Assembly: GCA_903834765.1 (NCBI GenBank)
Contig: CAILKE010000002.1
Coordinates: forward strand, 1 to 64,000
Direction of reading: 5' to 3'
Length of the DNA stretch: 64,000 bases
DNA from: an uncultured Bacteroidota bacterium
GTDB taxonomy: Bacteria > Bacteroidota > Bacteroidia > B-17B0 > Aurantibacillaceae
The translations under genes and the position numbers were made by a program. The number at the start of each line of letters is the position of its first letter. Position 1 is the stretch's first letter. Below the pieces are notes generated by a model, which did no database searches, was not told the origin of the DNA, and worked only from the letters and a program-made list of their open reading frames with translations. Of this stretch, positions 1 to 64,000 are shown one piece after another.

Positions 1-195
1 AAAATTAAAAAACTGAATTAAGGCGTTACATTTGCCAAAAATCATTTTTTATAATTTGTTATTCTGCTATTAAAACGCGCCATTTTAACATAAAATAAAC
101 ATCAATAACTGTTTATTTTAGTAGATTTATCATTGAATTGTTAATTCAATATTTCAACCCATAATTAAATAAAATATCTGATAACAAATAATCAA

Positions 196-2184
196 ATGAG
201 GCTAATATTTTTTATACTTTCATTAGTCATATCTAATTTAATTTATAGCCAATTAAATTTAGAATTGAAAGAAAAATATACCTCAAATTGGTCAATTTCA
301 GACAAAAAAAAATTAGAGAATGCGGATCGTTATTATAGTAACCAAGAATATTTATTTGCAAGGCCAATATATGATAGTTTATACAAAGCACATAAAAGCA
401 ATTTATACATTAGCTATTTACTGGGCTCTTGTGATACTTATGATTCCAGGTACCATGTAAACTCTGAATTTTTAATCAAAGCAGCAGAATCTATAAAGTC
501 AGATCTTGTAGATTATGATTATTTTTTAGGAAGAGCTTATGAATTTAATAACAAAGAAGCAGATGCTATTATTCAATTTGAAAAATACAAATTGAACCCA
601 TTAAACAAAGCATTAAAAGACGAAGTTGAACATCAAATAAATAGTTGTAAAAACTCTATTTTATTTGAAAAAAAATCAGCGGTAGCTAAAGTTACAAATA
701 TCGGAGCTCCTGTAAATTCAAGTGGTTCAGAGTATACTCCTGTTTTTCCTTCAAACGAATCATTTATGGTTTTTACATACCGTGGAGAAAAATCAATAGG
801 AGGTAAACAATTACTGCCAAATAAAATAAATGAAAAATATGGTATCTATTTCGAAGACATTATGATCTCTTATAAAAATGATACAAATAATTGGACCGAA
901 CCAAAACATTTAAATACGCTTAATACTAGCGGACACGATGCCGTTATTTCAATATCACATGATGGACAAAAATTGTTTATATACAAAAATATAGGTATCG
1001 GAAATGGCGATATTTATATGAGTAAATTAAATGGTTTGAACTGGAGTATCCCTGAAAAAGTTAAAGGTATTAATTCCAACTTTTGGGAAGGGAGTATGTG
1101 CTTATCACCCGATGAAAAAATAATTTATTTTTCAAGTGAACGTCAAGGCGGTTATGGTGGAAGAGATATTTATTTTGCAAAAATAATGCCTAATGGAACT
1201 TGGGGTAATGTTAAGAACTTAGGCCCTGAAATAAATACGAAATATGATGAAGATGCGCCATTTATTCATTCTGATGGTAAGACCTTGTTTTTTGCATCTA
1301 CAGGGCATAATTCCATTGGTGGTTATGATATTTTTAAAAGTGAAATGAAACATGGCAAGTGGTCTTTACCCTATAATGTTGGTAAACCTGTCAACACCGC
1401 ACAAGATGATAAATTTTATGTGGTTTCATCGGATGGAGAAAGGGGCTACTACTCATCTGAAAAAAAAGATGGTTTTGGTCAACAAGATATTTATATGGTT
1501 GAGCCAGGATTATTTGGTAAACCTACTGCGCTCGTTATGGTTACTGGAAATGTGACATATGACAATAAACCAATCAAAGCTGATATTTTTGTTCGTTCAA
1601 AATTAAACCGAAAAGATTTTTCAGGTATTTTCAATTCCAACTCAATAACTGGAAATTACTTGGTAAACCTACCTTCCGGAAACGAATATGAAATTGTTTA
1701 TCGATATTTAAATACAACTATTACTAAAGATATTTCTACTGCAAAAATAGATTCATTTGCTAAACTTGAAATTAATTCAGAGTTATTTTCTGATGAATTT
1801 TTAAGATTAAATTATGCCAAAGTAGATTCATCGGATCTTAAACCTGATGATTTTGCAAGCATTGGATTAACTGAAGATGAATTATTTTCTAAGTTTGGAA
1901 ATACCGTTATTGATAGTCTTTATTATTCAGTTCAAATTGGCGCTTATAAACTTATTGAAAATTTTAATTATTCTAAACTAATTGGCTTACCTAAAGCTCT
2001 GCGTAAAACTTTTTCGGATAACATAACACGGTTTACCCTAGGCAGTTATAATAATCTAAATGAAACGGTTATGATGTTATCTAAGGCAAAAAAAAACGGT
2101 ATAAAAGATGCATTTATCATTGCATTATATAAAGATAAGCGCTATTATTTTAAAGAATTAATAAATCAACATATCCTAAAATAA
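196..2184 (+). CDS. Secreted PD40 beta-propeller protein with C-terminal SPOR-like domain
   Basis: A signal peptide (about residues 1-19, ending at SQ) is followed by a TPR-like helical region (about 35-150). Next come WD40-like PD40 repeats (about 170-430) with the usual signatures GGYGGRDIYFA, GGYDIFKSE and GFGQQDIYMV. A short beta-rich regulatory-like segment follows, and the last 80 residues begin YYSVQIGAY, typical of a SPOR (peptidoglycan-binding) fold. Bacteroidota proteins with this TPR-PD40 layout usually end in an OmpA domain (PorE type, a T9SS-linked peptidoglycan anchor). Here SPOR seems to replace it, so a periplasmic envelope role near peptidoglycan is inferred. No partner gene is adjacent. 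The ATG at 196 gives a good signal peptide. Domains are fairly sure; the function is not known. Confidence 0.8.
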   Translation: MRLIFFILSLVISNLIYSQLNLELKEKYTSNWSISDKKKLENADRYYSNQEYLFARPIYDSLYKAHKSNLYISYLLGSCDTYDSRYHVNSEFLIKAAESIKSDLVDYDYFLGRAYEFNNKEADAIIQFEKYKLNPLNKALKDEVEHQINSCKNSILFEKKSAVAKVTNIGAPVNSSGSEYTPVFPSNESFMVFTYRGEKSIGGKQLLPNKINEKYGIYFEDIMISYKNDTNNWTEPKHLNTLNTSGHDAVISISHDGQKLFIYKNIGIGNGDIYMSKLNGLNWSIPEKVKGINSNFWEGSMCLSPDEKIIYFSSERQGGYGGRDIYFAKIMPNGTWGNVKNLGPEINTKYDEDAPFIHSDGKTLFFASTGHNSIGGYDIFKSEMKHGKWSLPYNVGKPVNTAQDDKFYVVSSDGERGYYSSEKKDGFGQQDIYMVEPGLFGKPTALVMVTGNVTYDNKPIKADIFVRSKLNRKDFSGIFNSNSITGNYLVNLPSGNEYEIVYRYLNTTITKDISTAKIDSFAKLEINSELFSDEFLRLNYAKVDSSDLKPDDFASIGLTEDELFSKFGNTVIDSLYYSVQIGAYKLIENFNYSKLIGLPKALRKTFSDNITRFTLGSYNNLNETVMMLSKAKKNGIKDAFIIALYKDKRYYFKELINQHILK

Positions 2185-2356
2185 TTTTTGGATTATCAAC
2201 TAAGCAATTATTGCCTTCCTTTTAATTCTGTTAAGTATCTAAAATTAGTAAAACAAATTAATCTAAGTTTATTGTATCAAGTATCTGGGTTACCTCAACT
2301 TAATTTAGGTGTTTGAACTAAAAGTTTAAAAAAGTCAATTTAAATTGATTACTGAT

Positions 2357-3259
2357 TTATTTTTTAATAAGCTCTTTATTCAAAGCATCTCGCATTTGCT
2401 TTGCTGTTTGCTTGCTATCATCATGGCTCCAACCTGGAGGACCAAACACATAATATAATTTATCTTTAAAGGTGATATCTTTTTTTAGATCATCTCTAAT
2501 TGCTTTCCACTCGTGAAAGACCATTGATACAGGATTATAGGTATTAATATTTTGAGTTAATCCGTATACGACTTTTTCTCGTTCTTCCTCTTTTGCAAAA
2601 GTTCCAAATAATCTGTCCCAAATAATAAAAACCATACCCATGTTTTTATCTAAGTATATTGTATTACTGGCGTGATGCACGCGATGGTGAGAAGGAGTAG
2701 ACATTACCCACTCAATCACACCTAATTTTCCAACTGTTTTTGTATGGATTAGTATTCCATAAATTTGAGTAGCGGCATACATAAACATCACATCCAACGG
2801 ATTAAATCCTACTAATGATAAGGGAATAAAATACATGAAGCGATATAGCGGCTGAAAAACAGAGGAGCGGAATCCAACCGTTAAGTTAAATTCTTCTGAC
2901 GAATGATGCGTGACATGCACTGCCCAAAACAATCGACAATAGTGATCTACCCTATGAAGCCAATAAAATAAAAAATCTTGGGAAATAAGTAAAAGAGTCC
3001 AATACAAAATTGGATGTGTTAATTTATTAATGCTACAAAACTGAAATTGATAAAAAAACCACAACACACCTAAACAAATACCTCGCACTAAAATATCTAG
3101 CGAAAAATTAAGTGAAGTTAAATAGACGTTTGCTAATAAGCCTTTAGTAGTATAGTATTTTTTGTGATGCAAATAGCTATACAGAATTTCAATACCAATA
3201 ACGATGGTATAGATAGGAATAGATAATTTGATGAGGAATGCTTCTCTAAATTCGTTCAT
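2357..3259 (-). CDS. Sterol desaturase / fatty acid hydroxylase family membrane protein
   Basis: This 300-residue polytopic membrane protein carries the three histidine clusters of the di-iron fatty acid hydroxylase superfamily: H102-x3-H106 (LHRVDH), H115-x2-HH119 (HVTHHS) and HHRVHH near residue 193. These bind a non-haem di-iron centre that uses O2 to hydroxylate or desaturate lipid chains in the membrane. The substrate cannot be read from the sequence; in Bacteroidota such enzymes act on sterol-like, carotenoid or fatty acyl lipids. It is monocistronic, with a good -7 element just upstream on the minus strand. Family confidence is high, the exact reaction unknown. Confidence 0.85.
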   Translation of the reverse strand: MNEFREAFLIKLSIPIYTIVIGIEILYSYLHHKKYYTTKGLLANVYLTSLNFSLDILVRGICLGVLWFFYQFQFCSINKLTHPILYWTLLLISQDFLFYWLHRVDHYCRLFWAVHVTHHSSEEFNLTVGFRSSVFQPLYRFMYFIPLSLVGFNPLDVMFMYAATQIYGILIHTKTVGKLGVIEWVMSTPSHHRVHHASNTIYLDKNMGMVFIIWDRLFGTFAKEEEREKVVYGLTQNINTYNPVSMVFHEWKAIRDDLKKDITFKDKLYYVFGPPGWSHDDSKQTAKQMRDALNKELIKK

Positions 3260-3540
3260 GCGCCTTGAGTTGCAAAGATATGAATAATTAGTACGTGCAA
3301 GAAACTTAGTCTAGGATAAGAAAACTTCAAGTTTGAGGCTTGCGATGCCGCTCCAGTGGCTTAAATAATGGGAGTTTGCTACTTGTACTGAGCGAAGTAG
3401 AAGTGACGCAAATGACCATTTTTAAGGTGAATATAACGCTGAAATTGTAGTTTTCTAGCCGATACTAATTAATAGTGTAAAGTGAATAACTAAATACCGA
3501 ACCATTCCATATTCGCAAAACAAAACATAAATTAGCTCCT
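3260..3540. other. Intergenic region, no gene seen
   Basis: These 281 bases separate two divergent genes. The left end holds the promoter of the hydroxylase gene. The middle (about 3340-3410) is richer in G/C than its surroundings and contains a small imperfect palindrome around tactgagcgaagta, reminiscent of interspersed repeat debris. No open reading frame of note, tRNA or riboswitch-like fold was recognised. Confidence 0.5.
3273..3300 (-). promoter_or_regulatory. Candidate Bacteroidota promoter of the hydroxylase gene
   Basis: On the minus strand TATCTTTG (3280-3273) matches TAnnTTTG exactly, and a TTG at 3300-3298 lies 17 bases upstream as a partial -33 element. The -7 box sits about 13 bases before the ATG, so the leader would be very short. 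This is a pattern match only; no start site is known. Confidence 0.45.
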
Positions 3541-4314
3541 ATGAATTTTGGTATTTGTACATTAAGCGTAATCCCTTGTCGCAAAGAGCCTAGTAGTGCT
3601 AGCGAAATGGTTACCCAATTATTATTTGGCGAAACCTACACTATTATAGAAGATAGGGAAGACTGGCTTAGTATTATCACCGATTACGATCAATACCCTT
3701 GCTGGATAAGTGCTAAGCAGCATACTCGCTTGACTCAAGCTGAATATAAAAATTTAACCATCCAAACACTTAGTTCAGAATTAGTGCAAGTGATAAATAA
3801 TACCTTTAATCAGTCTGTTTTCCCAATCACAATTGGTGCTTCATTGCCTAATTTCAAAGATCATAAAGCAACAATTGGCGACGTCAATTACTCCTTTGAA
3901 GGGCAAACAACAAACATCACTCAAAAAAAATCTATTGAAGATCTCAAACAAACAGCGTATGTATTTTTAAACGCACCGTATTTGTGGGGTGGACGAAGTC
4001 CTTTTGGAATTGACTGTTCCGGATTTACACAATTAGTGTATAAATTAAATGGTTATTCCTTACCAAGAGATGCCAGTCAGCAGGTGGAATTAGGCGTTCC
4101 TCTCAGTTTTGTGGAAGAAGCCGAAGCGGGCGATTTAGCCTTTTTTGATAATGAACAAGGTGCTATTGTGCATGTTGGATTGGTATTAGATAATCAGCAC
4201 ATCATTCATGCAAGTGGCTGCGTGCGTATTGATAAATTTGACCATTACGGTATCTTTAGCTCCGATACTAAAAAATACACTCACATGCTAAGAGTCATAA
4301 AAAAAATCATTTAA
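3541..4314 (+). CDS. NlpC/P60 family peptidoglycan endopeptidase with N-terminal SH3 domain
   Basis: An N-terminal SH3b-like region (about residues 1-70, with HTRL after the WISAKQ turn) precedes an NlpC/P60 papain-fold domain (about 135-255). The motif WGGRSPFGIDCSGF holds the catalytic cysteine C159. The catalytic histidine is H211 in VHVGLVL, and the third polar residue falls in HIIHASG. Family members cleave D-Glu-diaminopimelate bonds in peptide stems. No signal peptide is visible from this ATG, and no upstream in-frame extension was apparent, so it may act on muropeptides in the cytoplasm, like the well-known Bacteroidota Spr/YkfC relatives, or be exported another way. It stands alone. 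Confidence 0.9.
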   Translation: MNFGICTLSVIPCRKEPSSASEMVTQLLFGETYTIIEDREDWLSIITDYDQYPCWISAKQHTRLTQAEYKNLTIQTLSSELVQVINNTFNQSVFPITIGASLPNFKDHKATIGDVNYSFEGQTTNITQKKSIEDLKQTAYVFLNAPYLWGGRSPFGIDCSGFTQLVYKLNGYSLPRDASQQVELGVPLSFVEEAEAGDLAFFDNEQGAIVHVGLVLDNQHIIHASGCVRIDKFDHYGIFSSDTKKYTHMLRVIKKII

Positions 4315-4387
4315 GTGAAAGGGACTCAAAGGACTGGAGGGATATTAAAGACATAGTAAATTCTATTAAAATAAAAATACAGTTTCG

Positions 4388-4395
4388 TATATTTG
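4388..4395 (+). promoter_or_regulatory. Candidate -7 element upstream of the alpha-oxoamine synthase gene
   Basis: TATATTTG matches TAnnTTTG exactly and would start transcription near 4401, giving a leader of about 75 bases. No clear TTTG -33 box was found at the expected distance. Chance matches are common in A/T-rich DNA. Confidence 0.4.
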
Positions 4396-4476
4396 CACTA
4401 GATTACAAATTTTAAACGATCACATTAACTAAATTTCTAATTCACTCATTCAAAAATTTCTAATTCAAAAATTGTT

Positions 4477-5736
4477 ATGAAAGATATATTCTCAAAAATC
4501 GAAAAAAGCATGGGACCTATAGGAGAGCATTCTAAAGCATCTCACGGTTATTTTACATTTCCCAAATTAGAAGGAGATGTTGCGCCTCACATGAATTTTA
4601 GAGGGAAATCCTTATTAAACTGGAGTTTAAATAATTATTTAGGTCTAGCCAATCATCCTGAAGTTCGTCAGGCAGATATAGACGGTGCTGCTAAATTTGG
4701 TTTAGCCTTACCTATGGGTGCTCGTATGATGAGTGGAAACTCTGACTTGCACGAAGAATTAGAAAGAGGCTTAGCAGCATTATCAAAAAAAGAAGATGCA
4801 ATTCTTTGTAACTTTGGTTATCAAGCAATGGTGTCTGCAATTGACTCATTAGTTGACAGACATGATGTAATTGTTTATGATGCAGAAAGTCATGCGTGCA
4901 TATTAGACGGTGTTCGTTTACATATGGGTAAGCGTTATGTATTTAAACACAACGATGTTGAAGATTGCGAAAAGCAATTAGAACGCGCTACAAAATTAGC
5001 TGAAACAACTGGTGGTGGTATTTTAGTAATCACTGAAGGTGTATTTGGTATGCGTGGTGACCAAGGTAAATTAAAAGAAATTGTTGCATTAAAGAAAAAA
5101 TTCAACTTCCGTTTATTTGTGGATGATGCACATGGTATTGGCACAATGGGCCCAACGGGCGGTGGTACTGGCGAAGAGCAAGGTTGCCAAGATGGTATCG
5201 ATGTTTATTTTGGAACATTCGCTAAATCATTTGCCTTAATTGGTGGATTTATAAGTTCTTCTAAACAAGTAGTTACTTATTTGAGATACAACATGCGTTC
5301 TCAGATATTTGCTAAATCATTGCCAATGCCTTTAGTATATGGCTTATTAAAGCGTTTAGAATTAATTAATAAGCACCCGGAATATCGCATCAAATTATGG
5401 GAAGTAGCTAAAGCCTTACAAAAAGGTTTAGTAGATGCAGGTTTTGATATTGGTGTTACCAATACACCTGTAACACCAGTCTACATGCGTGGTTCTATTC
5501 CAGAAGCAACAAACATGGTGATTGATTTGCGTGAAAATCATGGCATCTTTTGCTCTATGGTAGTTTATCCTGTAATTCCAAAAGGGATGATTATTTTACG
5601 TTTAATTCCAACAGCTTTACATACGATGGAAGATGTGAACAGAACAATTAAAAGTTTCAGCTCTATTAAAGATAAATTATATGGTGGCGAATATGCTGCT
5701 GATGAAATCAGAGAAGGTTTTTCTCAAGCTTTATAA
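4477..5736 (+). CDS. Alpha-oxoamine synthase (serine palmitoyltransferase-like)
   Basis: This 419-residue PLP enzyme belongs to the alpha-oxoamine synthase family (serine palmitoyltransferase, KBL, BioF, ALA synthase). It shows SLNNYLGLANHP near the N-terminus, the cofactor-binding aspartate in FVDDAHGIGTMGPTGGG, and the PLP lysine K250 in FGTFAKSFALIGGF. These enzymes condense an amino acid with an acyl thioester, releasing CO2. The sequence looks most like the Bacteroidota serine palmitoyltransferase group that starts sphingolipid synthesis. The related cysteate acyltransferase of sulfonolipid synthesis cannot be excluded. Glycine C-acetyltransferase (kbl) is less likely, since no threonine dehydrogenase is adjacent. 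It is monocistronic, ending at a strong bidirectional hairpin. Confidence 0.8.
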   Translation: MKDIFSKIEKSMGPIGEHSKASHGYFTFPKLEGDVAPHMNFRGKSLLNWSLNNYLGLANHPEVRQADIDGAAKFGLALPMGARMMSGNSDLHEELERGLAALSKKEDAILCNFGYQAMVSAIDSLVDRHDVIVYDAESHACILDGVRLHMGKRYVFKHNDVEDCEKQLERATKLAETTGGGILVITEGVFGMRGDQGKLKEIVALKKKFNFRLFVDDAHGIGTMGPTGGGTGEEQGCQDGIDVYFGTFAKSFALIGGFISSSKQVVTYLRYNMRSQIFAKSLPMPLVYGLLKRLELINKHPEYRIKLWEVAKALQKGLVDAGFDIGVTNTPVTPVYMRGSIPEATNMVIDLRENHGIFCSMVVYPVIPKGMIILRLIPTALHTMEDVNRTIKSFSSIKDKLYGGEYAADEIREGFSQAL

Positions 5737-5756
5737 TATAAAATACAATTATTAAA

Positions 5757-5789
5757 CAAAAGCGTTGAATTAAATATTCAACGCTTTTG
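5757..5789. terminator. Bidirectional rho-independent terminator
   Basis: A perfect 14-bp stem (5757-5770 with 5776-5789) and 5-base loop lies between two convergent genes. It is flanked by an A-run on the left and TTGTTTT on the right, so it can serve both. Confidence 0.85.
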
Positions 5790-5794
5790 TTGTT

Positions 5795-6178
5795 TTAACC
5801 AACAGCAATAACTGATATCTCTACGTTAACATCTAAAGGCAATCTTACTACTTGAACCGTTTCTCTTGCAGGGAAATTGCCTGTAAAAAAAGATCCGTAC
5901 ACTTCATTCATCGCTGCAAAATCATCCATATTTTTCATAAAGATGGTTGTCTTTACAACTTGTGTTAAATCCATACCCGCTTCTTTTAAAATAGCAGATA
6001 CATTTTCCATTACTTTTTGAGTTTCGTTTTTAATATTGTCTAAAACAAGTGCACCTGTTTTAGCATCTTTAGCTACTTGCCCCGAAACAAACAACATATT
6101 GCCGGCTGGTACAATATTAGCATGACTGTATGGACCTATTGGCGCTGGGGCATTTGGAGAAGTGATGACTTTTTTCAT
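5795..6178 (-). CDS. ridA: RidA family reactive intermediate deaminase
   Basis: At 127 residues this matches the YjgF/YER057c/UK114 (RidA) family in length and motifs: APAPIGPYSHA at the N-terminus, LFVSGQVA, the catalytic-site arginine in FPARETVQV and VEISVIAVG at the end. RidA is a trimeric cytosolic enzyme that hydrolyses enamine/imine intermediates from PLP-dependent dehydratases, protecting PLP enzymes. It is transcribed toward the alpha-oxoamine synthase gene. It lies just downstream of the citrate synthase terminator, so it is probably an independent unit. Confidence 0.95.
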   Translation of the reverse strand: MKKVITSPNAPAPIGPYSHANIVPAGNMLFVSGQVAKDAKTGALVLDNIKNETQKVMENVSAILKEAGMDLTQVVKTTIFMKNMDDFAAMNEVYGSFFTGNFPARETVQVVRLPLDVNVEISVIAVG

Positions 6179-6217
6179 AAGGTATATTTTTGCTATTAAT
6201 TTTAATTATTGGTTATA

Positions 6218-6247
6218 AAAAAACCCATCAAAAAATGATGGGTTTTT
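6218..6247 (-). terminator. Rho-independent terminator of citrate synthase gene
   Basis: An 11-bp perfect stem (6220-6230 with 6236-6246) around an AAAAA loop lies 20 bases past the citrate synthase stop. Read on the minus strand it is followed by a T-run. Confidence 0.85.
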
Positions 6248-6265
6248 ATTTGTGTTATTATAGTA

Positions 6266-7588
6266 TTATACTTTAGCTTCTTGTGCTTTTTTGATAATAG
6301 CTTTTATATTTTCAGTAGTAGTAGAGTTTGGTCTTTCAATAGCAGAACCAGTTGCTCTATCCCAAATTAAACTTGCTAATACACCTAAGGCACGTGATAC
6401 ACCGAATAGTACTGTATAAAAATCATACTCATGCATGCCATAGTGAACTAATAACGCACCAGAGTGGGCATCTACGTTAGGCCAAGGATTTTTAATTTTG
6501 CCTGTGCTTTCTAAAATTGGAGGCGCTACTTCATATACCATTTGTACGATTTCGCAAATGTTATCGTGTTTGATATATGTTTTATAAAAATCTTGTTGAG
6601 CAGTAAAGCGAGGATCTGTTTTACGCAATACTGCGTGACCATATCCAGGAACTACTTTTCCTTCCGCTAATGTTTGTTTGATGTATTCTGCAATTTGTTC
6701 TTTAGTTGGTAAACCACCACCTAAATTTTCTTTCAATTCCATGATCCAACTTAATACTTCTTGATTTGCTAAACCGTGTAACGGACCTGCTAAACCATTC
6801 ATACCAGCTGCAAACGCTAAATAAGGATCACTTAATGCCGAACCCACTAAGTGAGTAGCATGAGCAGAAACGTTTCCTCCTTCATGATCAACGTGTATAG
6901 TTAAATATAAACGCATTAAACGTTTCATATCAAACTCTTCATAACCTAACATGTGTGCGAAATTTGCTGCCCAGTCTAATTTATGATCTGGCTCAATATG
7001 AACTCCACCTTTGTATTTACGACGGTAGATATATGCTGCAATACGAGGTAAACGTGCAATTAAATTCATTGAATCTTCATACACATAATCCCAATAATCT
7101 TTTTTATTAATTCCCTTTGCATATGCTTTAGCAAACAAACTTTCTGTTTGCATAGCCATGATACCAACAACGAATTGTGTCATAGGATGCGCATCAGTTG
7201 GTAATTTTTCAATGACATCAAATACGTGTTTTGGAACATTGCTACGTTTTTGCCATTCGTTCGTAATAAAGCTAACATCATCTTGAGTTGGTAATTCACC
7301 TACTAACATTAAATAGAAAATGCCCTCTGGCAATGGTTCGGTGCCACCTGGTGCTTTTGGTAATTTCTCACGTAATTCAGGAATAGAGTAACCTCTGAAA
7401 CGAATGCCTTCTTCAGGGTCTAGTTTAGAAGTTTCTGTCACCATTCCAATCATCCCCTTCATACCTTGGTATGCCTGAGCTATAGTAATTTCACCTAATT
7501 TAACATCACCATGATTTTTGATGATGTCTTTTATTTCTGCAGCTAAAGGCACTGCTTTTTCGCGAAACTTATCTTTTAATCTGTCCAT
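6266..7588 (-). CDS. gltA: Citrate synthase, eukaryotic/mitochondrial-like type
   Basis: This enzyme condenses acetyl-CoA and oxaloacetate to citrate, the entry step of the TCA cycle. The three catalytic residues are visible in their motifs: His in GPLHGLANQEV, His in PGYGHAVLRKTDPRF and Asp in PNVDAHSGALL. The CoA-binding C-terminal motif DRATGSAIERPNS is also present. The sequence resembles mitochondrial citrate synthase rather than the E. coli hexameric type. I chose the ATG at 7588 (MDRLKDKF, 440 residues) over a TTG at 7609. It is followed by its own terminator and appears monocistronic. Confidence 0.95.
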   Translation of the reverse strand: MDRLKDKFREKAVPLAAEIKDIIKNHGDVKLGEITIAQAYQGMKGMIGMVTETSKLDPEEGIRFRGYSIPELREKLPKAPGGTEPLPEGIFYLMLVGELPTQDDVSFITNEWQKRSNVPKHVFDVIEKLPTDAHPMTQFVVGIMAMQTESLFAKAYAKGINKKDYWDYVYEDSMNLIARLPRIAAYIYRRKYKGGVHIEPDHKLDWAANFAHMLGYEEFDMKRLMRLYLTIHVDHEGGNVSAHATHLVGSALSDPYLAFAAGMNGLAGPLHGLANQEVLSWIMELKENLGGGLPTKEQIAEYIKQTLAEGKVVPGYGHAVLRKTDPRFTAQQDFYKTYIKHDNICEIVQMVYEVAPPILESTGKIKNPWPNVDAHSGALLVHYGMHEYDFYTVLFGVSRALGVLASLIWDRATGSAIERPNSTTTENIKAIIKKAQEAKV

Positions 7589-7840
7589 TGTATGTCTATT
7601 AAATAACAATGTAAATTTATACAGTGTATTGGTTTAAACAAATTTAATTTCAATTATTTTTTGATAAATAATCATTTTTTATATTTTACTTAACTAAAAA
7701 TATAAAACATTAGATTTCGCAAACATTGATGGTCGGGTAGTTCAGGCAATTCAAAATTAAGCATTGAACATTCCGATTCATAGCATATTGTTCTTGAATA
7801 AATAATTGATAAAACACAAAACAATAGAAAGCTTAATAAT

Positions 7841-9046
7841 TTAAGCCTTTTCTATAATTACCGCGTAGCCTTGCCCAACGCCAATGCACATGGTTGCTAA
7901 GGCGTATTTTTTATTTTGAAGATTTAATTCAATGGCAGCGGAATTAATAATACGCGCACCACTCATTCCTAAGGGGTGCCCTAAAGCAATTGCACCGCCA
8001 TTGGGGTTAATGCGAGCATCGTTATCATCTAATTTCCATTGTCGCGTACATCCTAAAGCTTGTGCGGCAAAGGCTTCGTTCAATTCAATAATATCAATAT
8101 CATTCCATGTTAAACCAGCTTTTTTTAAAGCTAAATTTGCTGCTTCTACCGGGCCTAATCCCATAATACGAGGCTCCACACCAACAACTGCACTGCAAAC
8201 AATACGTGCTAAAGGCTGCAAACTATAAGTTTTAATAGCAGATTCACTTGCTAATAAAATAGCAGCGGCACCATCATTTAAGCCCGAGGCATTTCCTGCG
8301 GTTACAGTACCATCTTTTCTAAAAGATGCTTTTAATTTTTGTAAGCCTTCTAAGGTTGTATTTGGTTTAGCAAATTCATCTGTTTTAAAAATAACCGCAT
8401 CACCTTTTTTTTGTGGAATTTCAACAGGTATGATTTCTTTTTCAAATCGTCCTGAAGAAATAGCATTAGCTGCTTTTTTCTGACTCCATAAAGCAAAGGC
8501 ATCTTGATCTTCTCTGTTTATTTTTAGTAATTCAGCAACGTTTTCGGCTGTCTCGCCCATTGCATCAACACCATATTGTTCTTTTAATTTTGGATTAATG
8601 AAGCGCCACCCGAAACTTGTATCAAATAATTGTTGATCACGTCCAAAAGCAGAACTTGCTTTACTCATAACTAAAGGGCCACGCGTCATATTTTCTACAC
8701 CAGAAGCAATCATCAAATCAGCATCACCTAATTGTATGTAACGTCCTGCATCTGCAGTTGCAGCTAATCCAGAAGCACATAGGCGATTGATGGTTTGCCC
8801 AGGAACGGTTAACGGTAAGCCTGCCATAAGTGATGCCATACGGGCTACATTACGATTATCTTCGCCAGCCTGATTTGCACAACCCATAATCACATCAGCA
8901 ACTTTTGTCCAATCAACGGTTGGGTTTTTCAGCATTAATTCTTTTAAAACCAAAGTTGCTAAATCGTCTGTGCGAACTGTTGATAAAGTTCCTCCAAAGT
9001 TTCCGATAGCTGTTCTTACTCCGTTTATGATATAAGCCTGTTGCAT
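7841..9046 (-). CDS. Acetyl-CoA acyltransferase, PaaJ/PcaF (3-oxoadipyl-CoA thiolase)-like
   Basis: This 401-residue degradative thiolase has nucleophile C90 in INRLCASG, the histidine in GGAIALGHPLGMSGAR and the second cysteine in MCIGVGQG. Motifs such as GCANQAGEDNRNVARMA, FGWRFINP and LNEAFAAQALGC closely resemble 3-oxoadipyl-CoA thiolases (PaaJ/PcaF), which release acetyl-CoA (and succinyl-CoA from 3-oxoadipyl-CoA). No other phenylacetate or beta-ketoadipate genes are nearby, so it may serve as a general beta-oxidation thiolase. A good -7 element precedes it. The spacer to the citrate synthase gene holds no other gene. Confidence 0.88.
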   Translation of the reverse strand: MQQAYIINGVRTAIGNFGGTLSTVRTDDLATLVLKELMLKNPTVDWTKVADVIMGCANQAGEDNRNVARMASLMAGLPLTVPGQTINRLCASGLAATADAGRYIQLGDADLMIASGVENMTRGPLVMSKASSAFGRDQQLFDTSFGWRFINPKLKEQYGVDAMGETAENVAELLKINREDQDAFALWSQKKAANAISSGRFEKEIIPVEIPQKKGDAVIFKTDEFAKPNTTLEGLQKLKASFRKDGTVTAGNASGLNDGAAAILLASESAIKTYSLQPLARIVCSAVVGVEPRIMGLGPVEAANLALKKAGLTWNDIDIIELNEAFAAQALGCTRQWKLDDNDARINPNGGAIALGHPLGMSGARIINSAAIELNLQNKKYALATMCIGVGQGYAVIIEKA

Positions 9047-9071
9047 AGTTGTTGTTTTAAAAATATGAGTA

Positions 9072-9079
9072 CAAAAGTA
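9072..9079 (-). promoter_or_regulatory. Candidate -7 element of the thiolase gene
   Basis: On the minus strand this reads TACTTTTG, an exact TAnnTTTG match 26 bases before the thiolase ATG. No clear -33 box was found. Confidence 0.4.
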
Positions 9080-9155
9080 GGAGTTAATTTTTAACTGAAC
9101 CTTTAAATTGGCTTTTTATTAAAGAAAATATGCATCAACAATTGGCAATTTTTTT

Positions 9156-9163
9156 TATTTTTG
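9156..9163 (+). promoter_or_regulatory. Possible -7 element directly before the ferredoxin start
   Basis: TATTTTTG matches TAnnTTTG and ends 8 bases before the ATG at 9172. If real, the transcript would be leaderless or nearly so, and the upstream ATG at 9130 could not be the start. It lies in a T-rich run, so it may be chance. Confidence 0.25.
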
Positions 9164-9171
9164 TATTCCTT

Positions 9172-9498
9172 ATGACAGATATCAATATCCACGTTCAAAA
9201 TAACGATCAAACGATTACAACACTTCAAGCACCAACCGATATAGGTTTGAGCTTAATGGAATTTTTAAAAGGAAATGATTATGATATTTTAGCAACTTGT
9301 GGCGGCATGGCATTATGTGCTACTTGTCATGTTAGTATAATAAAAGGGTTTGAGAAACTACACGAAATTTCGGATGACGAATATGCGATGTTAGATACGT
9401 TGCCTAATATTACCGACACATCTCGTTTGGGTTGCCAATTAAAGCTTGCCGACAATATGAATGATATTTTGGTTCAGATTATGGGTGACGGACATTAA
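9172..9498 (+). CDS. [2Fe-2S] ferredoxin, adrenodoxin type
   Basis: This 108-residue protein has the cluster-binding cysteines in CGGMALCATC (two bases of the Cx5Cx2C pattern plus flanking) and a distal cysteine in RLGCQL, as in adrenodoxin/ISC-type ferredoxins. It would carry single electrons in the cytosol, to Fe-S assembly or a monooxygenase; the partner cannot be told from context. I chose the ATG at 9172 (MTDINIHV), because the in-frame extension from 9130 is hydrophobic, unlike the family, and overlaps a possible promoter. It is divergent from the thiolase gene and ends at a strong hairpin. Confidence 0.9.
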   Translation: MTDINIHVQNNDQTITTLQAPTDIGLSLMEFLKGNDYDILATCGGMALCATCHVSIIKGFEKLHEISDDEYAMLDTLPNITDTSRLGCQLKLADNMNDILVQIMGDGH

Positions 9499-9510
9499 CG
9501 ATAATTGTTA

Positions 9511-9543
9511 ATTGTTATTCTGAACTAGTTTCAGAATAACAAT
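9511..9543. terminator. Hairpin terminator between convergent genes
   Basis: A 14-bp perfect stem (9511-9524 with 9530-9543) with a CTAGT loop lies between the ferredoxin gene and the convergent pssA gene. The T-tract on either side is poor, so efficiency is uncertain. Confidence 0.6.
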
Positions 9544-9599
9544 ATTGAAAAACTAATTACTCTGTAAATGTTGAATTACGCAAAAGCGAGATAGCATTA

Positions 9600-10310
9600 C
9601 TAACTAACTTTTCGTTTAGCTAAATAATTAGTCAATAAACTTAGTAATACGTACATTATAATTATTAACGGAATGCCTAAAAACTGAAGTGTGATAAGCA
9701 TTAACAGACTAAGTCCTAAAAAAACAAAACGTATTTCATTCCCATTCCACTTAAAATGCTTGAATTTTAGCGCAAAAATGGGAATTTCAGAAACAAGTAA
9801 TAAAATTAATCCAACAGATAAAACACATAATACATAAGGATTAAGTAACGTTTCTAAATTTGGATATTGTTTAAAAATTAATGGAATAGAGCATATTACC
9901 ATTGAATTTGCTGGAGTATTTAAGCCTATAAACGATTCGGTTTGACGTGTATCATTATTAAATTTGGCTAATCGTAATGCGGAAAAAATTGGAATTAAAA
10001 ATGCAATGTATGATATGGTAATGGGTAGTGTATAATTAACAATGCTTAGTTGTATTAATTTAAACATAACTAATCCTGGTACTACTCCAAACGTAACCAT
10101 GTCCGCTAAACTATCTAAATCCTTGCCAATAGGAGAACTTACTTTAAGCATACGGGCAGCAAAACCATCAAAAAAATCGAATACCGCTGCTAAACCTACT
10201 AAATAAGCTGCATATACTAAGTTGCCTCCAAAAATTTGTACAATAGCTAAACAACCACATAATAAATTACAACAGGTTATGGCATTTGGAATATGTTTTT
10301 TGATATTCAT
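9600..10310 (-). CDS. pssA: CDP-diacylglycerol-serine O-phosphatidyltransferase
   Basis: This 236-residue polytopic enzyme has the CDP-alcohol phosphatidyltransferase motif D-G-x2-A-R-x8-G-x3-D-x3-D, seen as FDGFAARMLKVSSPIGKDLDSLAD near residues 47-70. About seven to eight membrane segments follow. It makes phosphatidylserine from CDP-diacylglycerol and serine, the precursor of phosphatidylethanolamine. The very N-terminal IPNAITCCNLLCGC matches the Bacteroidota/Bacillus PssA group. It is divergent from the membrane protein gene that follows, across about 30 bases. Confidence 0.93.
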   Translation of the reverse strand: MNIKKHIPNAITCCNLLCGCLAIVQIFGGNLVYAAYLVGLAAVFDFFDGFAARMLKVSSPIGKDLDSLADMVTFGVVPGLVMFKLIQLSIVNYTLPITISYIAFLIPIFSALRLAKFNNDTRQTESFIGLNTPANSMVICSIPLIFKQYPNLETLLNPYVLCVLSVGLILLLVSEIPIFALKFKHFKWNGNEIRFVFLGLSLLMLITLQFLGIPLIIIMYVLLSLLTNYLAKRKVS

Positions 10311-10341
10311 TTAGTTTGTAAATATATATAAATTAAATCGT

Positions 10342-11529
10342 TTGTATATTTACAATCATAGTACTCCTTTTATTTTAAAACCATTTTGTTTGATTAAGCA
10401 AAAAAATAAATCTAATGCTTCATTATTTTGGATACTCTTAATAGTATTCCACCTTGTCGTTTTGTATTTAATTCATCACCGATTCGGATTTAATTACTCC
10501 AATGAAGGTGCTAAATACATTGATCAAGCCAAAAACCTAATAAATGGTAACGGTTTAATGACAATAAAATACAGTTCTTTTTACACGTTTTATGTGTTGT
10601 ATTTGTCTGTTTTTATTTATTTCAAATTACCATTAGTTCTTATTATTATTTGCACCTATGCAATAAGTATTTACGCTTATTATTGTTTTTATAAATTATT
10701 AAAGCATAGTATTAATTCTACTGTAGCCAAAATTTGGCTGACCTGTATGCTATTAAGTCCGTTGATATTATATTGGCAGTTTAATTTATTTTCTGAATCC
10801 TTTTTTATAGCGCTATCTCTTATCTATTTATCTGTTTTTTTATCATCTTCACCATCACCATTTAGTGTTTTGAAGATAGGTTTATTGTCAATAGCATTGA
10901 TCCTTTCAAGACCTAACGGTATTTTTATAGTATTGGTAACAGCATTACTTTATATCTATCAACATAAACTATTATCTAAAAAAACATTAATTTTTGGAAG
11001 TTTATTTATTGGCATTATTTTAATGATTGTCATTGTATTTTTTATGCCCTTGCCTTATGAAGATTTTAGTTTTCAAATAGCTAGTGGTGCTATTTACTGT
11101 GGATTTCCAACGCTGCCACCTACCTCATTACCTGAGGCTAATTATACTCTATGGAATTGCTATGCTAATATTTATAATTCTCATGGACTTTCTGAGTTAA
11201 TTCAATTATTTATAAAAAAGGGATTATCCTTTTTTGTTACCAGTCGCCCTTATTATTCCATGTTCCACAATGTGTTTAATAGAGCGCATGATATCTTTTA
11301 TATATTAGGCATCATAGGTCTTTACCACGCGTATAAATATAAAAAAAGGGAGTTATCTATTTTAATGGCATTTTTTTCAATAGTAATTCTTAATGCTATG
11401 ATGGTGAGTTTAATTTATAATGAGTGGAGTGAAAGGCATACTGTGCAGGTATTTCCTTATATTTTTATTGTAGGTGCTTACATCATGAGTTTATTTTTTA
11501 AAAAAATTAAACTAAACAAAATTGTTTAA
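10342..11529 (+). CDS. Polytopic membrane protein, possibly GT-C type glycosyltransferase
   Basis: About 395 residues with roughly ten hydrophobic segments. The first external loop reads NYSNEGAKYIDQAKNL, resembling the acidic loop-1 motif of GT-C glycosyltransferases of the ArnT/PMT kind, followed by an amphipathic stretch and further helices with SRPNG. GT-C enzymes move sugars from lipid-phosphate donors on the periplasmic side. The assignment is inferential. The start is uncertain: the frame opens with TTG at 10342, with a second TTG at 10390, and there is no ATG before the first membrane segment. A TATATTTA element overlaps the first candidate and favours the later one. Confidence 0.5.
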   Translation: MYIYNHSTPFILKPFCLIKQKNKSNASLFWILLIVFHLVVLYLIHHRFGFNYSNEGAKYIDQAKNLINGNGLMTIKYSSFYTFYVLYLSVFIYFKLPLVLIIICTYAISIYAYYCFYKLLKHSINSTVAKIWLTCMLLSPLILYWQFNLFSESFFIALSLIYLSVFLSSSPSPFSVLKIGLLSIALILSRPNGIFIVLVTALLYIYQHKLLSKKTLIFGSLFIGIILMIVIVFFMPLPYEDFSFQIASGAIYCGFPTLPPTSLPEANYTLWNCYANIYNSHGLSELIQLFIKKGLSFFVTSRPYYSMFHNVFNRAHDIFYILGIIGLYHAYKYKKRELSILMAFFSIVILNAMMVSLIYNEWSERHTVQVFPYIFIVGAYIMSLFFKKIKLNKIV

Positions 11530-11642
11530 ATCAATCACTGATTTTAAGGATTATTATCCAAATTACAGGCAATATTTCTTGTATTTTGTCGTTATAATCA
11601 TTCTTGACTATTATTCAAAAAATACCTATTTTTAAAAAGATT

Positions 11643-12722
11643 ATGAAGAATTTTTTAGTACTACTATTTATTATATCAACTTCTTTTGTATTTGGGCAAG
11701 TAGCCAAGTATAGTAACGAATTTTTAAGTGTGGGTGTTGGTGCGCGAGCTTTATCTATGGCCAATGCCAATGTGGCTTCGGTAAATGATGTGACGGCAGG
11801 TTATTGGAATCCTGCAGGCCTATTATTACAAAAGAGTAATGTTCAAGTAGGGCTAATGCATGCCGAATATTTTGCAGGCATTGCTAAGTATGATTTTGTG
11901 GGTGTTTCTAAGAGAATCGATAGTAATAGTGTAGCAGGTATTTCTTTTATCAGATTTGGTGTAGATAATATCCCAAACACTACAGAGCTTATTGATGCAA
12001 ATGGTAATGTTGATTACTCTCGAATTAAATCGTTCAATGCCGTTGATGTAGCTGTTTTATTGTCTTACGCGCGAAGTATGCCAAAATTAAAAGGAATTAA
12101 AATTGGGGCTAATGCTAAAATCATACGACGCAAGTTAGGAGAATTTGGCGGAGCTTGGGGCTTTGGCCTAGACATTGGCGCTATGTATGATTACAAAAAA
12201 TGGCGATTTGCATTAATGGCACGTGATATAACAGGAACCTTTAATGCATGGAGTTATAATTTAACGGATGATTTGAAACAAGTATTCGCCACTACAGGAA
12301 ATGATATTCCAAGTAACTCTGTTGAAGTCACTGTCCCTCGTTTAATATTGGGTGTTACTCGCACTTATTATGTGTGGAAAGATAAAATATCTATTAGTGG
12401 AGAATTAAATTTGATAAATACCTTTGATGGAAAACGTAATACGGTTGTTAAAACTAATGGCTGGAGTATGGAGCCAGCTTTTGGGGCTGAAGTTGGATAT
12501 AAGAAATTTATTTTCTTAAGAGGTGGGCTTGGAAATATACAAAAGGCAAAGGATGTAACAGGTACTGATATTACTACTGTTCAACCTAATATTGGTGTAG
12601 GCATTAAATATAAAATTTTTGGATTAGATTATGCTATGACTAATATTGGAAATGTATCAACGTCTTTGTACTCTCATATTTTTACTGTAAAGATTGACTT
12701 GAATAAAAAAACATTAAAATAG
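11643..12722 (+). CDS. PorV/PorQ family outer membrane protein, PorV2-like
   Basis: A signal peptide (MKNFLVLLFIISTSFVFGQ) is followed by a beta-barrel of FadL/PorV type with the diagnostic start YSNEFLSVGVGARALSMANA and YWNPAGL. PorV binds T9SS cargo sorting domains and ferries them to the PorU sortase at the outer membrane. The gene abuts the next one (TAG then ATG with no gap), which encodes a PorU-like C25 peptidase. The pair matches what is annotated in Bacteroidota as PorV2/PorU2. I chose the ATG at 11643, since the frame before it opens only with a TTG and would bury the signal peptide. The canonical porU-porV pair lies 23 kb away. Confidence 0.85.
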   Translation: MKNFLVLLFIISTSFVFGQVAKYSNEFLSVGVGARALSMANANVASVNDVTAGYWNPAGLLLQKSNVQVGLMHAEYFAGIAKYDFVGVSKRIDSNSVAGISFIRFGVDNIPNTTELIDANGNVDYSRIKSFNAVDVAVLLSYARSMPKLKGIKIGANAKIIRRKLGEFGGAWGFGLDIGAMYDYKKWRFALMARDITGTFNAWSYNLTDDLKQVFATTGNDIPSNSVEVTVPRLILGVTRTYYVWKDKISISGELNLINTFDGKRNTVVKTNGWSMEPAFGAEVGYKKFIFLRGGLGNIQKAKDVTGTDITTVQPNIGVGIKYKIFGLDYAMTNIGNVSTSLYSHIFTVKIDLNKKTLK

Positions 12723-15700
12723 ATGGTAAAACGTTTATTCCTATTGGTTTTTATAATATGTTCTGGAGCACACTTAAGCGCTCAGATATATGGAAACGAA
12801 TGGATAAACTATACACAACCGCATTACCGAATTGCTATTCCAAAAACAGGTTTGTATCGCATAGATTCGGTAGCCTTATCTAATGCGGGTATTCCTATAT
12901 CAACCATTAATCCTAAGAATATTCAATTATTTAGCAAAGGACAAGAGCTTTATATAAATATTTTTGGTGAAAGCGACGGAGTTTTTAACACCTCCGATTA
13001 TATTGAATTTTATGCAGAAAAAAATGATGGACGCTTTGATTCATTAGCTTATAATACAACTCAGAGACTTCCGAATCCTTATGTCGCGTTATTTAATGAT
13101 ACAAATTATGTTTATTTTACTTGGAATAATTCTCTAACAAATATGAGAATGAGTTTACAAACGGATGTAAATTTTACCGGCTACACTCCAACTAATTACA
13201 TTTACAATGAAAAAATTTATAGTGGAACAGGGAATTATTCATACGGAAAAAAAACAATAATTAGTCCGGCATATATATACGACCCGCGTTATATAGAATG
13301 TGAAGGTTACGGAACAATTATAGCTCAGGGCAACTCTGTACAAACTGCTTTTGGAAACCTAAATGTATTTCCTTCTTCCAGTTTACCAGCTACAATTAAG
13401 GTTCATGCTTCGGGAGATTCTGAAAATTATCCGACGGTAACTTATGATCATCAATTAAAGCTCGAATATTTCGATAACACCAGTAGTTTATCAACTTTGA
13501 CGGATACAACTTTTTATAGCTATCAACAAGTTTACATCGAAAAACAAATACCGTCTAATTTGTTGCAAAATAATTCTCTTGTCAAAGTATCAAGTATTAA
13601 TAATCCATTTTTCAGTGGCTTTACAAATTCAACAAATGTTCATTATATTTCTTTGAAATACCCTCAAAACCCTGATTTATCAAATCAAACCGAGCAATTG
13701 TTTTTTGTAGATGACAATAGTTCGGCAGGAAAAACATTTTTAGATATACAAAATGTTAATGTCTCTTCAGGTTCTGTTATTTTATATGATTTAAGTTCTC
13801 ATAATTATTTTTCGACAGTCATAAGCGGAAGTCATGTAAAAGCGTTAATTCCCAATTTTGGTTCACAAAAAAAATGCTTCATCACTAATAGTAATAATAT
13901 TACCAATGTGAGTAAATTAGTTCCTGTTAATCAAACTGGTTTTTTTGTTGATTATTCGAGCGCTATCACAGATTCTGCTTTTTTAATCATATCTCACAAA
14001 GGATTACAATCGTCGGCTAATGCCTATAAAACATATCGCCAAAGTATAGGGGGTGGAAGTAATCAAGTTATATTGTCTTTTGTGGATGAACTCTATGATC
14101 AGTTTGCTTATGGCAATCAAAAAAATCCATTGGCACTAAAAAACTTTTGTAAATTTTTAAGTGATAATTTACCTAAACCACCAAAGTATTTATTGTTAAT
14201 TGGAAAATCAATCAAAAATGATTTAGCAAAATCAAGCCTAGCTTATTGGAATATGAATGATCTTCCAACAATGGGAGTTCCATCATCAGATAATTTAATT
14301 ACTACAGGCATTCATGGAGCTAATTCTATAACACCATTTATTCCAGTTGGAAGATTATCTGCAATGAATGATCAACAAGTATTTTGGTATTTAGATAAAG
14401 TCATGCAGCACGAAGATTCTCTAAACAATATATTTAATGAAAAAGGCGATTGGCATAAACGAGTATTGCACTTTGCTGGTGGGGCAGACCTTTCGCAGGA
14501 ACAGCAATTTGAGACTTATTTGAATAGCTTCGCAAGCACAATTAAAGATACGCTTTTTGGAGCGCGTGTATTTACGTTTACAAAAAATAGTTCTGCTCCA
14601 GTTCAAATTACAGTAAGTGATTCTGTAAAGGATTTAATTAATTATGGCGCATCAATTATTACTTTTTTTGGTCATGCTTCACTTACTGGATTCGACCAAG
14701 CTATTGATGATCCTAATGCATATAATAATGAAGGTAAATATCCTTTGTTTATTTCCAATTCTTGTTATTCGGGAGATATACATGAGCCAGGTAATACAAG
14801 TACTAGCGAAAATTTTGCATTAATTGATAAGAAAGGCAGTATCGGTTTTCTAGCATCTTCTTCTACGGGGCTTACTAATACACTATTTTCTTTCTCTGAT
14901 GAATTATATAGAACATTGTCATATAAGAAATACTATAATGGCATAGGTGATGCTGTTAAAAGTACTTGTAGTACATTTCTATTAAATGATGTATTAGGAG
15001 ATATTACTTGTTTAGAAATGACATTGGAAGGAGACCCGTCAGTTAAATTAAATGCATTTTCAAAACCTGATTACGAAATTAAAAACACAAGTGTTTCTTT
15101 TAATACGGCTACTTATGTTGATTCTATTGGTATTAATATTAAAATTAAAAATTTAGGAAAAGCTATTCGTGATACATTTATTGTTCGAGTAGAACGCTAC
15201 TTCCCTTCAGGTGATTCTGTTTCTTTTAATAAAAAAATCAAAGCACCTTTCAATTGCGATACACTTAGTTTTTTTATTGCAAAAGATGTTGTAAATGGCA
15301 TAGGATTAAATCATTTCAAAGTAAATGTTGATGCCTTTAATGAAATATCAGAATTAGTTGAAAACAATAATTCCACGATAGGTAGTGTTGATTTATTTAT
15401 TTCAGGAGGAGATGTTGTTCCTGTTTATCCATATAAATATGCTATTATTCCAAATACACCAACCATTACGTTAAAAGCATCAACTTCAGATCTATTTTAT
15501 ATTAGCTCTAATTACCGGATACAATTAGATACAAATGATGCATTTTTAAATCCTATAAACTCTACAAATGTTACCAGCATTGGAGGTGTAGTGGAGTGGA
15601 CAGTAAATTTACCTTTGCCAGATAGCACCGTTTATTTTTGGCGAATTACGCGCGATTCAACAATGATCACAGATCATTTGAATTGGAGAGAAAGCTCGTT

Positions 15701-17756
15701 TCAGGTGATTGGAACTAAAACAGGTTGGGCGCAGGCACATTTTCATCAATTTAAAAATGATAATTATCAATTTGTAAAATATAAAAAATCAATTAGGAAA
15801 TTTGTATTTGAAAATGATATTAAGTCTTTAGAATGTAATGATGGTAATACAGGCTATATAACCTTTGATCATATCAATTATCAAATCAATAACTCTCTAG
15901 TTGATTACTGGACCTGTTCACCAGGTGGTGGTTGGTCATTTGCGGTATTTGATTCAATTACTGCAATTCCTTGGGTAACAAGTTCTCCTAGTTATACTGT
16001 TCCGGGTAATTTTAATAATTGTGTATGTTATAACAGGCCATTAGTATCAGTATCATTCGGTGCATCTAATTACTGTAATTTCTCAGGCTATAATTGGCAA
16101 GCAGCCATGGAAACTTTTTTGAATAACATACCCGCTAATAATAAAGTATTAGCATGGTCAATTAATCAATTTCAAAATAATACTTACAGTAACTCGTTGT
16201 TACAGCAATTTGAAAGTTTTGGTTCTTCAAACATTCGTACGATACAGGATACATTACCCTATATCATTTTTGGCACAAAGGGTGGAGCCATAGGATCAGC
16301 TCACGAGGTTATTGGCGCAACAAAGAATATTGCTATAAAATTACAAGATACTTTAAAAACAAAATGGAGTAATGGTTATTTAGCATCTGAAATTATTGGG
16401 CCATCAACAAAATGGCGAAGTTTGCATTGGAAACAAGTTCCAGTTGAATTACCTAATTATGATAGTATTGTATTAAAAGTAATTGGTATAATGGCTAATG
16501 GAACGCGAACTACATTAGCTACGTTTAATTCTGCAACGACTGATGTATTGGATTTGTATAATTATGTTGATGCTACTATTTATCCAAACATCCAATTAAT
16601 TGCAGAGATGAAGGACCCTGTAAATTTGACGCCCCCTCAATTGAAAAAGTGGCAAGTGATTTATGATGAAGTACCAGAATGTGCCATTAATCCAAAAAAG
16701 GGTTATGTTGTTACTTCCAATGATACTTTGCAGGAAGGAGATAATTTAGTGTTGCGCTTACCTATAGAAAATATTGGTGTGTTACCATTTACGGATAGTT
16801 TGTTAGTTACCTATTGGCTCGAAGATAAAGATAGAATAACTCATCCTTTGCCACAGAAATTGAAATTAGCACCATTTGTGGCATCACAAATAATTATTGA
16901 TACAATTCAATTAAATAGCAATCATTATCCTGGATTAAATTTTATGTGGGTTGATGTTAACCCTCTTTCTCAGCCTAGATATCAGTTAGAGCAGTATCAT
17001 TTTAATAATGTGGCTCGTATCCCATTTATGGTAGTTTCTGATAAAATAAATCCATTGTTAGATGTGACGTTTGATGGAACTCATATTTTAAACGGTGATG
17101 TTATTTCTGCAAAGCCACATGTATTGATTACTTTAAAGGATGAGAATAAATTTTTAGCATTGAATGATACTTCTAATTTCATGGTGTATATAAAATATCC
17201 TAATCAGGTAAGCGAAAAACGCTTGTATTTTAGTAATGGATTAATGTTTACACCGGCTAACTTACCAAGTAACTCATGTAAAATAGAATGGAAACCTGAG
17301 TTTGCTATTGATGGTAAATATGCATTGAGGGTTCAAGCAGCTGATCGATCAAGAAATGCATCTGGGGCAGTCGATTATACCATACAATTCGAGATTATTA
17401 CAAAGCAAACAATTACTGAAGTATTGAATTATCCTAATCCGTTTAGCACGTCAACACGGTTTGTATTTACGTTAACAGGTAGTGAAGTGCCTGATATTTT
17501 CACTATTCAAATTATGACTATTACAGGAAAAGTAGTGAGAGAAATAAACAGAAATGAATTAGGGAATGTTCATATAGGCCGAAATATCAGTGATTATGCC
17601 TGGGACGGGAAAGATGAGTATGGAGATAAATTAGGAAATGGTGTATATCTTTATAGAGTTATCACACGAAGTAATGGGCAGGCTATCGAAAAAAATGCAA
17701 CCGATGCTGATTCTTTTTTTAAGAAAGGTATTGGTAAGATGGTAATTATGCGATAG
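12723..17756 (+). CDS. PorU2-like C25 (gingipain-type) peptidase with FlgD-like C-terminal domain
   Basis: This 1677-residue protein begins with a signal peptide (residues 1-20) and an N-terminal beta domain like PorU (YRIAIPKTGLYRIDS, NIQLFSKG). A C25 caspase-fold peptidase domain follows at about 410-780 with both catalytic residues: H651 in FFGHAS and C681 in FISNSCYSG. After it come CARDB-like beta-sandwich repeats, a long insert and a FlgD-like/sorting-type module at the end (NYPNPFS, AWDGKDEYGDKLGNGVYLYRV). PorU removes T9SS sorting domains and attaches cargo to lipid-linked glycan. This paralogue is predicted to do similar outer-surface processing, but its substrates are unknown. Its stop lies only 3 bases from the convergent rdgB stop. 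Confidence 0.85.
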   Translation: MVKRLFLLVFIICSGAHLSAQIYGNEWINYTQPHYRIAIPKTGLYRIDSVALSNAGIPISTINPKNIQLFSKGQELYINIFGESDGVFNTSDYIEFYAEKNDGRFDSLAYNTTQRLPNPYVALFNDTNYVYFTWNNSLTNMRMSLQTDVNFTGYTPTNYIYNEKIYSGTGNYSYGKKTIISPAYIYDPRYIECEGYGTIIAQGNSVQTAFGNLNVFPSSSLPATIKVHASGDSENYPTVTYDHQLKLEYFDNTSSLSTLTDTTFYSYQQVYIEKQIPSNLLQNNSLVKVSSINNPFFSGFTNSTNVHYISLKYPQNPDLSNQTEQLFFVDDNSSAGKTFLDIQNVNVSSGSVILYDLSSHNYFSTVISGSHVKALIPNFGSQKKCFITNSNNITNVSKLVPVNQTGFFVDYSSAITDSAFLIISHKGLQSSANAYKTYRQSIGGGSNQVILSFVDELYDQFAYGNQKNPLALKNFCKFLSDNLPKPPKYLLLIGKSIKNDLAKSSLAYWNMNDLPTMGVPSSDNLITTGIHGANSITPFIPVGRLSAMNDQQVFWYLDKVMQHEDSLNNIFNEKGDWHKRVLHFAGGADLSQEQQFETYLNSFASTIKDTLFGARVFTFTKNSSAPVQITVSDSVKDLINYGASIITFFGHASLTGFDQAIDDPNAYNNEGKYPLFISNSCYSGDIHEPGNTSTSENFALIDKKGSIGFLASSSTGLTNTLFSFSDELYRTLSYKKYYNGIGDAVKSTCSTFLLNDVLGDITCLEMTLEGDPSVKLNAFSKPDYEIKNTSVSFNTATYVDSIGINIKIKNLGKAIRDTFIVRVERYFPSGDSVSFNKKIKAPFNCDTLSFFIAKDVVNGIGLNHFKVNVDAFNEISELVENNNSTIGSVDLFISGGDVVPVYPYKYAIIPNTPTITLKASTSDLFYISSNYRIQLDTNDAFLNPINSTNVTSIGGVVEWTVNLPLPDSTVYFWRITRDSTMITDHLNWRESSFQVIGTKTGWAQAHFHQFKNDNYQFVKYKKSIRKFVFENDIKSLECNDGNTGYITFDHINYQINNSLVDYWTCSPGGGWSFAVFDSITAIPWVTSSPSYTVPGNFNNCVCYNRPLVSVSFGASNYCNFSGYNWQAAMETFLNNIPANNKVLAWSINQFQNNTYSNSLLQQFESFGSSNIRTIQDTLPYIIFGTKGGAIGSAHEVIGATKNIAIKLQDTLKTKWSNGYLASEIIGPSTKWRSLHWKQVPVELPNYDSIVLKVIGIMANGTRTTLATFNSATTDVLDLYNYVDATIYPNIQLIAEMKDPVNLTPPQLKKWQVIYDEVPECAINPKKGYVVTSNDTLQEGDNLVLRLPIENIGVLPFTDSLLVTYWLEDKDRITHPLPQKLKLAPFVASQIIIDTIQLNSNHYPGLNFMWVDVNPLSQPRYQLEQYHFNNVARIPFMVVSDKINPLLDVTFDGTHILNGDVISAKPHVLITLKDENKFLALNDTSNFMVYIKYPNQVSEKRLYFSNGLMFTPANLPSNSCKIEWKPEFAIDGKYALRVQAADRSRNASGAVDYTIQFEIITKQTITEVLNYPNPFSTSTRFVFTLTGSEVPDIFTIQIMTITGKVVREINRNELGNVHIGRNISDYAWDGKDEYGDKLGNGVYLYRVITRSNGQAIEKNATDADSFFKKGIGKMVIMR

Positions 17757-17759
17757 TTT

Positions 17760-18341
17760 TTAATCTATATTATTTAAAACGCTAATCATCTTTTGTAAAG
17801 CAAGCGCTCTGTGAGAAATTGTTGATTTCTCTTTAAAATCAAGTTCCGCAAAGGTTTTAGCATATCCGTCCGGCACAAAAATAGGATCATAACCAAAACC
17901 ATTGGTGCCTTTTTTAGTAGAAATAATGATTCCATTAATAATGCCTTCGCATAAAAATTCTTTTCCATCGATGATTAATGCCATCACCGTTTTAAAGTGA
18001 GCTTTTCTGTTTTCTATTCCAGATAATTGATGTAACACTTTTTGTAAATTAGCTTCATCATTTTTTGGTTCACCCGCATACCTTGCTGAATATACACCTG
18101 GTGAGCCATTCAAAGCATCTATCAATAGTCCGCTATCATCAGCAAAACAATTCATTTGCGTTTTAGTATAAATTGTTCGAGCTTTTAATAAAGCGTTACC
18201 TTCAATCGTAGATTCAGTTTCTTCGATATCTTCATTAAAATTAATATCTGATAAACTTAGTAATTCAATGGATGGAGGCATTAGGGATTTAACCTCTAAA
18301 ACCTTATTTTTGTTTTGACTAGCGAAGATGAGTTTCATCAT
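17760..18341 (-). CDS. rdgB: RdgB/HAM1 family non-canonical purine NTP pyrophosphatase
   Basis: This cytosolic dimeric enzyme hydrolyses dITP, ITP and XTP to monophosphates, cleaning the nucleotide pool. The 193-residue sequence starts with KLIFASQNKNKVLEV (the SxNxxK nucleotide-binding motif). It also carries FADDSGLLIDALNGSPGVYSARYAG, GFGYDPIF and the C-terminal SHRALA. Length and all motifs are standard. Two adjacent ATG codons (18341, 18338) are possible starts. It is divergent from asnB by 26 bases and convergent with the PorU2-like gene. Confidence 0.95.
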   Translation of the reverse strand: MMKLIFASQNKNKVLEVKSLMPPSIELLSLSDINFNEDIEETESTIEGNALLKARTIYTKTQMNCFADDSGLLIDALNGSPGVYSARYAGEPKNDEANLQKVLHQLSGIENRKAHFKTVMALIIDGKEFLCEGIINGIIISTKKGTNGFGYDPIFVPDGYAKTFAELDFKEKSTISHRALALQKMISVLNNID

Positions 18342-18367
18342 TTTTTTGTTAAAAGTAAGAAAAAATT

Positions 18368-20272
18368 ATGTGCGGTATTAGTGGTTTTATAGATTTTAAT
18401 AATCAATCAACGCAAAATATATTGCATGACATGACTGACTCTATGTTCCACAGAGGACCTGATTTTGGCGGTTATGAGTTTTTTCAAAATCAATCCTGTC
18501 AAGTTGGGTTAGGTCATCGAAGGCTATCAATTATTGATTTGACGGATACCGGTAAGCAACCTATGCAATTTCAACATTATTGGATGACTTTTAATGGAGA
18601 GGTTTATAATTACCAAGAAATTAAAAAGGAATTAGAGTTGTTAGGGCACCAATTTATTAGTAATTCAGATACAGAAGTGATGCTTCATGCTTATGCCGAA
18701 TGGGGTATTCAATGCGTACATCGTTTTATTGGGATGTTTGCTTTTGTTATTTATGATACTCAAAAACTTGAAATAATATGCTTGAGGGATAGGGCAGGAG
18801 TAAAGCCTTTTTTTTATTATTGGAACGAAGGATTGTTTTTATTTTCTAGCGAATTAAAAGCGTTTCATAGGCATCCTCAATTTAAAAAAGAAATTAATAC
18901 CGATGCCGTTGCTGCATTTATGCAATATGGTAATGTTCCTACGCCTCATTGTATTTTTAATTATTGTTATAAATTAAAACCAGCTCATGTACTCATATTC
19001 AATATTCAACATTCAACATTCAACATAAGCAAATATTGGGATGTTTATGACTATTATAATAAACCCAAGTTAGCTATTTCATTTAATGAGGCTAAGATAG
19101 AAACAGAAAAGCTTTTGCAATCAGCCTTCGATTACCGAATGGTTTCAGATGTTCCGGTTGGTGTGTTTTTAAGTGGGGGATACGATAGCGCATGTGTCAC
19201 TTCTTTATTGCAAAAAAATAATCCTACAAAATTAAAAACATTTACCATTGGCGTTTCTGATATAGGCTTAAACGAAGCGCCTTTTGCAAAAGAAATTGCC
19301 AAACATTTAGGAACAGATCATCATGAGTATCAATGCACTGAACAAGATGCGCTTGAATTAATTGATGATTTACCTTATTACTATGACGAGCCCTTTGCAG
19401 ATAGCAGTGCTATACCTACAACTTTAGTTTGTAAAATGGCAAAGAAACAAGTAACTGTAGCCTTAAGTGCTGATGGTGGCGATGAAATTTTTGCAGGTTA
19501 TAATCGTTATGATTATATGATGAAGCATGGTAAATTACTAAGTTCTATGCCAAGTATTGTAAATAAAGGATTGGCAGGTATAATGGATTTAGTATCGGCC
19601 GATCACATTCCTGTTTTAAAAAATAAATACAACTTTCATAATCGTTATGAGAAACTAAAAAGTTTATTAAAAGATCCGTCGCACAAAAATGTGATGTTAA
19701 GTTTGAGTCAACAATTTAATGAAAAGCAATTAAACGAACTTGTCCTCAAAAAATACGGATCTCTGGAAACAGCTTATTTGTCTGATAGTTTAACGAATAA
19801 CAGTTATTCATCATTATCGTATATGATGGCAATTGATTACCAAACGTATTTAGTGGATGACATATTACAAAAAGTTGATAGAGCTTCTATGACAGTGAGT
19901 TTAGAAGGAAGAGAACCATTCTTGGATCATCGTATTATTGAATTTGCAGCTCAATTACCTGATAATTTTAAATACCATAATGGAATCAAAAAATATATCT
20001 TAAAAGAAATAACGCATCAATATATTCCTAAAGTTATGATGGATAGGCCTAAAACAGGCTTTGCCATTCCGATAGAAAAGTGGTTGGCAACTGATTTGAA
20101 AGAACAAGTGCATTATTATTTAAATCGACAAACTATACAATCAGAGGGGATTTTTCAAGCAGATCAAGTAGACAAATTGGTAGTTGATTTTTTCAAAGGG
20201 AAAAAAGAATATGCGGTCAAGATATGGTATTTATTGATGTTTGAGATGTGGTATAAAGAATGGATGAAATAA
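18368..20272 (+). CDS. asnB: Asparagine synthase (glutamine-hydrolysing)
   Basis: The N-terminal class II glutaminase domain begins MCGISGFIDF, so Cys2 becomes the nucleophile, with the usual HRGPDFGG and GHRRLSIID segments. The synthetase domain carries the pyrophosphate loop FLSGGYDSA (about residue 264) and ALSADGGDEIFAGYNRY. It converts aspartate, glutamine and ATP to asparagine. At 634 residues it has the usual length. An odd point: the linker between the domains (about residues 210-219) is encoded by four tandem copies of a 7-base unit, whose gain or loss would break the frame. The gene follows divergent rdgB. A second AsnB paralogue lies in the glycan cluster, so this one is the better candidate for general asparagine synthesis. 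Confidence 0.88.
   Translation: MCGISGFIDFNNQSTQNILHDMTDSMFHRGPDFGGYEFFQNQSCQVGLGHRRLSIIDLTDTGKQPMQFQHYWMTFNGEVYNYQEIKKELELLGHQFISNSDTEVMLHAYAEWGIQCVHRFIGMFAFVIYDTQKLEIICLRDRAGVKPFFYYWNEGLFLFSSELKAFHRHPQFKKEINTDAVAAFMQYGNVPTPHCIFNYCYKLKPAHVLIFNIQHSTFNISKYWDVYDYYNKPKLAISFNEAKIETEKLLQSAFDYRMVSDVPVGVFLSGGYDSACVTSLLQKNNPTKLKTFTIGVSDIGLNEAPFAKEIAKHLGTDHHEYQCTEQDALELIDDLPYYYDEPFADSSAIPTTLVCKMAKKQVTVALSADGGDEIFAGYNRYDYMMKHGKLLSSMPSIVNKGLAGIMDLVSADHIPVLKNKYNFHNRYEKLKSLLKDPSHKNVMLSLSQQFNEKQLNELVLKKYGSLETAYLSDSLTNNSYSSLSYMMAIDYQTYLVDDILQKVDRASMTVSLEGREPFLDHRIIEFAAQLPDNFKYHNGIKKYILKEITHQYIPKVMMDRPKTGFAIPIEKWLATDLKEQVHYYLNRQTIQSEGIFQADQVDKLVVDFFKGKKEYAVKIWYLLMFEMWYKEWMK
18997..19024 (+). repeat. Heptanucleotide tandem repeat inside asnB
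   Basis: Four direct copies of ATTCAA(C/T): ATTCAAT at 18997-19003 followed by three perfect ATTCAAC units. They lie within the asnB reading frame. The unit is not a multiple of three, so changing copy number by one or two shifts the frame. Confidence 0.9.
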
Positions 20273-20421
20273 AACTATTGTGAATATGTAATGTAATGTT
20301 TTGTTTTCTATCTTTTTCCATAGATGAAAAAGAAACAATCACGCTGGCTCTAATAACAACAAAAATTCAGCGAAATCTCCATGAAATAAAACGTCTCAGT
20401 GCATCTGCGGTATGAGAAACC
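20273..20421. other. Intergenic region between convergent genes
   Basis: No gene or convincing terminator hairpin was seen in these 149 bases. The stretch gtgcatctgcggt near 20400 resembles low-copy repeat debris that I recall from other Bacteroidota intergenic regions, an impression that needs a search. Confidence 0.25.
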
Positions 20422-23400
20422 TTAATATTTTATTATTTTTTTAATAAATATTTTTTCGTTGATTGTTATTTTAACGATGTAACAGCCACTTGATAAGTTC
20501 GAAACCGAAAGCGGAATTAAATTTAAGCCTGCGTTACCATCAACCGAATTACTTACTAAAATTGAGCCACCCATAGCATTTGTAATATCAAATACAATAT
20601 TTGCATCTTTTTTTAACACGACAGGAAATACAACATTATTATTAGTTGGATTTGGGTATGGAGAAAAAATATCGATGTCTTTAACGAATAAGGCCAAGCA
20701 GAGATTGTCATTTTGAGTATTATCATCTGAGCCTCCATTTACTTCAGATATTGTCACACAAACGATGCTATTAATGTCAGCTTCATTGACTAATGCACTT
20801 CCCGAAAAATGATAATTATAAAATATTCCTGCGTTTAGTGAGCCCACCCAATGTTCTTTTATTTGCCCACCATTAGTTAATTTATAATTGATTTTAAAAT
20901 CAGTAATTGTTGTGGTTCCAAAATTAGCCAAACTAGCTGTTAAATCAAGGTATCCATCAGATTGAATATTTGGTGTAATATCTAAGATTGCCAAATCAGT
21001 TCTTTTATTATAAACAATAAATGATTTCGTTTTTGAATTTTTACAACCATGATTATTGGTTAGTAAAAGTGTAATCTGATAACTACCTGTGTCGGCAAAT
21101 GGATAAACAGGACTTGTTAACGAAGAAGAAAAGTTGTTTGTTCCTGACCAATTATAAGCAAGTCCATTTAATATATTGGGAGTTAAAGTAGCTGACGTTT
21201 GGCTAAAAATAAAATTGGGTGATGTTTCAAAATCCACAATTGGTTTGGGATACACGTAAACATTTTTAGAAATGGAATCCCTACATCCTAATCCATCAAT
21301 CACTCGCAATTTAATAATGTGATTTGCCGTATCAGTAACATGTAAATAAGGGGATTGAAGAGTTGAATAAGGTGTTGTGTTTACTGACCATTTCCAATTT
21401 TGGATCGTGCTAGAACTAGAAATGCTCGCATCAATTAATTTAATTGAATCATTGATACAGAAATTTTGAGGAGTCACAAAATTACTAGTTGGAGGCAAGG
21501 TAACGGTTACTTGCTTAGTGGCATAAGATATGCAGCCATTGGTTCCAATCACAGTGAGTGTAACTGAGTACGTCCCAGCTACCGGATAATATTGACTTAC
21601 CAAGGTATTCGTTGTTGAAACACCAAAACTCCAGTTTCTTACTGTACTTGAAGCGGGAGCTGACACGATTGAATTATCCTGAAATTTCACAACTTCATTT
21701 GTACAGGCTACCGAATATGAAAACATAGCTTTTACCTGAGCTTTTACATTAACAATTTTACTGATAGAATCTTTACATCCGGCGTTATTAGTCGCAATCA
21801 ACTTAATTGTATAATTAGTTTGACTACTAAATTGATGTTTAGGATTTGCTAGTGAAGATGTATTTGAGGTACCGCTAACTATGTCACCAAAGTTCCATAG
21901 CCAATTGGAAATGGTATAAGATGATGAACTTATTAAGCCTGTAAATTGTGTACTATCATTTTGACAAGAAATGCCATTTGAAAAATTAACGGTGGGAGTG
22001 GGCGCAATATGAATATTTTTCAAGACTGTTTGCTCACAACCAACATTAGTGATAACCTTTAATTTTACTGTATAATTCCCTGTGTCTGAAAATGTATGAA
22101 AAGAATTGGATAAGGTTGATGTGTTAGATGCAGACAAAGGATCACCAAAATCCCAAAAAGAGCTCGTAATGGTATTACTAATTGGAGCAGAAGATAGATT
22201 GATAAAGCTAACCAAATTATTCTTGCAACCTGCATTATTCGAAAAATTCGCAATAGGTGCTTGTCCTACAATAGTAACATTGATTGTATCTTTTGCCACA
22301 CAACTATTGGTATTAGTTACAATAACAGAATATGTTCCTGTTGTGTTAATCACTAAAGAATTACCATGCGAGCCATCACTCCAAGTATAGGATAAGGACG
22401 GGGCCAAACCAGTTGTGAGGGTAATTAAATTACCTGCGCATAAGGATATATCAGGGCCTAGGGTAGCGGTTGAGGGGAAATTATCTACTAGTACTTTAAC
22501 AGTATCAGATGTTATGGAACAGCTATAGGAATCAGTAATTTTTACATAGTAGTTACCCGCTTGGTTAATAGTAAATACAGAATCTGTAGTTGTATTATCT
22601 TGCCATAAAAAAGTATAATTTGATTTTGGTAATTGTGTATTCCATGCCAGAGTATTATTTAAACATATTAAATCCTGTGAAGGTTTATTATAGTTTGGAA
22701 AATTGACGATAATAGTATCTGAAGATATCTTACCAAAAATATTAGTTGCATTAACCCAATATTTACCAGTTTTATTTACAGAAATAGTAGAAGTTGTAGC
22801 GCCTGTAGACCAATGATAGTTGGAAAAGTCTGGGCTACTTGGGTTTAAGGTGAAGCATAATTTATTCATTAAAGTTGTGTCGTGGCCTAATGAAATTTGT
22901 CGTGCATATTTATTATAAAGGTAGTTTTCAACTAAGGCAATGTTCATAGCATTCAAAGGATTATCATATATAATCAATTCTGCAATTTCTCCGTTCCATA
23001 CCCTACTAATATTAGATCTATCTCTTGTTAAATACTCTGCTTGTGTATTGCCAATTGTAATTAAGTTGATTACGGAAAAAGTTTTTGGTACAAGCGTTGT
23101 GAGAGGATTTATCGTATTACTGTTTATAGAGTTAATTCCTTGATAAACAAAACTACTAGCATAATTAGCATCCCAAAATTCACCATTAGCACCTCTTGTA
23201 AAATCCAAGGTAGTAGAATGCCCTAATAGAGGCCTATAATTTGATGAAGTTCCAATATCTTCTCTCAAAACCCAAAATACGGTTCTGATATTGTTAATTG
23301 TATTAAATTGAAGAAAATCGTCGGTGCCGTCAAATTTAATTGTATTGTGCCCGTTTAATGATGCGTTTAATTTGGTGGGTTGTGAACTTGCTAGAGATTG

Positions 23401-23598
23401 AACAGCATGATTTAAATTATTAGAAAGATCATAACATTTACTAATATCAGAGCCAGACAATACTTCGACACTATCACCAGTTAACCAAATAGATAAACCA
23501 GTAATGCTTTTTGGTGTAAAACTTATCTGAGAATATAAATGATTATATAAACATATTAAGATAATTAACCAAACATTTATTTTTATTGATGATCTCAA
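20422..23598 (-). CDS. Secreted multi-PKD surface protein with T9SS C-terminal sorting domain
   Basis: A signal peptide (ending near SQISF) leads into a LamG/concanavalin-like domain (about residues 30-235, with SIWLTGDSVEV and KFDGTDDFLQF). Ig-like repeats follow, then four to five PKD domains (motifs such as WDFGDPLSASNTSTL, WLWNFGDIVSG and NWSFG), and a CARDB-like module (DLAILDITPN). The last 80 residues (FSPYPNPTNNNVVFPV ... GCYIVKITINEKIFIKKIIKY) form a type A T9SS sorting domain. It is predicted to be exported by the T9SS and displayed or released as an adhesin-like protein. The start is a TTG, since an in-frame TAA lies two codons upstream and there is no nearby ATG. It is monocistronic. 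Confidence 0.88.
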   Translation of the reverse strand: MRSSIKINVWLIILICLYNHLYSQISFTPKSITGLSIWLTGDSVEVLSGSDISKCYDLSNNLNHAVQSLASSQPTKLNASLNGHNTIKFDGTDDFLQFNTINNIRTVFWVLREDIGTSSNYRPLLGHSTTLDFTRGANGEFWDANYASSFVYQGINSINSNTINPLTTLVPKTFSVINLITIGNTQAEYLTRDRSNISRVWNGEIAELIIYDNPLNAMNIALVENYLYNKYARQISLGHDTTLMNKLCFTLNPSSPDFSNYHWSTGATTSTISVNKTGKYWVNATNIFGKISSDTIIVNFPNYNKPSQDLICLNNTLAWNTQLPKSNYTFLWQDNTTTDSVFTINQAGNYYVKITDSYSCSITSDTVKVLVDNFPSTATLGPDISLCAGNLITLTTGLAPSLSYTWSDGSHGNSLVINTTGTYSVIVTNTNSCVAKDTINVTIVGQAPIANFSNNAGCKNNLVSFINLSSAPISNTITSSFWDFGDPLSASNTSTLSNSFHTFSDTGNYTVKLKVITNVGCEQTVLKNIHIAPTPTVNFSNGISCQNDSTQFTGLISSSSYTISNWLWNFGDIVSGTSNTSSLANPKHQFSSQTNYTIKLIATNNAGCKDSISKIVNVKAQVKAMFSYSVACTNEVVKFQDNSIVSAPASSTVRNWSFGVSTTNTLVSQYYPVAGTYSVTLTVIGTNGCISYATKQVTVTLPPTSNFVTPQNFCINDSIKLIDASISSSSTIQNWKWSVNTTPYSTLQSPYLHVTDTANHIIKLRVIDGLGCRDSISKNVYVYPKPIVDFETSPNFIFSQTSATLTPNILNGLAYNWSGTNNFSSSLTSPVYPFADTGSYQITLLLTNNHGCKNSKTKSFIVYNKRTDLAILDITPNIQSDGYLDLTASLANFGTTTITDFKINYKLTNGGQIKEHWVGSLNAGIFYNYHFSGSALVNEADINSIVCVTISEVNGGSDDNTQNDNLCLALFVKDIDIFSPYPNPTNNNVVFPVVLKKDANIVFDITNAMGGSILVSNSVDGNAGLNLIPLSVSNLSSGCYIVKITINEKIFIKKIIKY

Positions 23599-23715
23599 AA
23601 ATTATTGTGATATATTAATAATGATGACTTAATTAGTGTAAATTTACAACAAAATAATACTATTTAACATAATTTATTTTAAATAGGATTTGTTTTTTTA
23701 CAATCGTAATAGTAA

Positions 23716-25035
23716 ATGAACCAAACTCTTTCTAAGAACATTATTCGGCAGTTTACGGCTCAAATAGTTGGAGTTATCACAGGTTTAGGTTCATCAATTA
23801 TAACATCGCGTATACTGGGACCGGATGGAAGAGGCAATTTTGCGATATTAATAAATTCAGCTTCGTTTTTAAGCTTGATACTAGGTTTTAGTTTTGGTTC
23901 TGCAGTAGTTCATATTGTTTCTGCAAATAAAGCCCCAGTTAGAAATTTAGTAAATACAATTTTATTAGGTATTTTGATTTTGGTTATAGTTTGTTTTTTC
24001 GTTCTGCTAATATTTTTGTCGTTTGATTCGTTTAATTTTTTATTCCCTAGTTCACAAAGCCTTAGCTTCAACCTAATTGCATTTTTAATGTTGTTTTCAA
24101 CAATGATGTGTTCCATTTTATTTAACTCAATAATAAGTGGAAAAAAATTGTTTTTTCAGCAGCAAGTTAATTATTTTTGGATTGCAGGTATTTCTTTAGT
24201 TCTGTACTTGCTTTTTTATTATCTCAATAATAACTCCCAAATAAGCTTTAAAAGTTTTATTTATTTTTATTTAATAATAAATACACTTCCATTAATTGGT
24301 ATTTACTATATATATGTAAAGTACGCCAGACCTACATTTAATTTTAAATTATTAGATAAAATTCAATTTAAGTATTTAGCAAATTTCTCGTTTTTGGCAT
24401 ATTTAGCCAATATACTTCAGTTTTTAAGTTATAGAATGGATTTTTGGTTTGTAAAGTATTATTTTGGAAATAATGATTTAGGGATTTATTCACTTGCAGT
24501 AAATCTGGCACAAATGCTTTGGTTATTACCTCAAGCTGTTGCAAGTGTTTTTTTGTCATATTCAAGTTCTGAACAACCTGAAGTGTTGATTAATCAAACT
24601 AATGTTTTATCAAGAATTAATTTTTTTATTATGCTAGTCGCTACAATTATTTTAACATCTTCTATTGGTTTCATTATTCCACTGTTGTATGGAAAACAAT
24701 TTACTAATGCTGTGTTTCTATTTCGCGTTTTATTAATTGGAATTGTTCCTTTTAGTATTACTACGATATTAGCTTCTTATTTTGCCGGAAGGGGAATGCA
24801 AAAAGTAAATTTGCAATGTTCTTTAATAGGTTTTGTAATTTGTTTAATGTTTGATCTCATTTTAATCCCAAAATATGGGCCTAAAGGCGCTGCATATGCC
24901 ACAATTCTGTCTTATACAATTAGCACAAGTTATATTATTTTTATATATTTAAAGCATTCTAAATCCAATTTAATTGAATTGTTGATGGTGCGGAAAGAAG
25001 ATATTTTATTTTTGCAAAAAAAATTAAAACTATAA
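23716..25035 (+). CDS. Oligosaccharide flippase (Wzx/MATE-like)
   Basis: This 439-residue polytopic protein has about twelve hydrophobic helices. Its N-terminus (FTAQIVGVITGLGSSIITSRILGPDGRGNFAILIN) is typical of the polysaccharide biosynthesis/oligosaccharide flippase family. Later it shows GRGMQKVNL and KYGPKGAAYATILSYT, conserved in Wzx proteins. It would flip an undecaprenyl-linked oligosaccharide from the cytosolic to the periplasmic face. It is the first gene of the glycan cluster, and the methyltransferase starts 4 bases after its stop, so an operon is likely. Confidence 0.88.
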   Translation: MNQTLSKNIIRQFTAQIVGVITGLGSSIITSRILGPDGRGNFAILINSASFLSLILGFSFGSAVVHIVSANKAPVRNLVNTILLGILILVIVCFFVLLIFLSFDSFNFLFPSSQSLSFNLIAFLMLFSTMMCSILFNSIISGKKLFFQQQVNYFWIAGISLVLYLLFYYLNNNSQISFKSFIYFYLIINTLPLIGIYYIYVKYARPTFNFKLLDKIQFKYLANFSFLAYLANILQFLSYRMDFWFVKYYFGNNDLGIYSLAVNLAQMLWLLPQAVASVFLSYSSSEQPEVLINQTNVLSRINFFIMLVATIILTSSIGFIIPLLYGKQFTNAVFLFRVLLIGIVPFSITTILASYFAGRGMQKVNLQCSLIGFVICLMFDLILIPKYGPKGAAYATILSYTISTSYIIFIYLKHSKSNLIELLMVRKEDILFLQKKLKL

Positions 25036-25039
25036 TTAC

Positions 25040-25759
25040 ATGAATGATAGTAAGGTAAGTGATTTCTATGATGATTTTTCGGAAAAGCAGATAAATACGG
25101 GCGTTTCCACAAGAAATATTAAAATACATGAGTTTGCGATTAAATTTGGGTTAAAAAAAACAGATAATGTTTTAGAAATAGGCTGTGGTATCGGAACACA
25201 AACAGGCTTGCTAGCTGAATATACTGAAGGTTTTGGAAAAGTTACAGCGATTGATATTAGTTCAAAAAGTGTTGATTATGCAAAAAAACAACTTAAAAAT
25301 TTTAATAATATCGATTTCTTAATTGGTGATATTGTGCAAATGAAGTTAGATGTTAATAATAAATTTGATGTTGTTATTTTACCTGATGTAATTGAGCATA
25401 TTCCTATTGAAGTTCATGGTAAGTTGTTTTCTATTTTACGATCTTTAATTAAAGATAATGGCTTCGTTCTTATACATATACCAAATCCCAATTACTTAAA
25501 GTGGTGCCACGAGAATACAAAGGAGTTACTGCAGATTATTGATCAGCCTATTTATACTGATTTACTTTGCTCAAATGTTTATCCAAATGATTTTTATATT
25601 CATTATCTTAAGACATATGAAATTTGGACAAATAATTGTGATTATCAAGTAATTGTTTTAAAACCAAAATCTACTGCTACTAATTTTTCCTTTAAACCAA
25701 TCCAAGTTTCTTTAAAAGACAGGTTAATTGCTAAATTGAAAAAACTTCAATATAAATAA
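25040..25759 (+). CDS. Class I SAM-dependent methyltransferase
   Basis: This 239-residue protein shows the SAM-binding motif I VLEIGCGIGTQTG (about residues 46-58), an acidic residue at the end of beta-2 (TAIDIS) and motif IV-like VVILPDVIEHIP. It probably methylates a sugar or glycan intermediate, given its place after the flippase. The acceptor cannot be inferred. It ends directly at the ATG of the next glycosyltransferase, with no spacer. Confidence 0.85.
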   Translation: MNDSKVSDFYDDFSEKQINTGVSTRNIKIHEFAIKFGLKKTDNVLEIGCGIGTQTGLLAEYTEGFGKVTAIDISSKSVDYAKKQLKNFNNIDFLIGDIVQMKLDVNNKFDVVILPDVIEHIPIEVHGKLFSILRSLIKDNGFVLIHIPNPNYLKWCHENTKELLQIIDQPIYTDLLCSNVYPNDFYIHYLKTYEIWTNNCDYQVIVLKPKSTATNFSFKPIQVSLKDRLIAKLKKLQYK

Positions 25760-26959
25760 ATGCCTATGCATGCTTTATTTTTAGCTGGTTGGTGGCCTAC
25801 AAAAGAGTACCCACTTAATGGAGTTTTTATTAGAGAACATGCAGAATCTATTTCTAATTTTTCAAAAGTAACTGCTGTTTATTTACGGTCAGTTAATAAA
25901 TCCAAGTCGTGGTTTGATTTTCCGTCAACCATTAAACAAGAAACAATTGTTATTAATGAAAATTTAGAAGTACTGATAATAGATGTTGATTTAAAAATTA
26001 GAAAATTTGGTGTGTTAGAAAAACAATTAACTCGACTGATTTCACAAATAATTAAACGATATGAAATTACTAAGCCAATTAATCTAATTCACATTAATGT
26101 TTTAACTACATTATTAAATACTATAGTAGTTAAAAGAAGTAATCAATTTAATTTACCTATTGTGATAACAGAACATAGTTCATTTTATCATACAGAAATT
26201 TTTCAGTTGCCAAAAGATGAAATTGAAATAAAAAAATTGGAATTGATTAAATTATTAAACATGCCCAAGGTGAAATTTTTATTACCAGTTTCGGTTCAGT
26301 TAGGAAATGTTTTAATTGAGAATTATTTAGTGCCATCTAATAAGATTAAAAACATACCCAATGTTGCTAATGATGTTTTTTTGTCGAATTATATAGTAAA
26401 TAATTCTAAAACTAGTTCTATTGTTATTTTTGCTGCAGCCATTTGGAATCCACCAAAAAATCCGATTTTATTTTTCGAATTATTAGTCTTGTTGAAGCAA
26501 AAAAAATTCGACTTATATAAATTATTGAAAATAAATTGGGCAGGAGAAGGTATTCAAATTAGGGAAGTTAAACAGTTTGTGAATGAAAAGCTGAAGGACT
26601 TGAATATTACTTTTTTTGGATTTTTAACTAAGACAGAAATAGCATATCAGATGAGTTGTGCTGATTTTTTGGTACATCCAACAGACGCTGAAAATTTGCC
26701 ATGTATAATTATTGAAGGTTTATGTTCAGGGTTGCCAATTTTATCTTCAAAAGTTAATGGAAATTTAGAGCTTATAGATGATAGTAATGGATTACTTTAT
26801 GAGGCAAAGAACTTGATCGATTTTTACGAGAAGTTTATGGAAATGATTTCAAATATTAATAAATTTGACAAAGCTAAAATAGCAGTTAATTCAAGAGGAA
26901 AGTATAACTCATTAGCTATTGGAAAACAAATAGTTGATGTGTATTCCAAAACAATATGA
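25760..26959 (+). CDS. Glycosyltransferase family 4 protein
   Basis: The N-terminal Rossmann-like domain opens LFLAGWWPTKEYPLNGVFIREHA, a start often seen in GT4 enzymes of Bacteroidota capsule clusters. The C-terminal nucleotide-sugar domain has the E-x7-E type signature in HPTDAENLPCIIIEGLCSGLPILSS. It should transfer a sugar from an NDP donor with retention of configuration, on the cytosolic face. The sugar is unknown. It overlaps the next gene by four bases (ATGA), indicating translational coupling. Confidence 0.87.
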   Translation: MPMHALFLAGWWPTKEYPLNGVFIREHAESISNFSKVTAVYLRSVNKSKSWFDFPSTIKQETIVINENLEVLIIDVDLKIRKFGVLEKQLTRLISQIIKRYEITKPINLIHINVLTTLLNTIVVKRSNQFNLPIVITEHSSFYHTEIFQLPKDEIEIKKLELIKLLNMPKVKFLLPVSVQLGNVLIENYLVPSNKIKNIPNVANDVFLSNYIVNNSKTSSIVIFAAAIWNPPKNPILFFELLVLLKQKKFDLYKLLKINWAGEGIQIREVKQFVNEKLKDLNITFFGFLTKTEIAYQMSCADFLVHPTDAENLPCIIIEGLCSGLPILSSKVNGNLELIDDSNGLLYEAKNLIDFYEKFMEMISNINKFDKAKIAVNSRGKYNSLAIGKQIVDVYSKTI

Positions 26960-28161
26960 AAAAAACAATTAAATCAGATATTGTTTCTGCATTAGCTGAT
27001 AGCAGTAAAAAACATATTCTTATTTTTAGTAAAAGAACACTGCATGACGCTCCACGGGTCATCAGAGAAATTGAAGTTTTAAAAGATGATTTTATTATTT
27101 TTTCTTTAGGAGAGACTATGCCAACTGATGGAACTGTTATTCATGAAAACATTTATACTCAACGATCACTATTTGATAAATTATATAATAGAATTAATAG
27201 CATATTATTTAGTTTGAATATTATAAAGTTCTATATCCCTAAATTTAGTAGAATAGATCAATTTATTACTGAAAACAAAATTAGTATTGTTATTATACAT
27301 GAGCCTATTTTTTTGCCGATAGCCGTTAAACTTAAAGAAAAATATGGCATTAAGCTAGTTTTCAATGCCCATGAATATCACCCCTTAGAGTTTGAGGATC
27401 AGCAAGGTTGGTTAGAATCTACAGGGTCAGTTTATGATAAACTATACAGAGATTATTTATCTAAACTTGATTTAATGATAAATGTGTGTGATGGTATAGC
27501 AGAAAAATGTTTGACAGAATATAATGTTGAATCTATTGTTATCCCTAACGCTGCTTTTTACTCCAAAATTCCCATTTTAGAAAGCACTATCGATAAAATA
27601 AAAATAATTTACCATGGAGCGATATTAGAGTCTCGGAAAATTGAAGAGATGATAAAAGTAGCTGAGCTGCTTGGTGAAAATTATGTTTTTGATATTATGG
27701 GAACATCCTTAGATTATAATAATATTTATTATCAAAAATTATTAAAAAACATATCTAATCTATCAAATGTTTCTTTTATAAAACCGGTAAGCTTTGAAGA
27801 AATAATCCCTACAATTAATAAGTACGACATAGGTATTTATATATTAAACCCTAATGGATTTAATAATGAATTTGCATTACCAAATAAAATATTTGAATAC
27901 ATACAAGCAAAATTAGCTATTGCTATTTCTCCTTCTAAAGAAATGAGGCATATTGTTGAAAAGTACAACCTGGGCGTTGTTGCAGATGATTTTAGCCCAG
28001 AAAGTTTAGCGAAAAAAATTAAAGAACTGTCTAAAGATGATATTTTTAGATTTAAACAAAAATCAGAAATTGCTTCAAAAGTTGAAAATGCCGAAAAATA
28101 TAGCGAAATATATCTATCTCATATAAAAATGTTATTAAATGAGTCTTTTTTATTTGAATAA
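26956..28161 (+). CDS. Glycosyltransferase, GT4-like
   Basis: This 401-residue GT-B fold protein has LIFSKRTLHDAPRVIREIEVL at the N-terminus and IYHGAILESRKIEEMIKVAELL at the start of the second domain. The late segment GFNNEFALPNKIFEYIQAKLAIAIS resembles the donor-binding loop, although the classical E-x7-E is not cleanly visible. It is coupled to the preceding glycosyltransferase by an ATGA overlap. The role, as a sugar transferase in the same glycan, is inferred from family and position. Confidence 0.8.
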   Translation: MKKTIKSDIVSALADSSKKHILIFSKRTLHDAPRVIREIEVLKDDFIIFSLGETMPTDGTVIHENIYTQRSLFDKLYNRINSILFSLNIIKFYIPKFSRIDQFITENKISIVIIHEPIFLPIAVKLKEKYGIKLVFNAHEYHPLEFEDQQGWLESTGSVYDKLYRDYLSKLDLMINVCDGIAEKCLTEYNVESIVIPNAAFYSKIPILESTIDKIKIIYHGAILESRKIEEMIKVAELLGENYVFDIMGTSLDYNNIYYQKLLKNISNLSNVSFIKPVSFEEIIPTINKYDIGIYILNPNGFNNEFALPNKIFEYIQAKLAIAISPSKEMRHIVEKYNLGVVADDFSPESLAKKIKELSKDDIFRFKQKSEIASKVENAEKYSEIYLSHIKMLLNESFLFE

Positions 28162-28209
28162 TAAGTCCTATTTTTCTTATCAATTAGGTAATTAAGAAAT
28201 TAATATTTT

Positions 28210-30015
28210 ATGTGCGGTATAGCTGGAATAATTACTTTGAATTCTAATAATTTAAGTTTAGATAAACTTAAATTAATGACGGATACTATTGCTCATAGAG
28301 GCCCTGACGGAGAGGGACAATGGATTGATGAAACTGGCACAGTAGGCCTAGCTCACAGGAGATTATCAATAATTGATTTGCACAGTTCTGCAGATCAACC
28401 AATGCATTTTTTAGATAGGTATTCTATCGTTTTTAATGGTGAGATATATAATTATTTGGAACTTAAAGAAGTACTTTTGCAAAGGGGATATTCTTTTAGA
28501 ACAAAATCTGATACAGAAATTTTACTTGCCTTATATGATTATAAAAAAGATACTTTTTTGACTGATTTGGATGGAATGTTTGCTTTCGCAATTTGGGATA
28601 AAGTTGAGAAAACTCTTTTTTGTGCAAGAGATCGTTTTGGAGAAAAACCTTTTTTTTATTATCAAGATAATGAATCCTTTTATTTTGCTTCAGAAATGAA
28701 AGCGCTTTGGTCTATTGGTATACCAAAAAAGCCTAATGAGAAACAAATTTTTTTGTACTTAGGATATGGAGCACAAAATGATGTTCAAAATCAATCACAT
28801 ACTTTTTACTCGAATATATACCAATTAGAACCATCTCATTGTTTTATTTTGGAGAAAAATAAAATCCATCATAAACGAAAATATTGGGATATCGATTTAA
28901 ACTATCGAAACGAAAATATAAGTTTAGAAGAAGCTAGGAGTACTTTTAGTGAGTTATTTAGTTTGTCGATAAAACGACGTTTGCGTTCTGATGTATCTGT
29001 TGGTTCTAGTTTATCTGGTGGATTAGATTCTTCAAGTATTGTCACTCTCATCGATAAAATAAAACCTGAGTCGCAAATCCAAAAAACATTTTCTGCCAGA
29101 TTCGAAGGATTTATAAGAGATGAAGGCAAATATATGGAAATGGTTATTGCTAGAAATAAGGTAGAACCGCATTACGTTTTTTTAACACCAGAGTTATTAA
29201 ATCAACGATTAGATCAAGTTGCTTATCACCAGGAAGAACCATTTGGAAGTACAAGTGTGATAGCTCAGTGGGAAGTTATGAAATTGGCGAAAGATAATAA
29301 TGTTACGGTTTTGTTAGATGGTCAAGGTGCAGATGAAATATTAGCAGGTTATGGACATTTTTTTTATAATTATTATAGCTCATTAATGCTTCACGATAAA
29401 AAAGAATTAGATAATCAGAAGCAACACTATTTTAATTTATATGGTCAAAAATATGATTATGGACGAAATTTAATGTTGCATTCTTATTTTCCAAAGTTGA
29501 GAAAAAATATTAGGACAACTAAAAATAAATTAATTCAGCCAGATTATTTTAAACAGTTCAATTCAGAGTTTTTATCATCTTATAAAGATATACCTTATGG
29601 TAGTGGATTTGTAACAGATTTAAATAAAGCATTATATAGTAACACTTTTAATGGTGGTTTACAAAATTTGTTACGTTATGCGGATAGAAATTCGATGGCA
29701 CATGGCAGAGAAGTAAGACTTCCCTTTTTGAGTCATAAGTTGGTTGAATTTGTTTTTTCTCTTCCCGATAATATGAAGCTACATAATGGATGGACAAAAT
29801 TTATATTAAGAGATTCTATGAACTCTGTTTTGCCACATGAAATATGTTGGAGAAAAGAAAAAGTTGGTTTTGAACCTCCAAAATATAAATCTATAATGCT
29901 TGATTTAGTTGATGAAAGTAAAAGTATTTTAACTAAAAAAGGTATTATTAAAAAAACTGCTGATTTAAAAGATTTGGATTGGGAATATTATCAAATAAGT
30001 AACTTATATAAATAA
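28210..30015 (+). CDS. AsnB-type amidotransferase of the glycan cluster
   Basis: A second asparagine synthase-like protein, 601 residues. Cys2 in MCGIAGIITL is the glutaminase nucleophile, HRGPDGEGQW and HRRLSIIDL follow, and the synthetase domain has SLSGGLDSSSIV and LLDGQGADEILAGY. In polysaccharide loci such proteins commonly amidate a carboxylated sugar (uronic acid) or another acid rather than aspartate. The location between glycosyltransferases supports this here, as an inference. Compared with the asnB at 18.4 kb, the synthetase half is diverged. It is followed with almost no gap by the next glycosyltransferase-like gene. Confidence 0.82.
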   Translation: MCGIAGIITLNSNNLSLDKLKLMTDTIAHRGPDGEGQWIDETGTVGLAHRRLSIIDLHSSADQPMHFLDRYSIVFNGEIYNYLELKEVLLQRGYSFRTKSDTEILLALYDYKKDTFLTDLDGMFAFAIWDKVEKTLFCARDRFGEKPFFYYQDNESFYFASEMKALWSIGIPKKPNEKQIFLYLGYGAQNDVQNQSHTFYSNIYQLEPSHCFILEKNKIHHKRKYWDIDLNYRNENISLEEARSTFSELFSLSIKRRLRSDVSVGSSLSGGLDSSSIVTLIDKIKPESQIQKTFSARFEGFIRDEGKYMEMVIARNKVEPHYVFLTPELLNQRLDQVAYHQEEPFGSTSVIAQWEVMKLAKDNNVTVLLDGQGADEILAGYGHFFYNYYSSLMLHDKKELDNQKQHYFNLYGQKYDYGRNLMLHSYFPKLRKNIRTTKNKLIQPDYFKQFNSEFLSSYKDIPYGSGFVTDLNKALYSNTFNGGLQNLLRYADRNSMAHGREVRLPFLSHKLVEFVFSLPDNMKLHNGWTKFILRDSMNSVLPHEICWRKEKVGFEPPKYKSIMLDLVDESKSILTKKGIIKKTADLKDLDWEYYQISNLYK

Positions 30016-30018
30016 TTG

Positions 30019-31113
30019 ATGAAGAAAAAGAGGATTTTATTTGCAGCAGTTGATATAGGTTATAGAATAGAGCACTATACAAAATTCATAGATAAATATT
30101 TATCTGATAAATTAGTAGCAGAATCATTTTCAAAATATATATTACCTGAAACTCACTATAAAACAAAATATACATATTCTTGTCCTATTGACAAAACTCA
30201 TCCATTATTACTTTATTTGTATTCAGTTTCTTTTTTTATTTTTAGTTTATTTCGTTATGATATCTTTCATTTTATATCAGGCGAAACTATTTTAACTCGA
30301 AAATTGAGACGTTATGAATTATGGGTTTATAGGTTGTTTGGGAAAAAAGTAATTATGCATTTTGTTGGGTCAGATATTCGTTCTGAAGACTATATTAAAT
30401 GGAAAGGAGAAAATATTGAAGAGTATCTTGAAGGCACAAAAAACAAGCCAAAAATGACTGAGGAATTTCAGGATAAGTTAATTTCGGACGCCCGTAAATA
30501 TGCACGTCGTATTATTGTTTCTACTCCCGATCTTTTGGAGATAATGCCTGAAGCTATTTATTTTCCGGTGTTAATAGATGCTAATGAATTTGAGGAAAAA
30601 TTTAGACAGGATCAAAATGTGAATTCAAGTGTAATCAAAGTATTACACTCCCCATCTGGTTTTGGACTAAAAGGATCTTTATATATTGAAACTATTTTAG
30701 CTGAATTAAAAGAAATTTATCAAGATAAAATTGAGTTGATGTTGCCAGGAAAAGATAAGCGGTCTAGCTATTCCATGACTAGATATGATTTGCTTCATAC
30801 ATTTAAGAAGACTGATATTGTGATTGATCAAATGTTAATTGGATGGTATGGACTAAAATCTGTAGAGGCATTAACTTATGGTTGCAATGTTGTATGTTAT
30901 ATCGAAAAAGGTCTTGAAAATTATATAGAAGAAGATAATCCAATTATAAATGCGAATGTTATTAATTTGAAAAGTAAATTAGCAAGTTTAATTGATGAAT
31001 TATTAATTTCGAATGATCGTTCAAAAAGATTGAAAGAAAATCGTTCTTTTATTTTTCGTTACCATCATATTTATGCACACAAAGAATTTTTTAAAAAACT
31101 TTGGTTTGAATAA
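30019..31113 (+). CDS. Glycosyltransferase-like protein (GT-B fold)
   Basis: This 364-residue protein starts MKKKRILFAAVDIGYR. It has the features of a GT-B enzyme without a textbook family motif: KKVIMHFVGSDIRSEDY near the inter-domain region and IDQMLIGWYGLKSVEALTYGCNVVCYIE near the C-terminal donor site, where the glutamate in SVEAL takes the usual place. I chose the ATG at 30019 over the TTG at 30016. It sits 3 bases after the amidotransferase stop, so the two are probably cotranscribed. Confidence 0.7.
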   Translation: MKKKRILFAAVDIGYRIEHYTKFIDKYLSDKLVAESFSKYILPETHYKTKYTYSCPIDKTHPLLLYLYSVSFFIFSLFRYDIFHFISGETILTRKLRRYELWVYRLFGKKVIMHFVGSDIRSEDYIKWKGENIEEYLEGTKNKPKMTEEFQDKLISDARKYARRIIVSTPDLLEIMPEAIYFPVLIDANEFEEKFRQDQNVNSSVIKVLHSPSGFGLKGSLYIETILAELKEIYQDKIELMLPGKDKRSSYSMTRYDLLHTFKKTDIVIDQMLIGWYGLKSVEALTYGCNVVCYIEKGLENYIEEDNPIINANVINLKSKLASLIDELLISNDRSKRLKENRSFIFRYHHIYAHKEFFKKLWFE

Positions 31114-31154
31114 AATATATTTATGAAGGAGATTAAAGTAATATTGATTATTAT

Positions 31155-32225
31155 ATGATAAGATTAAAAGTTTTTGAAGTTATAAATAGTCCTAATAGAA
31201 ATTCATGCTTAGATGTTTTTAGGGGTTTGGCTATTATTTCGGTTGTGTTTTATCATTTTGACGGCTTACTTCCTTTTGGCTATTTGGGTGTAGATTTGTT
31301 TTTTTTAGTTTCTGGATTATTAGTTGGGGGGCTTTTAACCAAAGAGTTTGAAAGCGATAAAGGGATTAATTTCTTAAAGTTTTTTCTCCAAAGAGGATTT
31401 AAAATTTGGCCATCATATTATTTTTTTATTTTATTCGGGAGCATTATTGCTTTCCTTTTTTATAGTACAATAAAGCCTAACGAAATAATTCCAGTCTGGG
31501 ACTTAAAAAGATATTTGTTTTTTTATCAAAACTATACAGGATTACCTTTTCATTGGAGCTTTGATCATATTTGGTCTTTATGTATTGAAGAGCATTTCTA
31601 TATAATGCTTCCAGTTATGTTTATAATAATACAGAATTTAATCCCAGTAAAATATAAGATTAAAACACTTTTTGTTTTTGTTATTTTAACTATAATTGTA
31701 GGAATTATGTTTAAATATTTTTCTTATTTTTTTACTACAAGTAAGGATACTTATTCAGCAACTCATAATAGAATTGATGCTTTGGCCTGGGGTGTTTTAT
31801 TAAATTTAATCATAACATTTCATGAAGAAAAAATAAGAACAATTAAAATTAAATTCATTGCCTTACCGTTAGGACTTGTTATTTTTATCTTAACTCTGTG
31901 TTATTCTATTTATTTCAATAATATTATATTTGAAAAAATTTATTTTCATTCTATTATTCCCTTTGCTTTTTTTTTAATGATAATGGGATTGTATTATGTT
32001 AATTTTTCTAAGCTAAAACCATTGCGTTTTATTGCTTATTATAGTTACAATTGGTATTTATGGCATCCGATTTTTGTTTTTTTTATAATAAAGTATTTCG
32101 GAAGCGGAATAATTGGTCTTTTAATTTATTTGACGACTACTTTTTTTACTGCTATTATTACAACTATATTTATTGAAGAAACCTTTTTAGAAAAACGGAA
32201 AACGATTTTGGGTAAAATATTTTGA
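31155..32225 (+). CDS. Acyltransferase family 3 (OafA/NodX type) membrane protein
   Basis: This 356-residue protein with about ten membrane helices begins SCLDVFRGLAIISVVFYHF and continues GYLGVDLFFLVSGLL, the signature of acyltransferase-3 enzymes. It has FSFDHIWSLCIEEHFY-like sequence (WSFDHIWSLCIEEHFYIMLP) in the middle. These proteins O-acylate (usually O-acetylate) sugars at the membrane. It probably decorates the glycan built by the neighbouring glycosyltransferases. No SGNH domain is fused at the C-terminus. Confidence 0.88.
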   Translation: MIRLKVFEVINSPNRNSCLDVFRGLAIISVVFYHFDGLLPFGYLGVDLFFLVSGLLVGGLLTKEFESDKGINFLKFFLQRGFKIWPSYYFFILFGSIIAFLFYSTIKPNEIIPVWDLKRYLFFYQNYTGLPFHWSFDHIWSLCIEEHFYIMLPVMFIIIQNLIPVKYKIKTLFVFVILTIIVGIMFKYFSYFFTTSKDTYSATHNRIDALAWGVLLNLIITFHEEKIRTIKIKFIALPLGLVIFILTLCYSIYFNNIIFEKIYFHSIIPFAFFLMIMGLYYVNFSKLKPLRFIAYYSYNWYLWHPIFVFFIIKYFGSGIIGLLIYLTTTFFTAIITTIFIEETFLEKRKTILGKIF

Positions 32226-32307
32226 GGTAAATATACAAATTCGTGGTTTCTCGCGAAAATTGTTTAAAGTGCATAGAATTGAGAATGTGTTTTTTAATAA
32301 CTTAATC

Positions 32308-33423
32308 ATGAAAATTAATATAACATACATAATTTCCAACATCAATAAGTCTTTAGCTTTTGAATGGATTTCAGATTATTTAGATAAGGGTAAATTTAAT
32401 TTGAATTTTATTTTATTAAATCCTGGGGAATCAGAATTAGAAAATTATTTGATACAAAAAGGCGTATCTGTTTATAGAATTAATTATACATCCAAAAGAG
32501 ATATTCCAAAAGCTATATTTAAAACATATAAAATCCTTAAAAAGAATGGGATTTCGATTGTACATACCCATTTGTTTGATGCAAATATTATTGGCTTATT
32601 TGCTGCTTGGTTAGCTAGAATACCTAAAAGAATACATACTCGGCATCATTCCGATTACCATCATATTTATTTTCCAAAAGCTGTGATATATGACAAATTT
32701 ATAAATTCACTTTCTACAACTATTATTGCAATATCATCAGTAGTTAAAGATATTTTAATTATTAAAGAAAAGGTGAGTGAAAAAAATATACGGATTATCC
32801 ATCACGGGTTTAAATTAGATGAATTCTTAAATGTACCTGAGTCGCTGGTTGGCAATCTAAAAGTAAAATACATTAAGAATAATTTTACACCAGTAATTGG
32901 AGTTATTTCCAGATATACTGAGTGGAAAGGGATTCAATATATAATTCCAGCTTTTCAAAGAATTCTACATAAATATCCCAATGCATTGTTAGTTTTAGCT
33001 AATGCATCAGGTGATTATAAAATAGAAATTCAAAATTTACTTCAAAAAATTCCTAAGGAAAATTATATCGAAATTTCATTTGAATCAAATATATATGCCT
33101 TATATAAACTTTTTGATATCTTTATACATGTACCTATATCTTCTGATGCAGAGGCGTTCGGGCAAACTTATGTGGAATCATTAGCATCAGGTATCCCATC
33201 AATATTCACACTATCAGGAATAGCGAATGAGTTTATTAAGGATAAACAAAATGCTCTAGTTATTCCATTTAAAAATTCAGATGCGATTTATAATGCAGTA
33301 ACTCAATTATTAACAGATAGAGATTTGTCTAATAGATTGAAAATTAATGGGATTAATGATGTTCAGACTAACTTTAAACTAAAAAAAATGATAACATCCT
33401 TAGAACAACTATATGAAGAATAG
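32308..33423 (+). CDS. Glycosyltransferase family 4 protein
   Basis: The first domain includes VHTHLFDANIIGLFAAWLARIPKRIHTRHH, typical of GT4. The second has PVIGVISRYTEWKGIQYIIPAFQRI and the E-x7-E donor motif in SDAEAFGQTYVESLASGIPSI. The ATG at 32308 (MKINITYIISN) is a better start than a TTG at 32260, since it begins at the first beta strand. It overlaps the following GT2 gene by 11 bases, so the two are probably translated together. Confidence 0.88.
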   Translation: MKINITYIISNINKSLAFEWISDYLDKGKFNLNFILLNPGESELENYLIQKGVSVYRINYTSKRDIPKAIFKTYKILKKNGISIVHTHLFDANIIGLFAAWLARIPKRIHTRHHSDYHHIYFPKAVIYDKFINSLSTTIIAISSVVKDILIIKEKVSEKNIRIIHHGFKLDEFLNVPESLVGNLKVKYIKNNFTPVIGVISRYTEWKGIQYIIPAFQRILHKYPNALLVLANASGDYKIEIQNLLQKIPKENYIEISFESNIYALYKLFDIFIHVPISSDAEAFGQTYVESLASGIPSIFTLSGIANEFIKDKQNALVIPFKNSDAIYNAVTQLLTDRDLSNRLKINGINDVQTNFKLKKMITSLEQLYEE

Positions 33424-34309
33424 TACTTTTTTTTCCATAATTATACCAACATATAATCGTGGTGACTTTATTTTTAAAACAATTGAAAGTCTGTTATCTC
33501 AAAAGTATACAAATTATGAGATCATAATTGTAGATGATGGCAGTACAGACAATACTGAGGAAATAGTTAAGAACTATTTATCGGACAATATTTTTTATTT
33601 TAAAAAAACTAATGGTGAGCGTGCTGCCGCCCGAAACTTTGGAACTATTAAAGCTAGAGGGGAGTATGTTAATTTTTTTGATTCTGATGATTTGGCTACA
33701 GATATACATTTAATGGAGGCTAGTACCATAATAAATAATAATTCATACCCCGAAGTTTTTCATTTAAACTATGTTGTTCAAGATATAGATAATAATATTC
33801 TCTCAAAAGGACCAATTATAAGTAATTTTAAAAATCAAATAATTGATGGAAATCCATTTAGTTGCAATGGAGTATTTATCAGAAAAGATATTGCACTGGA
33901 AAATCCTTTTAACGAAACAAGAGAGTTGTCAGCAAGCGAAGATTATGAACTTTGGCTACGTTTAGCCTCAAAATATGAAATATTATGTTCATCAACTGTA
34001 TCCTCAATCGTTATACAACATGATAATCGAAGCGTAACATCTATGAAAGACGCTAATCGCCTTATAGCCAGATTTACTACTTTTATACGTTTATCATCAG
34101 AAAATGCATCCATAAAAATGTTTCTTGGAAGTAGAATAAATTATTTTAAAATGAGAAATTTTTTATTACTATCTGTTGAGTTGGCTGATAATGGGTTTAA
34201 AAAGTCAGCATGTAAATTTTTATTTAAAGCCTGCACTTTAAGTAGTTTGTTTATTGTAAATCGCACTTTTTTTGCCATTATTAAGCGTCTAATTACGAAT
34301 AGATTATAG
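33413..34309 (+). CDS. Glycosyltransferase family 2 protein
   Basis: This 298-residue inverting glycosyltransferase of GT-A fold starts FFSIIIPTYNRGDFIFKTIESLLSQ. It carries IIIVDDGSTDNT, RAAARNFGTIKARGEYVNFFDSDD with the DxD-type metal/nucleotide motif, and SEDYELWLRLA, whose ED is the catalytic base region. It would add one sugar at the cytosolic face. It is the last plus-strand glycosyltransferase of the first run; a gap of about 90 A/T-rich bases follows. Confidence 0.92.
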   Translation: MKNSTFFSIIIPTYNRGDFIFKTIESLLSQKYTNYEIIIVDDGSTDNTEEIVKNYLSDNIFYFKKTNGERAAARNFGTIKARGEYVNFFDSDDLATDIHLMEASTIINNNSYPEVFHLNYVVQDIDNNILSKGPIISNFKNQIIDGNPFSCNGVFIRKDIALENPFNETRELSASEDYELWLRLASKYEILCSSTVSSIVIQHDNRSVTSMKDANRLIARFTTFIRLSSENASIKMFLGSRINYFKMRNFLLLSVELADNGFKKSACKFLFKACTLSSLFIVNRTFFAIIKRLITNRL

Positions 34310-34397
34310 AATGTTAATATTTCTTTTGTACAATTAATTATTTAACTTATTTTAATTTAAAAAAAAATAATACTTTGCGTACTTAATTTAATTTTTT

Positions 34398-35219
34398 TTG
34401 AAAAAACGCTACTATAGTCACATATTATCTTTTTTTTTCCTTGGATTAAGTATTTTAACAGCGATCCCTTTATTTGTTATTTATAAAGAAAAGGTAGAGA
34501 TTAATGTTGTTCGAGGCGAGGATTATAATCCTAAACTACACTATTTAAATTCAATTGATAAAATTATTGATTATGCAGACAGTGTATATAATTATAATTC
34601 AAATAATGATTTCGACCTTCAAGGTATTGACACAGCAGTTTATGTAAGTATTGTAAGTGATCTCATAAAAAAAAGGTTCTATTTTGGATTAAGCAATTAT
34701 AATATAAGTCAAAATTGGATTGCCGCATTATTTGGAGAACTTTTTTGGCCACACTTATCAGCCATAGTGGAACCCAATGATATTCTTCATTATTCCGAAG
34801 GCTTATGCAGTCAACAAACGATAGTTTTTATGGAAATACTTAAAAAAAGAGGGATTAAAGTTAGAAGTGTTGGTTTAGGTAAAAAAGAAGGACCCGGTCA
34901 TTTTTTGTGTGAAGTATATTACAGGGATTCATGGAGATTACATGATGTTACAAAGGAACCTCAATGGTTTAAAATAACGAATCATCATCAAAGTATGGAT
35001 TATTATATTCATAATAAAGATTCTCTATATAAGGTATATGAAAATTCTCTACCTAAAGAAGATTTTAATAAATTATTGGAAAAAATAGCTTATGGAAAAC
35101 CTAATGAATTTCCTGCTAAAAATATGTTATTATTTCATCAAATTACTTTGATTTTGACTTATATTATACCTTTATTTTTTTTACTTTTATTTTTTATTTC
35201 ATTTAATAGGAGAATGTAG
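34398..35219 (+). CDS. Membrane-anchored transglutaminase-like domain protein
   Basis: The 273 residues comprise an N-terminal membrane segment (about 10-28), a soluble domain and a C-terminal membrane segment (about 245-267). The soluble part shows a Cys-His-Asp triad in transglutaminase order: Cys in SEGLCSQQTIVFMEIL, His in GPGHFLCEVYYRDSW and Asp in RLHDVTKEP. This is the papain-like transglutaminase fold, whose bacterial members are mostly proteases or of unknown role. The start must be a TTG at 34398, because the first internal ATG lies well inside the domain. It sits in the glycan cluster, but no link to glycan assembly can be shown. Confidence 0.65.
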   Translation: MKKRYYSHILSFFFLGLSILTAIPLFVIYKEKVEINVVRGEDYNPKLHYLNSIDKIIDYADSVYNYNSNNDFDLQGIDTAVYVSIVSDLIKKRFYFGLSNYNISQNWIAALFGELFWPHLSAIVEPNDILHYSEGLCSQQTIVFMEILKKRGIKVRSVGLGKKEGPGHFLCEVYYRDSWRLHDVTKEPQWFKITNHHQSMDYYIHNKDSLYKVYENSLPKEDFNKLLEKIAYGKPNEFPAKNMLLFHQITLILTYIIPLFFLLLFFISFNRRM

Positions 35220-35300
35220 GTTTTAAATAAGAATTCTAGAATGCAGAATCTAATCAGAACATCTATAAATACGATTAATTAGTAAATATTAATACGATTA

Positions 35301-36641
35301 TTAGAACTTCATTATAGTGCCACTTTGTTTTTCATATAGATGCCTTAACATAAACACGCCTGCGACAAAAAATGGTAATTCGGGTATTCGTAAACGAACT
35401 AAGGATCCAAAATTTGCTACAGTTAATCCTACAGAAAATGCAAAAAAAAGTGAAAATAGCATACAAAATAATAGCATTGGATTTTTTCTAATTAAGATAA
35501 AAAATCCAAAAAACTTGAGTTTAATTAATAGAAAGATAGTTAATATTAATAGGTATGTATTTTCAAGTGAAGAAATAAGCATCACTGCATTTTTCACATC
35601 CCAAAGTCCAGGTCTAAATATACCTGAAAAGATTGCAATTGGTGCTTTAAGAATGATGCCAGAAATACTCGCATCAAACTCACCAATGTCATAGGTTTTC
35701 CCCCCGTAATAATCTGCCTTCATATCCTTTTGAGTAACAACGGCTTTATCTAATACATTATCTAATTGGTATTGACCTAAGTTTTCACCCATCTGTATTA
35801 AGGCTAGATACCCTATCAATCCGCCAATTGTGAGAACGATCGGTGTAGCAAGAAATCTAATGAAACTATGATTAATTTTTTTAACAAGGTTATTACTCAA
35901 CCATAAAATACAGCCAGGCAATAAGGCGAAAAATATATAAGGCTTGATTGCTAAAATTATAAATGCTGAGATAAATAAATATATACCAAAAGATAATTTA
36001 CGTTCTTTTTTTATAAAAAAATGATAGAATGCATATGTAAACCAACCAACAGCCGATAAAGTAAAAGAATCTTTCATTAAGCCAGAGCCCCAAAACACAC
36101 AAGAAGGAATGAATAAACAGGCAATTGCAAATTCTTTTTTTAATTTAGGGAATTCTTGTAAAAATGTTTGGTATAATTTCCACATTCCACCGTAGGTAAA
36201 ACAAGCTGTTAAAATAGCAGTTGCAAAATAGGAATGGCAACCTAACATAACAATTGGTATTAGCAACCTTACAACAAAATAAGCTGCGCTATCTCTTCCA
36301 CTATAAATAGGATAACCTGTAGTCTCATCAAACTGAAAATACTGTCCTTTTGGATTCCCTAGCCAAGCAGTCCAAAATTCAGAATCGTTTTTCGTTAATA
36401 GGTTTGAATATGCTCTAGCGCTTTCAAAATAATTTACAGTATCGCCACCCTTGTAGTAAAAAAAATATACTAACCCCAAGAGTATTGCGCCAAAAATACG
36501 AACCATTAATCCTTTAGTAAAATAAGCATATTCTGGCTTCTCACGTATGTTTTTTTTAGTAATCCAATACCCATAAGCGTATGCGCCTAATATATATAGC
36601 GGAGGCAATAATAGATCTAAAAAACTGAGATTATTGTTCAT
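35301..36641 (-). CDS. Polytopic membrane protein, possible polymerase or GT-C enzyme
   Basis: This protein has 446 residues with about eleven hydrophobic segments. The first external loop reads YYKGGDTVNYFESARAYSNL and a central one includes FWGSGLMKDSFTLSAVGWF, both recurrent in uncharacterised Bacteroidota membrane proteins of glycan loci. No polymerase signature is present, but the cluster lacks any other obvious Wzy-type polymerase and this is the best candidate. It is on the strand opposite to the genes around it, so it has its own promoter. I do not recognise a named family with certainty. Confidence 0.5.
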   Translation of the reverse strand: MNNNLSFLDLLLPPLYILGAYAYGYWITKKNIREKPEYAYFTKGLMVRIFGAILLGLVYFFYYKGGDTVNYFESARAYSNLLTKNDSEFWTAWLGNPKGQYFQFDETTGYPIYSGRDSAAYFVVRLLIPIVMLGCHSYFATAILTACFTYGGMWKLYQTFLQEFPKLKKEFAIACLFIPSCVFWGSGLMKDSFTLSAVGWFTYAFYHFFIKKERKLSFGIYLFISAFIILAIKPYIFFALLPGCILWLSNNLVKKINHSFIRFLATPIVLTIGGLIGYLALIQMGENLGQYQLDNVLDKAVVTQKDMKADYYGGKTYDIGEFDASISGIILKAPIAIFSGIFRPGLWDVKNAVMLISSLENTYLLILTIFLLIKLKFFGFFILIRKNPMLLFCMLFSLFFAFSVGLTVANFGSLVRLRIPELPFFVAGVFMLRHLYEKQSGTIMKF

Positions 36642-36674
36642 ACATCTATAAAAATACTACTTTTACTTTAATTT

Positions 36675-37904
36675 ATGAGTAATAGCAAAACCTTTCTTTT
36701 TGTATCTATTGATGGTATGACTGATCCTCTTGGTCAATCGCAGGTTTTACCTTATTTAACCAATTTAGCAAAAAAGGGTCACAAGATTTGTATTGTAAGT
36801 TGCGAAAAAAAAGAAAATTGGGATTTGAATCATACGCTTATTCAAACTATTGTTTCAGAGGCAAATATAAATTGGAATTATTGTTTTTATAAATCTGGTA
36901 AGCCATTCATTTCCCAATTGCAAAATTTTTTATCTCTCAAAAAAAAAGTTATTTCAGAAATAAAAAATAGTAAAGAGCACACTATTTTACACTGTAGAAG
37001 TTATCTGCCAGGACTAATTGGTTTATATTCTAAAAAGAAATTCAATTCAGGCTTTATCTTTGATATGAGAGGCTTTTGGGCCGACGAAAGAGTTGAAGGT
37101 CGTATTTGGAATAAAAACAATATTATTGGTGCATCTTTATATGCATATTTTAAGAAAAAAGAAAAAGAAATGATGATTGCATCTGATGCTATTATTTCTC
37201 TAACGGACAAAGCTAAACAAATTATAATTGCGTGGAATCTTCCTCTCAATAATAGTAAAATTCAAGTAATTCCTTGCTGCGTTGATATAGAACATTTTTC
37301 TAAAACCAATATAAGTTTATCTCAGCTTGAGTTGCTTAAAAATCAAATGCCACAATTAAATAATAAATTTGTATTAAGTTATATTGGGTCTATCGGAACT
37401 TGGTATATGGCCGATGAAATGCTTGCTTTTTTTAAAATTTTATCAGATAAAATACCTGCTATTTTTTTAGTTATTACAAAAGATGGTCCTGAATTAATAT
37501 ACAACGCCGCTCAAAAAGCAGGAGTTGATATTAATAATTTAATAATTAAGCCTTCTTCGAGGTCTGATATGCCATATCATATCGTTCTTTCAACAGCTTC
37601 CGTTTTTTTTATTAACCCAACGTTTTCTAAATTAGCATCTTCTCCCACTAAAATGGGTGAAATTTTGTCGATGGGAGTTCCTATAATAACGAATACTAAT
37701 ATTGGTGATGTGGATGCTATTATACATCAAACAAATTGTGGAGTTACAATTAGGCATTTTAATCAAGTAGATTATCAAATAGCAGTGGATAATCTTTTGA
37801 GAAATTTAGATTCATATAGAGATAATACTGTCTCTACTGCGATGACTTATTTTTCTTTAATGGATGGTGTTGAAAAATATGATGCAGTTTATCGCCTATT
37901 TTAA
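36675..37904 (+). CDS. Glycosyltransferase family 4 protein
   Basis: This 409-residue GT-B protein opens SIDGMTDPLGQSQVLPYLTNLAKKGH, a highly recurrent GT4 start in Bacteroidota. It has FDMRGFWADERVEGRIW, the second-domain start VLSYIGSIGTWYMADEML, and ASSPTKMGEILSMGVPIITN at the donor site. It is divergent from the polytopic protein gene and closes the glycan cluster at a strong terminator. Donor and acceptor are unknown. Confidence 0.87.
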   Translation: MSNSKTFLFVSIDGMTDPLGQSQVLPYLTNLAKKGHKICIVSCEKKENWDLNHTLIQTIVSEANINWNYCFYKSGKPFISQLQNFLSLKKKVISEIKNSKEHTILHCRSYLPGLIGLYSKKKFNSGFIFDMRGFWADERVEGRIWNKNNIIGASLYAYFKKKEKEMMIASDAIISLTDKAKQIIIAWNLPLNNSKIQVIPCCVDIEHFSKTNISLSQLELLKNQMPQLNNKFVLSYIGSIGTWYMADEMLAFFKILSDKIPAIFLVITKDGPELIYNAAQKAGVDINNLIIKPSSRSDMPYHIVLSTASVFFINPTFSKLASSPTKMGEILSMGVPIITNTNIGDVDAIIHQTNCGVTIRHFNQVDYQIAVDNLLRNLDSYRDNTVSTAMTYFSLMDGVEKYDAVYRLF

Positions 37905-37939
37905 TATGGATTAATTTAATAGAAATATATAATCACAAA

Positions 37940-37971
37940 AAAAGTCCTTTCATTTTATTGAAAGGACTTTT
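37940..37971. terminator. Bidirectional rho-independent terminator
   Basis: A 13-bp perfect stem (37940-37952 with 37959-37971) and a 6-base loop lies between the convergent glycosyltransferase and gldJ genes, with an A-run to the left and A/T-rich DNA to the right. Confidence 0.85.
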
Positions 37972-37987
37972 AAATTTAAAAGCATTT

Positions 37988-39634
37988 TTATTTCCCTAAA
38001 CCAACCGGGCTACCAACTCTTACCATGGCACATCTAAAGCCAATATGAGCAGTTGCTTGTCTTTGATCTAAATAACGTCTTGTTCCTGGATTTAACCAAT
38101 AAGCTCTGTCTCTCCAGCTACCTCCTTTATACACACGAGCCTTATCATTAATTAAAGATGTTTTTGCGTATTCATACATTAACTTGTCTGCTTTTTCAGA
38201 ATAAGCTTCTTCTCCATCTTGAAAATATAAACTTGAGTTAACATCTCCATCTAAGTAACTTATATAATCAGATGTTTTATAATTACGGCGTTCATCTAAA
38301 TTATCAGAAGATATTGCTGCATTTACTTCTCTCCATTTAACGCGACCTGGTATGTCAGATTTTCCGTCAGAAGGCGCATTACTGTAATTTTGAGCATCTT
38401 TAGTTAAAACCGTTAAGACACTATCAGTTATTTCAGTTGTTTCACCAGAAACACCGTGAGCTGTAGGAACGTTTACTTTATGCACAAATTTTTGGAATAC
38501 TGGTCCATCTACATTAGTAGATATAGTACCATCAGTACTATCTTTTACTTGAGTAACAAATACATTACCACGAAAAGGTCTAAATTCATCAGCATCTTGG
38601 CTAGTAGATGCTCTATAAACATCCATTACCCATTCAGACACATTACCAGCCATATTATATAAACCGTAATCATTTGGCCAATATGAATAAACTGGAGCAG
38701 TAACGTCGGCATTATCATTTAAGAAACCTGCAGTTCCCATCATATCACCTGCACCACGCACAAAGTTGCCTTGTATTTGACCAATATATTTATCATCACT
38801 ATTACGAATACCATGTCCATTCCAAGGGTAAATTCTTCTGTCAGTGATACGCTCGCCAATTGTATTTCCAATTAAACCGTAGGCTGCATATTCCCATTCT
38901 GCTTCAGTTGGTAAACGGTATTTAGGTAAAAAGATACCATCTTCCATACGTACATCTCTCTCAGGATTTTGTTCATCAAATGAAGGTAATTTTTGTTTCA
39001 ATTGCCCTTGCCACTTGCCTGATAAATAGGCTTCAGTACTAAAATAATCCTGATCAGATGGATTTGGAACGTGATCTAATAAGCCTTCACGAATTAAAAT
39101 AAATTCATTTACACGGTCAGTTCTCCATGCACAGAACTCATTTGCCTGTAACCAATTGATTCCAACTACTGGATAATCTCTATAAGCAGGGTGGCGTAAG
39201 TAGTATTCTACATAAGGCTCATTATAAGCTAATTTTTCACGCCATACTAATGTATCAGGCAATGCTTTTTGGTAGATATCTGGGAATGTTGGCCCAAATA
39301 CACGACTTGTCCACCATAAATATTCTAAATAAGAAAAATTACTTACCTCTGTTTCATCCAAATAAAAAGAAGATACTGTTACTCTACGAGGAACATTATT
39401 CCATTCATAAGTTACATCAGTTTCAGTTCGACCCATTGAAAATGAACCACCTTCTATTAATACAAGACCTGGTCCAGTCTCTTGTTCCTCATAAGGTACT
39501 TTTTCAAAACCTCCATTATCTGGATTATTGTAATTCCAGCCAGTAGTAGAAGAACGCTCTTTAGCGCAAGATACTGCGAGTACAGAGAAGATAATAGCTA
39601 GTGATTTGCGGCTTTTAATGAAATTGAAATTCAT
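37988..39634 (-). CDS. gldJ: GldJ-type T9SS/gliding lipoprotein with FGE-sulfatase fold
   Basis: A lipoprotein signal peptide (cysteine C23 in SVLAVSCAKE) precedes TGWNYNDPDNGGFEKV-like sequence and a formylglycine-generating enzyme-like domain (GLVLIEGGSFSMG, RLPTEAEWEYAA, NMAGNVSEWVMDVY, GGSWRDRAYWL, HIGFRCAMV). GldJ and GldK are catalytically inactive relatives that form part of the outer-membrane-associated T9SS ring. In Flavobacterium johnsoniae gldJ is adjacent to porU and porV, and here the same genes are neighbours, which favours GldJ over GldK. It lies about 60 bases downstream of porP on the same strand, so an operon is likely. Confidence 0.87.
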   Translation of the reverse strand: MNFNFIKSRKSLAIIFSVLAVSCAKERSSTTGWNYNNPDNGGFEKVPYEEQETGPGLVLIEGGSFSMGRTETDVTYEWNNVPRRVTVSSFYLDETEVSNFSYLEYLWWTSRVFGPTFPDIYQKALPDTLVWREKLAYNEPYVEYYLRHPAYRDYPVVGINWLQANEFCAWRTDRVNEFILIREGLLDHVPNPSDQDYFSTEAYLSGKWQGQLKQKLPSFDEQNPERDVRMEDGIFLPKYRLPTEAEWEYAAYGLIGNTIGERITDRRIYPWNGHGIRNSDDKYIGQIQGNFVRGAGDMMGTAGFLNDNADVTAPVYSYWPNDYGLYNMAGNVSEWVMDVYRASTSQDADEFRPFRGNVFVTQVKDSTDGTISTNVDGPVFQKFVHKVNVPTAHGVSGETTEITDSVLTVLTKDAQNYSNAPSDGKSDIPGRVKWREVNAAISSDNLDERRNYKTSDYISYLDGDVNSSLYFQDGEEAYSEKADKLMYEYAKTSLINDKARVYKGGSWRDRAYWLNPGTRRYLDQRQATAHIGFRCAMVRVGSPVGLGK

Positions 39635-39694
39635 AGGTATTGGTTTAATTTAAGACTATAACGAATTTTTTTTGAAAAGGTTACACTTTATTTT

Positions 39695-40648
39695 TTAAAA
39701 AGATGGACAACTAATAGTTCTGTATTTTTTCTTCTTTGGTCTACACTCGAATTGCATCTGCATAGATATCTCATGAGAACCAGCTGTATTGCTTGATAAT
39801 TTTGATACAGTAACATCATAACTATATCCTACTTTGAAATGATCCGTTTGTATGCCTAGCAAAACAATAAAGGCATCAGAGTTACGATACCATAAACCTC
39901 CAACAAAAGAACCACGGACAAAATACAATCCTAAATTCAATTGTGTAAAGTTTTGTTGTTGCATAAACAAAACGTTTGGTGATATGTATGAGTCACCACC
40001 TTTTTCTAAAGGAATAACAGCGCCAGCGTGGCCGGTAATTTTTAATGGTAATTTAGAAGTTCCTTGTAAACCCTCATCTGGCTGAGTAATATGATGAAAT
40101 GCAGCTCCAATAAAATAACGTTTACTATAACCTAAAATACCCCCGCCAAAATCTAAATTTGATTTATTAGTAGAAGGAATAACTTCATTTGTGTTCCAAA
40201 CAAAACCGCGTCTAGCGTCAATCATATCGCCAAAATTAAGTTTTGTTTTATCTAATGATTTTTGAAAAAAGCCTGCTTGTAAGCCAAATTTTATAGAAAA
40301 TTCGCGAGTAACAGGAAGGAGATATGAATATATTAAATTAACATTAGTTGTTTTTAAAGTACCACGCGCTTGGTCATCCTGAGTCACAATTAAGCCTAAT
40401 CCTCCGCTAATAGCATCAATATGCTGATCGTATGAGGCGCTATAAGTAACATAAGTACCTGATAAATTTGGCCATTGATTACGGTAGTTCATACATATAC
40501 GCGGACAACGTGCTGTTCCTGCAAATGCTGGGTTTAAGTACAATGGATTAGCGTAAAATTGAGTAAATTGAGGGTCTTGCGCCTGCAAATCTTGCCAAAT
40601 ACCAGCAGAACAGAGTGTTGTGAGCAATAATATAAGTTTCTTCGCCAT
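39695..40648 (-). CDS. PorP/SprF family T9SS outer membrane protein
   Basis: A signal peptide ending at LQAQ is followed at once by DPQFTQFYANPLYLNPAFAGT, the diagnostic start of the PorP/SprF family. A beta-barrel of 317 residues in total ends with a cysteine-containing tail. Family members form outer membrane components needed for T9SS export or for the delivery of particular type B cargo proteins (SprF). No large type B adhesin gene is adjacent, so the partner is unknown. It precedes gldJ on the same strand and diverges from porU across 133 bases. Confidence 0.9.
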   Translation of the reverse strand: MAKKLILLLTTLCSAGIWQDLQAQDPQFTQFYANPLYLNPAFAGTARCPRICMNYRNQWPNLSGTYVTYSASYDQHIDAISGGLGLIVTQDDQARGTLKTTNVNLIYSYLLPVTREFSIKFGLQAGFFQKSLDKTKLNFGDMIDARRGFVWNTNEVIPSTNKSNLDFGGGILGYSKRYFIGAAFHHITQPDEGLQGTSKLPLKITGHAGAVIPLEKGGDSYISPNVLFMQQQNFTQLNLGLYFVRGSFVGGLWYRNSDAFIVLLGIQTDHFKVGYSYDVTVSKLSSNTAGSHEISMQMQFECRPKKKKYRTISCPSF

Positions 40649-40681
40649 ATATGTTAAATTTACTTAATCCTTTCCTAAATA

Positions 40682-40689
40682 CAAATATA
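40682..40689 (-). promoter_or_regulatory. Candidate -7 element of the porP-gldJ operon
   Basis: On the minus strand TATATTTG matches TAnnTTTG exactly and lies 33 bases before the porP ATG. No good -33 box was found at the expected spacing. Confidence 0.4.
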
Positions 40690-40781
40690 ACAGTCTCTTT
40701 CAATAAATAAAAACTTTTAACAAACAATATTTTATTTTTTTTGTCGTTTAAACGTATATATTTACCTCCAAATTTGTCCAA

Positions 40782-43700
40782 ATGCAAGCTATCAGTAAAT
40801 CTTATCTAATTATTTTAGTTTTTCTCAGTTTATTTAATTTTTTCGGTTTTTCTCAAAAAAATATTCAATCTGCTATAAATGAACCTGTTTTATCGAAAGT
40901 TATAGATTCTGATTCTAAAGATAAAAATAACAAAAAGCCATTTCTTTCTCAAGCACATTTTGATCCTAACAACAAAAATTTACCTTATTTTTTAAATCAT
41001 ATTGAAAGTGACGGAAATGCTTTTCCAACATTTGAGTTTACAGAACCTATTATTAGAAATCTTAATTCGGAAGAATTAGAAAAAATTAGCGAATATAAAG
41101 CGCTTATCACCAATACTTTTGAGACGTCAACTTATTCTGAAAAATCAAGGAGTAATATTATATTTTATCATAAGATAATCCCTATAAGATTAAATTCTTT
41201 TACTAATCAATATGAATACTTAGAAAGCTTTGTTCCTAATTGGAATTTCCAAAAAGAGAATTTGAATTTAAAGTCAAAAATAAATAAAAAAAATACTCAA
41301 GCAAATGCTGTTAATACATCTGTTTTAGCAACTGGTAATTGGTATAAAATAGGAGTTACTCAAAACGGTATATATAAATTGGACAAGTCAATGTTAAGTA
41401 ACTTAGGAATTAATACAGCCACTATCAATCCAAAAAATATTAGAATATATGGCAATGGAGGAAAGTTATTGTCGGAGAAAAACTCAGATTTTAAATTTGA
41501 TGATTTGCAAGAAAATGCCATAGAAGTTATTGGCGAAAGTGATAGTGTTTTTGATGCCACTGATTATGTTTTATTTTATGGACAAAGTACTGATGATTGG
41601 AAACATCGCACTGGCTCAATAATGCCATTTGAGCATCAAATGCATTATTACAGTGATACATCTTTTTATTTCTTGACTACTGATTTGGGTTTAGGTAAAA
41701 GAGTTCAATCGCAAAACAATTTATCAAATGTAACTAATCAAATAACGAATAAGCAAGATTATTATGGTATACACGAAATAAATTCAACTAATGTTGTAAA
41801 AAGTGGGAGAGAATTTTATGGAGAAAAATTTGATTTTAATACATCTTATTCATTTTTGTTTAATATACCTGATGCTGCTATAGGTGATAGTTTATATGTT
41901 CATTCCAGAGTTTTAGGAAGAGCAAATGCACCAGGTTCTTCTTATGGTGTAAATTTTAATAATGGTTTTTTTTCCATGTCTTGTCCTGCAACTAATACAT
42001 CTGATTACTTAGCTGATATTGGATACCATGGAGATGGCTATGCAGGAGGCACGTTAGGCTCTTCAAATTTAGTTATAACAGTAAATAAGCAAACATCAGA
42101 TGCTACTGGATGGCTAGATAAAATTGAATTTAATTGCCGAAGAAATTTAGTGTTTAATTCATCACAATTTAATTTTAGAGATAGGAAAGTAATTGGTGGA
42201 ACTGGATCTTTTGCCAAATATATTTTAACCAACAACAATAGTGCAACAGCAAAAATTTGGGATATTACAAATGTGTTAATTCCTGCTAAGCAATTATATA
42301 ATCAAATTAGTAATACTATTGATTTTACTGCAACTGCTGATTCATTGAAGCAATATTGTATTTTTGAAGATAACCAAGCGTATCAAGCTATAGTTTACGG
42401 AAAGATTGCTAATCAAAATTTACACGCTGTTCAACAAGCGGATTTAATCATTGTAACTCATCCTTTATTTGTTAATGAGGCTATGCGTATAGCTCAACTT
42501 CACCAAGATTTTGATACGCTGACATACGTTATAGCAACTACAGATCAGGTATATAATGAGTTTTCATCAGGAACTCCTGATATTGGAGCTATTAGAGAAT
42601 TTACAAGAATGTTATATAAACGCCCTATAAATCCAAATTTAGCAACTCGATATTTATTATTGTTTGGTGATGGTTCTTACAAAAATAAAGATATTAGCGT
42701 AGCTTCAAACTCGGCTTTAATTCCAACTTATGAAACGTTTAATTCAACTTCAAATATTAACTCATTTGTTACAGATGATTATTTTGGGATGATGGATGAT
42801 AATGAAGGAGACTTGACATCTGGGTTAGTTGATATAGGTGTAGGACGTTTTCCTGTGAGGTCGAAATCTGAGGCAGAGGCTGTAACAAATAAAATGGAAC
42901 ATTATTATAAACGAAATTTTGGTTTTGATGCAAATGCTTCAGAGTCGTCTTGTAGCACTGCTAGCAATGACTACCCACAAGGTGATTGGAGAAATAGATT
43001 GTGTTTTGTAGCAGATGATGAGGATGGTAATTTACACGAAAGTCAAGCTGATGGTTTAGTAAATTCATTATCAGTTGATAAAGATTATAATATTAATAAA
43101 ATATTTGTAGATGCTTATGTGCAAGTATCCACACCAGGTGGTGATAGGTATCCTGATGCCGCAATTGATATTAATACGAGTTTGGAAAAAGGTTGTTTGA
43201 TTTGGAACTATACTGGTCATGGGGGTGAAATAGGATTAGGAGCGGAACGATTTGTTGAAATTTCTCAAATATTAGGTTGGAAAAATATTAATAATTTACC
43301 CCTAATGGTTACTGCTACTTGCGAGTTTAGCAGGTTTGATGATCCTGATAGAACATCTGCTGGCGAGCTCTGTCTATTAAATCCCGATGGCGGAGCTATT
43401 GGTTTATTAACGACTGCAAGGGTTGCTTTTTCTGATAAAAACGCCACTTTAAATGCTGCTTTTTTTAGCCATGCTATAACTCCTATGACAAATGGTAAAA
43501 TGCCTCATATTGGAGACTTATATAGGCTTACCAAAATTGATATTGGAGTTCCTTTTAACGCATTATACTTGAATTTTGTGATATTGGGCGATCCTGCATT
43601 AAAATTAGCTTATCCTGAACAAAGGGTTTATACGTCATCAGTTAATTCACAGCCAGTTACAAGCACATCACGGGATACGATAAAAGCATTGTCAAAAATA

Positions 43701-44702
43701 ACCATTTCGGGTTTTGTAGGAGATAAGAATGGGAATAAACTCACTTCATTTAATGGTGTTGTTTTTCCAACTGTATTTGATAAAGCTAATACCATTACCA
43801 CTTTAGGAAATGATAATGGTTCACCAGTTACTACATTTACTATACAAAAGAATAATATTTATAGAGGAAAATCAACCGTTGTCAATGGCGATTTCTCATT
43901 TACTTTTCTAGTTCCAAAAGATATTAGTTATAATTATGGTATTGGTAAAATAAGTTATTATGCCCATAATGGAGTGCACGACGCACAAGGATTTTATGAT
44001 AAAATTATTATTGGTGGGTCAAATCCGAATGCAGTAGCTGATAATCAGGGGCCAACCATTAATTTGTATATGAATGATGAAAAATTTGTATCAGGTGGAA
44101 CAACCAATGAAAATCCAAAAATATATGCTGTTGTTTCTGATTCAAGCGGTATTAATACAATAGGTGCCGGTATTGGGCATGATGCTGTTGCTGTAATTGA
44201 TGCTGCAAGCAGTAAGCCTATCGTTTTAAATGATTATTATGTAGCTGATTTAAATACCTATCAAAAAGGTAAAATACGTTATCCATTAAATGAACTTTCA
44301 GAAGGAAATCATTCGTTAAGTGTTAAGGTATGGGATGTTCAAAATAACTCATCTACTTCATTCACTGATTTTGTTGTCGCAAAACAGGCCGAATTAGCAC
44401 TTACTCATATTTTAAATTATCCTAATCCATTTACAACGAAAACAAAGTTTTTTATTGAGCACAATCAATGTTGTACTAGTTTAAAAGTGATGGTTCAAAT
44501 TTATACAATAACAGGAAAAGTAGTAAAATCAATAAACCAAACAATAAATGACGGTGGATTTCGTTTAGATGGAATTGATTGGGACGGAAGAGATGAATTT
44601 GGAGATAAATTAGCTAGAGGTGTATATATATACAAAGTTTCAGTAACGGATAGTTACAAGAAAAAAGCTGAGAAGATTGAAAAGCTCGTAATTCTAAATT
44701 AA
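40782..44702 (+). CDS. porU: T9SS C-terminal signal peptidase/sortase PorU
   Basis: This 1306-residue protein has a signal peptide (to about residue 25), a long N-terminal beta region including NWYKIGVTQNGIYKLDKSML and the C25 peptidase domain (about 540-930). The catalytic pair is H813 in YTGHGGEIGLGAE and C847 in MVTATCEFSRFDDP. A C-terminal FlgD-like module (NYPNPFTTKTKF, DWDGRDEFGDKLARGVYIYKV) closes it. PorU sits on the outer membrane surface, cleaves the sorting domain of T9SS cargo and links the cargo to anionic LPS or another lipid. porV follows directly and gldJ lies on the other side, as in F. johnsoniae. The PorU2-like protein at 12.7 kb is its paralogue. Confidence 0.93.
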   Translation: MQAISKSYLIILVFLSLFNFFGFSQKNIQSAINEPVLSKVIDSDSKDKNNKKPFLSQAHFDPNNKNLPYFLNHIESDGNAFPTFEFTEPIIRNLNSEELEKISEYKALITNTFETSTYSEKSRSNIIFYHKIIPIRLNSFTNQYEYLESFVPNWNFQKENLNLKSKINKKNTQANAVNTSVLATGNWYKIGVTQNGIYKLDKSMLSNLGINTATINPKNIRIYGNGGKLLSEKNSDFKFDDLQENAIEVIGESDSVFDATDYVLFYGQSTDDWKHRTGSIMPFEHQMHYYSDTSFYFLTTDLGLGKRVQSQNNLSNVTNQITNKQDYYGIHEINSTNVVKSGREFYGEKFDFNTSYSFLFNIPDAAIGDSLYVHSRVLGRANAPGSSYGVNFNNGFFSMSCPATNTSDYLADIGYHGDGYAGGTLGSSNLVITVNKQTSDATGWLDKIEFNCRRNLVFNSSQFNFRDRKVIGGTGSFAKYILTNNNSATAKIWDITNVLIPAKQLYNQISNTIDFTATADSLKQYCIFEDNQAYQAIVYGKIANQNLHAVQQADLIIVTHPLFVNEAMRIAQLHQDFDTLTYVIATTDQVYNEFSSGTPDIGAIREFTRMLYKRPINPNLATRYLLLFGDGSYKNKDISVASNSALIPTYETFNSTSNINSFVTDDYFGMMDDNEGDLTSGLVDIGVGRFPVRSKSEAEAVTNKMEHYYKRNFGFDANASESSCSTASNDYPQGDWRNRLCFVADDEDGNLHESQADGLVNSLSVDKDYNINKIFVDAYVQVSTPGGDRYPDAAIDINTSLEKGCLIWNYTGHGGEIGLGAERFVEISQILGWKNINNLPLMVTATCEFSRFDDPDRTSAGELCLLNPDGGAIGLLTTARVAFSDKNATLNAAFFSHAITPMTNGKMPHIGDLYRLTKIDIGVPFNALYLNFVILGDPALKLAYPEQRVYTSSVNSQPVTSTSRDTIKALSKITISGFVGDKNGNKLTSFNGVVFPTVFDKANTITTLGNDNGSPVTTFTIQKNNIYRGKSTVVNGDFSFTFLVPKDISYNYGIGKISYYAHNGVHDAQGFYDKIIIGGSNPNAVADNQGPTINLYMNDEKFVSGGTTNENPKIYAVVSDSSGINTIGAGIGHDAVAVIDAASSKPIVLNDYYVADLNTYQKGKIRYPLNELSEGNHSLSVKVWDVQNNSSTSFTDFVVAKQAELALTHILNYPNPFTTKTKFFIEHNQCCTSLKVMVQIYTITGKVVKSINQTINDGGFRLDGIDWDGRDEFGDKLARGVYIYKVSVTDSYKKKAEKIEKLVILN

Positions 44703-44740
44703 TTATATCTTTGAACTCCCTTTTTAAAAAAAAGAACATA

Positions 44741-45988
44741 ATGCAAAAACAAATTTTAGGAACTATAGGAACAGGTGTGTTATTGTCATCTCAGGCAGTT
44801 GCTCAAACAGCTTCTTCTCAATTGAGCACACAGGATTTAAGTGGACGAGTAAATACGATAACAACAGCGGTACCATTTTTATTAATTGGACCAGATGCCA
44901 CGCAAGGTGCAATGGGAGAAGTAGGCGCAGCAACAACCCCCGATGCTAATAGTATACATTGGAACGTTGCTAAATTAGCTTTTTCCGATAAAAAAGGTGG
45001 AGCTGTTATTAACGTTACGCCTTGGTTAAAGCAATTAGTTCCGGATATTTATTTGTATTATGTTGGTGGTTATGCTAAAATAAGCAAAACGCAATCCATA
45101 GGCGCATCTCTAAGATATTTTTCATTAGGTAACATTACATTTACGGATATCGTAGGAAATACAACTGGCCAATTTAGACCAAATGAATTTGCTTTGGATT
45201 TAGCTTTTTCACAAAAATTATCACAAACATTTTCGGCAGGTTTAGCCGCAAGATATATTCGTTCTAATTTAACTGGTAATTACACATTATCTAATGGACA
45301 AGCTTCTAAGCCTGGACAAACTGTGGCTGTTGATGTTGGTTTATATTATCAATCAAAAAAGTTTGATTTAAGTGGAAAAAAAGCTACTGCTAGCGCAGGA
45401 TTAGTATTTAGTAATATTGGTGGAAAAATATCTTACTCAGTACAAAAAGATTTTATACCAATGAATTTACGTTTAGGTGGTGGATTAAAAATTCAAATTG
45501 ATGAATATAACACTTTTAGTATTTATGCTGATGCCAATAAATTAATGGTACCAACTCCTCCTGTATATTTAAAAACATACAATGGAAGCGACTCAGTTAA
45601 TACCGCTACTGGAGAAAAAATTATTGTGGCAGGGAAGGATAATAAAAACGTTGGTGTTGCTGCAGGTATTGTTCAATCGTTTGGCGATGCGCCTGGCGGA
45701 GCGAGTGAAGAATTAAAAGAAATCAATTATAGTGTGGGAGTTGAATATTGGTACGGTGCACCAAAAGTATTTGCAGTACGTGCAGGTTATTTTGACGAAG
45801 CAAAAACAAAAGGAAATCGTAAATTTTTCACAGCTGGTATTGGTGTACGTTATTCAAAGTTTGGGTTGGATATGTCTTATCTAATACCTATTACACAGCG
45901 AAATCCTTTACAGAATACATTGCGTTTTACACTTACTTTTGACTTTGGTGATGAAGGTGGTAAATCAGCTCCAAAATCAACCGATTAG
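44741..45988 (+). CDS. porV: T9SS outer membrane protein PorV
   Basis: This 415-residue beta-barrel of the FadL-related PorV family carries a signal peptide (MQKQILGTIGTGVLLSSQAVAQ) and the family signature LLIGPDATQGAMGEVGAATTPDANSIHWN. The C-terminus runs into repeated beta strands ending FTLTFDFGDEGGKS. PorV (LptO) picks up exported cargo by its sorting domain and shuttles it to PorU. I chose the ATG at 44741; an in-frame TTG at 44711 would add a basic extension. The gene starts 38 bases after the porU stop, consistent with a porUV operon. Confidence 0.93.
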   Translation: MQKQILGTIGTGVLLSSQAVAQTASSQLSTQDLSGRVNTITTAVPFLLIGPDATQGAMGEVGAATTPDANSIHWNVAKLAFSDKKGGAVINVTPWLKQLVPDIYLYYVGGYAKISKTQSIGASLRYFSLGNITFTDIVGNTTGQFRPNEFALDLAFSQKLSQTFSAGLAARYIRSNLTGNYTLSNGQASKPGQTVAVDVGLYYQSKKFDLSGKKATASAGLVFSNIGGKISYSVQKDFIPMNLRLGGGLKIQIDEYNTFSIYADANKLMVPTPPVYLKTYNGSDSVNTATGEKIIVAGKDNKNVGVAAGIVQSFGDAPGGASEELKEINYSVGVEYWYGAPKVFAVRAGYFDEAKTKGNRKFFTAGIGVRYSKFGLDMSYLIPITQRNPLQNTLRFTLTFDFGDEGGKSAPKSTD

Positions 45989-46007
45989 TCAAAATAGGCT
46001 ATTTTGA
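45989..46007. terminator. Weak hairpin between convergent porV and DUF1801 gene
   Basis: An A/T-rich 8-bp palindrome TCAAAATA / TATTTTGA with a 3-base loop begins directly after the porV stop and is followed by a T-rich stretch. Low stability makes the terminator call tentative. Confidence 0.4.
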
Positions 46008-46010
46008 AAT

Positions 46011-46475
46011 TTATTTTTTGGGTTTAATGTAATTTTCTTGATAAAGTTTTATCCATTCTTTTACTGTTATTTTTGTCATTAAGTCTGCTATTAGTTTATA
46101 CGGAATGTCTTCCATCTTTTTAAAACGGATACAACTTTTTCCCATATCTAATTTAGTTTTACAATGTTTTGGATATTCAGCTACGAACCAATCGTATAAT
46201 TTTGGACTTCCATATATCCCCATGTGATATATTGCTATAAAGTTTTTTTGAGAGGCGATAGCTATAAATTGCAATGGTAGCTTAGGATCACAATGATATC
46301 CAGCAGGATAAATAGAGTGAGGAACTACATAGCTAATCATACCATAACACATAACCTCTTGAAAACCTTGAGGGATATTATTTAGTATAGTGTCTCTTAG
46401 TTTGATAAAAGAGGAAGATCTATCGGCGGGAAGTTCTTTTAGATAGTCATTAACGGTAAGGGATTTTGATTGCAT
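46011..46475 (-). CDS. DUF1801 family protein
   Basis: This 154-residue cytosolic protein has the DUF1801/YdhG-like layout: an N-terminal helix region (VNDYLKELPADRSSSFIKLRDTILNNIP), then EVMCYGMISYVVP, IAIASQKNFIAIYHMG and the late MGKSCIRFKKMEDIP. The fold is small and YjbR-like, and the biochemical function is unknown. It is monocistronic and convergent with porV; the glycosyltransferase gene starts 42 bases away in divergent orientation. Confidence 0.8.
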   Translation of the reverse strand: MQSKSLTVNDYLKELPADRSSSFIKLRDTILNNIPQGFQEVMCYGMISYVVPHSIYPAGYHCDPKLPLQFIAIASQKNFIAIYHMGIYGSPKLYDWFVAEYPKHCKTKLDMGKSCIRFKKMEDIPYKLIADLMTKITVKEWIKLYQENYIKPKK

Positions 46476-46517
46476 ATTATTTTATTTTTTTTAGACAGTT
46501 AAATATCATAAATAGAA

Positions 46518-47699
46518 ATGAAAAATCCTACTTGGCAATTTTTAAAAAATACCTTACTTTGCAGTAAAATTAAGTCATTGCAAATAGTTGTTAATACACG
46601 TTTATTGCTCCCTCAAAAATTAGATGGCATCGGTTGGTTTACTTACCAAACATTAAAACGTATTACACAAAATAATAAAGATGTTCATTTTGTGTTTTTA
46701 TTTGATAGAGATTATAATGATGAATTTATTTTTTCGGAAAACATTACACCTTTAGTTATTGGGCCACAAGCTCGACACCCTTTTTTATATTATACTTGGT
46801 TTCAGTGGTCGGTAAAAAATATATTAAGTAGAATGAAACCTGATTTATTTTTATCACCTGATGGATTTTTATCGCTTGGTGCTAAATGCAAGCAGCTACC
46901 TGTGATACATGATATTAATTTTTTTCATAATCCTAAAGATTTAAAGCCATTAACGAGTAAATATTACAATCATTTTTTTCCTAAATATGCAAAAGCAGCC
47001 ACTCGTATCGCTACAGTGTCGGAATATAGCAAAGCTGATTTAGTAAAAGAATATAGCATCGAGTCAGCTATAATTGATGTCGTTTATAATGGCATTAACG
47101 ATGGGTTTAAACCCATTACTGAAGAAGAAAAAATAGCGACAAAAGAAAAATTTTCACAAGGCAAATCTTATTTTTTATTTGTGGGTTCTCAAAGTCCTCG
47201 TAAAAATTTGAATAGATTAATTGCTGCATTTGATTTGTTTAAACAACAAACTCAATCAGATTTTAAATTAGTATTAGTAGGTGCTGTATATACCAGTGAT
47301 AGTGATGTGAAAAAAGTGATTGATAAATCTAATTATAAATATGATATTTTGTTTGTAGGTAGGCAACCACAAAAAGAATTAGAAAATATTATGGCAGCAG
47401 CATTTGCTTTAACATTTGTTCCATATTTTGAAGGCTTTGGTATTCCTATGATTGAAGCCATGCAATGCGAAACGCCACTTATATCAAGCAACACAACCTC
47501 TATGCCTGAAATAGCTGGAAATGCTGCGATTTTAGTAAATCCATTTGAAGTAAATGAAATTTCAAATGCAATGGTAGACCTTTATCAAAATGAATACAAA
47601 CGCCAACAATTAATATTAAATGGCAAGCAAAGAAAAGATAATTTTTCATGGGATAAATCAGCTAACTTGCTATGGGATAGCATTACCATGTGTTTATGA
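46518..47699 (+). CDS. Glycosyltransferase family 4 protein, outside the main cluster
   Basis: This 393-residue GT-B enzyme has IVVNTRLLLPQKLDGIGWFTYQTLKRI at the N-terminus. It then shows IHDINFFHNPKDLKP, the second-domain start FLFVGSQSPRKNLNRLIAAFDLF, and the E-x7-E donor motif in PYFEGFGIPMIEAMQCETPLISS. It resembles mannosyltransferases of the WbaZ/MtfB kind. The gene overlaps the next one (DUF2779) by an ATGA junction, an unexpected coupling of a sugar transferase with a nuclease-like protein. The sugar is unknown. Confidence 0.87.
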   Translation: MKNPTWQFLKNTLLCSKIKSLQIVVNTRLLLPQKLDGIGWFTYQTLKRITQNNKDVHFVFLFDRDYNDEFIFSENITPLVIGPQARHPFLYYTWFQWSVKNILSRMKPDLFLSPDGFLSLGAKCKQLPVIHDINFFHNPKDLKPLTSKYYNHFFPKYAKAATRIATVSEYSKADLVKEYSIESAIIDVVYNGINDGFKPITEEEKIATKEKFSQGKSYFLFVGSQSPRKNLNRLIAAFDLFKQQTQSDFKLVLVGAVYTSDSDVKKVIDKSNYKYDILFVGRQPQKELENIMAAAFALTFVPYFEGFGIPMIEAMQCETPLISSNTTSMPEIAGNAAILVNPFEVNEISNAMVDLYQNEYKRQQLILNGKQRKDNFSWDKSANLLWDSITMCL

Positions 47700-49168
47700 G
47701 TTCACCAATTAGTAAATCAGCTTTTATAAAAGCAGAGCAATGTTTAAAACATTTTTATTTATATAAAAATCATCTTTACCTACGTGATAAATTATCTAAA
47801 GAAAAACAATTGATTTTTAAACGCGGTATTGATGTCGGAATTTTTGCACAACAATTATTTCCTAATGGTATAGATGTTACTATTAGTGAAAAACGTAATC
47901 AAGAATTATTTGCTCAAAAAACACAAGAGCTTATAATGCAAGGTAAATCAACCATTTACGAAGCAACGTTTATTTTTGACAACCTATTAGTAATGGTTGA
48001 TATTTTACACAAAGTAGGAGATACTTGGACTGCTTATGAGGTAAAGAGTTCTTTGAAAATTACTGAAACGTATGTAAAAGATGCTTGCTTTCAATATTTC
48101 GTTATCAAAAACTGCTTACCAAATTTAACAGAATTTAATTTGCTGACGTTAAATCCAAAATATGTATTGGAAGGAGAATTAGATATTACGAAACTTTTTA
48201 AAACGACATCTATTATGAAAGATGCTGTTAAAAATATTGATTATTTTACTCATAAATCACAGTTGGCCAAGCTTACCTTAGAACAAGGAAAAATTCCAGA
48301 TATAAAAATAGGAACACATTGTTTTTCGCCTTATTCATGCGATTTTATAGGTACCTGTTGGAAAGGCACAGAAGATGCTTCATCTGTTTTCTCTATAGGG
48401 AAATTGTCTAAACAATCCTTATTTGATTATTATGATAATAATATTAAGCGTATAGATGAAATTGATATAAAAACGATAGAAAAAAAAGAAATTAAAATTC
48501 AGATAAAAGCGGCTATCGAACAAAAAGAACAAATTAATAAACAACAAATTGTTTCTTTTATTTCTGAAATTAAATATCCTATTTGTAGTTTGGATATAGA
48601 AGTGTGGATGCCGGCAATACCCTTTTATCAAGGAACTAAGCCGTTTCAATTAGTGCCCTTTTTGTTTTCAATGATTTACGAAGAAAAAGGAGAATTAAAA
48701 AAATACAGTTACTTTAAACCTATTGAAAATGATGGACGAAAAGAGTTTTTGGAATCTATCATCAATTCTACTAAATCATTTGCTTCCATCTTGATGTTTG
48801 ATAAGTCATTAGAAGAAAATATCCTTAATCAATTAGTTGAATTATTTCCTGAATTTCGTATGGATGTTTTAGAATTGAAAGCAAAAATTGTTGATTTAGC
48901 TGAGCCTATTCAAAATGGTAATTACTATCATCCTGAAATGAAAGGTAATTTTACGCTAAAAAGTATAGCACCTATTGTTCATCAGAAATCAAGCTTTGAG
49001 TCGTTAGATATACAATCGGGAATTACGGCGATGTATATTTATGAAAGTTTATTAGCTAATGAAAATAATATGGAACAAGAAACGATCAAGCAACAATTAA
49101 TTGATTATTGCGAAATGGATGCATTAGTCACATATCAGTTATTACAATTTTTTAAAAAAAATAGTTAA
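47696..49168 (+). CDS. DUF2779 protein: Cas4-like PD-(D/E)xK plus exonuclease-like domain
   Basis: The N-terminal half has a PD-(D/E)xK nuclease pattern (EATFIFDNLLVMVDILHK then YEVKSSLKI) and cysteines that may hold an Fe-S cluster as in Cas4/AddB: one in AEQCLKHFYLYK and three in HCFSPYSCDFIGTCW. The C-terminal half begins SLDIEVWMPAIPF and ends YCEMDALVTYQLL, a DnaQ-like 3'-5' exonuclease pattern of acidic residues. The whole matches DUF2779. No CRISPR array or cas genes are near, so a CRISPR role is unlikely here; a DNA or RNA repair function is possible. I prefer the ATG at 47696, which overlaps the preceding stop, over a GTG at 47690. Confidence 0.75.
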   Translation: MSSPISKSAFIKAEQCLKHFYLYKNHLYLRDKLSKEKQLIFKRGIDVGIFAQQLFPNGIDVTISEKRNQELFAQKTQELIMQGKSTIYEATFIFDNLLVMVDILHKVGDTWTAYEVKSSLKITETYVKDACFQYFVIKNCLPNLTEFNLLTLNPKYVLEGELDITKLFKTTSIMKDAVKNIDYFTHKSQLAKLTLEQGKIPDIKIGTHCFSPYSCDFIGTCWKGTEDASSVFSIGKLSKQSLFDYYDNNIKRIDEIDIKTIEKKEIKIQIKAAIEQKEQINKQQIVSFISEIKYPICSLDIEVWMPAIPFYQGTKPFQLVPFLFSMIYEEKGELKKYSYFKPIENDGRKEFLESIINSTKSFASILMFDKSLEENILNQLVELFPEFRMDVLELKAKIVDLAEPIQNGNYYHPEMKGNFTLKSIAPIVHQKSSFESLDIQSGITAMYIYESLLANENNMEQETIKQQLIDYCEMDALVTYQLLQFFKKNS

Positions 49169-49171
49169 TCA

Positions 49172-50320
49172 ATGAATAATATTTTCATATCTGTCAATCA
49201 TTTTAACATTTCTTTTTTATATTATTTTAAAAGATATAGGTTAAGTTGTCTGTTTTTAATATTTACTTTTTTGCCATTAATTATTTTTTCACAAAATAAG
49301 ATAGATTCAACTAAAAAAGTAAAGTATGTGGTAGTGCCTGTTTTGTTTAAAACACCCGAAACTGGCTGGGCATTTGGTTTATCGGGTTCTGCATCATTTA
49401 AAACAATGCCAAAAAGTGATACATTAACAAGAACATCAGTTGTACAACTTCTCACAATTTTTTCTGAACGTGGGCAAAACGTGCAAGCAATTGATGCTAC
49501 TATTTATTTCCCTAAAGAAACGTATATATTATATCTTCAAACATCACATAGTTATTTTCCTGATAATTTTTGGGGTATCGGACAAAATACAAAAAACGAA
49601 TATGAAAATAAATATGCTTTTGAGCAGTTTTTTCTCTCACCACATTTAAAAAGAAAAGTTTTTAAAAATTTATTTGTAGGTGCAATTTTAGATTATCAAA
49701 CTGTTTTTAATATAAATTCTTCACCGGGAGGTATTTTTGATTCAACCAGTTTTTATGGAAAAACAAAATACCAAGTGGCAGGTATAGGTGCTAGTGTGAG
49801 TTATGATACCCGTAATGGGACTTTTTGGCCAACAAGAGGGTTGTTTTTACAATCGAGTTTTATTTTATATAATAATAGATTAGCTTCAACATATTCTTTT
49901 AATAAATGGACTATTGATTTGAGATATTATAAGCAGTTATTTAAAAATCATATAGCTGCAATTCAATTATATAATTATACTACAATAGGTGAAACTCCTT
50001 TGCGTTCAATGGCATTATTAGGAGGGTCAAATAATTTACGTGGATTTTATCAAGGAAGATATAGAGATAACTCTATGTATTCAGCAATTGCCGAATATAG
50101 AGCTTATTTGTTTTGGCGCATAAGTGCTTGCGCTTTTTTTGGTATTGGAGATGTATACAAAAATATATCTGACATTAATATCAATAGCATTAAACATTCG
50201 TTTGGTGGTGGTTTACGAATTTCAATATTGGAAAAAGAAAAATTAAATCTAAGATTGGATTATGGTTACTCTGATAAATATAATCAAGGATTTTATTTTA
50301 CTGTTGCTGAATGTTTTTAA
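49172..50320 (+). CDS. Omp85/BamA-like outer membrane barrel without POTRA domains
   Basis: A signal sequence (cleavage near IIFSQ) leads straight into a beta-barrel of about 330 residues. The Omp85 hallmark LGGSNNLRGFYQGRYRD (the conserved RGF turn of the lid loop) lies near residue 290, and there is a strand-rich C-terminus ending in phenylalanine. Earlier segments such as GASVSYDTRNGTFWPTRGLFLQSS are also typical. The usual N-terminal POTRA domains are missing. Family members insert or transport proteins or lipids at the outer membrane; the role of such short versions is unknown. It starts 3 bases after the DUF2779 stop. Confidence 0.82.
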   Translation: MNNIFISVNHFNISFLYYFKRYRLSCLFLIFTFLPLIIFSQNKIDSTKKVKYVVVPVLFKTPETGWAFGLSGSASFKTMPKSDTLTRTSVVQLLTIFSERGQNVQAIDATIYFPKETYILYLQTSHSYFPDNFWGIGQNTKNEYENKYAFEQFFLSPHLKRKVFKNLFVGAILDYQTVFNINSSPGGIFDSTSFYGKTKYQVAGIGASVSYDTRNGTFWPTRGLFLQSSFILYNNRLASTYSFNKWTIDLRYYKQLFKNHIAAIQLYNYTTIGETPLRSMALLGGSNNLRGFYQGRYRDNSMYSAIAEYRAYLFWRISACAFFGIGDVYKNISDININSIKHSFGGGLRISILEKEKLNLRLDYGYSDKYNQGFYFTVAECF

Positions 50321-50439
50321 GGTTATAGTTGATTATAAAAAATAAGATTAATTACTTAAATAGAAATATTTAGTGTTTAAAATCAAAATCCCTTCCTTTA
50401 AAAATAAGTATCTTTACAACAATTTAATAAACCTGAATT

Positions 50440-51219
50440 ATGTATAAGGTCTACGCTTGCCAATATTCAGAAAGTATAGATATAAAATCCTTTAAATCTG
50501 AATTTACTGCTGAACTCAATTATTCAAGTTCTGACGAGCTTTTTTATAAATTAGATTCAAATCTTTTTGTTTATGTTTTTAAATATGGTGTTGTCTGTTT
50601 TTTAAATTATGATGCCATAAAAATGGCAGAGTTTTTTAGATTATTAAAACCTTATGCCAAGCATTCTTTTGAAATCAAGTTACACGAAGAGTTTATCATT
50701 GAAACAAATGCTGTTCAAAATTCATTTGGCTATAATAAAATTGAAATTACAAATACAAATAGCGATACGTTACGTTTAATTATGCTGAATGTATCGCATA
50801 GTGTGGCTCTTGATTATTATTCAGAACAAAGTGATATTTTGCTAGAAGGAACGAATCATCAAATTCAATTTTTAGAAAATCAAGGTAAGCTAGATATTTC
50901 TGGAAATAATCTAAGAAGATATATTGGGAGAACATTAAATCTTAAAAATAAAATTTCTCAAAACTTATATATTTTTGATTCAGCACCAGAAACATGGGAA
51001 GATGAAAATTTAAATAAAATAGATATAGGTTTAAAGAAAACGTTTGATCTTCAGCTTAGATACAGGAATATTCAAGAAGACCTTCAGATTATCAAAGAAA
51101 ACTTAGAATTATTTAAAGATTTAATGCAATACAAAAAAAGTAATTTGTTAGAATGGATTGTTATTCTGCTTATTTTAATTGAAGTTGTAAATGTATTGGT
51201 AGATAAGTTTATTTTATAA
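50440..51219 (+). CDS. RMD1/DUF155 family protein
   Basis: This 259-residue protein carries the DUF155/RMD1 pattern seen in yeast Rmd1/Rmd8 and plastid or mitochondrial homologues. It has LFYKLDSNLFVYVFKYGVVCFLNYD, then SVALDYYSEQSDILLE, and LKNKISQNLYIFDSAPETWEDENL with the conserved PE(T/F)xW. A helical region and one C-terminal membrane helix (about 236-256) complete it. Mitochondrial relatives are implicated in organelle translation or organisation, but the bacterial role is not established. A TATCTTTA near-match to the -7 box lies about 20 bases upstream. It is convergent with the AsmA-like gene 5 bases away. Confidence 0.8.
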   Translation: MYKVYACQYSESIDIKSFKSEFTAELNYSSSDELFYKLDSNLFVYVFKYGVVCFLNYDAIKMAEFFRLLKPYAKHSFEIKLHEEFIIETNAVQNSFGYNKIEITNTNSDTLRLIMLNVSHSVALDYYSEQSDILLEGTNHQIQFLENQGKLDISGNNLRRYIGRTLNLKNKISQNLYIFDSAPETWEDENLNKIDIGLKKTFDLQLRYRNIQEDLQIIKENLELFKDLMQYKKSNLLEWIVILLILIEVVNVLVDKFIL

Positions 51220-51224
51220 CACCT

Positions 51225-53834
51225 TTAAAAATCATCCTCCTCTTCTTTTTTCTTTGGGGTAAGTGACTTCTCTTTCTTTTTAGGATCTTCACCAAATTGA
51301 ATTTTAAACAATTGGTTTGCCTTATCGCTTTCTTTAACTTTAGAACTATCTTTTTTAAATAGACCAAACTCTTCTTTTAAAATATTTTTAAGCGTTTGTT
51401 TTTCTTGTTGTAAATCTTGTTTAATCTTTTCTTTTGCACCTTTTTTATCGTATTTAATTGTTGGGTTATCAATAGGCCCAGACATCAAAATAAATACAGA
51501 ACGACGGTTTTCAGGATCGTTTTCTACTAATGATAATTCTTCATCAAAATCTTTATTAGCATGTGGTTTTTTAGAAAGAATTTCACTTAATAATAATTGA
51601 ATATGATAGTCAATTACATTATCAAAGCTATGTTTTCCCCATAATTCAAGGTTTATAGCAGATGATTTAATAGAAGTTCTAGGTATTATGATGACTTTAT
51701 TTTTAATTTCAAGAGTACTTTGTAACGTTGAAAATTTAATCAATTTCAGTTCGTTTACATCTATATATTTAGCTAAACTTTCGAGGGGTTTAAAGCCGAT
51801 TAATTCTCCACGTTCAATTAGTATTGAACTAGTAGCATTTATCGAATTCAAGTCCACTTCTAATTTTTTATTCCAAGTACCTGTAAAATCTACATTAGCT
51901 GTAATAAATCCACGTAGATGTTTATCTTGCAAGGTAGTTTGTCCGAAATTATTAAGTTCTGTAAAAAGCTTTTGAATATTTAATTTTTGCAATTCGCAGT
52001 CACCAGAAATTTTAATATTTTCAGAACTTGCATCAGCAAAGGCATTTAATTTAATGGAACCATCTGTAGCATTTAATGTGACATCTTTTAATGCGATTTT
52101 TTGATTTTTCAGTAACACGGCTCCTTTGATGTTATCAGCCATAAATTTCCCAAACGAAAAGTGGTTGATATTTACATTGATATTAAAGTCGAAATTATCG
52201 GGAATATTAATGTCTTTAGAAGAGCTATTTTCGTTACTAGCAAAAATAAAATCTTCTAATTGAATAGTATTACTAGATATATTAGCAATGATAGATAATG
52301 GTGTTTTGGAATCAAATAAGTAACCTATAAAATTGGGCATTTCTCCAATGAGCATTACATCCGAATTTCCCTTAATTAATTTTAGTCCAAATATTGTTAA
52401 ATGGCGTTCATTTAAACTGACTTTACCTTCCGGTATATTTAATTCTTTTTCTGATTGTTTAAATTTTGCTTTTATATTAGCAATGGTCGCTTCGCCATTT
52501 GCCTTTATTGTTGGGCTATAGGTATTGTTTTGTAATTCGGAGATTAAACCTTCAATATTGGCTGTAACATCAATATTTCCACTTACGCTTTCTATGGTAT
52601 CAATAGGATAAAATGAGATGAGTTCTTCTAATTTTGTTTTAGCAGCGACATTTAATTTTATGTAAGGATTTTCAAAGTTTGTTAATTCAACATTTCCTGA
52701 AAAAGAGTTGGAGTTTAAATTTGCTGAAATATGTTGAAGTTTAAGTTCGCTTAGATGTTCGTTAATTACTAAACTCCCAATTAGATTAACATTGGATAGA
52801 GTTGTTCCTTTGGGTTTATATAAAATGTTCGCATTTTTTATTCCGAATTCTGAATTAACAGATAAAGGTTTTCCAGCATGGTAATGTGCTTCGCCATTTG
52901 CGTAAAATACACCATCACTAGAATAGTTAGATATTTTTGATTGAAATTTTTCAGGTAATAAGGATAGGGTAGAGGCAACATCTAAATTATTACCTTTGAA
53001 ATTAATATCTAAAGAAACTAAACTGTCATTTACAACAAAGGCGCCAGAGCTTATTAATTCAGCTGAATTGAAAGTTGTTTCGGCTTTTTTAATAGTAAAT
53101 GAATTACCCTTTACATCCAATTCAAGGTTTAATTTTAAATTTTTATTGTTAACGTATTTTAATTTATCGATTTGAAATAAATCAACATAAGCTTTACCAT
53201 CACTCACCAATAAATAGTTGCTGTTGGTGAATTTACCTTTGAAATTTAGGTTATTGATGGTTGTATTTAATTTTATTTTTTGTTTACTGTTTTTGTATGT
53301 TAGTTTAATATTCGATAGGGTTATTCTTTCTAAAGCAAATTTCAAACTATCATTTTTTTCAACTGAAGAGCTATCTGATTTCCAAACCAGGTAATTCGCA
53401 TTTCCCGTTTTATTAACTTTTAAATGACAGTTTGCATCTTCTAATAAAATACGTTTAATAGTATAATTCTTATTAAATAAATCTTTGATATTAAAAGCTA
53501 AGGCTAAACGTTTGGCGTAAAGTAAGGTGTCATTACTGTTAAACTCTTTAGAATCAAGTGCTGTAAAGTCTTTAAATTCTATGGCGCAATGAGGAAAAGA
53601 TTTTAAAATGGTTAGGTCAATGTTTTTGGGATCGATATGAACTTCCGTTTTTAAATGCTTGTTAAGTTCTTTGATGATTAAATTTTTCACATCATCTTCA
53701 TATATATACACTAATAAAACACTAATGCCAATAATGGAAATGGAAGAAATAAATATAGTTAAAAACAAGCGCTTTATAAATCGCCAAGTACTAAACGTTT
53801 TTTTAGTGTTTTCTATAGGCTCTAATTCGTTCAT
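51225..53834 (-). CDS. AsmA-like envelope protein
   Basis: The 869 residues comprise a short cytosolic segment, one N-terminal membrane helix (about 20-46) and a long beta-rich periplasmic region. That region starts VKNLIIKELNKHLKTEVHIDPKNIDLTIL, typical of AsmA/TamB-like bridge proteins that move phospholipids between membranes. The AsmA C-terminal domain is recognisable at SINATSSILIERGELIGFKPLESLAKYI, and the tail is rich in lysine and acidic residues. The physiological cargo is not known. It is divergent from the DUF2179 gene across 149 bases and stands alone. Confidence 0.82.
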   Translation of the reverse strand: MNELEPIENTKKTFSTWRFIKRLFLTIFISSISIIGISVLLVYIYEDDVKNLIIKELNKHLKTEVHIDPKNIDLTILKSFPHCAIEFKDFTALDSKEFNSNDTLLYAKRLALAFNIKDLFNKNYTIKRILLEDANCHLKVNKTGNANYLVWKSDSSSVEKNDSLKFALERITLSNIKLTYKNSKQKIKLNTTINNLNFKGKFTNSNYLLVSDGKAYVDLFQIDKLKYVNNKNLKLNLELDVKGNSFTIKKAETTFNSAELISSGAFVVNDSLVSLDINFKGNNLDVASTLSLLPEKFQSKISNYSSDGVFYANGEAHYHAGKPLSVNSEFGIKNANILYKPKGTTLSNVNLIGSLVINEHLSELKLQHISANLNSNSFSGNVELTNFENPYIKLNVAAKTKLEELISFYPIDTIESVSGNIDVTANIEGLISELQNNTYSPTIKANGEATIANIKAKFKQSEKELNIPEGKVSLNERHLTIFGLKLIKGNSDVMLIGEMPNFIGYLFDSKTPLSIIANISSNTIQLEDFIFASNENSSSKDINIPDNFDFNINVNINHFSFGKFMADNIKGAVLLKNQKIALKDVTLNATDGSIKLNAFADASSENIKISGDCELQKLNIQKLFTELNNFGQTTLQDKHLRGFITANVDFTGTWNKKLEVDLNSINATSSILIERGELIGFKPLESLAKYIDVNELKLIKFSTLQSTLEIKNKVIIIPRTSIKSSAINLELWGKHSFDNVIDYHIQLLLSEILSKKPHANKDFDEELSLVENDPENRRSVFILMSGPIDNPTIKYDKKGAKEKIKQDLQQEKQTLKNILKEEFGLFKKDSSKVKESDKANQLFKIQFGEDPKKKEKSLTPKKKEEEDDF

Positions 53835-53983
53835 TTGTGAGAATATAAATTTCAGGTTATTTTAAGAGTTATTTTGGTTCACTTTCAATTTGTTTAAACA
53901 ATCAGTTATTCATAATTTATGTTATAACGTAATTATAGCCTAATGATTACAATTAAATTTAAGTTATCATTAAAGCCTAAAAA

Positions 53984-54559
53984 ATGGACTTCGATTACTT
54001 CAGCTGGATCATATTACCTTTACTTATTTTTATATCCCGTTTAGGTGATGTAACGATGGCTACACTTAGGCATATATTTATATCTAAAGGTTTTAAGAAA
54101 ATTGTGCCCATACTTGGTTTTTTTGAAGTACTTATTTGGTTAGTTGCCATGCGTCAAGTCTTTAGTCATTTAGATAATGCAGCTTGCTTCATTGCTTGGG
54201 CAGCAGGTTTCAGTGCCGGAACTTATTTAGGAATGTATGTTGAAGAGCGTTTAGCCATCGGTGCTCAAATTATACGTATTATAACAAATGAGCCTATCGA
54301 TGAATTAACAGAAGCTTTGAAAAATAATCATCAAGGCGTTACCATTGTTGATGGTAAAGGTGCGATGGGGCCTGTAAAATTAATTTTTACAATTGTGAAG
54401 CGTGCCAATAAAAAAGAGGTGTTAACACTTATTGAAACATATACACCAAATGCTTTTTATTCAATAGAGGATGTGAAGGGATCTGAACATGGGGTGTTTT
54501 CCGAAAAAGGTAATCCTAGTGCTATTAAACGTTTGTTCTCAATTGGTGTTCAGAAATAA
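53984..54559 (+). CDS. DUF2179/UPF0316 membrane protein
   Basis: This 191-residue protein has three hydrophobic helices in its N-terminal half (SWIILPLLIFISRLGDVTMATLR, FFEVLIWLVAMRQVF, FIAWAAGFSAGTYLGMYVEE). A soluble C-terminal DUF2179-type domain follows (GVTIVDGKGAMGPVKLIFTIVKRANKKEVLTLI). The UPF0316 layout is clear. The family has no proven function; its soluble domain is also found in YitT-type membrane proteins. It is convergent with the next gene, with an 11-base gap. Confidence 0.82.
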   Translation: MDFDYFSWIILPLLIFISRLGDVTMATLRHIFISKGFKKIVPILGFFEVLIWLVAMRQVFSHLDNAACFIAWAAGFSAGTYLGMYVEERLAIGAQIIRIITNEPIDELTEALKNNHQGVTIVDGKGAMGPVKLIFTIVKRANKKEVLTLIETYTPNAFYSIEDVKGSEHGVFSEKGNPSAIKRLFSIGVQK

Positions 54560-54570
54560 TTAGACTAATT

Positions 54571-55068
54571 TTAAAATAATAAACTACTTCTTGATTTCTT
54601 ATCTTTCAAATCCTCTATAAAAATTTCTTTTGTGAAAGTAAATAGGGAGATGCTTTCTAAGTTCTTTAAAATAGTGTGATTATAGAGGTAACGATTTTCT
54701 CCTTTAATTAATAATAAAAAATCTGTCGTATCTAATTCGGGCAATAATTTAGTTGTTTGTTGCACTTCGCCGGCAAATAAATCAAAATTATCTTCCTTTG
54801 ATTTAGTTTTATTTGGTTGCAACGATGTTTCGTTTGGAACTAAATTCAGTTCAATATTTAATTCAATTAATTTAAAACTATATACCGGGAAATAAAATTC
54901 TTCGCCTTCAATATGGGTATAATCTAATAATTCACTTAGTTGTAAATCAATATTTAAATTCTCATTTATGCTATTAATTACCCTATAAATGCTTTCATTA
55001 CATGTAATTGAAAATACATCAAAGTCGAAATGCTCCTCGCTGGTTATATCTAAAAAATGGGTTTTCAA
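54571..55068 (-). CDS. IPExxxVDY-type small protein
   Basis: This 165-residue cytosolic protein shares with the Bacteroidota IPExxxVDY family the N-terminal EEHFDFDVFSITCNES block, a middle FPVYSFKLIELNIELNLVPN and the name-giving segment here as LLPELDTTDFLLLIKG. The family is restricted to Bacteroidota and has no known function. The reading frame opens with TTG at 55068; no ATG lies upstream in frame or near the start. A terminator separates it from fabI, which is transcribed in the same direction upstream. Confidence 0.6.
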   Translation of the reverse strand: MKTHFLDITSEEHFDFDVFSITCNESIYRVINSINENLNIDLQLSELLDYTHIEGEEFYFPVYSFKLIELNIELNLVPNETSLQPNKTKSKEDNFDLFAGEVQQTTKLLPELDTTDFLLLIKGENRYLYNHTILKNLESISLFTFTKEIFIEDLKDKKSRSSLLF

Positions 55069-55099
55069 TATGATAAGGTTACTTCTATTATTTATAAAA

Positions 55100-55128
55100 A
55101 AGTCGGAATGCTACTAACATCCCGACTT
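55100..55128 (-). terminator. Rho-independent terminator of fabI
   Basis: A stem AAGTCGG-(x)-ATG pairs across a 7-base loop with one G-T wobble. Read on the minus strand it is followed by a run of T residues, 23 bases past the fabI stop. Confidence 0.8.
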
Positions 55129-55150
55129 CACATATATCTTCAATAAAAAA

Positions 55151-55963
55151 TTACTCAGAAATTTTTTCAATCAACTCGGTGCTAATACCTGTAGAACTAT
55201 AACCGCCATCGTGATATAAATTTTGCATGGTAACCATGCGAGTTAAATCTGAAAACAAACTTACGGTATAAGCAGCGCAATCGTCAGCGCTTGCATTCCC
55301 TAATGGTGATTGTAAATCTGCAAACGTATAAAAATCAGAGAATCCTTTGATGCCCCCTCCTGCAGTTGTTTTAGTAGGAGATTGAGAAATAGTATTGATA
55401 CGTACTTTCTTTTGTTTACCATAGTGGTAACCAAATGTACGAGCAATACTTTCTAACATTGCTTTAATATCAGCCATATCTGTATAAAAAGGATAAGTAC
55501 GTTGAGCTGCGATATAAGTTAAAGCCACTACTGAAGCATGTTCGTTTAAAGCGTCTAATTTGTGAGCAGCTGCAAGCATTTTATGAAATGATAAAGCAGA
55601 AACATCAATTCCTTTTTGAAAGAAATCATAGTTTAATTCTGTATAAGGAATATTTTTGCGAATGTTTACACTCATCCCAATTGAATGTAAAACAAAGTCA
55701 ATTTTACCACCTAATATATCCATTGATTCAGAATATAATTTAGTAAGATCTTCCATACTTGTAGCATCGGCCGGAATAATTTTAGCACCTGTTTGTTCGG
55801 CTAATTTATTGATTTCGCCCATACGCATAGCAATTGGTGCGTTTGTCAAAGTAAAGGTTGCGCCTTCTTCGTGACATTTTAGTGCTACTTTCCATGCAAT
55901 AGAATTTTCATCTAATGCACCTGTAATGATACCTCGTTTTCCTTTTAATAAATTGTAAGCCAT
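55151..55963 (-). CDS. fabI: Enoyl-[acyl-carrier-protein] reductase
   Basis: This 270-residue short-chain dehydrogenase-like enzyme is of the FabI type. It has the glycine-rich start GKRGIITGALDENSIAWKVA, LHSIGMS and the FabI catalytic arrangement with Y150 (LTY), Y160 and K167 (Y-x6-K, in YTDMADIKAM). The substrate-loop motif SPTKTTAGGGIKGFSDF follows. It carries out the last reduction of the fatty acid elongation cycle with NAD(P)H. A good -7 box lies about 25 bases upstream and a terminator just downstream, so it appears to be a single-gene unit. Confidence 0.92.
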   Translation of the reverse strand: MAYNLLKGKRGIITGALDENSIAWKVALKCHEEGATFTLTNAPIAMRMGEINKLAEQTGAKIIPADATSMEDLTKLYSESMDILGGKIDFVLHSIGMSVNIRKNIPYTELNYDFFQKGIDVSALSFHKMLAAAHKLDALNEHASVVALTYIAAQRTYPFYTDMADIKAMLESIARTFGYHYGKQKKVRINTISQSPTKTTAGGGIKGFSDFYTFADLQSPLGNASADDCAAYTVSLFSDLTRMVTMQNLYHDGGYSSTGISTELIEKISE

Positions 55964-55987
55964 AATAAATTGTGTTTTTTAGTTAGG

Positions 55988-55995
55988 CAAATATA
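55988..55995 (-). promoter_or_regulatory. Candidate -7 element of fabI
   Basis: On the minus strand this reads TATATTTG, an exact TAnnTTTG match 24 bases before the fabI ATG. No -33 box was found. Confidence 0.4.
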
Positions 55996-56180
55996 CAATT
56001 TTTATAGGAAATGCATAGGTTAGGTTCTTCCACATTTTTAGTGGAGTTAACTTTTATAAACAACTATATACATTGGTAATTGTGCGGTGGGCGTGGACGA
56101 ACGGAGCGAAATTTTGTTTTTATAGCAATTAGTGGGCAGGCTTTAAGAGCAAAAGAAAATAGAAAAATATTTCGTGTAAA

Positions 56181-56969
56181 TTATTTAACCATAACTGCTT
56201 TTTGAATTCTGTTTACAATGATATCAGCTAATTGGCCAAAGTAAGTGCCAATTATTTTGGAAGGATTATTTACTGTTGTCGGTAATTCTACTTCTGCTAT
56301 TCCTGAGTTTATTTCTTTTGCATCATAGGTATATAAAGTATAGTGCATAATAATTTTTCGTGAGCTATTGCCTGTCATATCACCTGGCATTGCGTTAAAT
56401 GATTTGATGTCTAATTCATTGATAAATAAAAACAAATCTGTTTTATATTTACTAAATAAATAAGGCACTAGGGTTGCATTTTTTAGTTTAGCATTCATGA
56501 AACGCGCATCACTATTTGTTTCTACAGTGAGTTGTCCTTTATCAATTTTTTTCTCGTCCTTTTCTTTTACCGGTGGTTTGTAGTTTTCTTGATTTGGGAC
56601 TTTTTGATAATCGTAAGCTAAGTGTTGGTATATATCAGCTAAGTCTTTTTTTGTTTTAGTCGTATCATCTAACAAATCTACCACTGGCATTTTAGCTTTT
56701 ATTTTTTTATACAATTGTTCGTTGATGCCATCTCGCATGGTTGCTTTGATTTGTTTGGCAGTAAGCTTTGTTTCTTTATTGATCATAAAATCAATTTCAC
56801 TCAAATACATCCTGTTTTCAAATGGTATGAGCATGATTCTATGTTTAGAGGCTACATCCCTTACCGGCTGATTATTTCCACTATTGATGGTTTTATCTTG
56901 AGCCTTTGCCATTTGGCTAAAGACAATCGATAACAAACACATGAAAAGTTTAAAAATAGATTTAATCAT
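56181..56969 (-). CDS. Secreted protein of unknown function
   Basis: This 262-residue protein has a signal peptide (MIKSIFKLFMCLLSIVFSQMAKAQ) and no membrane segment after it. Segments such as KHRIMLIPFENRMYLSEIDFMINKET and FLFINELDIKSFNAMPGDMTGNSSRKIIMHYTLYTYDAKEI resemble uncharacterised Bacteroidota periplasmic proteins, but I do not recognise a named family. I chose the ATG at 56969 over a TTG at 56975. It lies about 40 bases downstream of rseP on the same strand and is probably the last gene of the dxr-rseP transcript. Confidence 0.7.
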   Translation of the reverse strand: MIKSIFKLFMCLLSIVFSQMAKAQDKTINSGNNQPVRDVASKHRIMLIPFENRMYLSEIDFMINKETKLTAKQIKATMRDGINEQLYKKIKAKMPVVDLLDDTTKTKKDLADIYQHLAYDYQKVPNQENYKPPVKEKDEKKIDKGQLTVETNSDARFMNAKLKNATLVPYLFSKYKTDLFLFINELDIKSFNAMPGDMTGNSSRKIIMHYTLYTYDAKEINSGIAEVELPTTVNNPSKIIGTYFGQLADIIVNRIQKAVMVK

Positions 56970-57009
56970 GATCAATTGTATAACTTTTTGTTTAAAAAAA
57001 GATACTGAT

Positions 57010-58332
57010 TTAATTTCTTAAGAAATCGGTATTAGCAAAAATCATTAAAGCTAAAATAATAACCAAGCCAACATTATTCGCATAATAAACTACCTTATCC
57101 GAAACTTTTTTACCAGTAATCATTTCAAATAAAATAAACATAATGTATCCACCATCTAACATTGGTATTGGTAAGAAATTCATAAATGCTAAAATTAGAG
57201 ATAACATTCCTGTAAAAGCCCAGAAGTCATGCCAATCCCATTCTTCAGGCATTTGATCATACATGGTTTTAAATCCTCCAACTTGTTGATAAGCATCTTT
57301 TACGGTAAAAATGACCACAAACTGTTTGACTTGCATCACAATATTTTCAAAGCCATCTTTCATTCCTTGCGAAATAGAACCTAAAAAAGAGAATGATTGT
57401 GTTTCAATTGGATAAAACTGTTTGCGTTGAGGGAAGTATCCCAGTGCGCCTGCTGAGTCTAATTTAGCATTCATTTTAAGAGTATCTGCATTTCTTAAAA
57501 CAGAAATAGAAATTTCTTTACCACTATTTTTCAAAAATTCTCCTCTTAGTTCATCGTAAAAAGTAATAGGTGTTTCGTTAACCGCAATTAATTGATCATT
57601 CTTTTTTAATCCAATTTTCTGTGCTTCAGAACCTTGTTTGGCGCTATCTACAATCGCTAACATACGTGGCGAAATAAATGGGCTCTTTTTTAGATTTTTC
57701 AAAATGCGACTGATGTTATCATCTGTAACAGCAATAGTAACTGGGGCGCCATCTCTAGTCACTTCAATAGTTTTAGCTTTATTCATAATCACCGTAATTG
57801 TGACTCTGTTTAATGACTTGATTTCTTCACCATCAACCGATACAAGTTTATCCCCATTACGTAATCCCATTTTGTATGCAGTTGAATCCACAGCAATACC
57901 ATATTGTAATTTATTTACAGGTATTGTTTCTTTTCCCCATACAAATAAGATCATGATGTAAATAAAAAATCCTAAAATTAAATTCACAATAATACCACCC
58001 ATCATAACTAACAAGCGTTGCCAAGCTGGCTTAGAGCGCAATTCCCAAGGTTGAGGTGGAGAATCAATGATGGTTTTATCCATTTGCTCATCAACCATAC
58101 CTGCAATTTGCACGTAGCCACCAAAAGGAAACCAACCGATACCATATTCTGTATCTCCAATTTTCTTTTTGAAAATGGCAAAATTCATAATCCCAGCAAA
58201 GGGGAATAAGAAGTCGAAGAACAAATAAAATTTATCTACGCGTGTTCCGAATCTTTTAGCGAACCAAAAATGTCCAAATTCGTGAAGAGAAATTAAAATA
58301 GTAAGAGCTAAAAATAGTTGAAGAAATTTCAT
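57010..58332 (-). CDS. rseP: RIP metalloprotease RseP (site-2 protease)
   Basis: This 440-residue inner membrane zinc protease has the HExxH motif at residues 17-21 (SLHEFGHFWFAKRFG). Two PDZ-like regions in the periplasm follow (YKMGLRNGDKLVSVDGEEI and AQKIGLKKNDQLIAVNETPI). The third zinc ligand lies near residue 395 in FLPIPMLDGGYIMFILFEMI. It cuts membrane-spanning regulators or signal peptide remnants within the bilayer. dxr lies upstream in the same direction, a common Bacteroidota arrangement, but here a four-helix-bundle gene separates them. Confidence 0.93.
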   Translation of the reverse strand: MKFLQLFLALTILISLHEFGHFWFAKRFGTRVDKFYLFFDFLFPFAGIMNFAIFKKKIGDTEYGIGWFPFGGYVQIAGMVDEQMDKTIIDSPPQPWELRSKPAWQRLLVMMGGIIVNLILGFFIYIMILFVWGKETIPVNKLQYGIAVDSTAYKMGLRNGDKLVSVDGEEIKSLNRVTITVIMNKAKTIEVTRDGAPVTIAVTDDNISRILKNLKKSPFISPRMLAIVDSAKQGSEAQKIGLKKNDQLIAVNETPITFYDELRGEFLKNSGKEISISVLRNADTLKMNAKLDSAGALGYFPQRKQFYPIETQSFSFLGSISQGMKDGFENIVMQVKQFVVIFTVKDAYQQVGGFKTMYDQMPEEWDWHDFWAFTGMLSLILAFMNFLPIPMLDGGYIMFILFEMITGKKVSDKVVYYANNVGLVIILALMIFANTDFLRN

Positions 58333-58340
58333 ATTTTATT

Positions 58341-58360
58341 GATTTGATAATTTGGTAATG
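58341..58360. repeat. Left arm of an inverted repeat flanking the four-helix-bundle gene
   Basis: This 20-base arm pairs with 58771-58790 in inverted orientation, 19 of 20 positions identical. It ends 8 bases before the rseP start codon on the minus strand. Confidence 0.75.
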
Positions 58361-58382
58361 AGATGATTTGATGATTATATGA

Positions 58383-58742
58383 TTACTTTATTGTTTTATT
58401 TTTTGTGGATGCAATTATTTTAGATAGTACTTTTTGTATGGATTCAATTTCGTTGATTAATTCATTAGGGTTTGGATAGTTTTTAGATTTCTCGCAAAGC
58501 ATTAACCAATAGGTTGTCTCATCCGCTTCTTTTGCTGCTATTTTTAGTTTATGTATAAAATCATTTTTGCTTTCTGCATTCTGAGCCTCCCTTACGTTTG
58601 CTCCTATTGATGTGCCAGATCGAAATAATTGATTGGCTAAATTGAATTTTCTTTTCTCTTCTAGCAATTCTGTATATGAAATAATTTTAATTGCAAAATT
58701 AAACGTAAGCTCAACAATTAAGTTTGGTTTATTAGTTTGCAT
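58383..58742 (-). CDS. Four-helix-bundle (S23/IVP) protein
   Basis: This 119-residue all-helical protein matches the 23S rRNA intervening-sequence (S23) four-helix-bundle family. It has FNFAIKIISYTELLEEKRKFNLANQLFRSGTSIGANVREAQNAESKNDFIHKLKIAAKEADETTYWL, in which RSGTSIGANVREA and KEADET are the usual conserved parts. Related proteins also occur as Avd accessory proteins of diversity-generating retroelements, but no reverse transcriptase is here. Its function is unknown. It is inserted in the dxr-rseP run on the same strand and bracketed by an inverted repeat, which suggests it arrived as a small cassette. Confidence 0.88.
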   Translation of the reverse strand: MQTNKPNLIVELTFNFAIKIISYTELLEEKRKFNLANQLFRSGTSIGANVREAQNAESKNDFIHKLKIAAKEADETTYWLMLCEKSKNYPNPNELINEIESIQKVLSKIIASTKNKTIK

Positions 58743-58770
58743 TATTTTAATCGTTTAATTGTTTCATTTA

Positions 58771-58790
58771 CATCACCAAATTATCAAATC
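58771..58790. repeat. Right arm of an inverted repeat flanking the four-helix-bundle gene
   Basis: This arm is the reverse complement of 58341-58360 except at one position, and lies one base past the dxr stop codon on the minus strand. Confidence 0.75.
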
Positions 58791-58791
58791 A

Positions 58792-59967
58792 TCAAATCAA
58801 CTCCTTAGTCAGTATACGTGTTTCTTTATCGCATTGGATATAATCGTCGATAGTAGGAGTTTTTATAAAAGGCATTTTATCAAGTGCGGATGCAATCACA
58901 TCGCTCATTTGTAAAAATCCTATTTTATCTTCTAAAAATGCTTGCACTACTATTTCGTTTGATGCATTTAATATACAAGGCATATTGCCTCCTTTATCCA
59001 TTGCTTTAAATGCAAGTGCTAAGTTAGCAAAGGTTTCTGTATCTGGCTTCTCAAATGTGAGTTGTGGATAGTTAAAAAAATCAAAACGCGGGAAATTTGT
59101 TTTAATTCGTTGAGGATACGTAAATGCATATTGTATGGGCAGCTTCATATCAGGCAATCCCATTTGAGCTTTCATGCTGCCATCGGTAAATTGCACAATG
59201 CTGTGTACTATACTTTGCGGATGAACAATCACATCAATTTGTTCAGGCTTTAAATTAAATAACCATTTGGCTTCAATTACCTCAAGTCCTTTATTCATAA
59301 GGCTTGCAGAGTCAATAGTGATTTTAGCACCCATAACCCAATTAGGGTGTTTAAGTGCTTGTTCTTTTTTTACCGAAGCTAAAAAAGTTTTATCTTTTCC
59401 CCTAAATGGTCCACCCGAAGCTGTTAAATATATTTTTTCAATCTGATTGTCAAATTCACCAACCAAACATTGAAAAATGGCTGAGTGCTCTGAATCAACA
59501 GGGTAAAGATTCACCGCATTTTCATAAGCTAATTTAGTCACAATATCTCCTGCTACCACTAAGGTTTCTTTATTAGCTAAAGCTATGTTTTTTTTATATT
59601 TAATGGCATTTATGGTTGAAGCTAAGCCCGCATAACCTACAATAGAAGCTAAAACCATATCAATTGTTTCCATTTCTACTATTTGTTCAATTGATTTGGC
59701 ACCTGCAAAAACTTTGATATCATGTGTAAATAAAGCCTCTTTTACTTGCTGGTATTTGGCTTCATCGCCAATAACCACCGCATTAGGCTTAAATTCGATG
59801 GCTTGTTTTATCAGTAAATCAGCGTTGCTATGAGCCACTAAAACTTCTGCCTCAACTTCTTGAGGGTTTTCCCTGATAACATCAAGCGCTTGAGTGCCGA
59901 TGCTACCCGTACTTCCCATAATGGCAAGGCGTTTAGGTTGTTTTTCTGTGTGTTCGGTTTTTGTCAT
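58792..59967 (-). CDS. dxr: 1-deoxy-D-xylulose-5-phosphate reductoisomerase
   Basis: DXR makes 2-C-methyl-D-erythritol 4-phosphate with NADPH in the MEP isoprenoid pathway. The 391 residues show the nucleotide-binding start RLAIMGSTGSIGTQALDVI, then ALANKETLVVAGDIV, the metal-site PVDSEHSAIFQCL, LTASGGPFRG and NKGLEVIEAKWLF. All motifs and the length are standard. It is the first gene of a minus-strand run leading to rseP, and a palindromic repeat region lies upstream, between it and hemH. Confidence 0.95.
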   Translation of the reverse strand: MTKTEHTEKQPKRLAIMGSTGSIGTQALDVIRENPQEVEAEVLVAHSNADLLIKQAIEFKPNAVVIGDEAKYQQVKEALFTHDIKVFAGAKSIEQIVEMETIDMVLASIVGYAGLASTINAIKYKKNIALANKETLVVAGDIVTKLAYENAVNLYPVDSEHSAIFQCLVGEFDNQIEKIYLTASGGPFRGKDKTFLASVKKEQALKHPNWVMGAKITIDSASLMNKGLEVIEAKWLFNLKPEQIDVIVHPQSIVHSIVQFTDGSMKAQMGLPDMKLPIQYAFTYPQRIKTNFPRFDFFNYPQLTFEKPDTETFANLALAFKAMDKGGNMPCILNASNEIVVQAFLEDKIGFLQMSDVIASALDKMPFIKTPTIDDYIQCDKETRILTKELI

Positions 59968-60016
59968 TTTAAGAACGTAAAAATGGCGAAAATTTTAGGA
60001 TTACGGAAATATTCTT

Positions 60017-60158
60017 TTAACCGCAAAGAAGCAGAGAAAAGTCGCAAAGAACGGAGAGTTTAATCCACGTAAGGCATAAAACAAACAATAGTGAATAATC
60101 TTTGTTACTTCTTTGCGAACTCTCCTAAAAAAAATAACTTTGTGGTCTTTGCGGTTAA
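60017..60158. repeat. Palindromic intergenic repeat between dxr and hemH
   Basis: A 13-bp perfect inverted repeat (TTAACCGCAAAGA at 60017-60029, complement at 60146-60158) frames about 115 bases that contain further inverted matches: TCGCAAAGAA at 60042-60051 with 60109-60118, and GGAGAGTT at 60053-60060 with 60118-60125. It fills nearly the whole dxr-hemH spacer. The composition (AACCGCAAAGA with TCTTTGCGGTT) resembles non-coding palindromic elements scattered in many Bacteroidota genomes, an impression from memory rather than a search. Confidence 0.7.
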
Positions 60159-60170
60159 TTACCAAATACT

Positions 60171-61181
60171 ATGAAACATAAAACAGCTATTTTACTTCTT
60201 CAATTGGGAACTCCTGATAGTCCTAAAACTTCAGATGTTCGCAAATACTTAACTCAATTTTTAAATGACCCTCGCGTTATTGATATCCCTTGGTTAGCCC
60301 GTACATTATTGGTAAATGGCATTATTGTGCCTTTTCGTTCAGGGAATTCATCTAAGTTATATAAGGCTATTTGGGACGAAAAAACAGGTTCGCCTTTATT
60401 AAAACATACCCTTGATTTACAAAAAAAGTTACAACTTGCTGTTGGTGAAGATGTGAAAGTGGAAATGGCTATGCGTTACCAAAGTCCAAGTATGGAGAGT
60501 GTTTTGGAGCGAATGAAAAAAGAAGGATACCATAAAATAACTGTCTTCCCTTTATTTCCTCAATACGCTTCAAGCAGCACCGGTAGTGCTTTACAGCGCT
60601 TTATGGAAATAGTAAGTAAGTGGTGGGTAATTCCCGAATTAAAAATCATTTCTCAATATTTTGATAACGAAGATTACATCAATTGTATTGTGAACAGAGG
60701 AAAACAACATGATATCTCTAAATACGATCACGTTATTTTCAGTTATCATGGTTTACCTGAAAGACAAGTAGACAAAGTATATGAAGATGGTTATTTATGT
60801 AAGGATCATCATTGCGAAGATGAATTTACCCATACTAATTATTATTGCTATAAAGCAGCTTGTTATCAAACAACTAAAGCCGTTGTTGAAAAATTGAATA
60901 TCCCCGCTGATAAATACACCATCAGTTTTCAAAGTAGATTAGATAATAAATGGTTAACGCCCTTTAGCGATAAGATTATTGAAGAATTAGCTAAAAAGGG
61001 AATGAAAAACCTTTTAGTATTTTCCCCTGCTTTTACAGCTGATTGCTTAGAAACTATATACGAAATTGGCACAGAATACCAAGAAATTTTTCATAAACAT
61101 GGTGGCGAAAAAATACAGCTAGTTGAAAGTCTTAACAGTGGCGATGATTGGGTAGAGACTATTAAGAAGATCACATTATAA
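60171..61181 (+). CDS. hemH: Ferrochelatase
   Basis: HemH inserts Fe2+ into protoporphyrin IX (or coproporphyrin III in some lineages) to finish haem synthesis. The 336-residue sequence starts AILLLQLGTPDSPKTSDVRKYL. It has the catalytic histidine in FSYHGLPERQ and the conserved glutamate in PAFTADCLETIYEIG. The QSRLDNKWLTP segment is also typical. It carries extra cysteines (LCKDHHCEDE, YYCYKAACY) that could hold a 2Fe-2S cluster as in some ferrochelatases; I infer this only from spacing. It is monocistronic, preceded by a palindromic repeat. Confidence 0.94.
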   Translation: MKHKTAILLLQLGTPDSPKTSDVRKYLTQFLNDPRVIDIPWLARTLLVNGIIVPFRSGNSSKLYKAIWDEKTGSPLLKHTLDLQKKLQLAVGEDVKVEMAMRYQSPSMESVLERMKKEGYHKITVFPLFPQYASSSTGSALQRFMEIVSKWWVIPELKIISQYFDNEDYINCIVNRGKQHDISKYDHVIFSYHGLPERQVDKVYEDGYLCKDHHCEDEFTHTNYYCYKAACYQTTKAVVEKLNIPADKYTISFQSRLDNKWLTPFSDKIIEELAKKGMKNLLVFSPAFTADCLETIYEIGTEYQEIFHKHGGEKIQLVESLNSGDDWVETIKKITL

Positions 61182-61268
61182 TTAAAGAAAACAATATAGA
61201 AGAGTTCTTTTTATATTATTTAAACGAAAAATATAAATTATAAAATCAGATTTATAAATGGAATAATT

Positions 61269-61424
61269 TTATTTCACCCCTCTTCCTTGAATAACCCTTA
61301 GAATAACTGAAATTAATGCTATTACTAACAGAATGTGAATTAGTCCTCCTGCACTATATCCAATGAATCCGATTGCCCACGCGATTACTAAAATAACTGC
61401 TATTACATAAAGTAGATTTCCCAT
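61269..61424 (-). CDS. Lmo0937 family small membrane protein
   Basis: This 51-residue protein reads MGNLLYVIAVILVIAWAIGF then IGYSAGGLIHILLVIALISV and ends ILRVIQGRGVK. The two hydrophobic helices with GY-x-AGG-x-IH in the turn are typical of the Lmo0937 family, short membrane proteins often induced by general stress. Such genes are frequently next to csbD-like genes, as here: the CsbD gene starts upstream on the same strand with a 28-base gap, so they are probably cotranscribed. The molecular function is unknown. Confidence 0.85.
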   Translation of the reverse strand: MGNLLYVIAVILVIAWAIGFIGYSAGGLIHILLVIALISVILRVIQGRGVK

Positions 61425-61452
61425 AGTTTTGTTTTTTTGAGGATTTTAAGAA

Positions 61453-61641
61453 TTATAGTTTTTCAATTGCATGTCGTATTTGCTCCTTCGTATGGCCAAG
61501 TTTTTTTTCAAGTCGACCTAATAATTCTTCTTCCTTGCCTTTTACGAATAGTAAATCGTCATCAGTTAATATCGCATATTTTTGTTTGAGTTTACCTTTA
61601 ACTTCATCCCAGTTTCCTTTGATACTTAGTTTTGTAGCCAT
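61453..61641 (-). CDS. CsbD family stress-response protein
   Basis: This 62-residue protein has the CsbD-like pattern KGNWDEVKGKLKQKYAILTDDDLLFVKGKEEELLGRLEKKLGHTKEQI, near-complete for the family. CsbD proteins accumulate under general stress in many bacteria, but their molecular role is not established. A -7 element lies about 25 bases upstream. It is followed by the Lmo0937-type gene in what looks like a two-gene stress operon. Confidence 0.9.
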   Translation of the reverse strand: MATKLSIKGNWDEVKGKLKQKYAILTDDDLLFVKGKEEELLGRLEKKLGHTKEQIRHAIEKL

Positions 61642-61665
61642 TAATAGCAGGTTTAAATTTTAAGA

Positions 61666-61673
61666 CAAATGTA
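61666..61673 (-). promoter_or_regulatory. Candidate -7 element of the csbD-lmo0937 operon
   Basis: On the minus strand TACATTTG matches TAnnTTTG exactly, 24 bases before the CsbD ATG. No -33 box at usual spacing was seen. Confidence 0.4.
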
Positions 61674-61820
61674 TTTTAACAAACCGTCATTTGTAATGTT
61701 TAATGTCAAAAATAGGGATGACGCCCATCATGGATTTGCTGTAAAGTGTTATTTTAAAATGAACTATGCCATTCCTTCGAGTGCTGTTTTTTTTAATAAT
61801 TTATTTGATATATTTAGTTC

Positions 61821-62297
61821 ATGAAAACATTGTTCCTTGTACGCCACGCTAAATCTGATTGGACAAACCCTGCATTAAAAGATGTAGAGCGCTTTTTAAA
61901 TGAAAGGGGTTATAGTGATGCTAATAAGATGAGCTCGCAATTTAAACATAAGCCTGATTTAATAATAACTAGTCCTGCTATCAGAGCGATTAGTACGGCA
62001 TTAATTTTTGCCAGAAATTTAAATTATAATGCAAATACTATTTGTATTAGGCAAGAGCTTTATGAATCAACCGTTAAAGATTATTTGTCTGTTATGAATG
62101 CTATAGATAATACTTTTGATACCATCATGGTATTTGCACACAATCCTACTATTACTGATTTTGCTCAGCAATTAACACAGGCACTCCCGATGGAATTTCC
62201 TACCTGCGCCATAGCCGGAATTAGATTTGATGTGACTGATTGGAAGAAAGCAAAAACAGGAGACTTGTTTTTATTTGATTATCCGAAAAAAAGCTAA
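61821..62297 (+). CDS. SixA-type histidine phosphatase
   Basis: This 158-residue protein of the histidine phosphatase superfamily has LFLVRHAKSDWTNP with the RHxxS motif and nucleophilic histidine (residue 9). The second catalytic histidine is in VFAHNPTITDFAQQL. The length and the AKS triad match the SixA group, which removes phosphate from phosphohistidine on phosphorelay or PTS-like proteins, but small-molecule phosphatase activity is also possible. It is alone on its strand, facing the Kai operon. Confidence 0.88.
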   Translation: MKTLFLVRHAKSDWTNPALKDVERFLNERGYSDANKMSSQFKHKPDLIITSPAIRAISTALIFARNLNYNANTICIRQELYESTVKDYLSVMNAIDNTFDTIMVFAHNPTITDFAQQLTQALPMEFPTCAIAGIRFDVTDWKKAKTGDLFLFDYPKKS

Positions 62298-62368
62298 GGT
62301 TAATGCATTTCTAATTTTTCAGAATGAAATTATTTTATAGTTTAACTTACCAGACAATTTTTACGATG

Positions 62369-62818
62369 CTACTTCGAATGATAATACTCCCATATTTCAA
62401 TTATAAAATACCAAGCAGGTACAAACGTTCCGATTGCAAGTATTGCCGTAAAAAGAACTAATCTTTGAGAATTTTTTTTTGTACTTTCTTCAAGATCTTT
62501 AATTCGGAAGTTTTCTGAATTCAAATCAATATTTTTTTGTGTATATCCACCATTATTTATGAATACAAGTCCGTCAAGTGAAATTGATAAAGGCTCAATA
62601 CATTTAATGTAACCATCTATTAATAAATTGTGATAAAGTAAATGCGTTTCCCAATCTTTTAATTCAAATTTATTTTTCAATTTTTGAGTTATTTCTTCTA
62701 TTACAGTTTTGTGAATTTCTTCTGAATAAAATTCAATTCCTTTAAATTGATTTTCATAAGCTATTACAAGCTCTTCAAGCACACAGTCTAATTCTGCATT
62801 ATAATTTTTGTTTGTCAT
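62369..62818 (-). CDS. Unknown membrane protein coupled to kaiB
   Basis: This 149-residue protein has a predicted soluble, largely helical N-terminal part (NAELDCVLEELVIAYENQFKG, VIEEITQKLKNKFELKDWETHLLYHNLLIDGYIK). One C-terminal membrane helix (about 120-143, LVLFTAILAIGTFVPAWYFII) follows. The acidic and basic coiled segment before the helix could mediate contacts. I do not recognise a family. Its start codon overlaps the kaiB stop (ATGA), which points to coupled translation and a shared job with KaiB and KaiC. It could be a membrane anchor or effector of the Kai module, an inference from position only. Confidence 0.6.
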   Translation of the reverse strand: MTNKNYNAELDCVLEELVIAYENQFKGIEFYSEEIHKTVIEEITQKLKNKFELKDWETHLLYHNLLIDGYIKCIEPLSISLDGLVFINNGGYTQKNIDLNSENFRIKDLEESTKKNSQRLVLFTAILAIGTFVPAWYFIIEIWEYYHSK

Positions 62819-63156
62819 TTTTTATATTGCGTAGTAATATTCAAAAATTCGAGGACTTTTTGGGTATTCGAGAAATCTCCAAACATTTTTTCCTCAGGCA
62901 ATGGAAATCTCTTTATTAGTAATGGTAGAGTGATAATATTTTCAGTAATAGCCATTTGGGGTTGTTCGTTTATATCAATAATTTCTAAATTATACTTATT
63001 GTTTAAATTAGTTTCACATATTGACTTAAAGTTTTTAATTGCATTTATCGATACATTGGAACTGCCTACAATAAATAATTGGAACACATAAATCTTCTCT
63101 TCTGCATCATCGCCTTTTAATTTAGCTTTGATATTTCTTTTTAAATTATCCACCAT
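62815..63156 (-). CDS. KaiB-like clock-family protein
   Basis: This 113-residue protein has the KaiB thioredoxin-like pattern: YVFQLFIVGSSNVSINAIKNFKSICETNLNNKYNLEIIDINEQPQMAITENIITLPLLIKRFPLPEEKMFGDFSNTQKVLEFL. The central EIIDINEQPQMA and LPLLIKRFPLP are hallmark segments. In cyanobacteria KaiB binds phosphorylated KaiC and sequesters regulators, giving a daily cycle. Outside cyanobacteria the KaiB-KaiC pair is linked to stress or signalling instead. It lies 92 bases after kaiC on the same strand and overlaps the next gene by four bases. No kaiA is visible. Confidence 0.85.
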   Translation of the reverse strand: MVDNLKRNIKAKLKGDDAEEKIYVFQLFIVGSSNVSINAIKNFKSICETNLNNKYNLEIIDINEQPQMAITENIITLPLLIKRFPLPEEKMFGDFSNTQKVLEFLNITTQYKK

Positions 63157-63248
63157 TATTTTGCATATACTATTGCATTCATTTGGTTCAAAAAATTATT
63201 TTTTTTCTAAAGACATCAATCAAAATGTTTTAGTTATCTAAATGGCTG

Positions 63249-64000
63249 TTAAGCTTTTATTCCAAAGCCCTTTGAAACTTTTGAAGAATTGCTTAAAAAA
63301 CCGTTCTCACTTAACAAATCTAACTTAAGTGGCGTTATTTTAATTCCCTCAGATGAAATAGCAAATTCATATTCTGTTTTGGAATTGTTTATGCCTCTTG
63401 ATTTCATTACATATATGAATTTGTGATGTACGCTTTTCAATGTTTTTTCCTGAATCATAATACATGTATCAACCATTGATGAAATTCCTTCATTACTCTG
63501 AATTAATTCTAATGAACTAGTTGTAATTGTAGCGGTAATCATTACGGTTATTTGCTCCATTTTTAAATAATCTATAAATCTTACAAGCATAGATCTTATA
63601 TCGCTATTAATATTCTCTTCCATTATGTTTGTAAGAGGATCTAGGATAACAACAGTGGCATTAATTTTTTTTATCATTTTTTTTATTGCAATTAAATGCA
63701 GTTCAAGATTTTTTAACGTAGGTCTTGAATAATAAAAATGAAGATCATCTGATTTAATAACTTCTTCTAATGTTAAACCAATTGTATTCATATTCCTAAT
63801 TACCTGACTGGGAGCTTCTTCAAACGCGCAGTAAAGGGTAGTTCTTTTTTGTTTGGATGAATTAAATGCAAATGAAGCTGCAACAATCGTTTTTCCAGAA
63901 CCTGCAGGGCCTGATATAAGAATACTACTGCCAACGTAAAACCCTTTATTGTCAAGCATTTCATCTATTTGTTTAATACCAGAAGAGATAATTTCCGAAC
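63249..64000 (-). CDS. KaiC-like RecA-type ATPase, C-terminal part (5' end beyond window)
   Basis: At least 249 codons are open at the window edge; the frame continues upstream of the first internal ATG (63959) as SEIISSGIKQIDE, a true KaiC domain start, so the gene is truncated by the window. Seen here are Walker A GPAGSGKT, the catalytic glutamate pair in CAFEEAPSQVIRN, Walker B VVILDP and the phosphorylation-loop region EGISSMVDT. The phospho-sites S431/T432 of cyanobacterial KaiC align with two serines (63478-63483) and T426 with a serine. The domain matches the second (CII) KaiC domain; the first should lie beyond 64000. KaiC autophosphorylates and acts with KaiB. Confidence 0.87.
   Translation of the reverse strand, partial: SEIISSGIKQIDEMLDNKGFYVGSSILISGPAGSGKTIVAASFAFNSSKQKRTTLYCAFEEAPSQVIRNMNTIGLTLEEVIKSDDLHFYYSRPTLKNLELHLIAIKKMIKKINATVVILDPLTNIMEENINSDIRSMLVRFIDYLKMEQITVMITATITTSSLELIQSNEGISSMVDTCIMIQEKTLKSVHHKFIYVMKSRGINNSKTEYEFAISSEGIKITPLKLDLLSENGFLSNSSKVSKGFGIKA

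Follow-up and report, generated by a model that had tools for sequence, protein, structure and literature searches.

An S23-type gene between inverted octamer arrays at a dxr-rseP junction: a likely protein-repeat element with subfamily-specific repeat units

Between dxr and rseP of an uncultured Bacteroidota bacterium lies a small S23-type gene bracketed by inverted repeats, which raises the question of what this gene and its repeats are and how they came to stand in the spacer. The preliminary description of the 64,000-nucleotide stretch of DNA that was analysed (the window) read them as a compact mobile cassette moved in trans and placed in an operon without disrupting genes; this interpretation is partly supported. 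It is likely that the S23 gene and its own repeats form a protein-repeat element resembling RAYT-REP systems, without a known transposase and akin to the intervening sequences (IVS) of 23S rRNA. S23/IVP proteins were said in 2016 to have no known function (PMC4990558), and no report of S23 genes with such arrays was found among the titles and abstract beginnings of open-licence PMC papers.

The S23-type gene (23S rRNA intervening-sequence protein / four helix bundle) occupies positions 58383-58742 of the minus strand and encodes 119 amino acids. In profile searches its product exceeded both curated cut-offs of the family, with 98.5 bits against 24 for TIGR02436 (E = 2.4e-28) and 81.8 bits against 33.8 for PF05635 (E = 5e-23), and its relatives in the PDB include 2rld (E = 5.5e-23) and, by profile search, 2gsc. 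Besides PF05635 no family was matched at E = 0.01, Y1 tyrosine (HUH) transposases included. The upstream neighbour dxr (58792-59967) and the downstream neighbour rseP, encoding an M50 peptidase (57010-58332), were assigned from reading frames and profile matches and lie on the same strand. As described previously, there is no transposase among the ORFs inside the cassette.

The arms had been given as a 20-bp inverted repeat, and 19 of 20 positions do match in inverted orientation between 58341-58360 (GATTTGATAATTTGGTAATG) and 58771-58790 (reverse complement GATTTGATAATTTGGTGATG). The repeat is longer than was noted: the pairing extends to 26 nt at 88% (58335-58360 / 58771-58796) or 29 nt at 83% in the repeat search. 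Both arms are tandem arrays of a degenerate octamer, RATKWGNN, and several registers pair between them because of this tandem structure. The 5′ arm (58771-58798, minus strand; array match 58772-58798) reads GATTTGAT GATTTGAT AATTTGGT GATG on the S23 sense strand, and the 3′ arm (58341-58375) is an inverted array with the plus-strand reading GATTTGAT AATTTGGT AATGAGAT GATTTGAT GAT and array matches at 58341-58367 and 58349-58375. An 18-nt arm pattern with up to three mismatches matched the window four times, three of them at the arms, against 0.77 ± 0.89 matches in 100 shuffles. The arms were thought to touch the dxr stop and the rseP start; the dxr stop codon indeed lies inside the 5′ arm, but the 3′ array lies 8 nt from the rseP ATG, or 2 nt by the longest inverted pairing, which extends to 58335.

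The site is empty in relatives. A search of 60 genomes (that of the window counted) located dxr in 56; the 30 best loci, L009-L038, were then read, the window being L009. For the 29 loci besides the window, tblastn gave no match to the window S23 in the recovered stretch (E 1e-3), and all 18 same-genus loci recovered besides the window lack the gene at the site, which agrees with a cassette placed between dxr and rseP and provides the empty allele for which a comparison of spacers had been proposed. The aligned spacer measures 14-25 nt in 14 of the 18, with several showing, by eye, 2 nt from stop to ATG, and 112, 132, 132 and 1361 nt in the remaining four; outside the genus, rseP was not found adjoining dxr in 2 of 11 loci. 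By eye, inverted arrays without a gene and with other motifs are present in the spacers of genomes G025 and G034, and half an array in that of G009. The same comparison was to reveal a target duplication; none is visible at the window site against the empty sites of relatives, and the junctions have diverged. The insertion is not clean: relative to most related genomes, dxr is two codons shorter at its end and the start of rseP is shifted inwards by about four codons.

The S23 family is present in 54 of the 60 genomes searched around the window's own (own included), with 1 to 10 matches per genome within the genus. Inverted arms were scored by comparing the left flank with the reverse-complemented right flank in a first set of 153 usable S23 genes from genomes G000-G059 (156 matches, three dropped for short or duplicate flanks), with 3060 cross-locus pairs as the null. 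The median score was 29 for the S23 genes and 16 for the cross-locus pairs. The 99th percentile of the latter (28) was exceeded by 79 of the 153 genes, and about half (74) are without strong arms by this score. The window locus scored 41; of the control ORFs, from which the window S23 was excluded, 2 of 127 scored above 28. The 79 strong 5′ arms have a median length of 32 nt and are periodic, with autocorrelation z values of 22 at lag 7, 19 at lag 14 and a weaker 5 at lag 8. Read along the S23 sense strand, 72 of them have more G than C and 4 have more C than G.

The window's genome has seven S23 genes, one of which (L006/L008, G000:C4:152983-153301) is split into two reading frames. A search of this genome for other copies of the arms around S23 genes had been proposed; five of the seven genes score above 28 (the others 28 and 26), and by eye the arm sequences differ between loci. 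One terminal inverted repeat common to all loci was rejected for this reason; instead of the single terminal repeat first described, the arms are arrays of 7- or 8-nt units with a motif set by the S23 subfamily.

The same controls bear on the reading of the arms as neutral slippage repeats of AT-rich spacers, unrelated to S23. Chance hairpins do occur in shuffled spacers (24 of 329 at a score of 34 or more), and heptamer repeats are known elsewhere: the TAACTGA heptamers of Beggiatoaceae, Cyanobacteria and some Bacteroidetes likewise form intergenic arrays near start codons, but with one motif, nearly always direct (PMC4679880), and the available text of that paper does not contain the term "four helix bundle". 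The cross-locus and ORF controls, together with the protein-arm correlation and the subfamily-specific co-occurrence across genomes described below, make this explanation highly improbable.

The 153 genes occupy 83 sites, with co-directional neighbours on both sides in 128 of 149 cases. In 86 armed loci of this co-directional kind, the median distance from the outer arm end is 0.5 nt to the upstream stop and 6.5 nt to the downstream start. Same-site and different-site labels were taken from matches of flanking ORFs, and shared sites at contig ends can be missed. At one site, S23 protein identity is 40% between L040 and L138 and 96% between L138 and L140, with flanking proteins more than 90% identical in both pairs; therefore, cassettes have been replaced or inserted repeatedly. 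The S23 protein is under strong purifying selection, with a median dN/dS of 0.06 in 34 same-site pairs, which are not independent (11 of 45 listed pairs were dropped, having no usable dS). Its median pI is 8.7.

Which motif and period the arms have depends on the S23 subfamily and not on the insertion site. In 101 loci with an arm score of at least 26 (4915 different-site pairs), arm similarity over the shuffled baseline was −0.25 below 30% S23 identity and 10.2 at 70% or more (8 pairs). The 85 different-site pairs at 55% identity or more gave a mean excess of 5.79, compared with 0.23 ± 0.47 and a maximum of 2.01 in 1000 permutations. A second set, 80 named loci kept among at least 579 relatives of the window's clade (79 usable, one dropped for short flanks), overlaps the first in neither S23 proteins nor 80-nt flanks. 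It is octameric, with z = 24 and 23 at lag 8 in two computations and 4.6 at lag 7, and its unit is A/G-A-T-T/G-T-G-N-N. Flank scores exceeded its own cross-locus 99th percentile in 11 of 79 loci and exceeded 28 in 51 of 79, compared with 13% of cross pairs. Because these loci share one motif, their cross-locus control is inflated; the set served to establish period and motif rather than locus specificity.

Both sets together (232 genes) were binned by identity to the window S23. At 55% or more (58 genes, the window's among them) there are 40 octamer and 1 heptamer loci, 3 unclear and 14 with weak arms; at 45-55% (34 genes), 10 octamer, 19 heptamer and 5 with weak arms; below 45% (140 genes), 9 octamer, 60 heptamer and 71 other, unclear or weak. 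The period agreed with that of the nearest different-site S23 in 124 of 146 cases (null 0.46, maximum 0.62), and in 58 of 79 in the first set alone. Loci titled outside the main group show, by eye, 7-nt arms (Akkermansiaceae L312, Peribacteria L321), 8-nt arms (Bifidobacterium L253), weak arms (Melioribacteraceae L318) or none (Chlorobiota L297); all five come from metagenome bins and are possible contaminants or mislabelled.

Arms at intergenic sites without S23 genes had been counted in advance against the cassette. Such arms do occur, but they co-occur with the matching S23 protein, like REPs beside RAYT. In the window's genome, 801 spacers away from S23 loci (1.06 Mb searched) were examined by motif matching to cassette arms. 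This was used because the hairpin score picks up shuffled spacers; as a detector of gene-less copies, the hairpin score alone was rejected since the shuffled spacers counted above reach its threshold of 34. Five of the seven own cassettes matched gene-less spacers, whereas of 94 cassettes taken from other genomes 6 did so (Fisher p = 1.1e-4), the G content of own arms being slightly lower (0.19 vs. 0.205 and 0.246). All 12 spacers matched by own cassettes lie between co-directional genes (584 of the 801 spacers are co-directional), and some gene-less arrays span nearly the entire stop-to-start gap.

Several individual arrays were also recorded. In the window, the spacer between dxr and the divergent hemH (named by eye) holds a gene-less inverted array of CGCAAAG-like units at 60014-60165 (TTAACCGCAAAG ... 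CTTTGCGGTTAA). An lpxD-like/lpxC-like spacer (L201 ~1500-1580, G000:C78:51330-51364; genes named by eye) shows a window-type octamer array at the stop codon and then a 3′ array of a different motif, and is read as a scar of hybrid or layered origin. Two spacers no more than about 2.7 kb from the S23 cassette L007 (G000:C39:4675-4813 and 6514-6684) carry its AAATCTT heptamer as a 3′ arm only, which suggests local spread.

Co-occurrence was studied in 149 draft genomes of the class, own included, with close S23 defined as E 1e-28 or better. Octamer arrays, the cassette's own arms being included in the counts, are present in 31 of 33 genomes with close S23, 30 of 73 with distant S23 only and 1 of 43 without S23 (p = 1.4e-12); the reversed octamer pattern, used as a control, matched in 11 of 149. 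The association holds within families (permutation P = 5e-5), with 15 of 17 mixed families up and 2 tied. The exceptions are G124 and G142, close-S23 genomes without octamer arrays; G158, also without arrays, falls just outside the close class at E = 2.2e-28 and was counted as distant. Genome G037 is an outlier: it has 328 matches to the octamer and 166 to RGCARNN, although for either query the best S23 match is a distant one.

Among the 124 octamer matches listed for eight close-S23 genomes, 9 lie within 1 kb of a listed S23 place, and S23 is absent from the stretches around all 23 arrays that were picked from the match listings of G171, G029 and G134 and read. Fifteen of the 23 stand between co-directional genes and 8 do not, 4 are inside called ORFs and only 6 are hairpins; therefore, neither a hairpin nor an operon is essential. 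The polarity of the arrays is fixed: facing pairs at the recovered loci, cassettes included, are G-rich-first in 39 cases and opposite in 1.

A second repeat, the GGCA heptamer RGCARNN, was compared with S23 of the L111 type. It is present in 19 of 26 genomes with this type and in 23 of 123 others (OR 11.8, cassette arms included in the counts); the reversed pattern matched in 16 of 149 genomes, and restriction to above-control genomes gave 18 of 26 and 21 of 123. With window-type S23 its association is slight (14 of 33 vs. 28 of 116, OR 2.3, p = 0.049) and is 7 of 23 vs. 16 of 100 (p = 0.14) when genomes with the L111 type are excluded. The octamer, in turn, is associated with window-type S23 (OR 42.5), and in the 149 genomes no association with the L111 type was found (14 of 26 vs. 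48 of 123, OR 1.8, p = 0.19). Two repeats and two S23 subfamilies thus form a double dissociation: each repeat tracks its own subfamily, the second more weakly within families (permutation P = 0.023; mixed families 7 up, 3 tied, 3 down).

Part of these data would suit a different reading, in which S23 is a host regulator of translation or mRNA processing that binds at the scattered arrays, regulates itself through the cassette arms and does not move, nor do the arrays. The low dN/dS, the basic protein and the placement of cassettes, and of gene-less arrays that match them, at the stops and starts of genes in co-directional order point in this direction. A regulator of this kind is at odds with the variable number of S23 matches within the genus, a window site occupied in none of the 18 relatives, the 8 of 23 gene-less arrays between non-co-directional genes and an arm motif that follows the protein between sites; this reading is unlikely, with a modest chance of being right.

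The movement in trans proposed in the preliminary description can be put more specifically as mobilization of cassette and arrays by another element, e.g., a Y1 (RAYT-type) transposase, with S23 a passenger. Y1_Tnp is common (114 of 149 genomes) and linked to arrays overall, which occur in 57 of 114 genomes with Y1 and 5 of 35 without it. Given S23, the association is lost (56 of 95 with Y1 vs. 5 of 11 without), arrays are found in 1 of 19 Y1 genomes without S23 and in 3 of 3 genomes with close S23 and no Y1, and the repeat type follows the S23 subfamily, so that a passenger role for S23 appears improbable. Neither the Y1 transposase nor reverse transcriptase is supported as the array driver by the stratified counts; for reverse transcriptase (RVT_1), no association with arrays was found in the 149 genomes (21 of 48 vs. 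41 of 101).

The latter result also bears on an RNA route, in which pairing of the arms within the operon mRNA forms a stem for cleavage by RNase III and S23 spreads via RNA, in the manner of the 23S rRNA IVS. The rRNA IVS of Coxiella burnetii has an S23 ORF between complementary ends, in the loop of a 28-bp terminal stem, is cleaved by RNase III in vitro and carries variable GACAGAT heptamers directly before the ORF, according to the available part of the source (PMC4990558), and the window arms pair in the predicted fold. The cassette RNA is predicted to fold weakly (z = −1.78, with 5 of 100 shuffles doing equally well), many gene-less arrays are single-armed or between non-co-directional genes, and reverse transcriptase does not predict arrays; we give this route a small chance. 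Avd of diversity-generating retroelements is related in that PF05635 is described as Avd-like in sequence and structure (PMC10053308), but no link of the arrays here to reverse transcriptase presence was found in the 149 genomes.

The preferred reading, a RAYT-REP-like pair of S23 and its repeats, can be compared with both known systems. Like an IVS, the window cassette has an S23-family ORF between inverted repeats, and the tandem heptamers upstream of the Coxiella ORF, with a strain-variable copy number (PMC4990558), would fit the same anatomy. Unlike an IVS, it lies between the protein genes dxr and rseP, not in 23S rRNA; there are numerous gene-less satellites, and purifying selection acts strongly on the S23 genes here, in contrast to the reductive evolution described for the Coxiella ORF. 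With RAYT-REP/REPIN systems, as far as these are described in PMC3116915, it has in common a single protein gene flanked by its repeats, gene-less inverted extragenic copies of these repeats in the genome and an association of protein and repeat, here of repeat type with protein subfamily across genomes, weaker for the second motif within families. It differs in the protein, an S23 four-helix bundle instead of a Y1 transposase, and in the repeats, which are arrays of 7-8 nt units and not REP palindromes.

In this RAYT-REP-like scheme, the window locus would be one copy of a minimal element, an S23 gene between inverted arrays of its subfamily's unit, the octamer RATKWGNN here and various heptamers elsewhere. 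The encoded protein is a small and basic bundle of helices that most likely recognises the unit flanking its gene; gene-less arrays elsewhere in the genome would be satellites of the matching S23. We infer physical binding and the movement of cassettes and satellites from these patterns; strand exchange would be carried out by host or other enzymes, perhaps through a hairpin in single-stranded DNA or RNA. The S23 relative XCC0516 of X. campestris is described as a homopentamer or homopentameric ring (PMC4990558), and 2rld and 2gsc have five chains each, so perhaps a pentameric ring reads regularly spaced units, one per subunit. A broader proposal is tentative: that S23 four-helix bundles may be a large unrecognised class of sequence-specific repeat-recognition proteins, each subfamily reading its own 7- or 8-nt unit and driving the spread of arrays and genes into stop-start junctions without a known transposase, with rRNA IVS as members that landed in rRNA. 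The pairing of S23 subfamily and repeat unit amounts to a concrete, testable binding code; it would account for a group of the intergenic repeats seen in these genomes and connects the IVS of rRNA with a wider family of elements. A protein-repeat pair that moves without a recognised transposase would represent a new mode of DNA mobility.

Palindromes of other kinds are also present in this genome. A 162-bp imperfect palindrome in a co-directional gap (G000:C4:258328-258489, score 103) is possibly a MITE, and a repeated palindromic element, not of the 7/8-nt type, is found at 56095-56155 of the window and at G000:C4:135119-135198, the two copies sharing, by eye, ACGAACGG.GCGAAATTTTGTTTTTAT.
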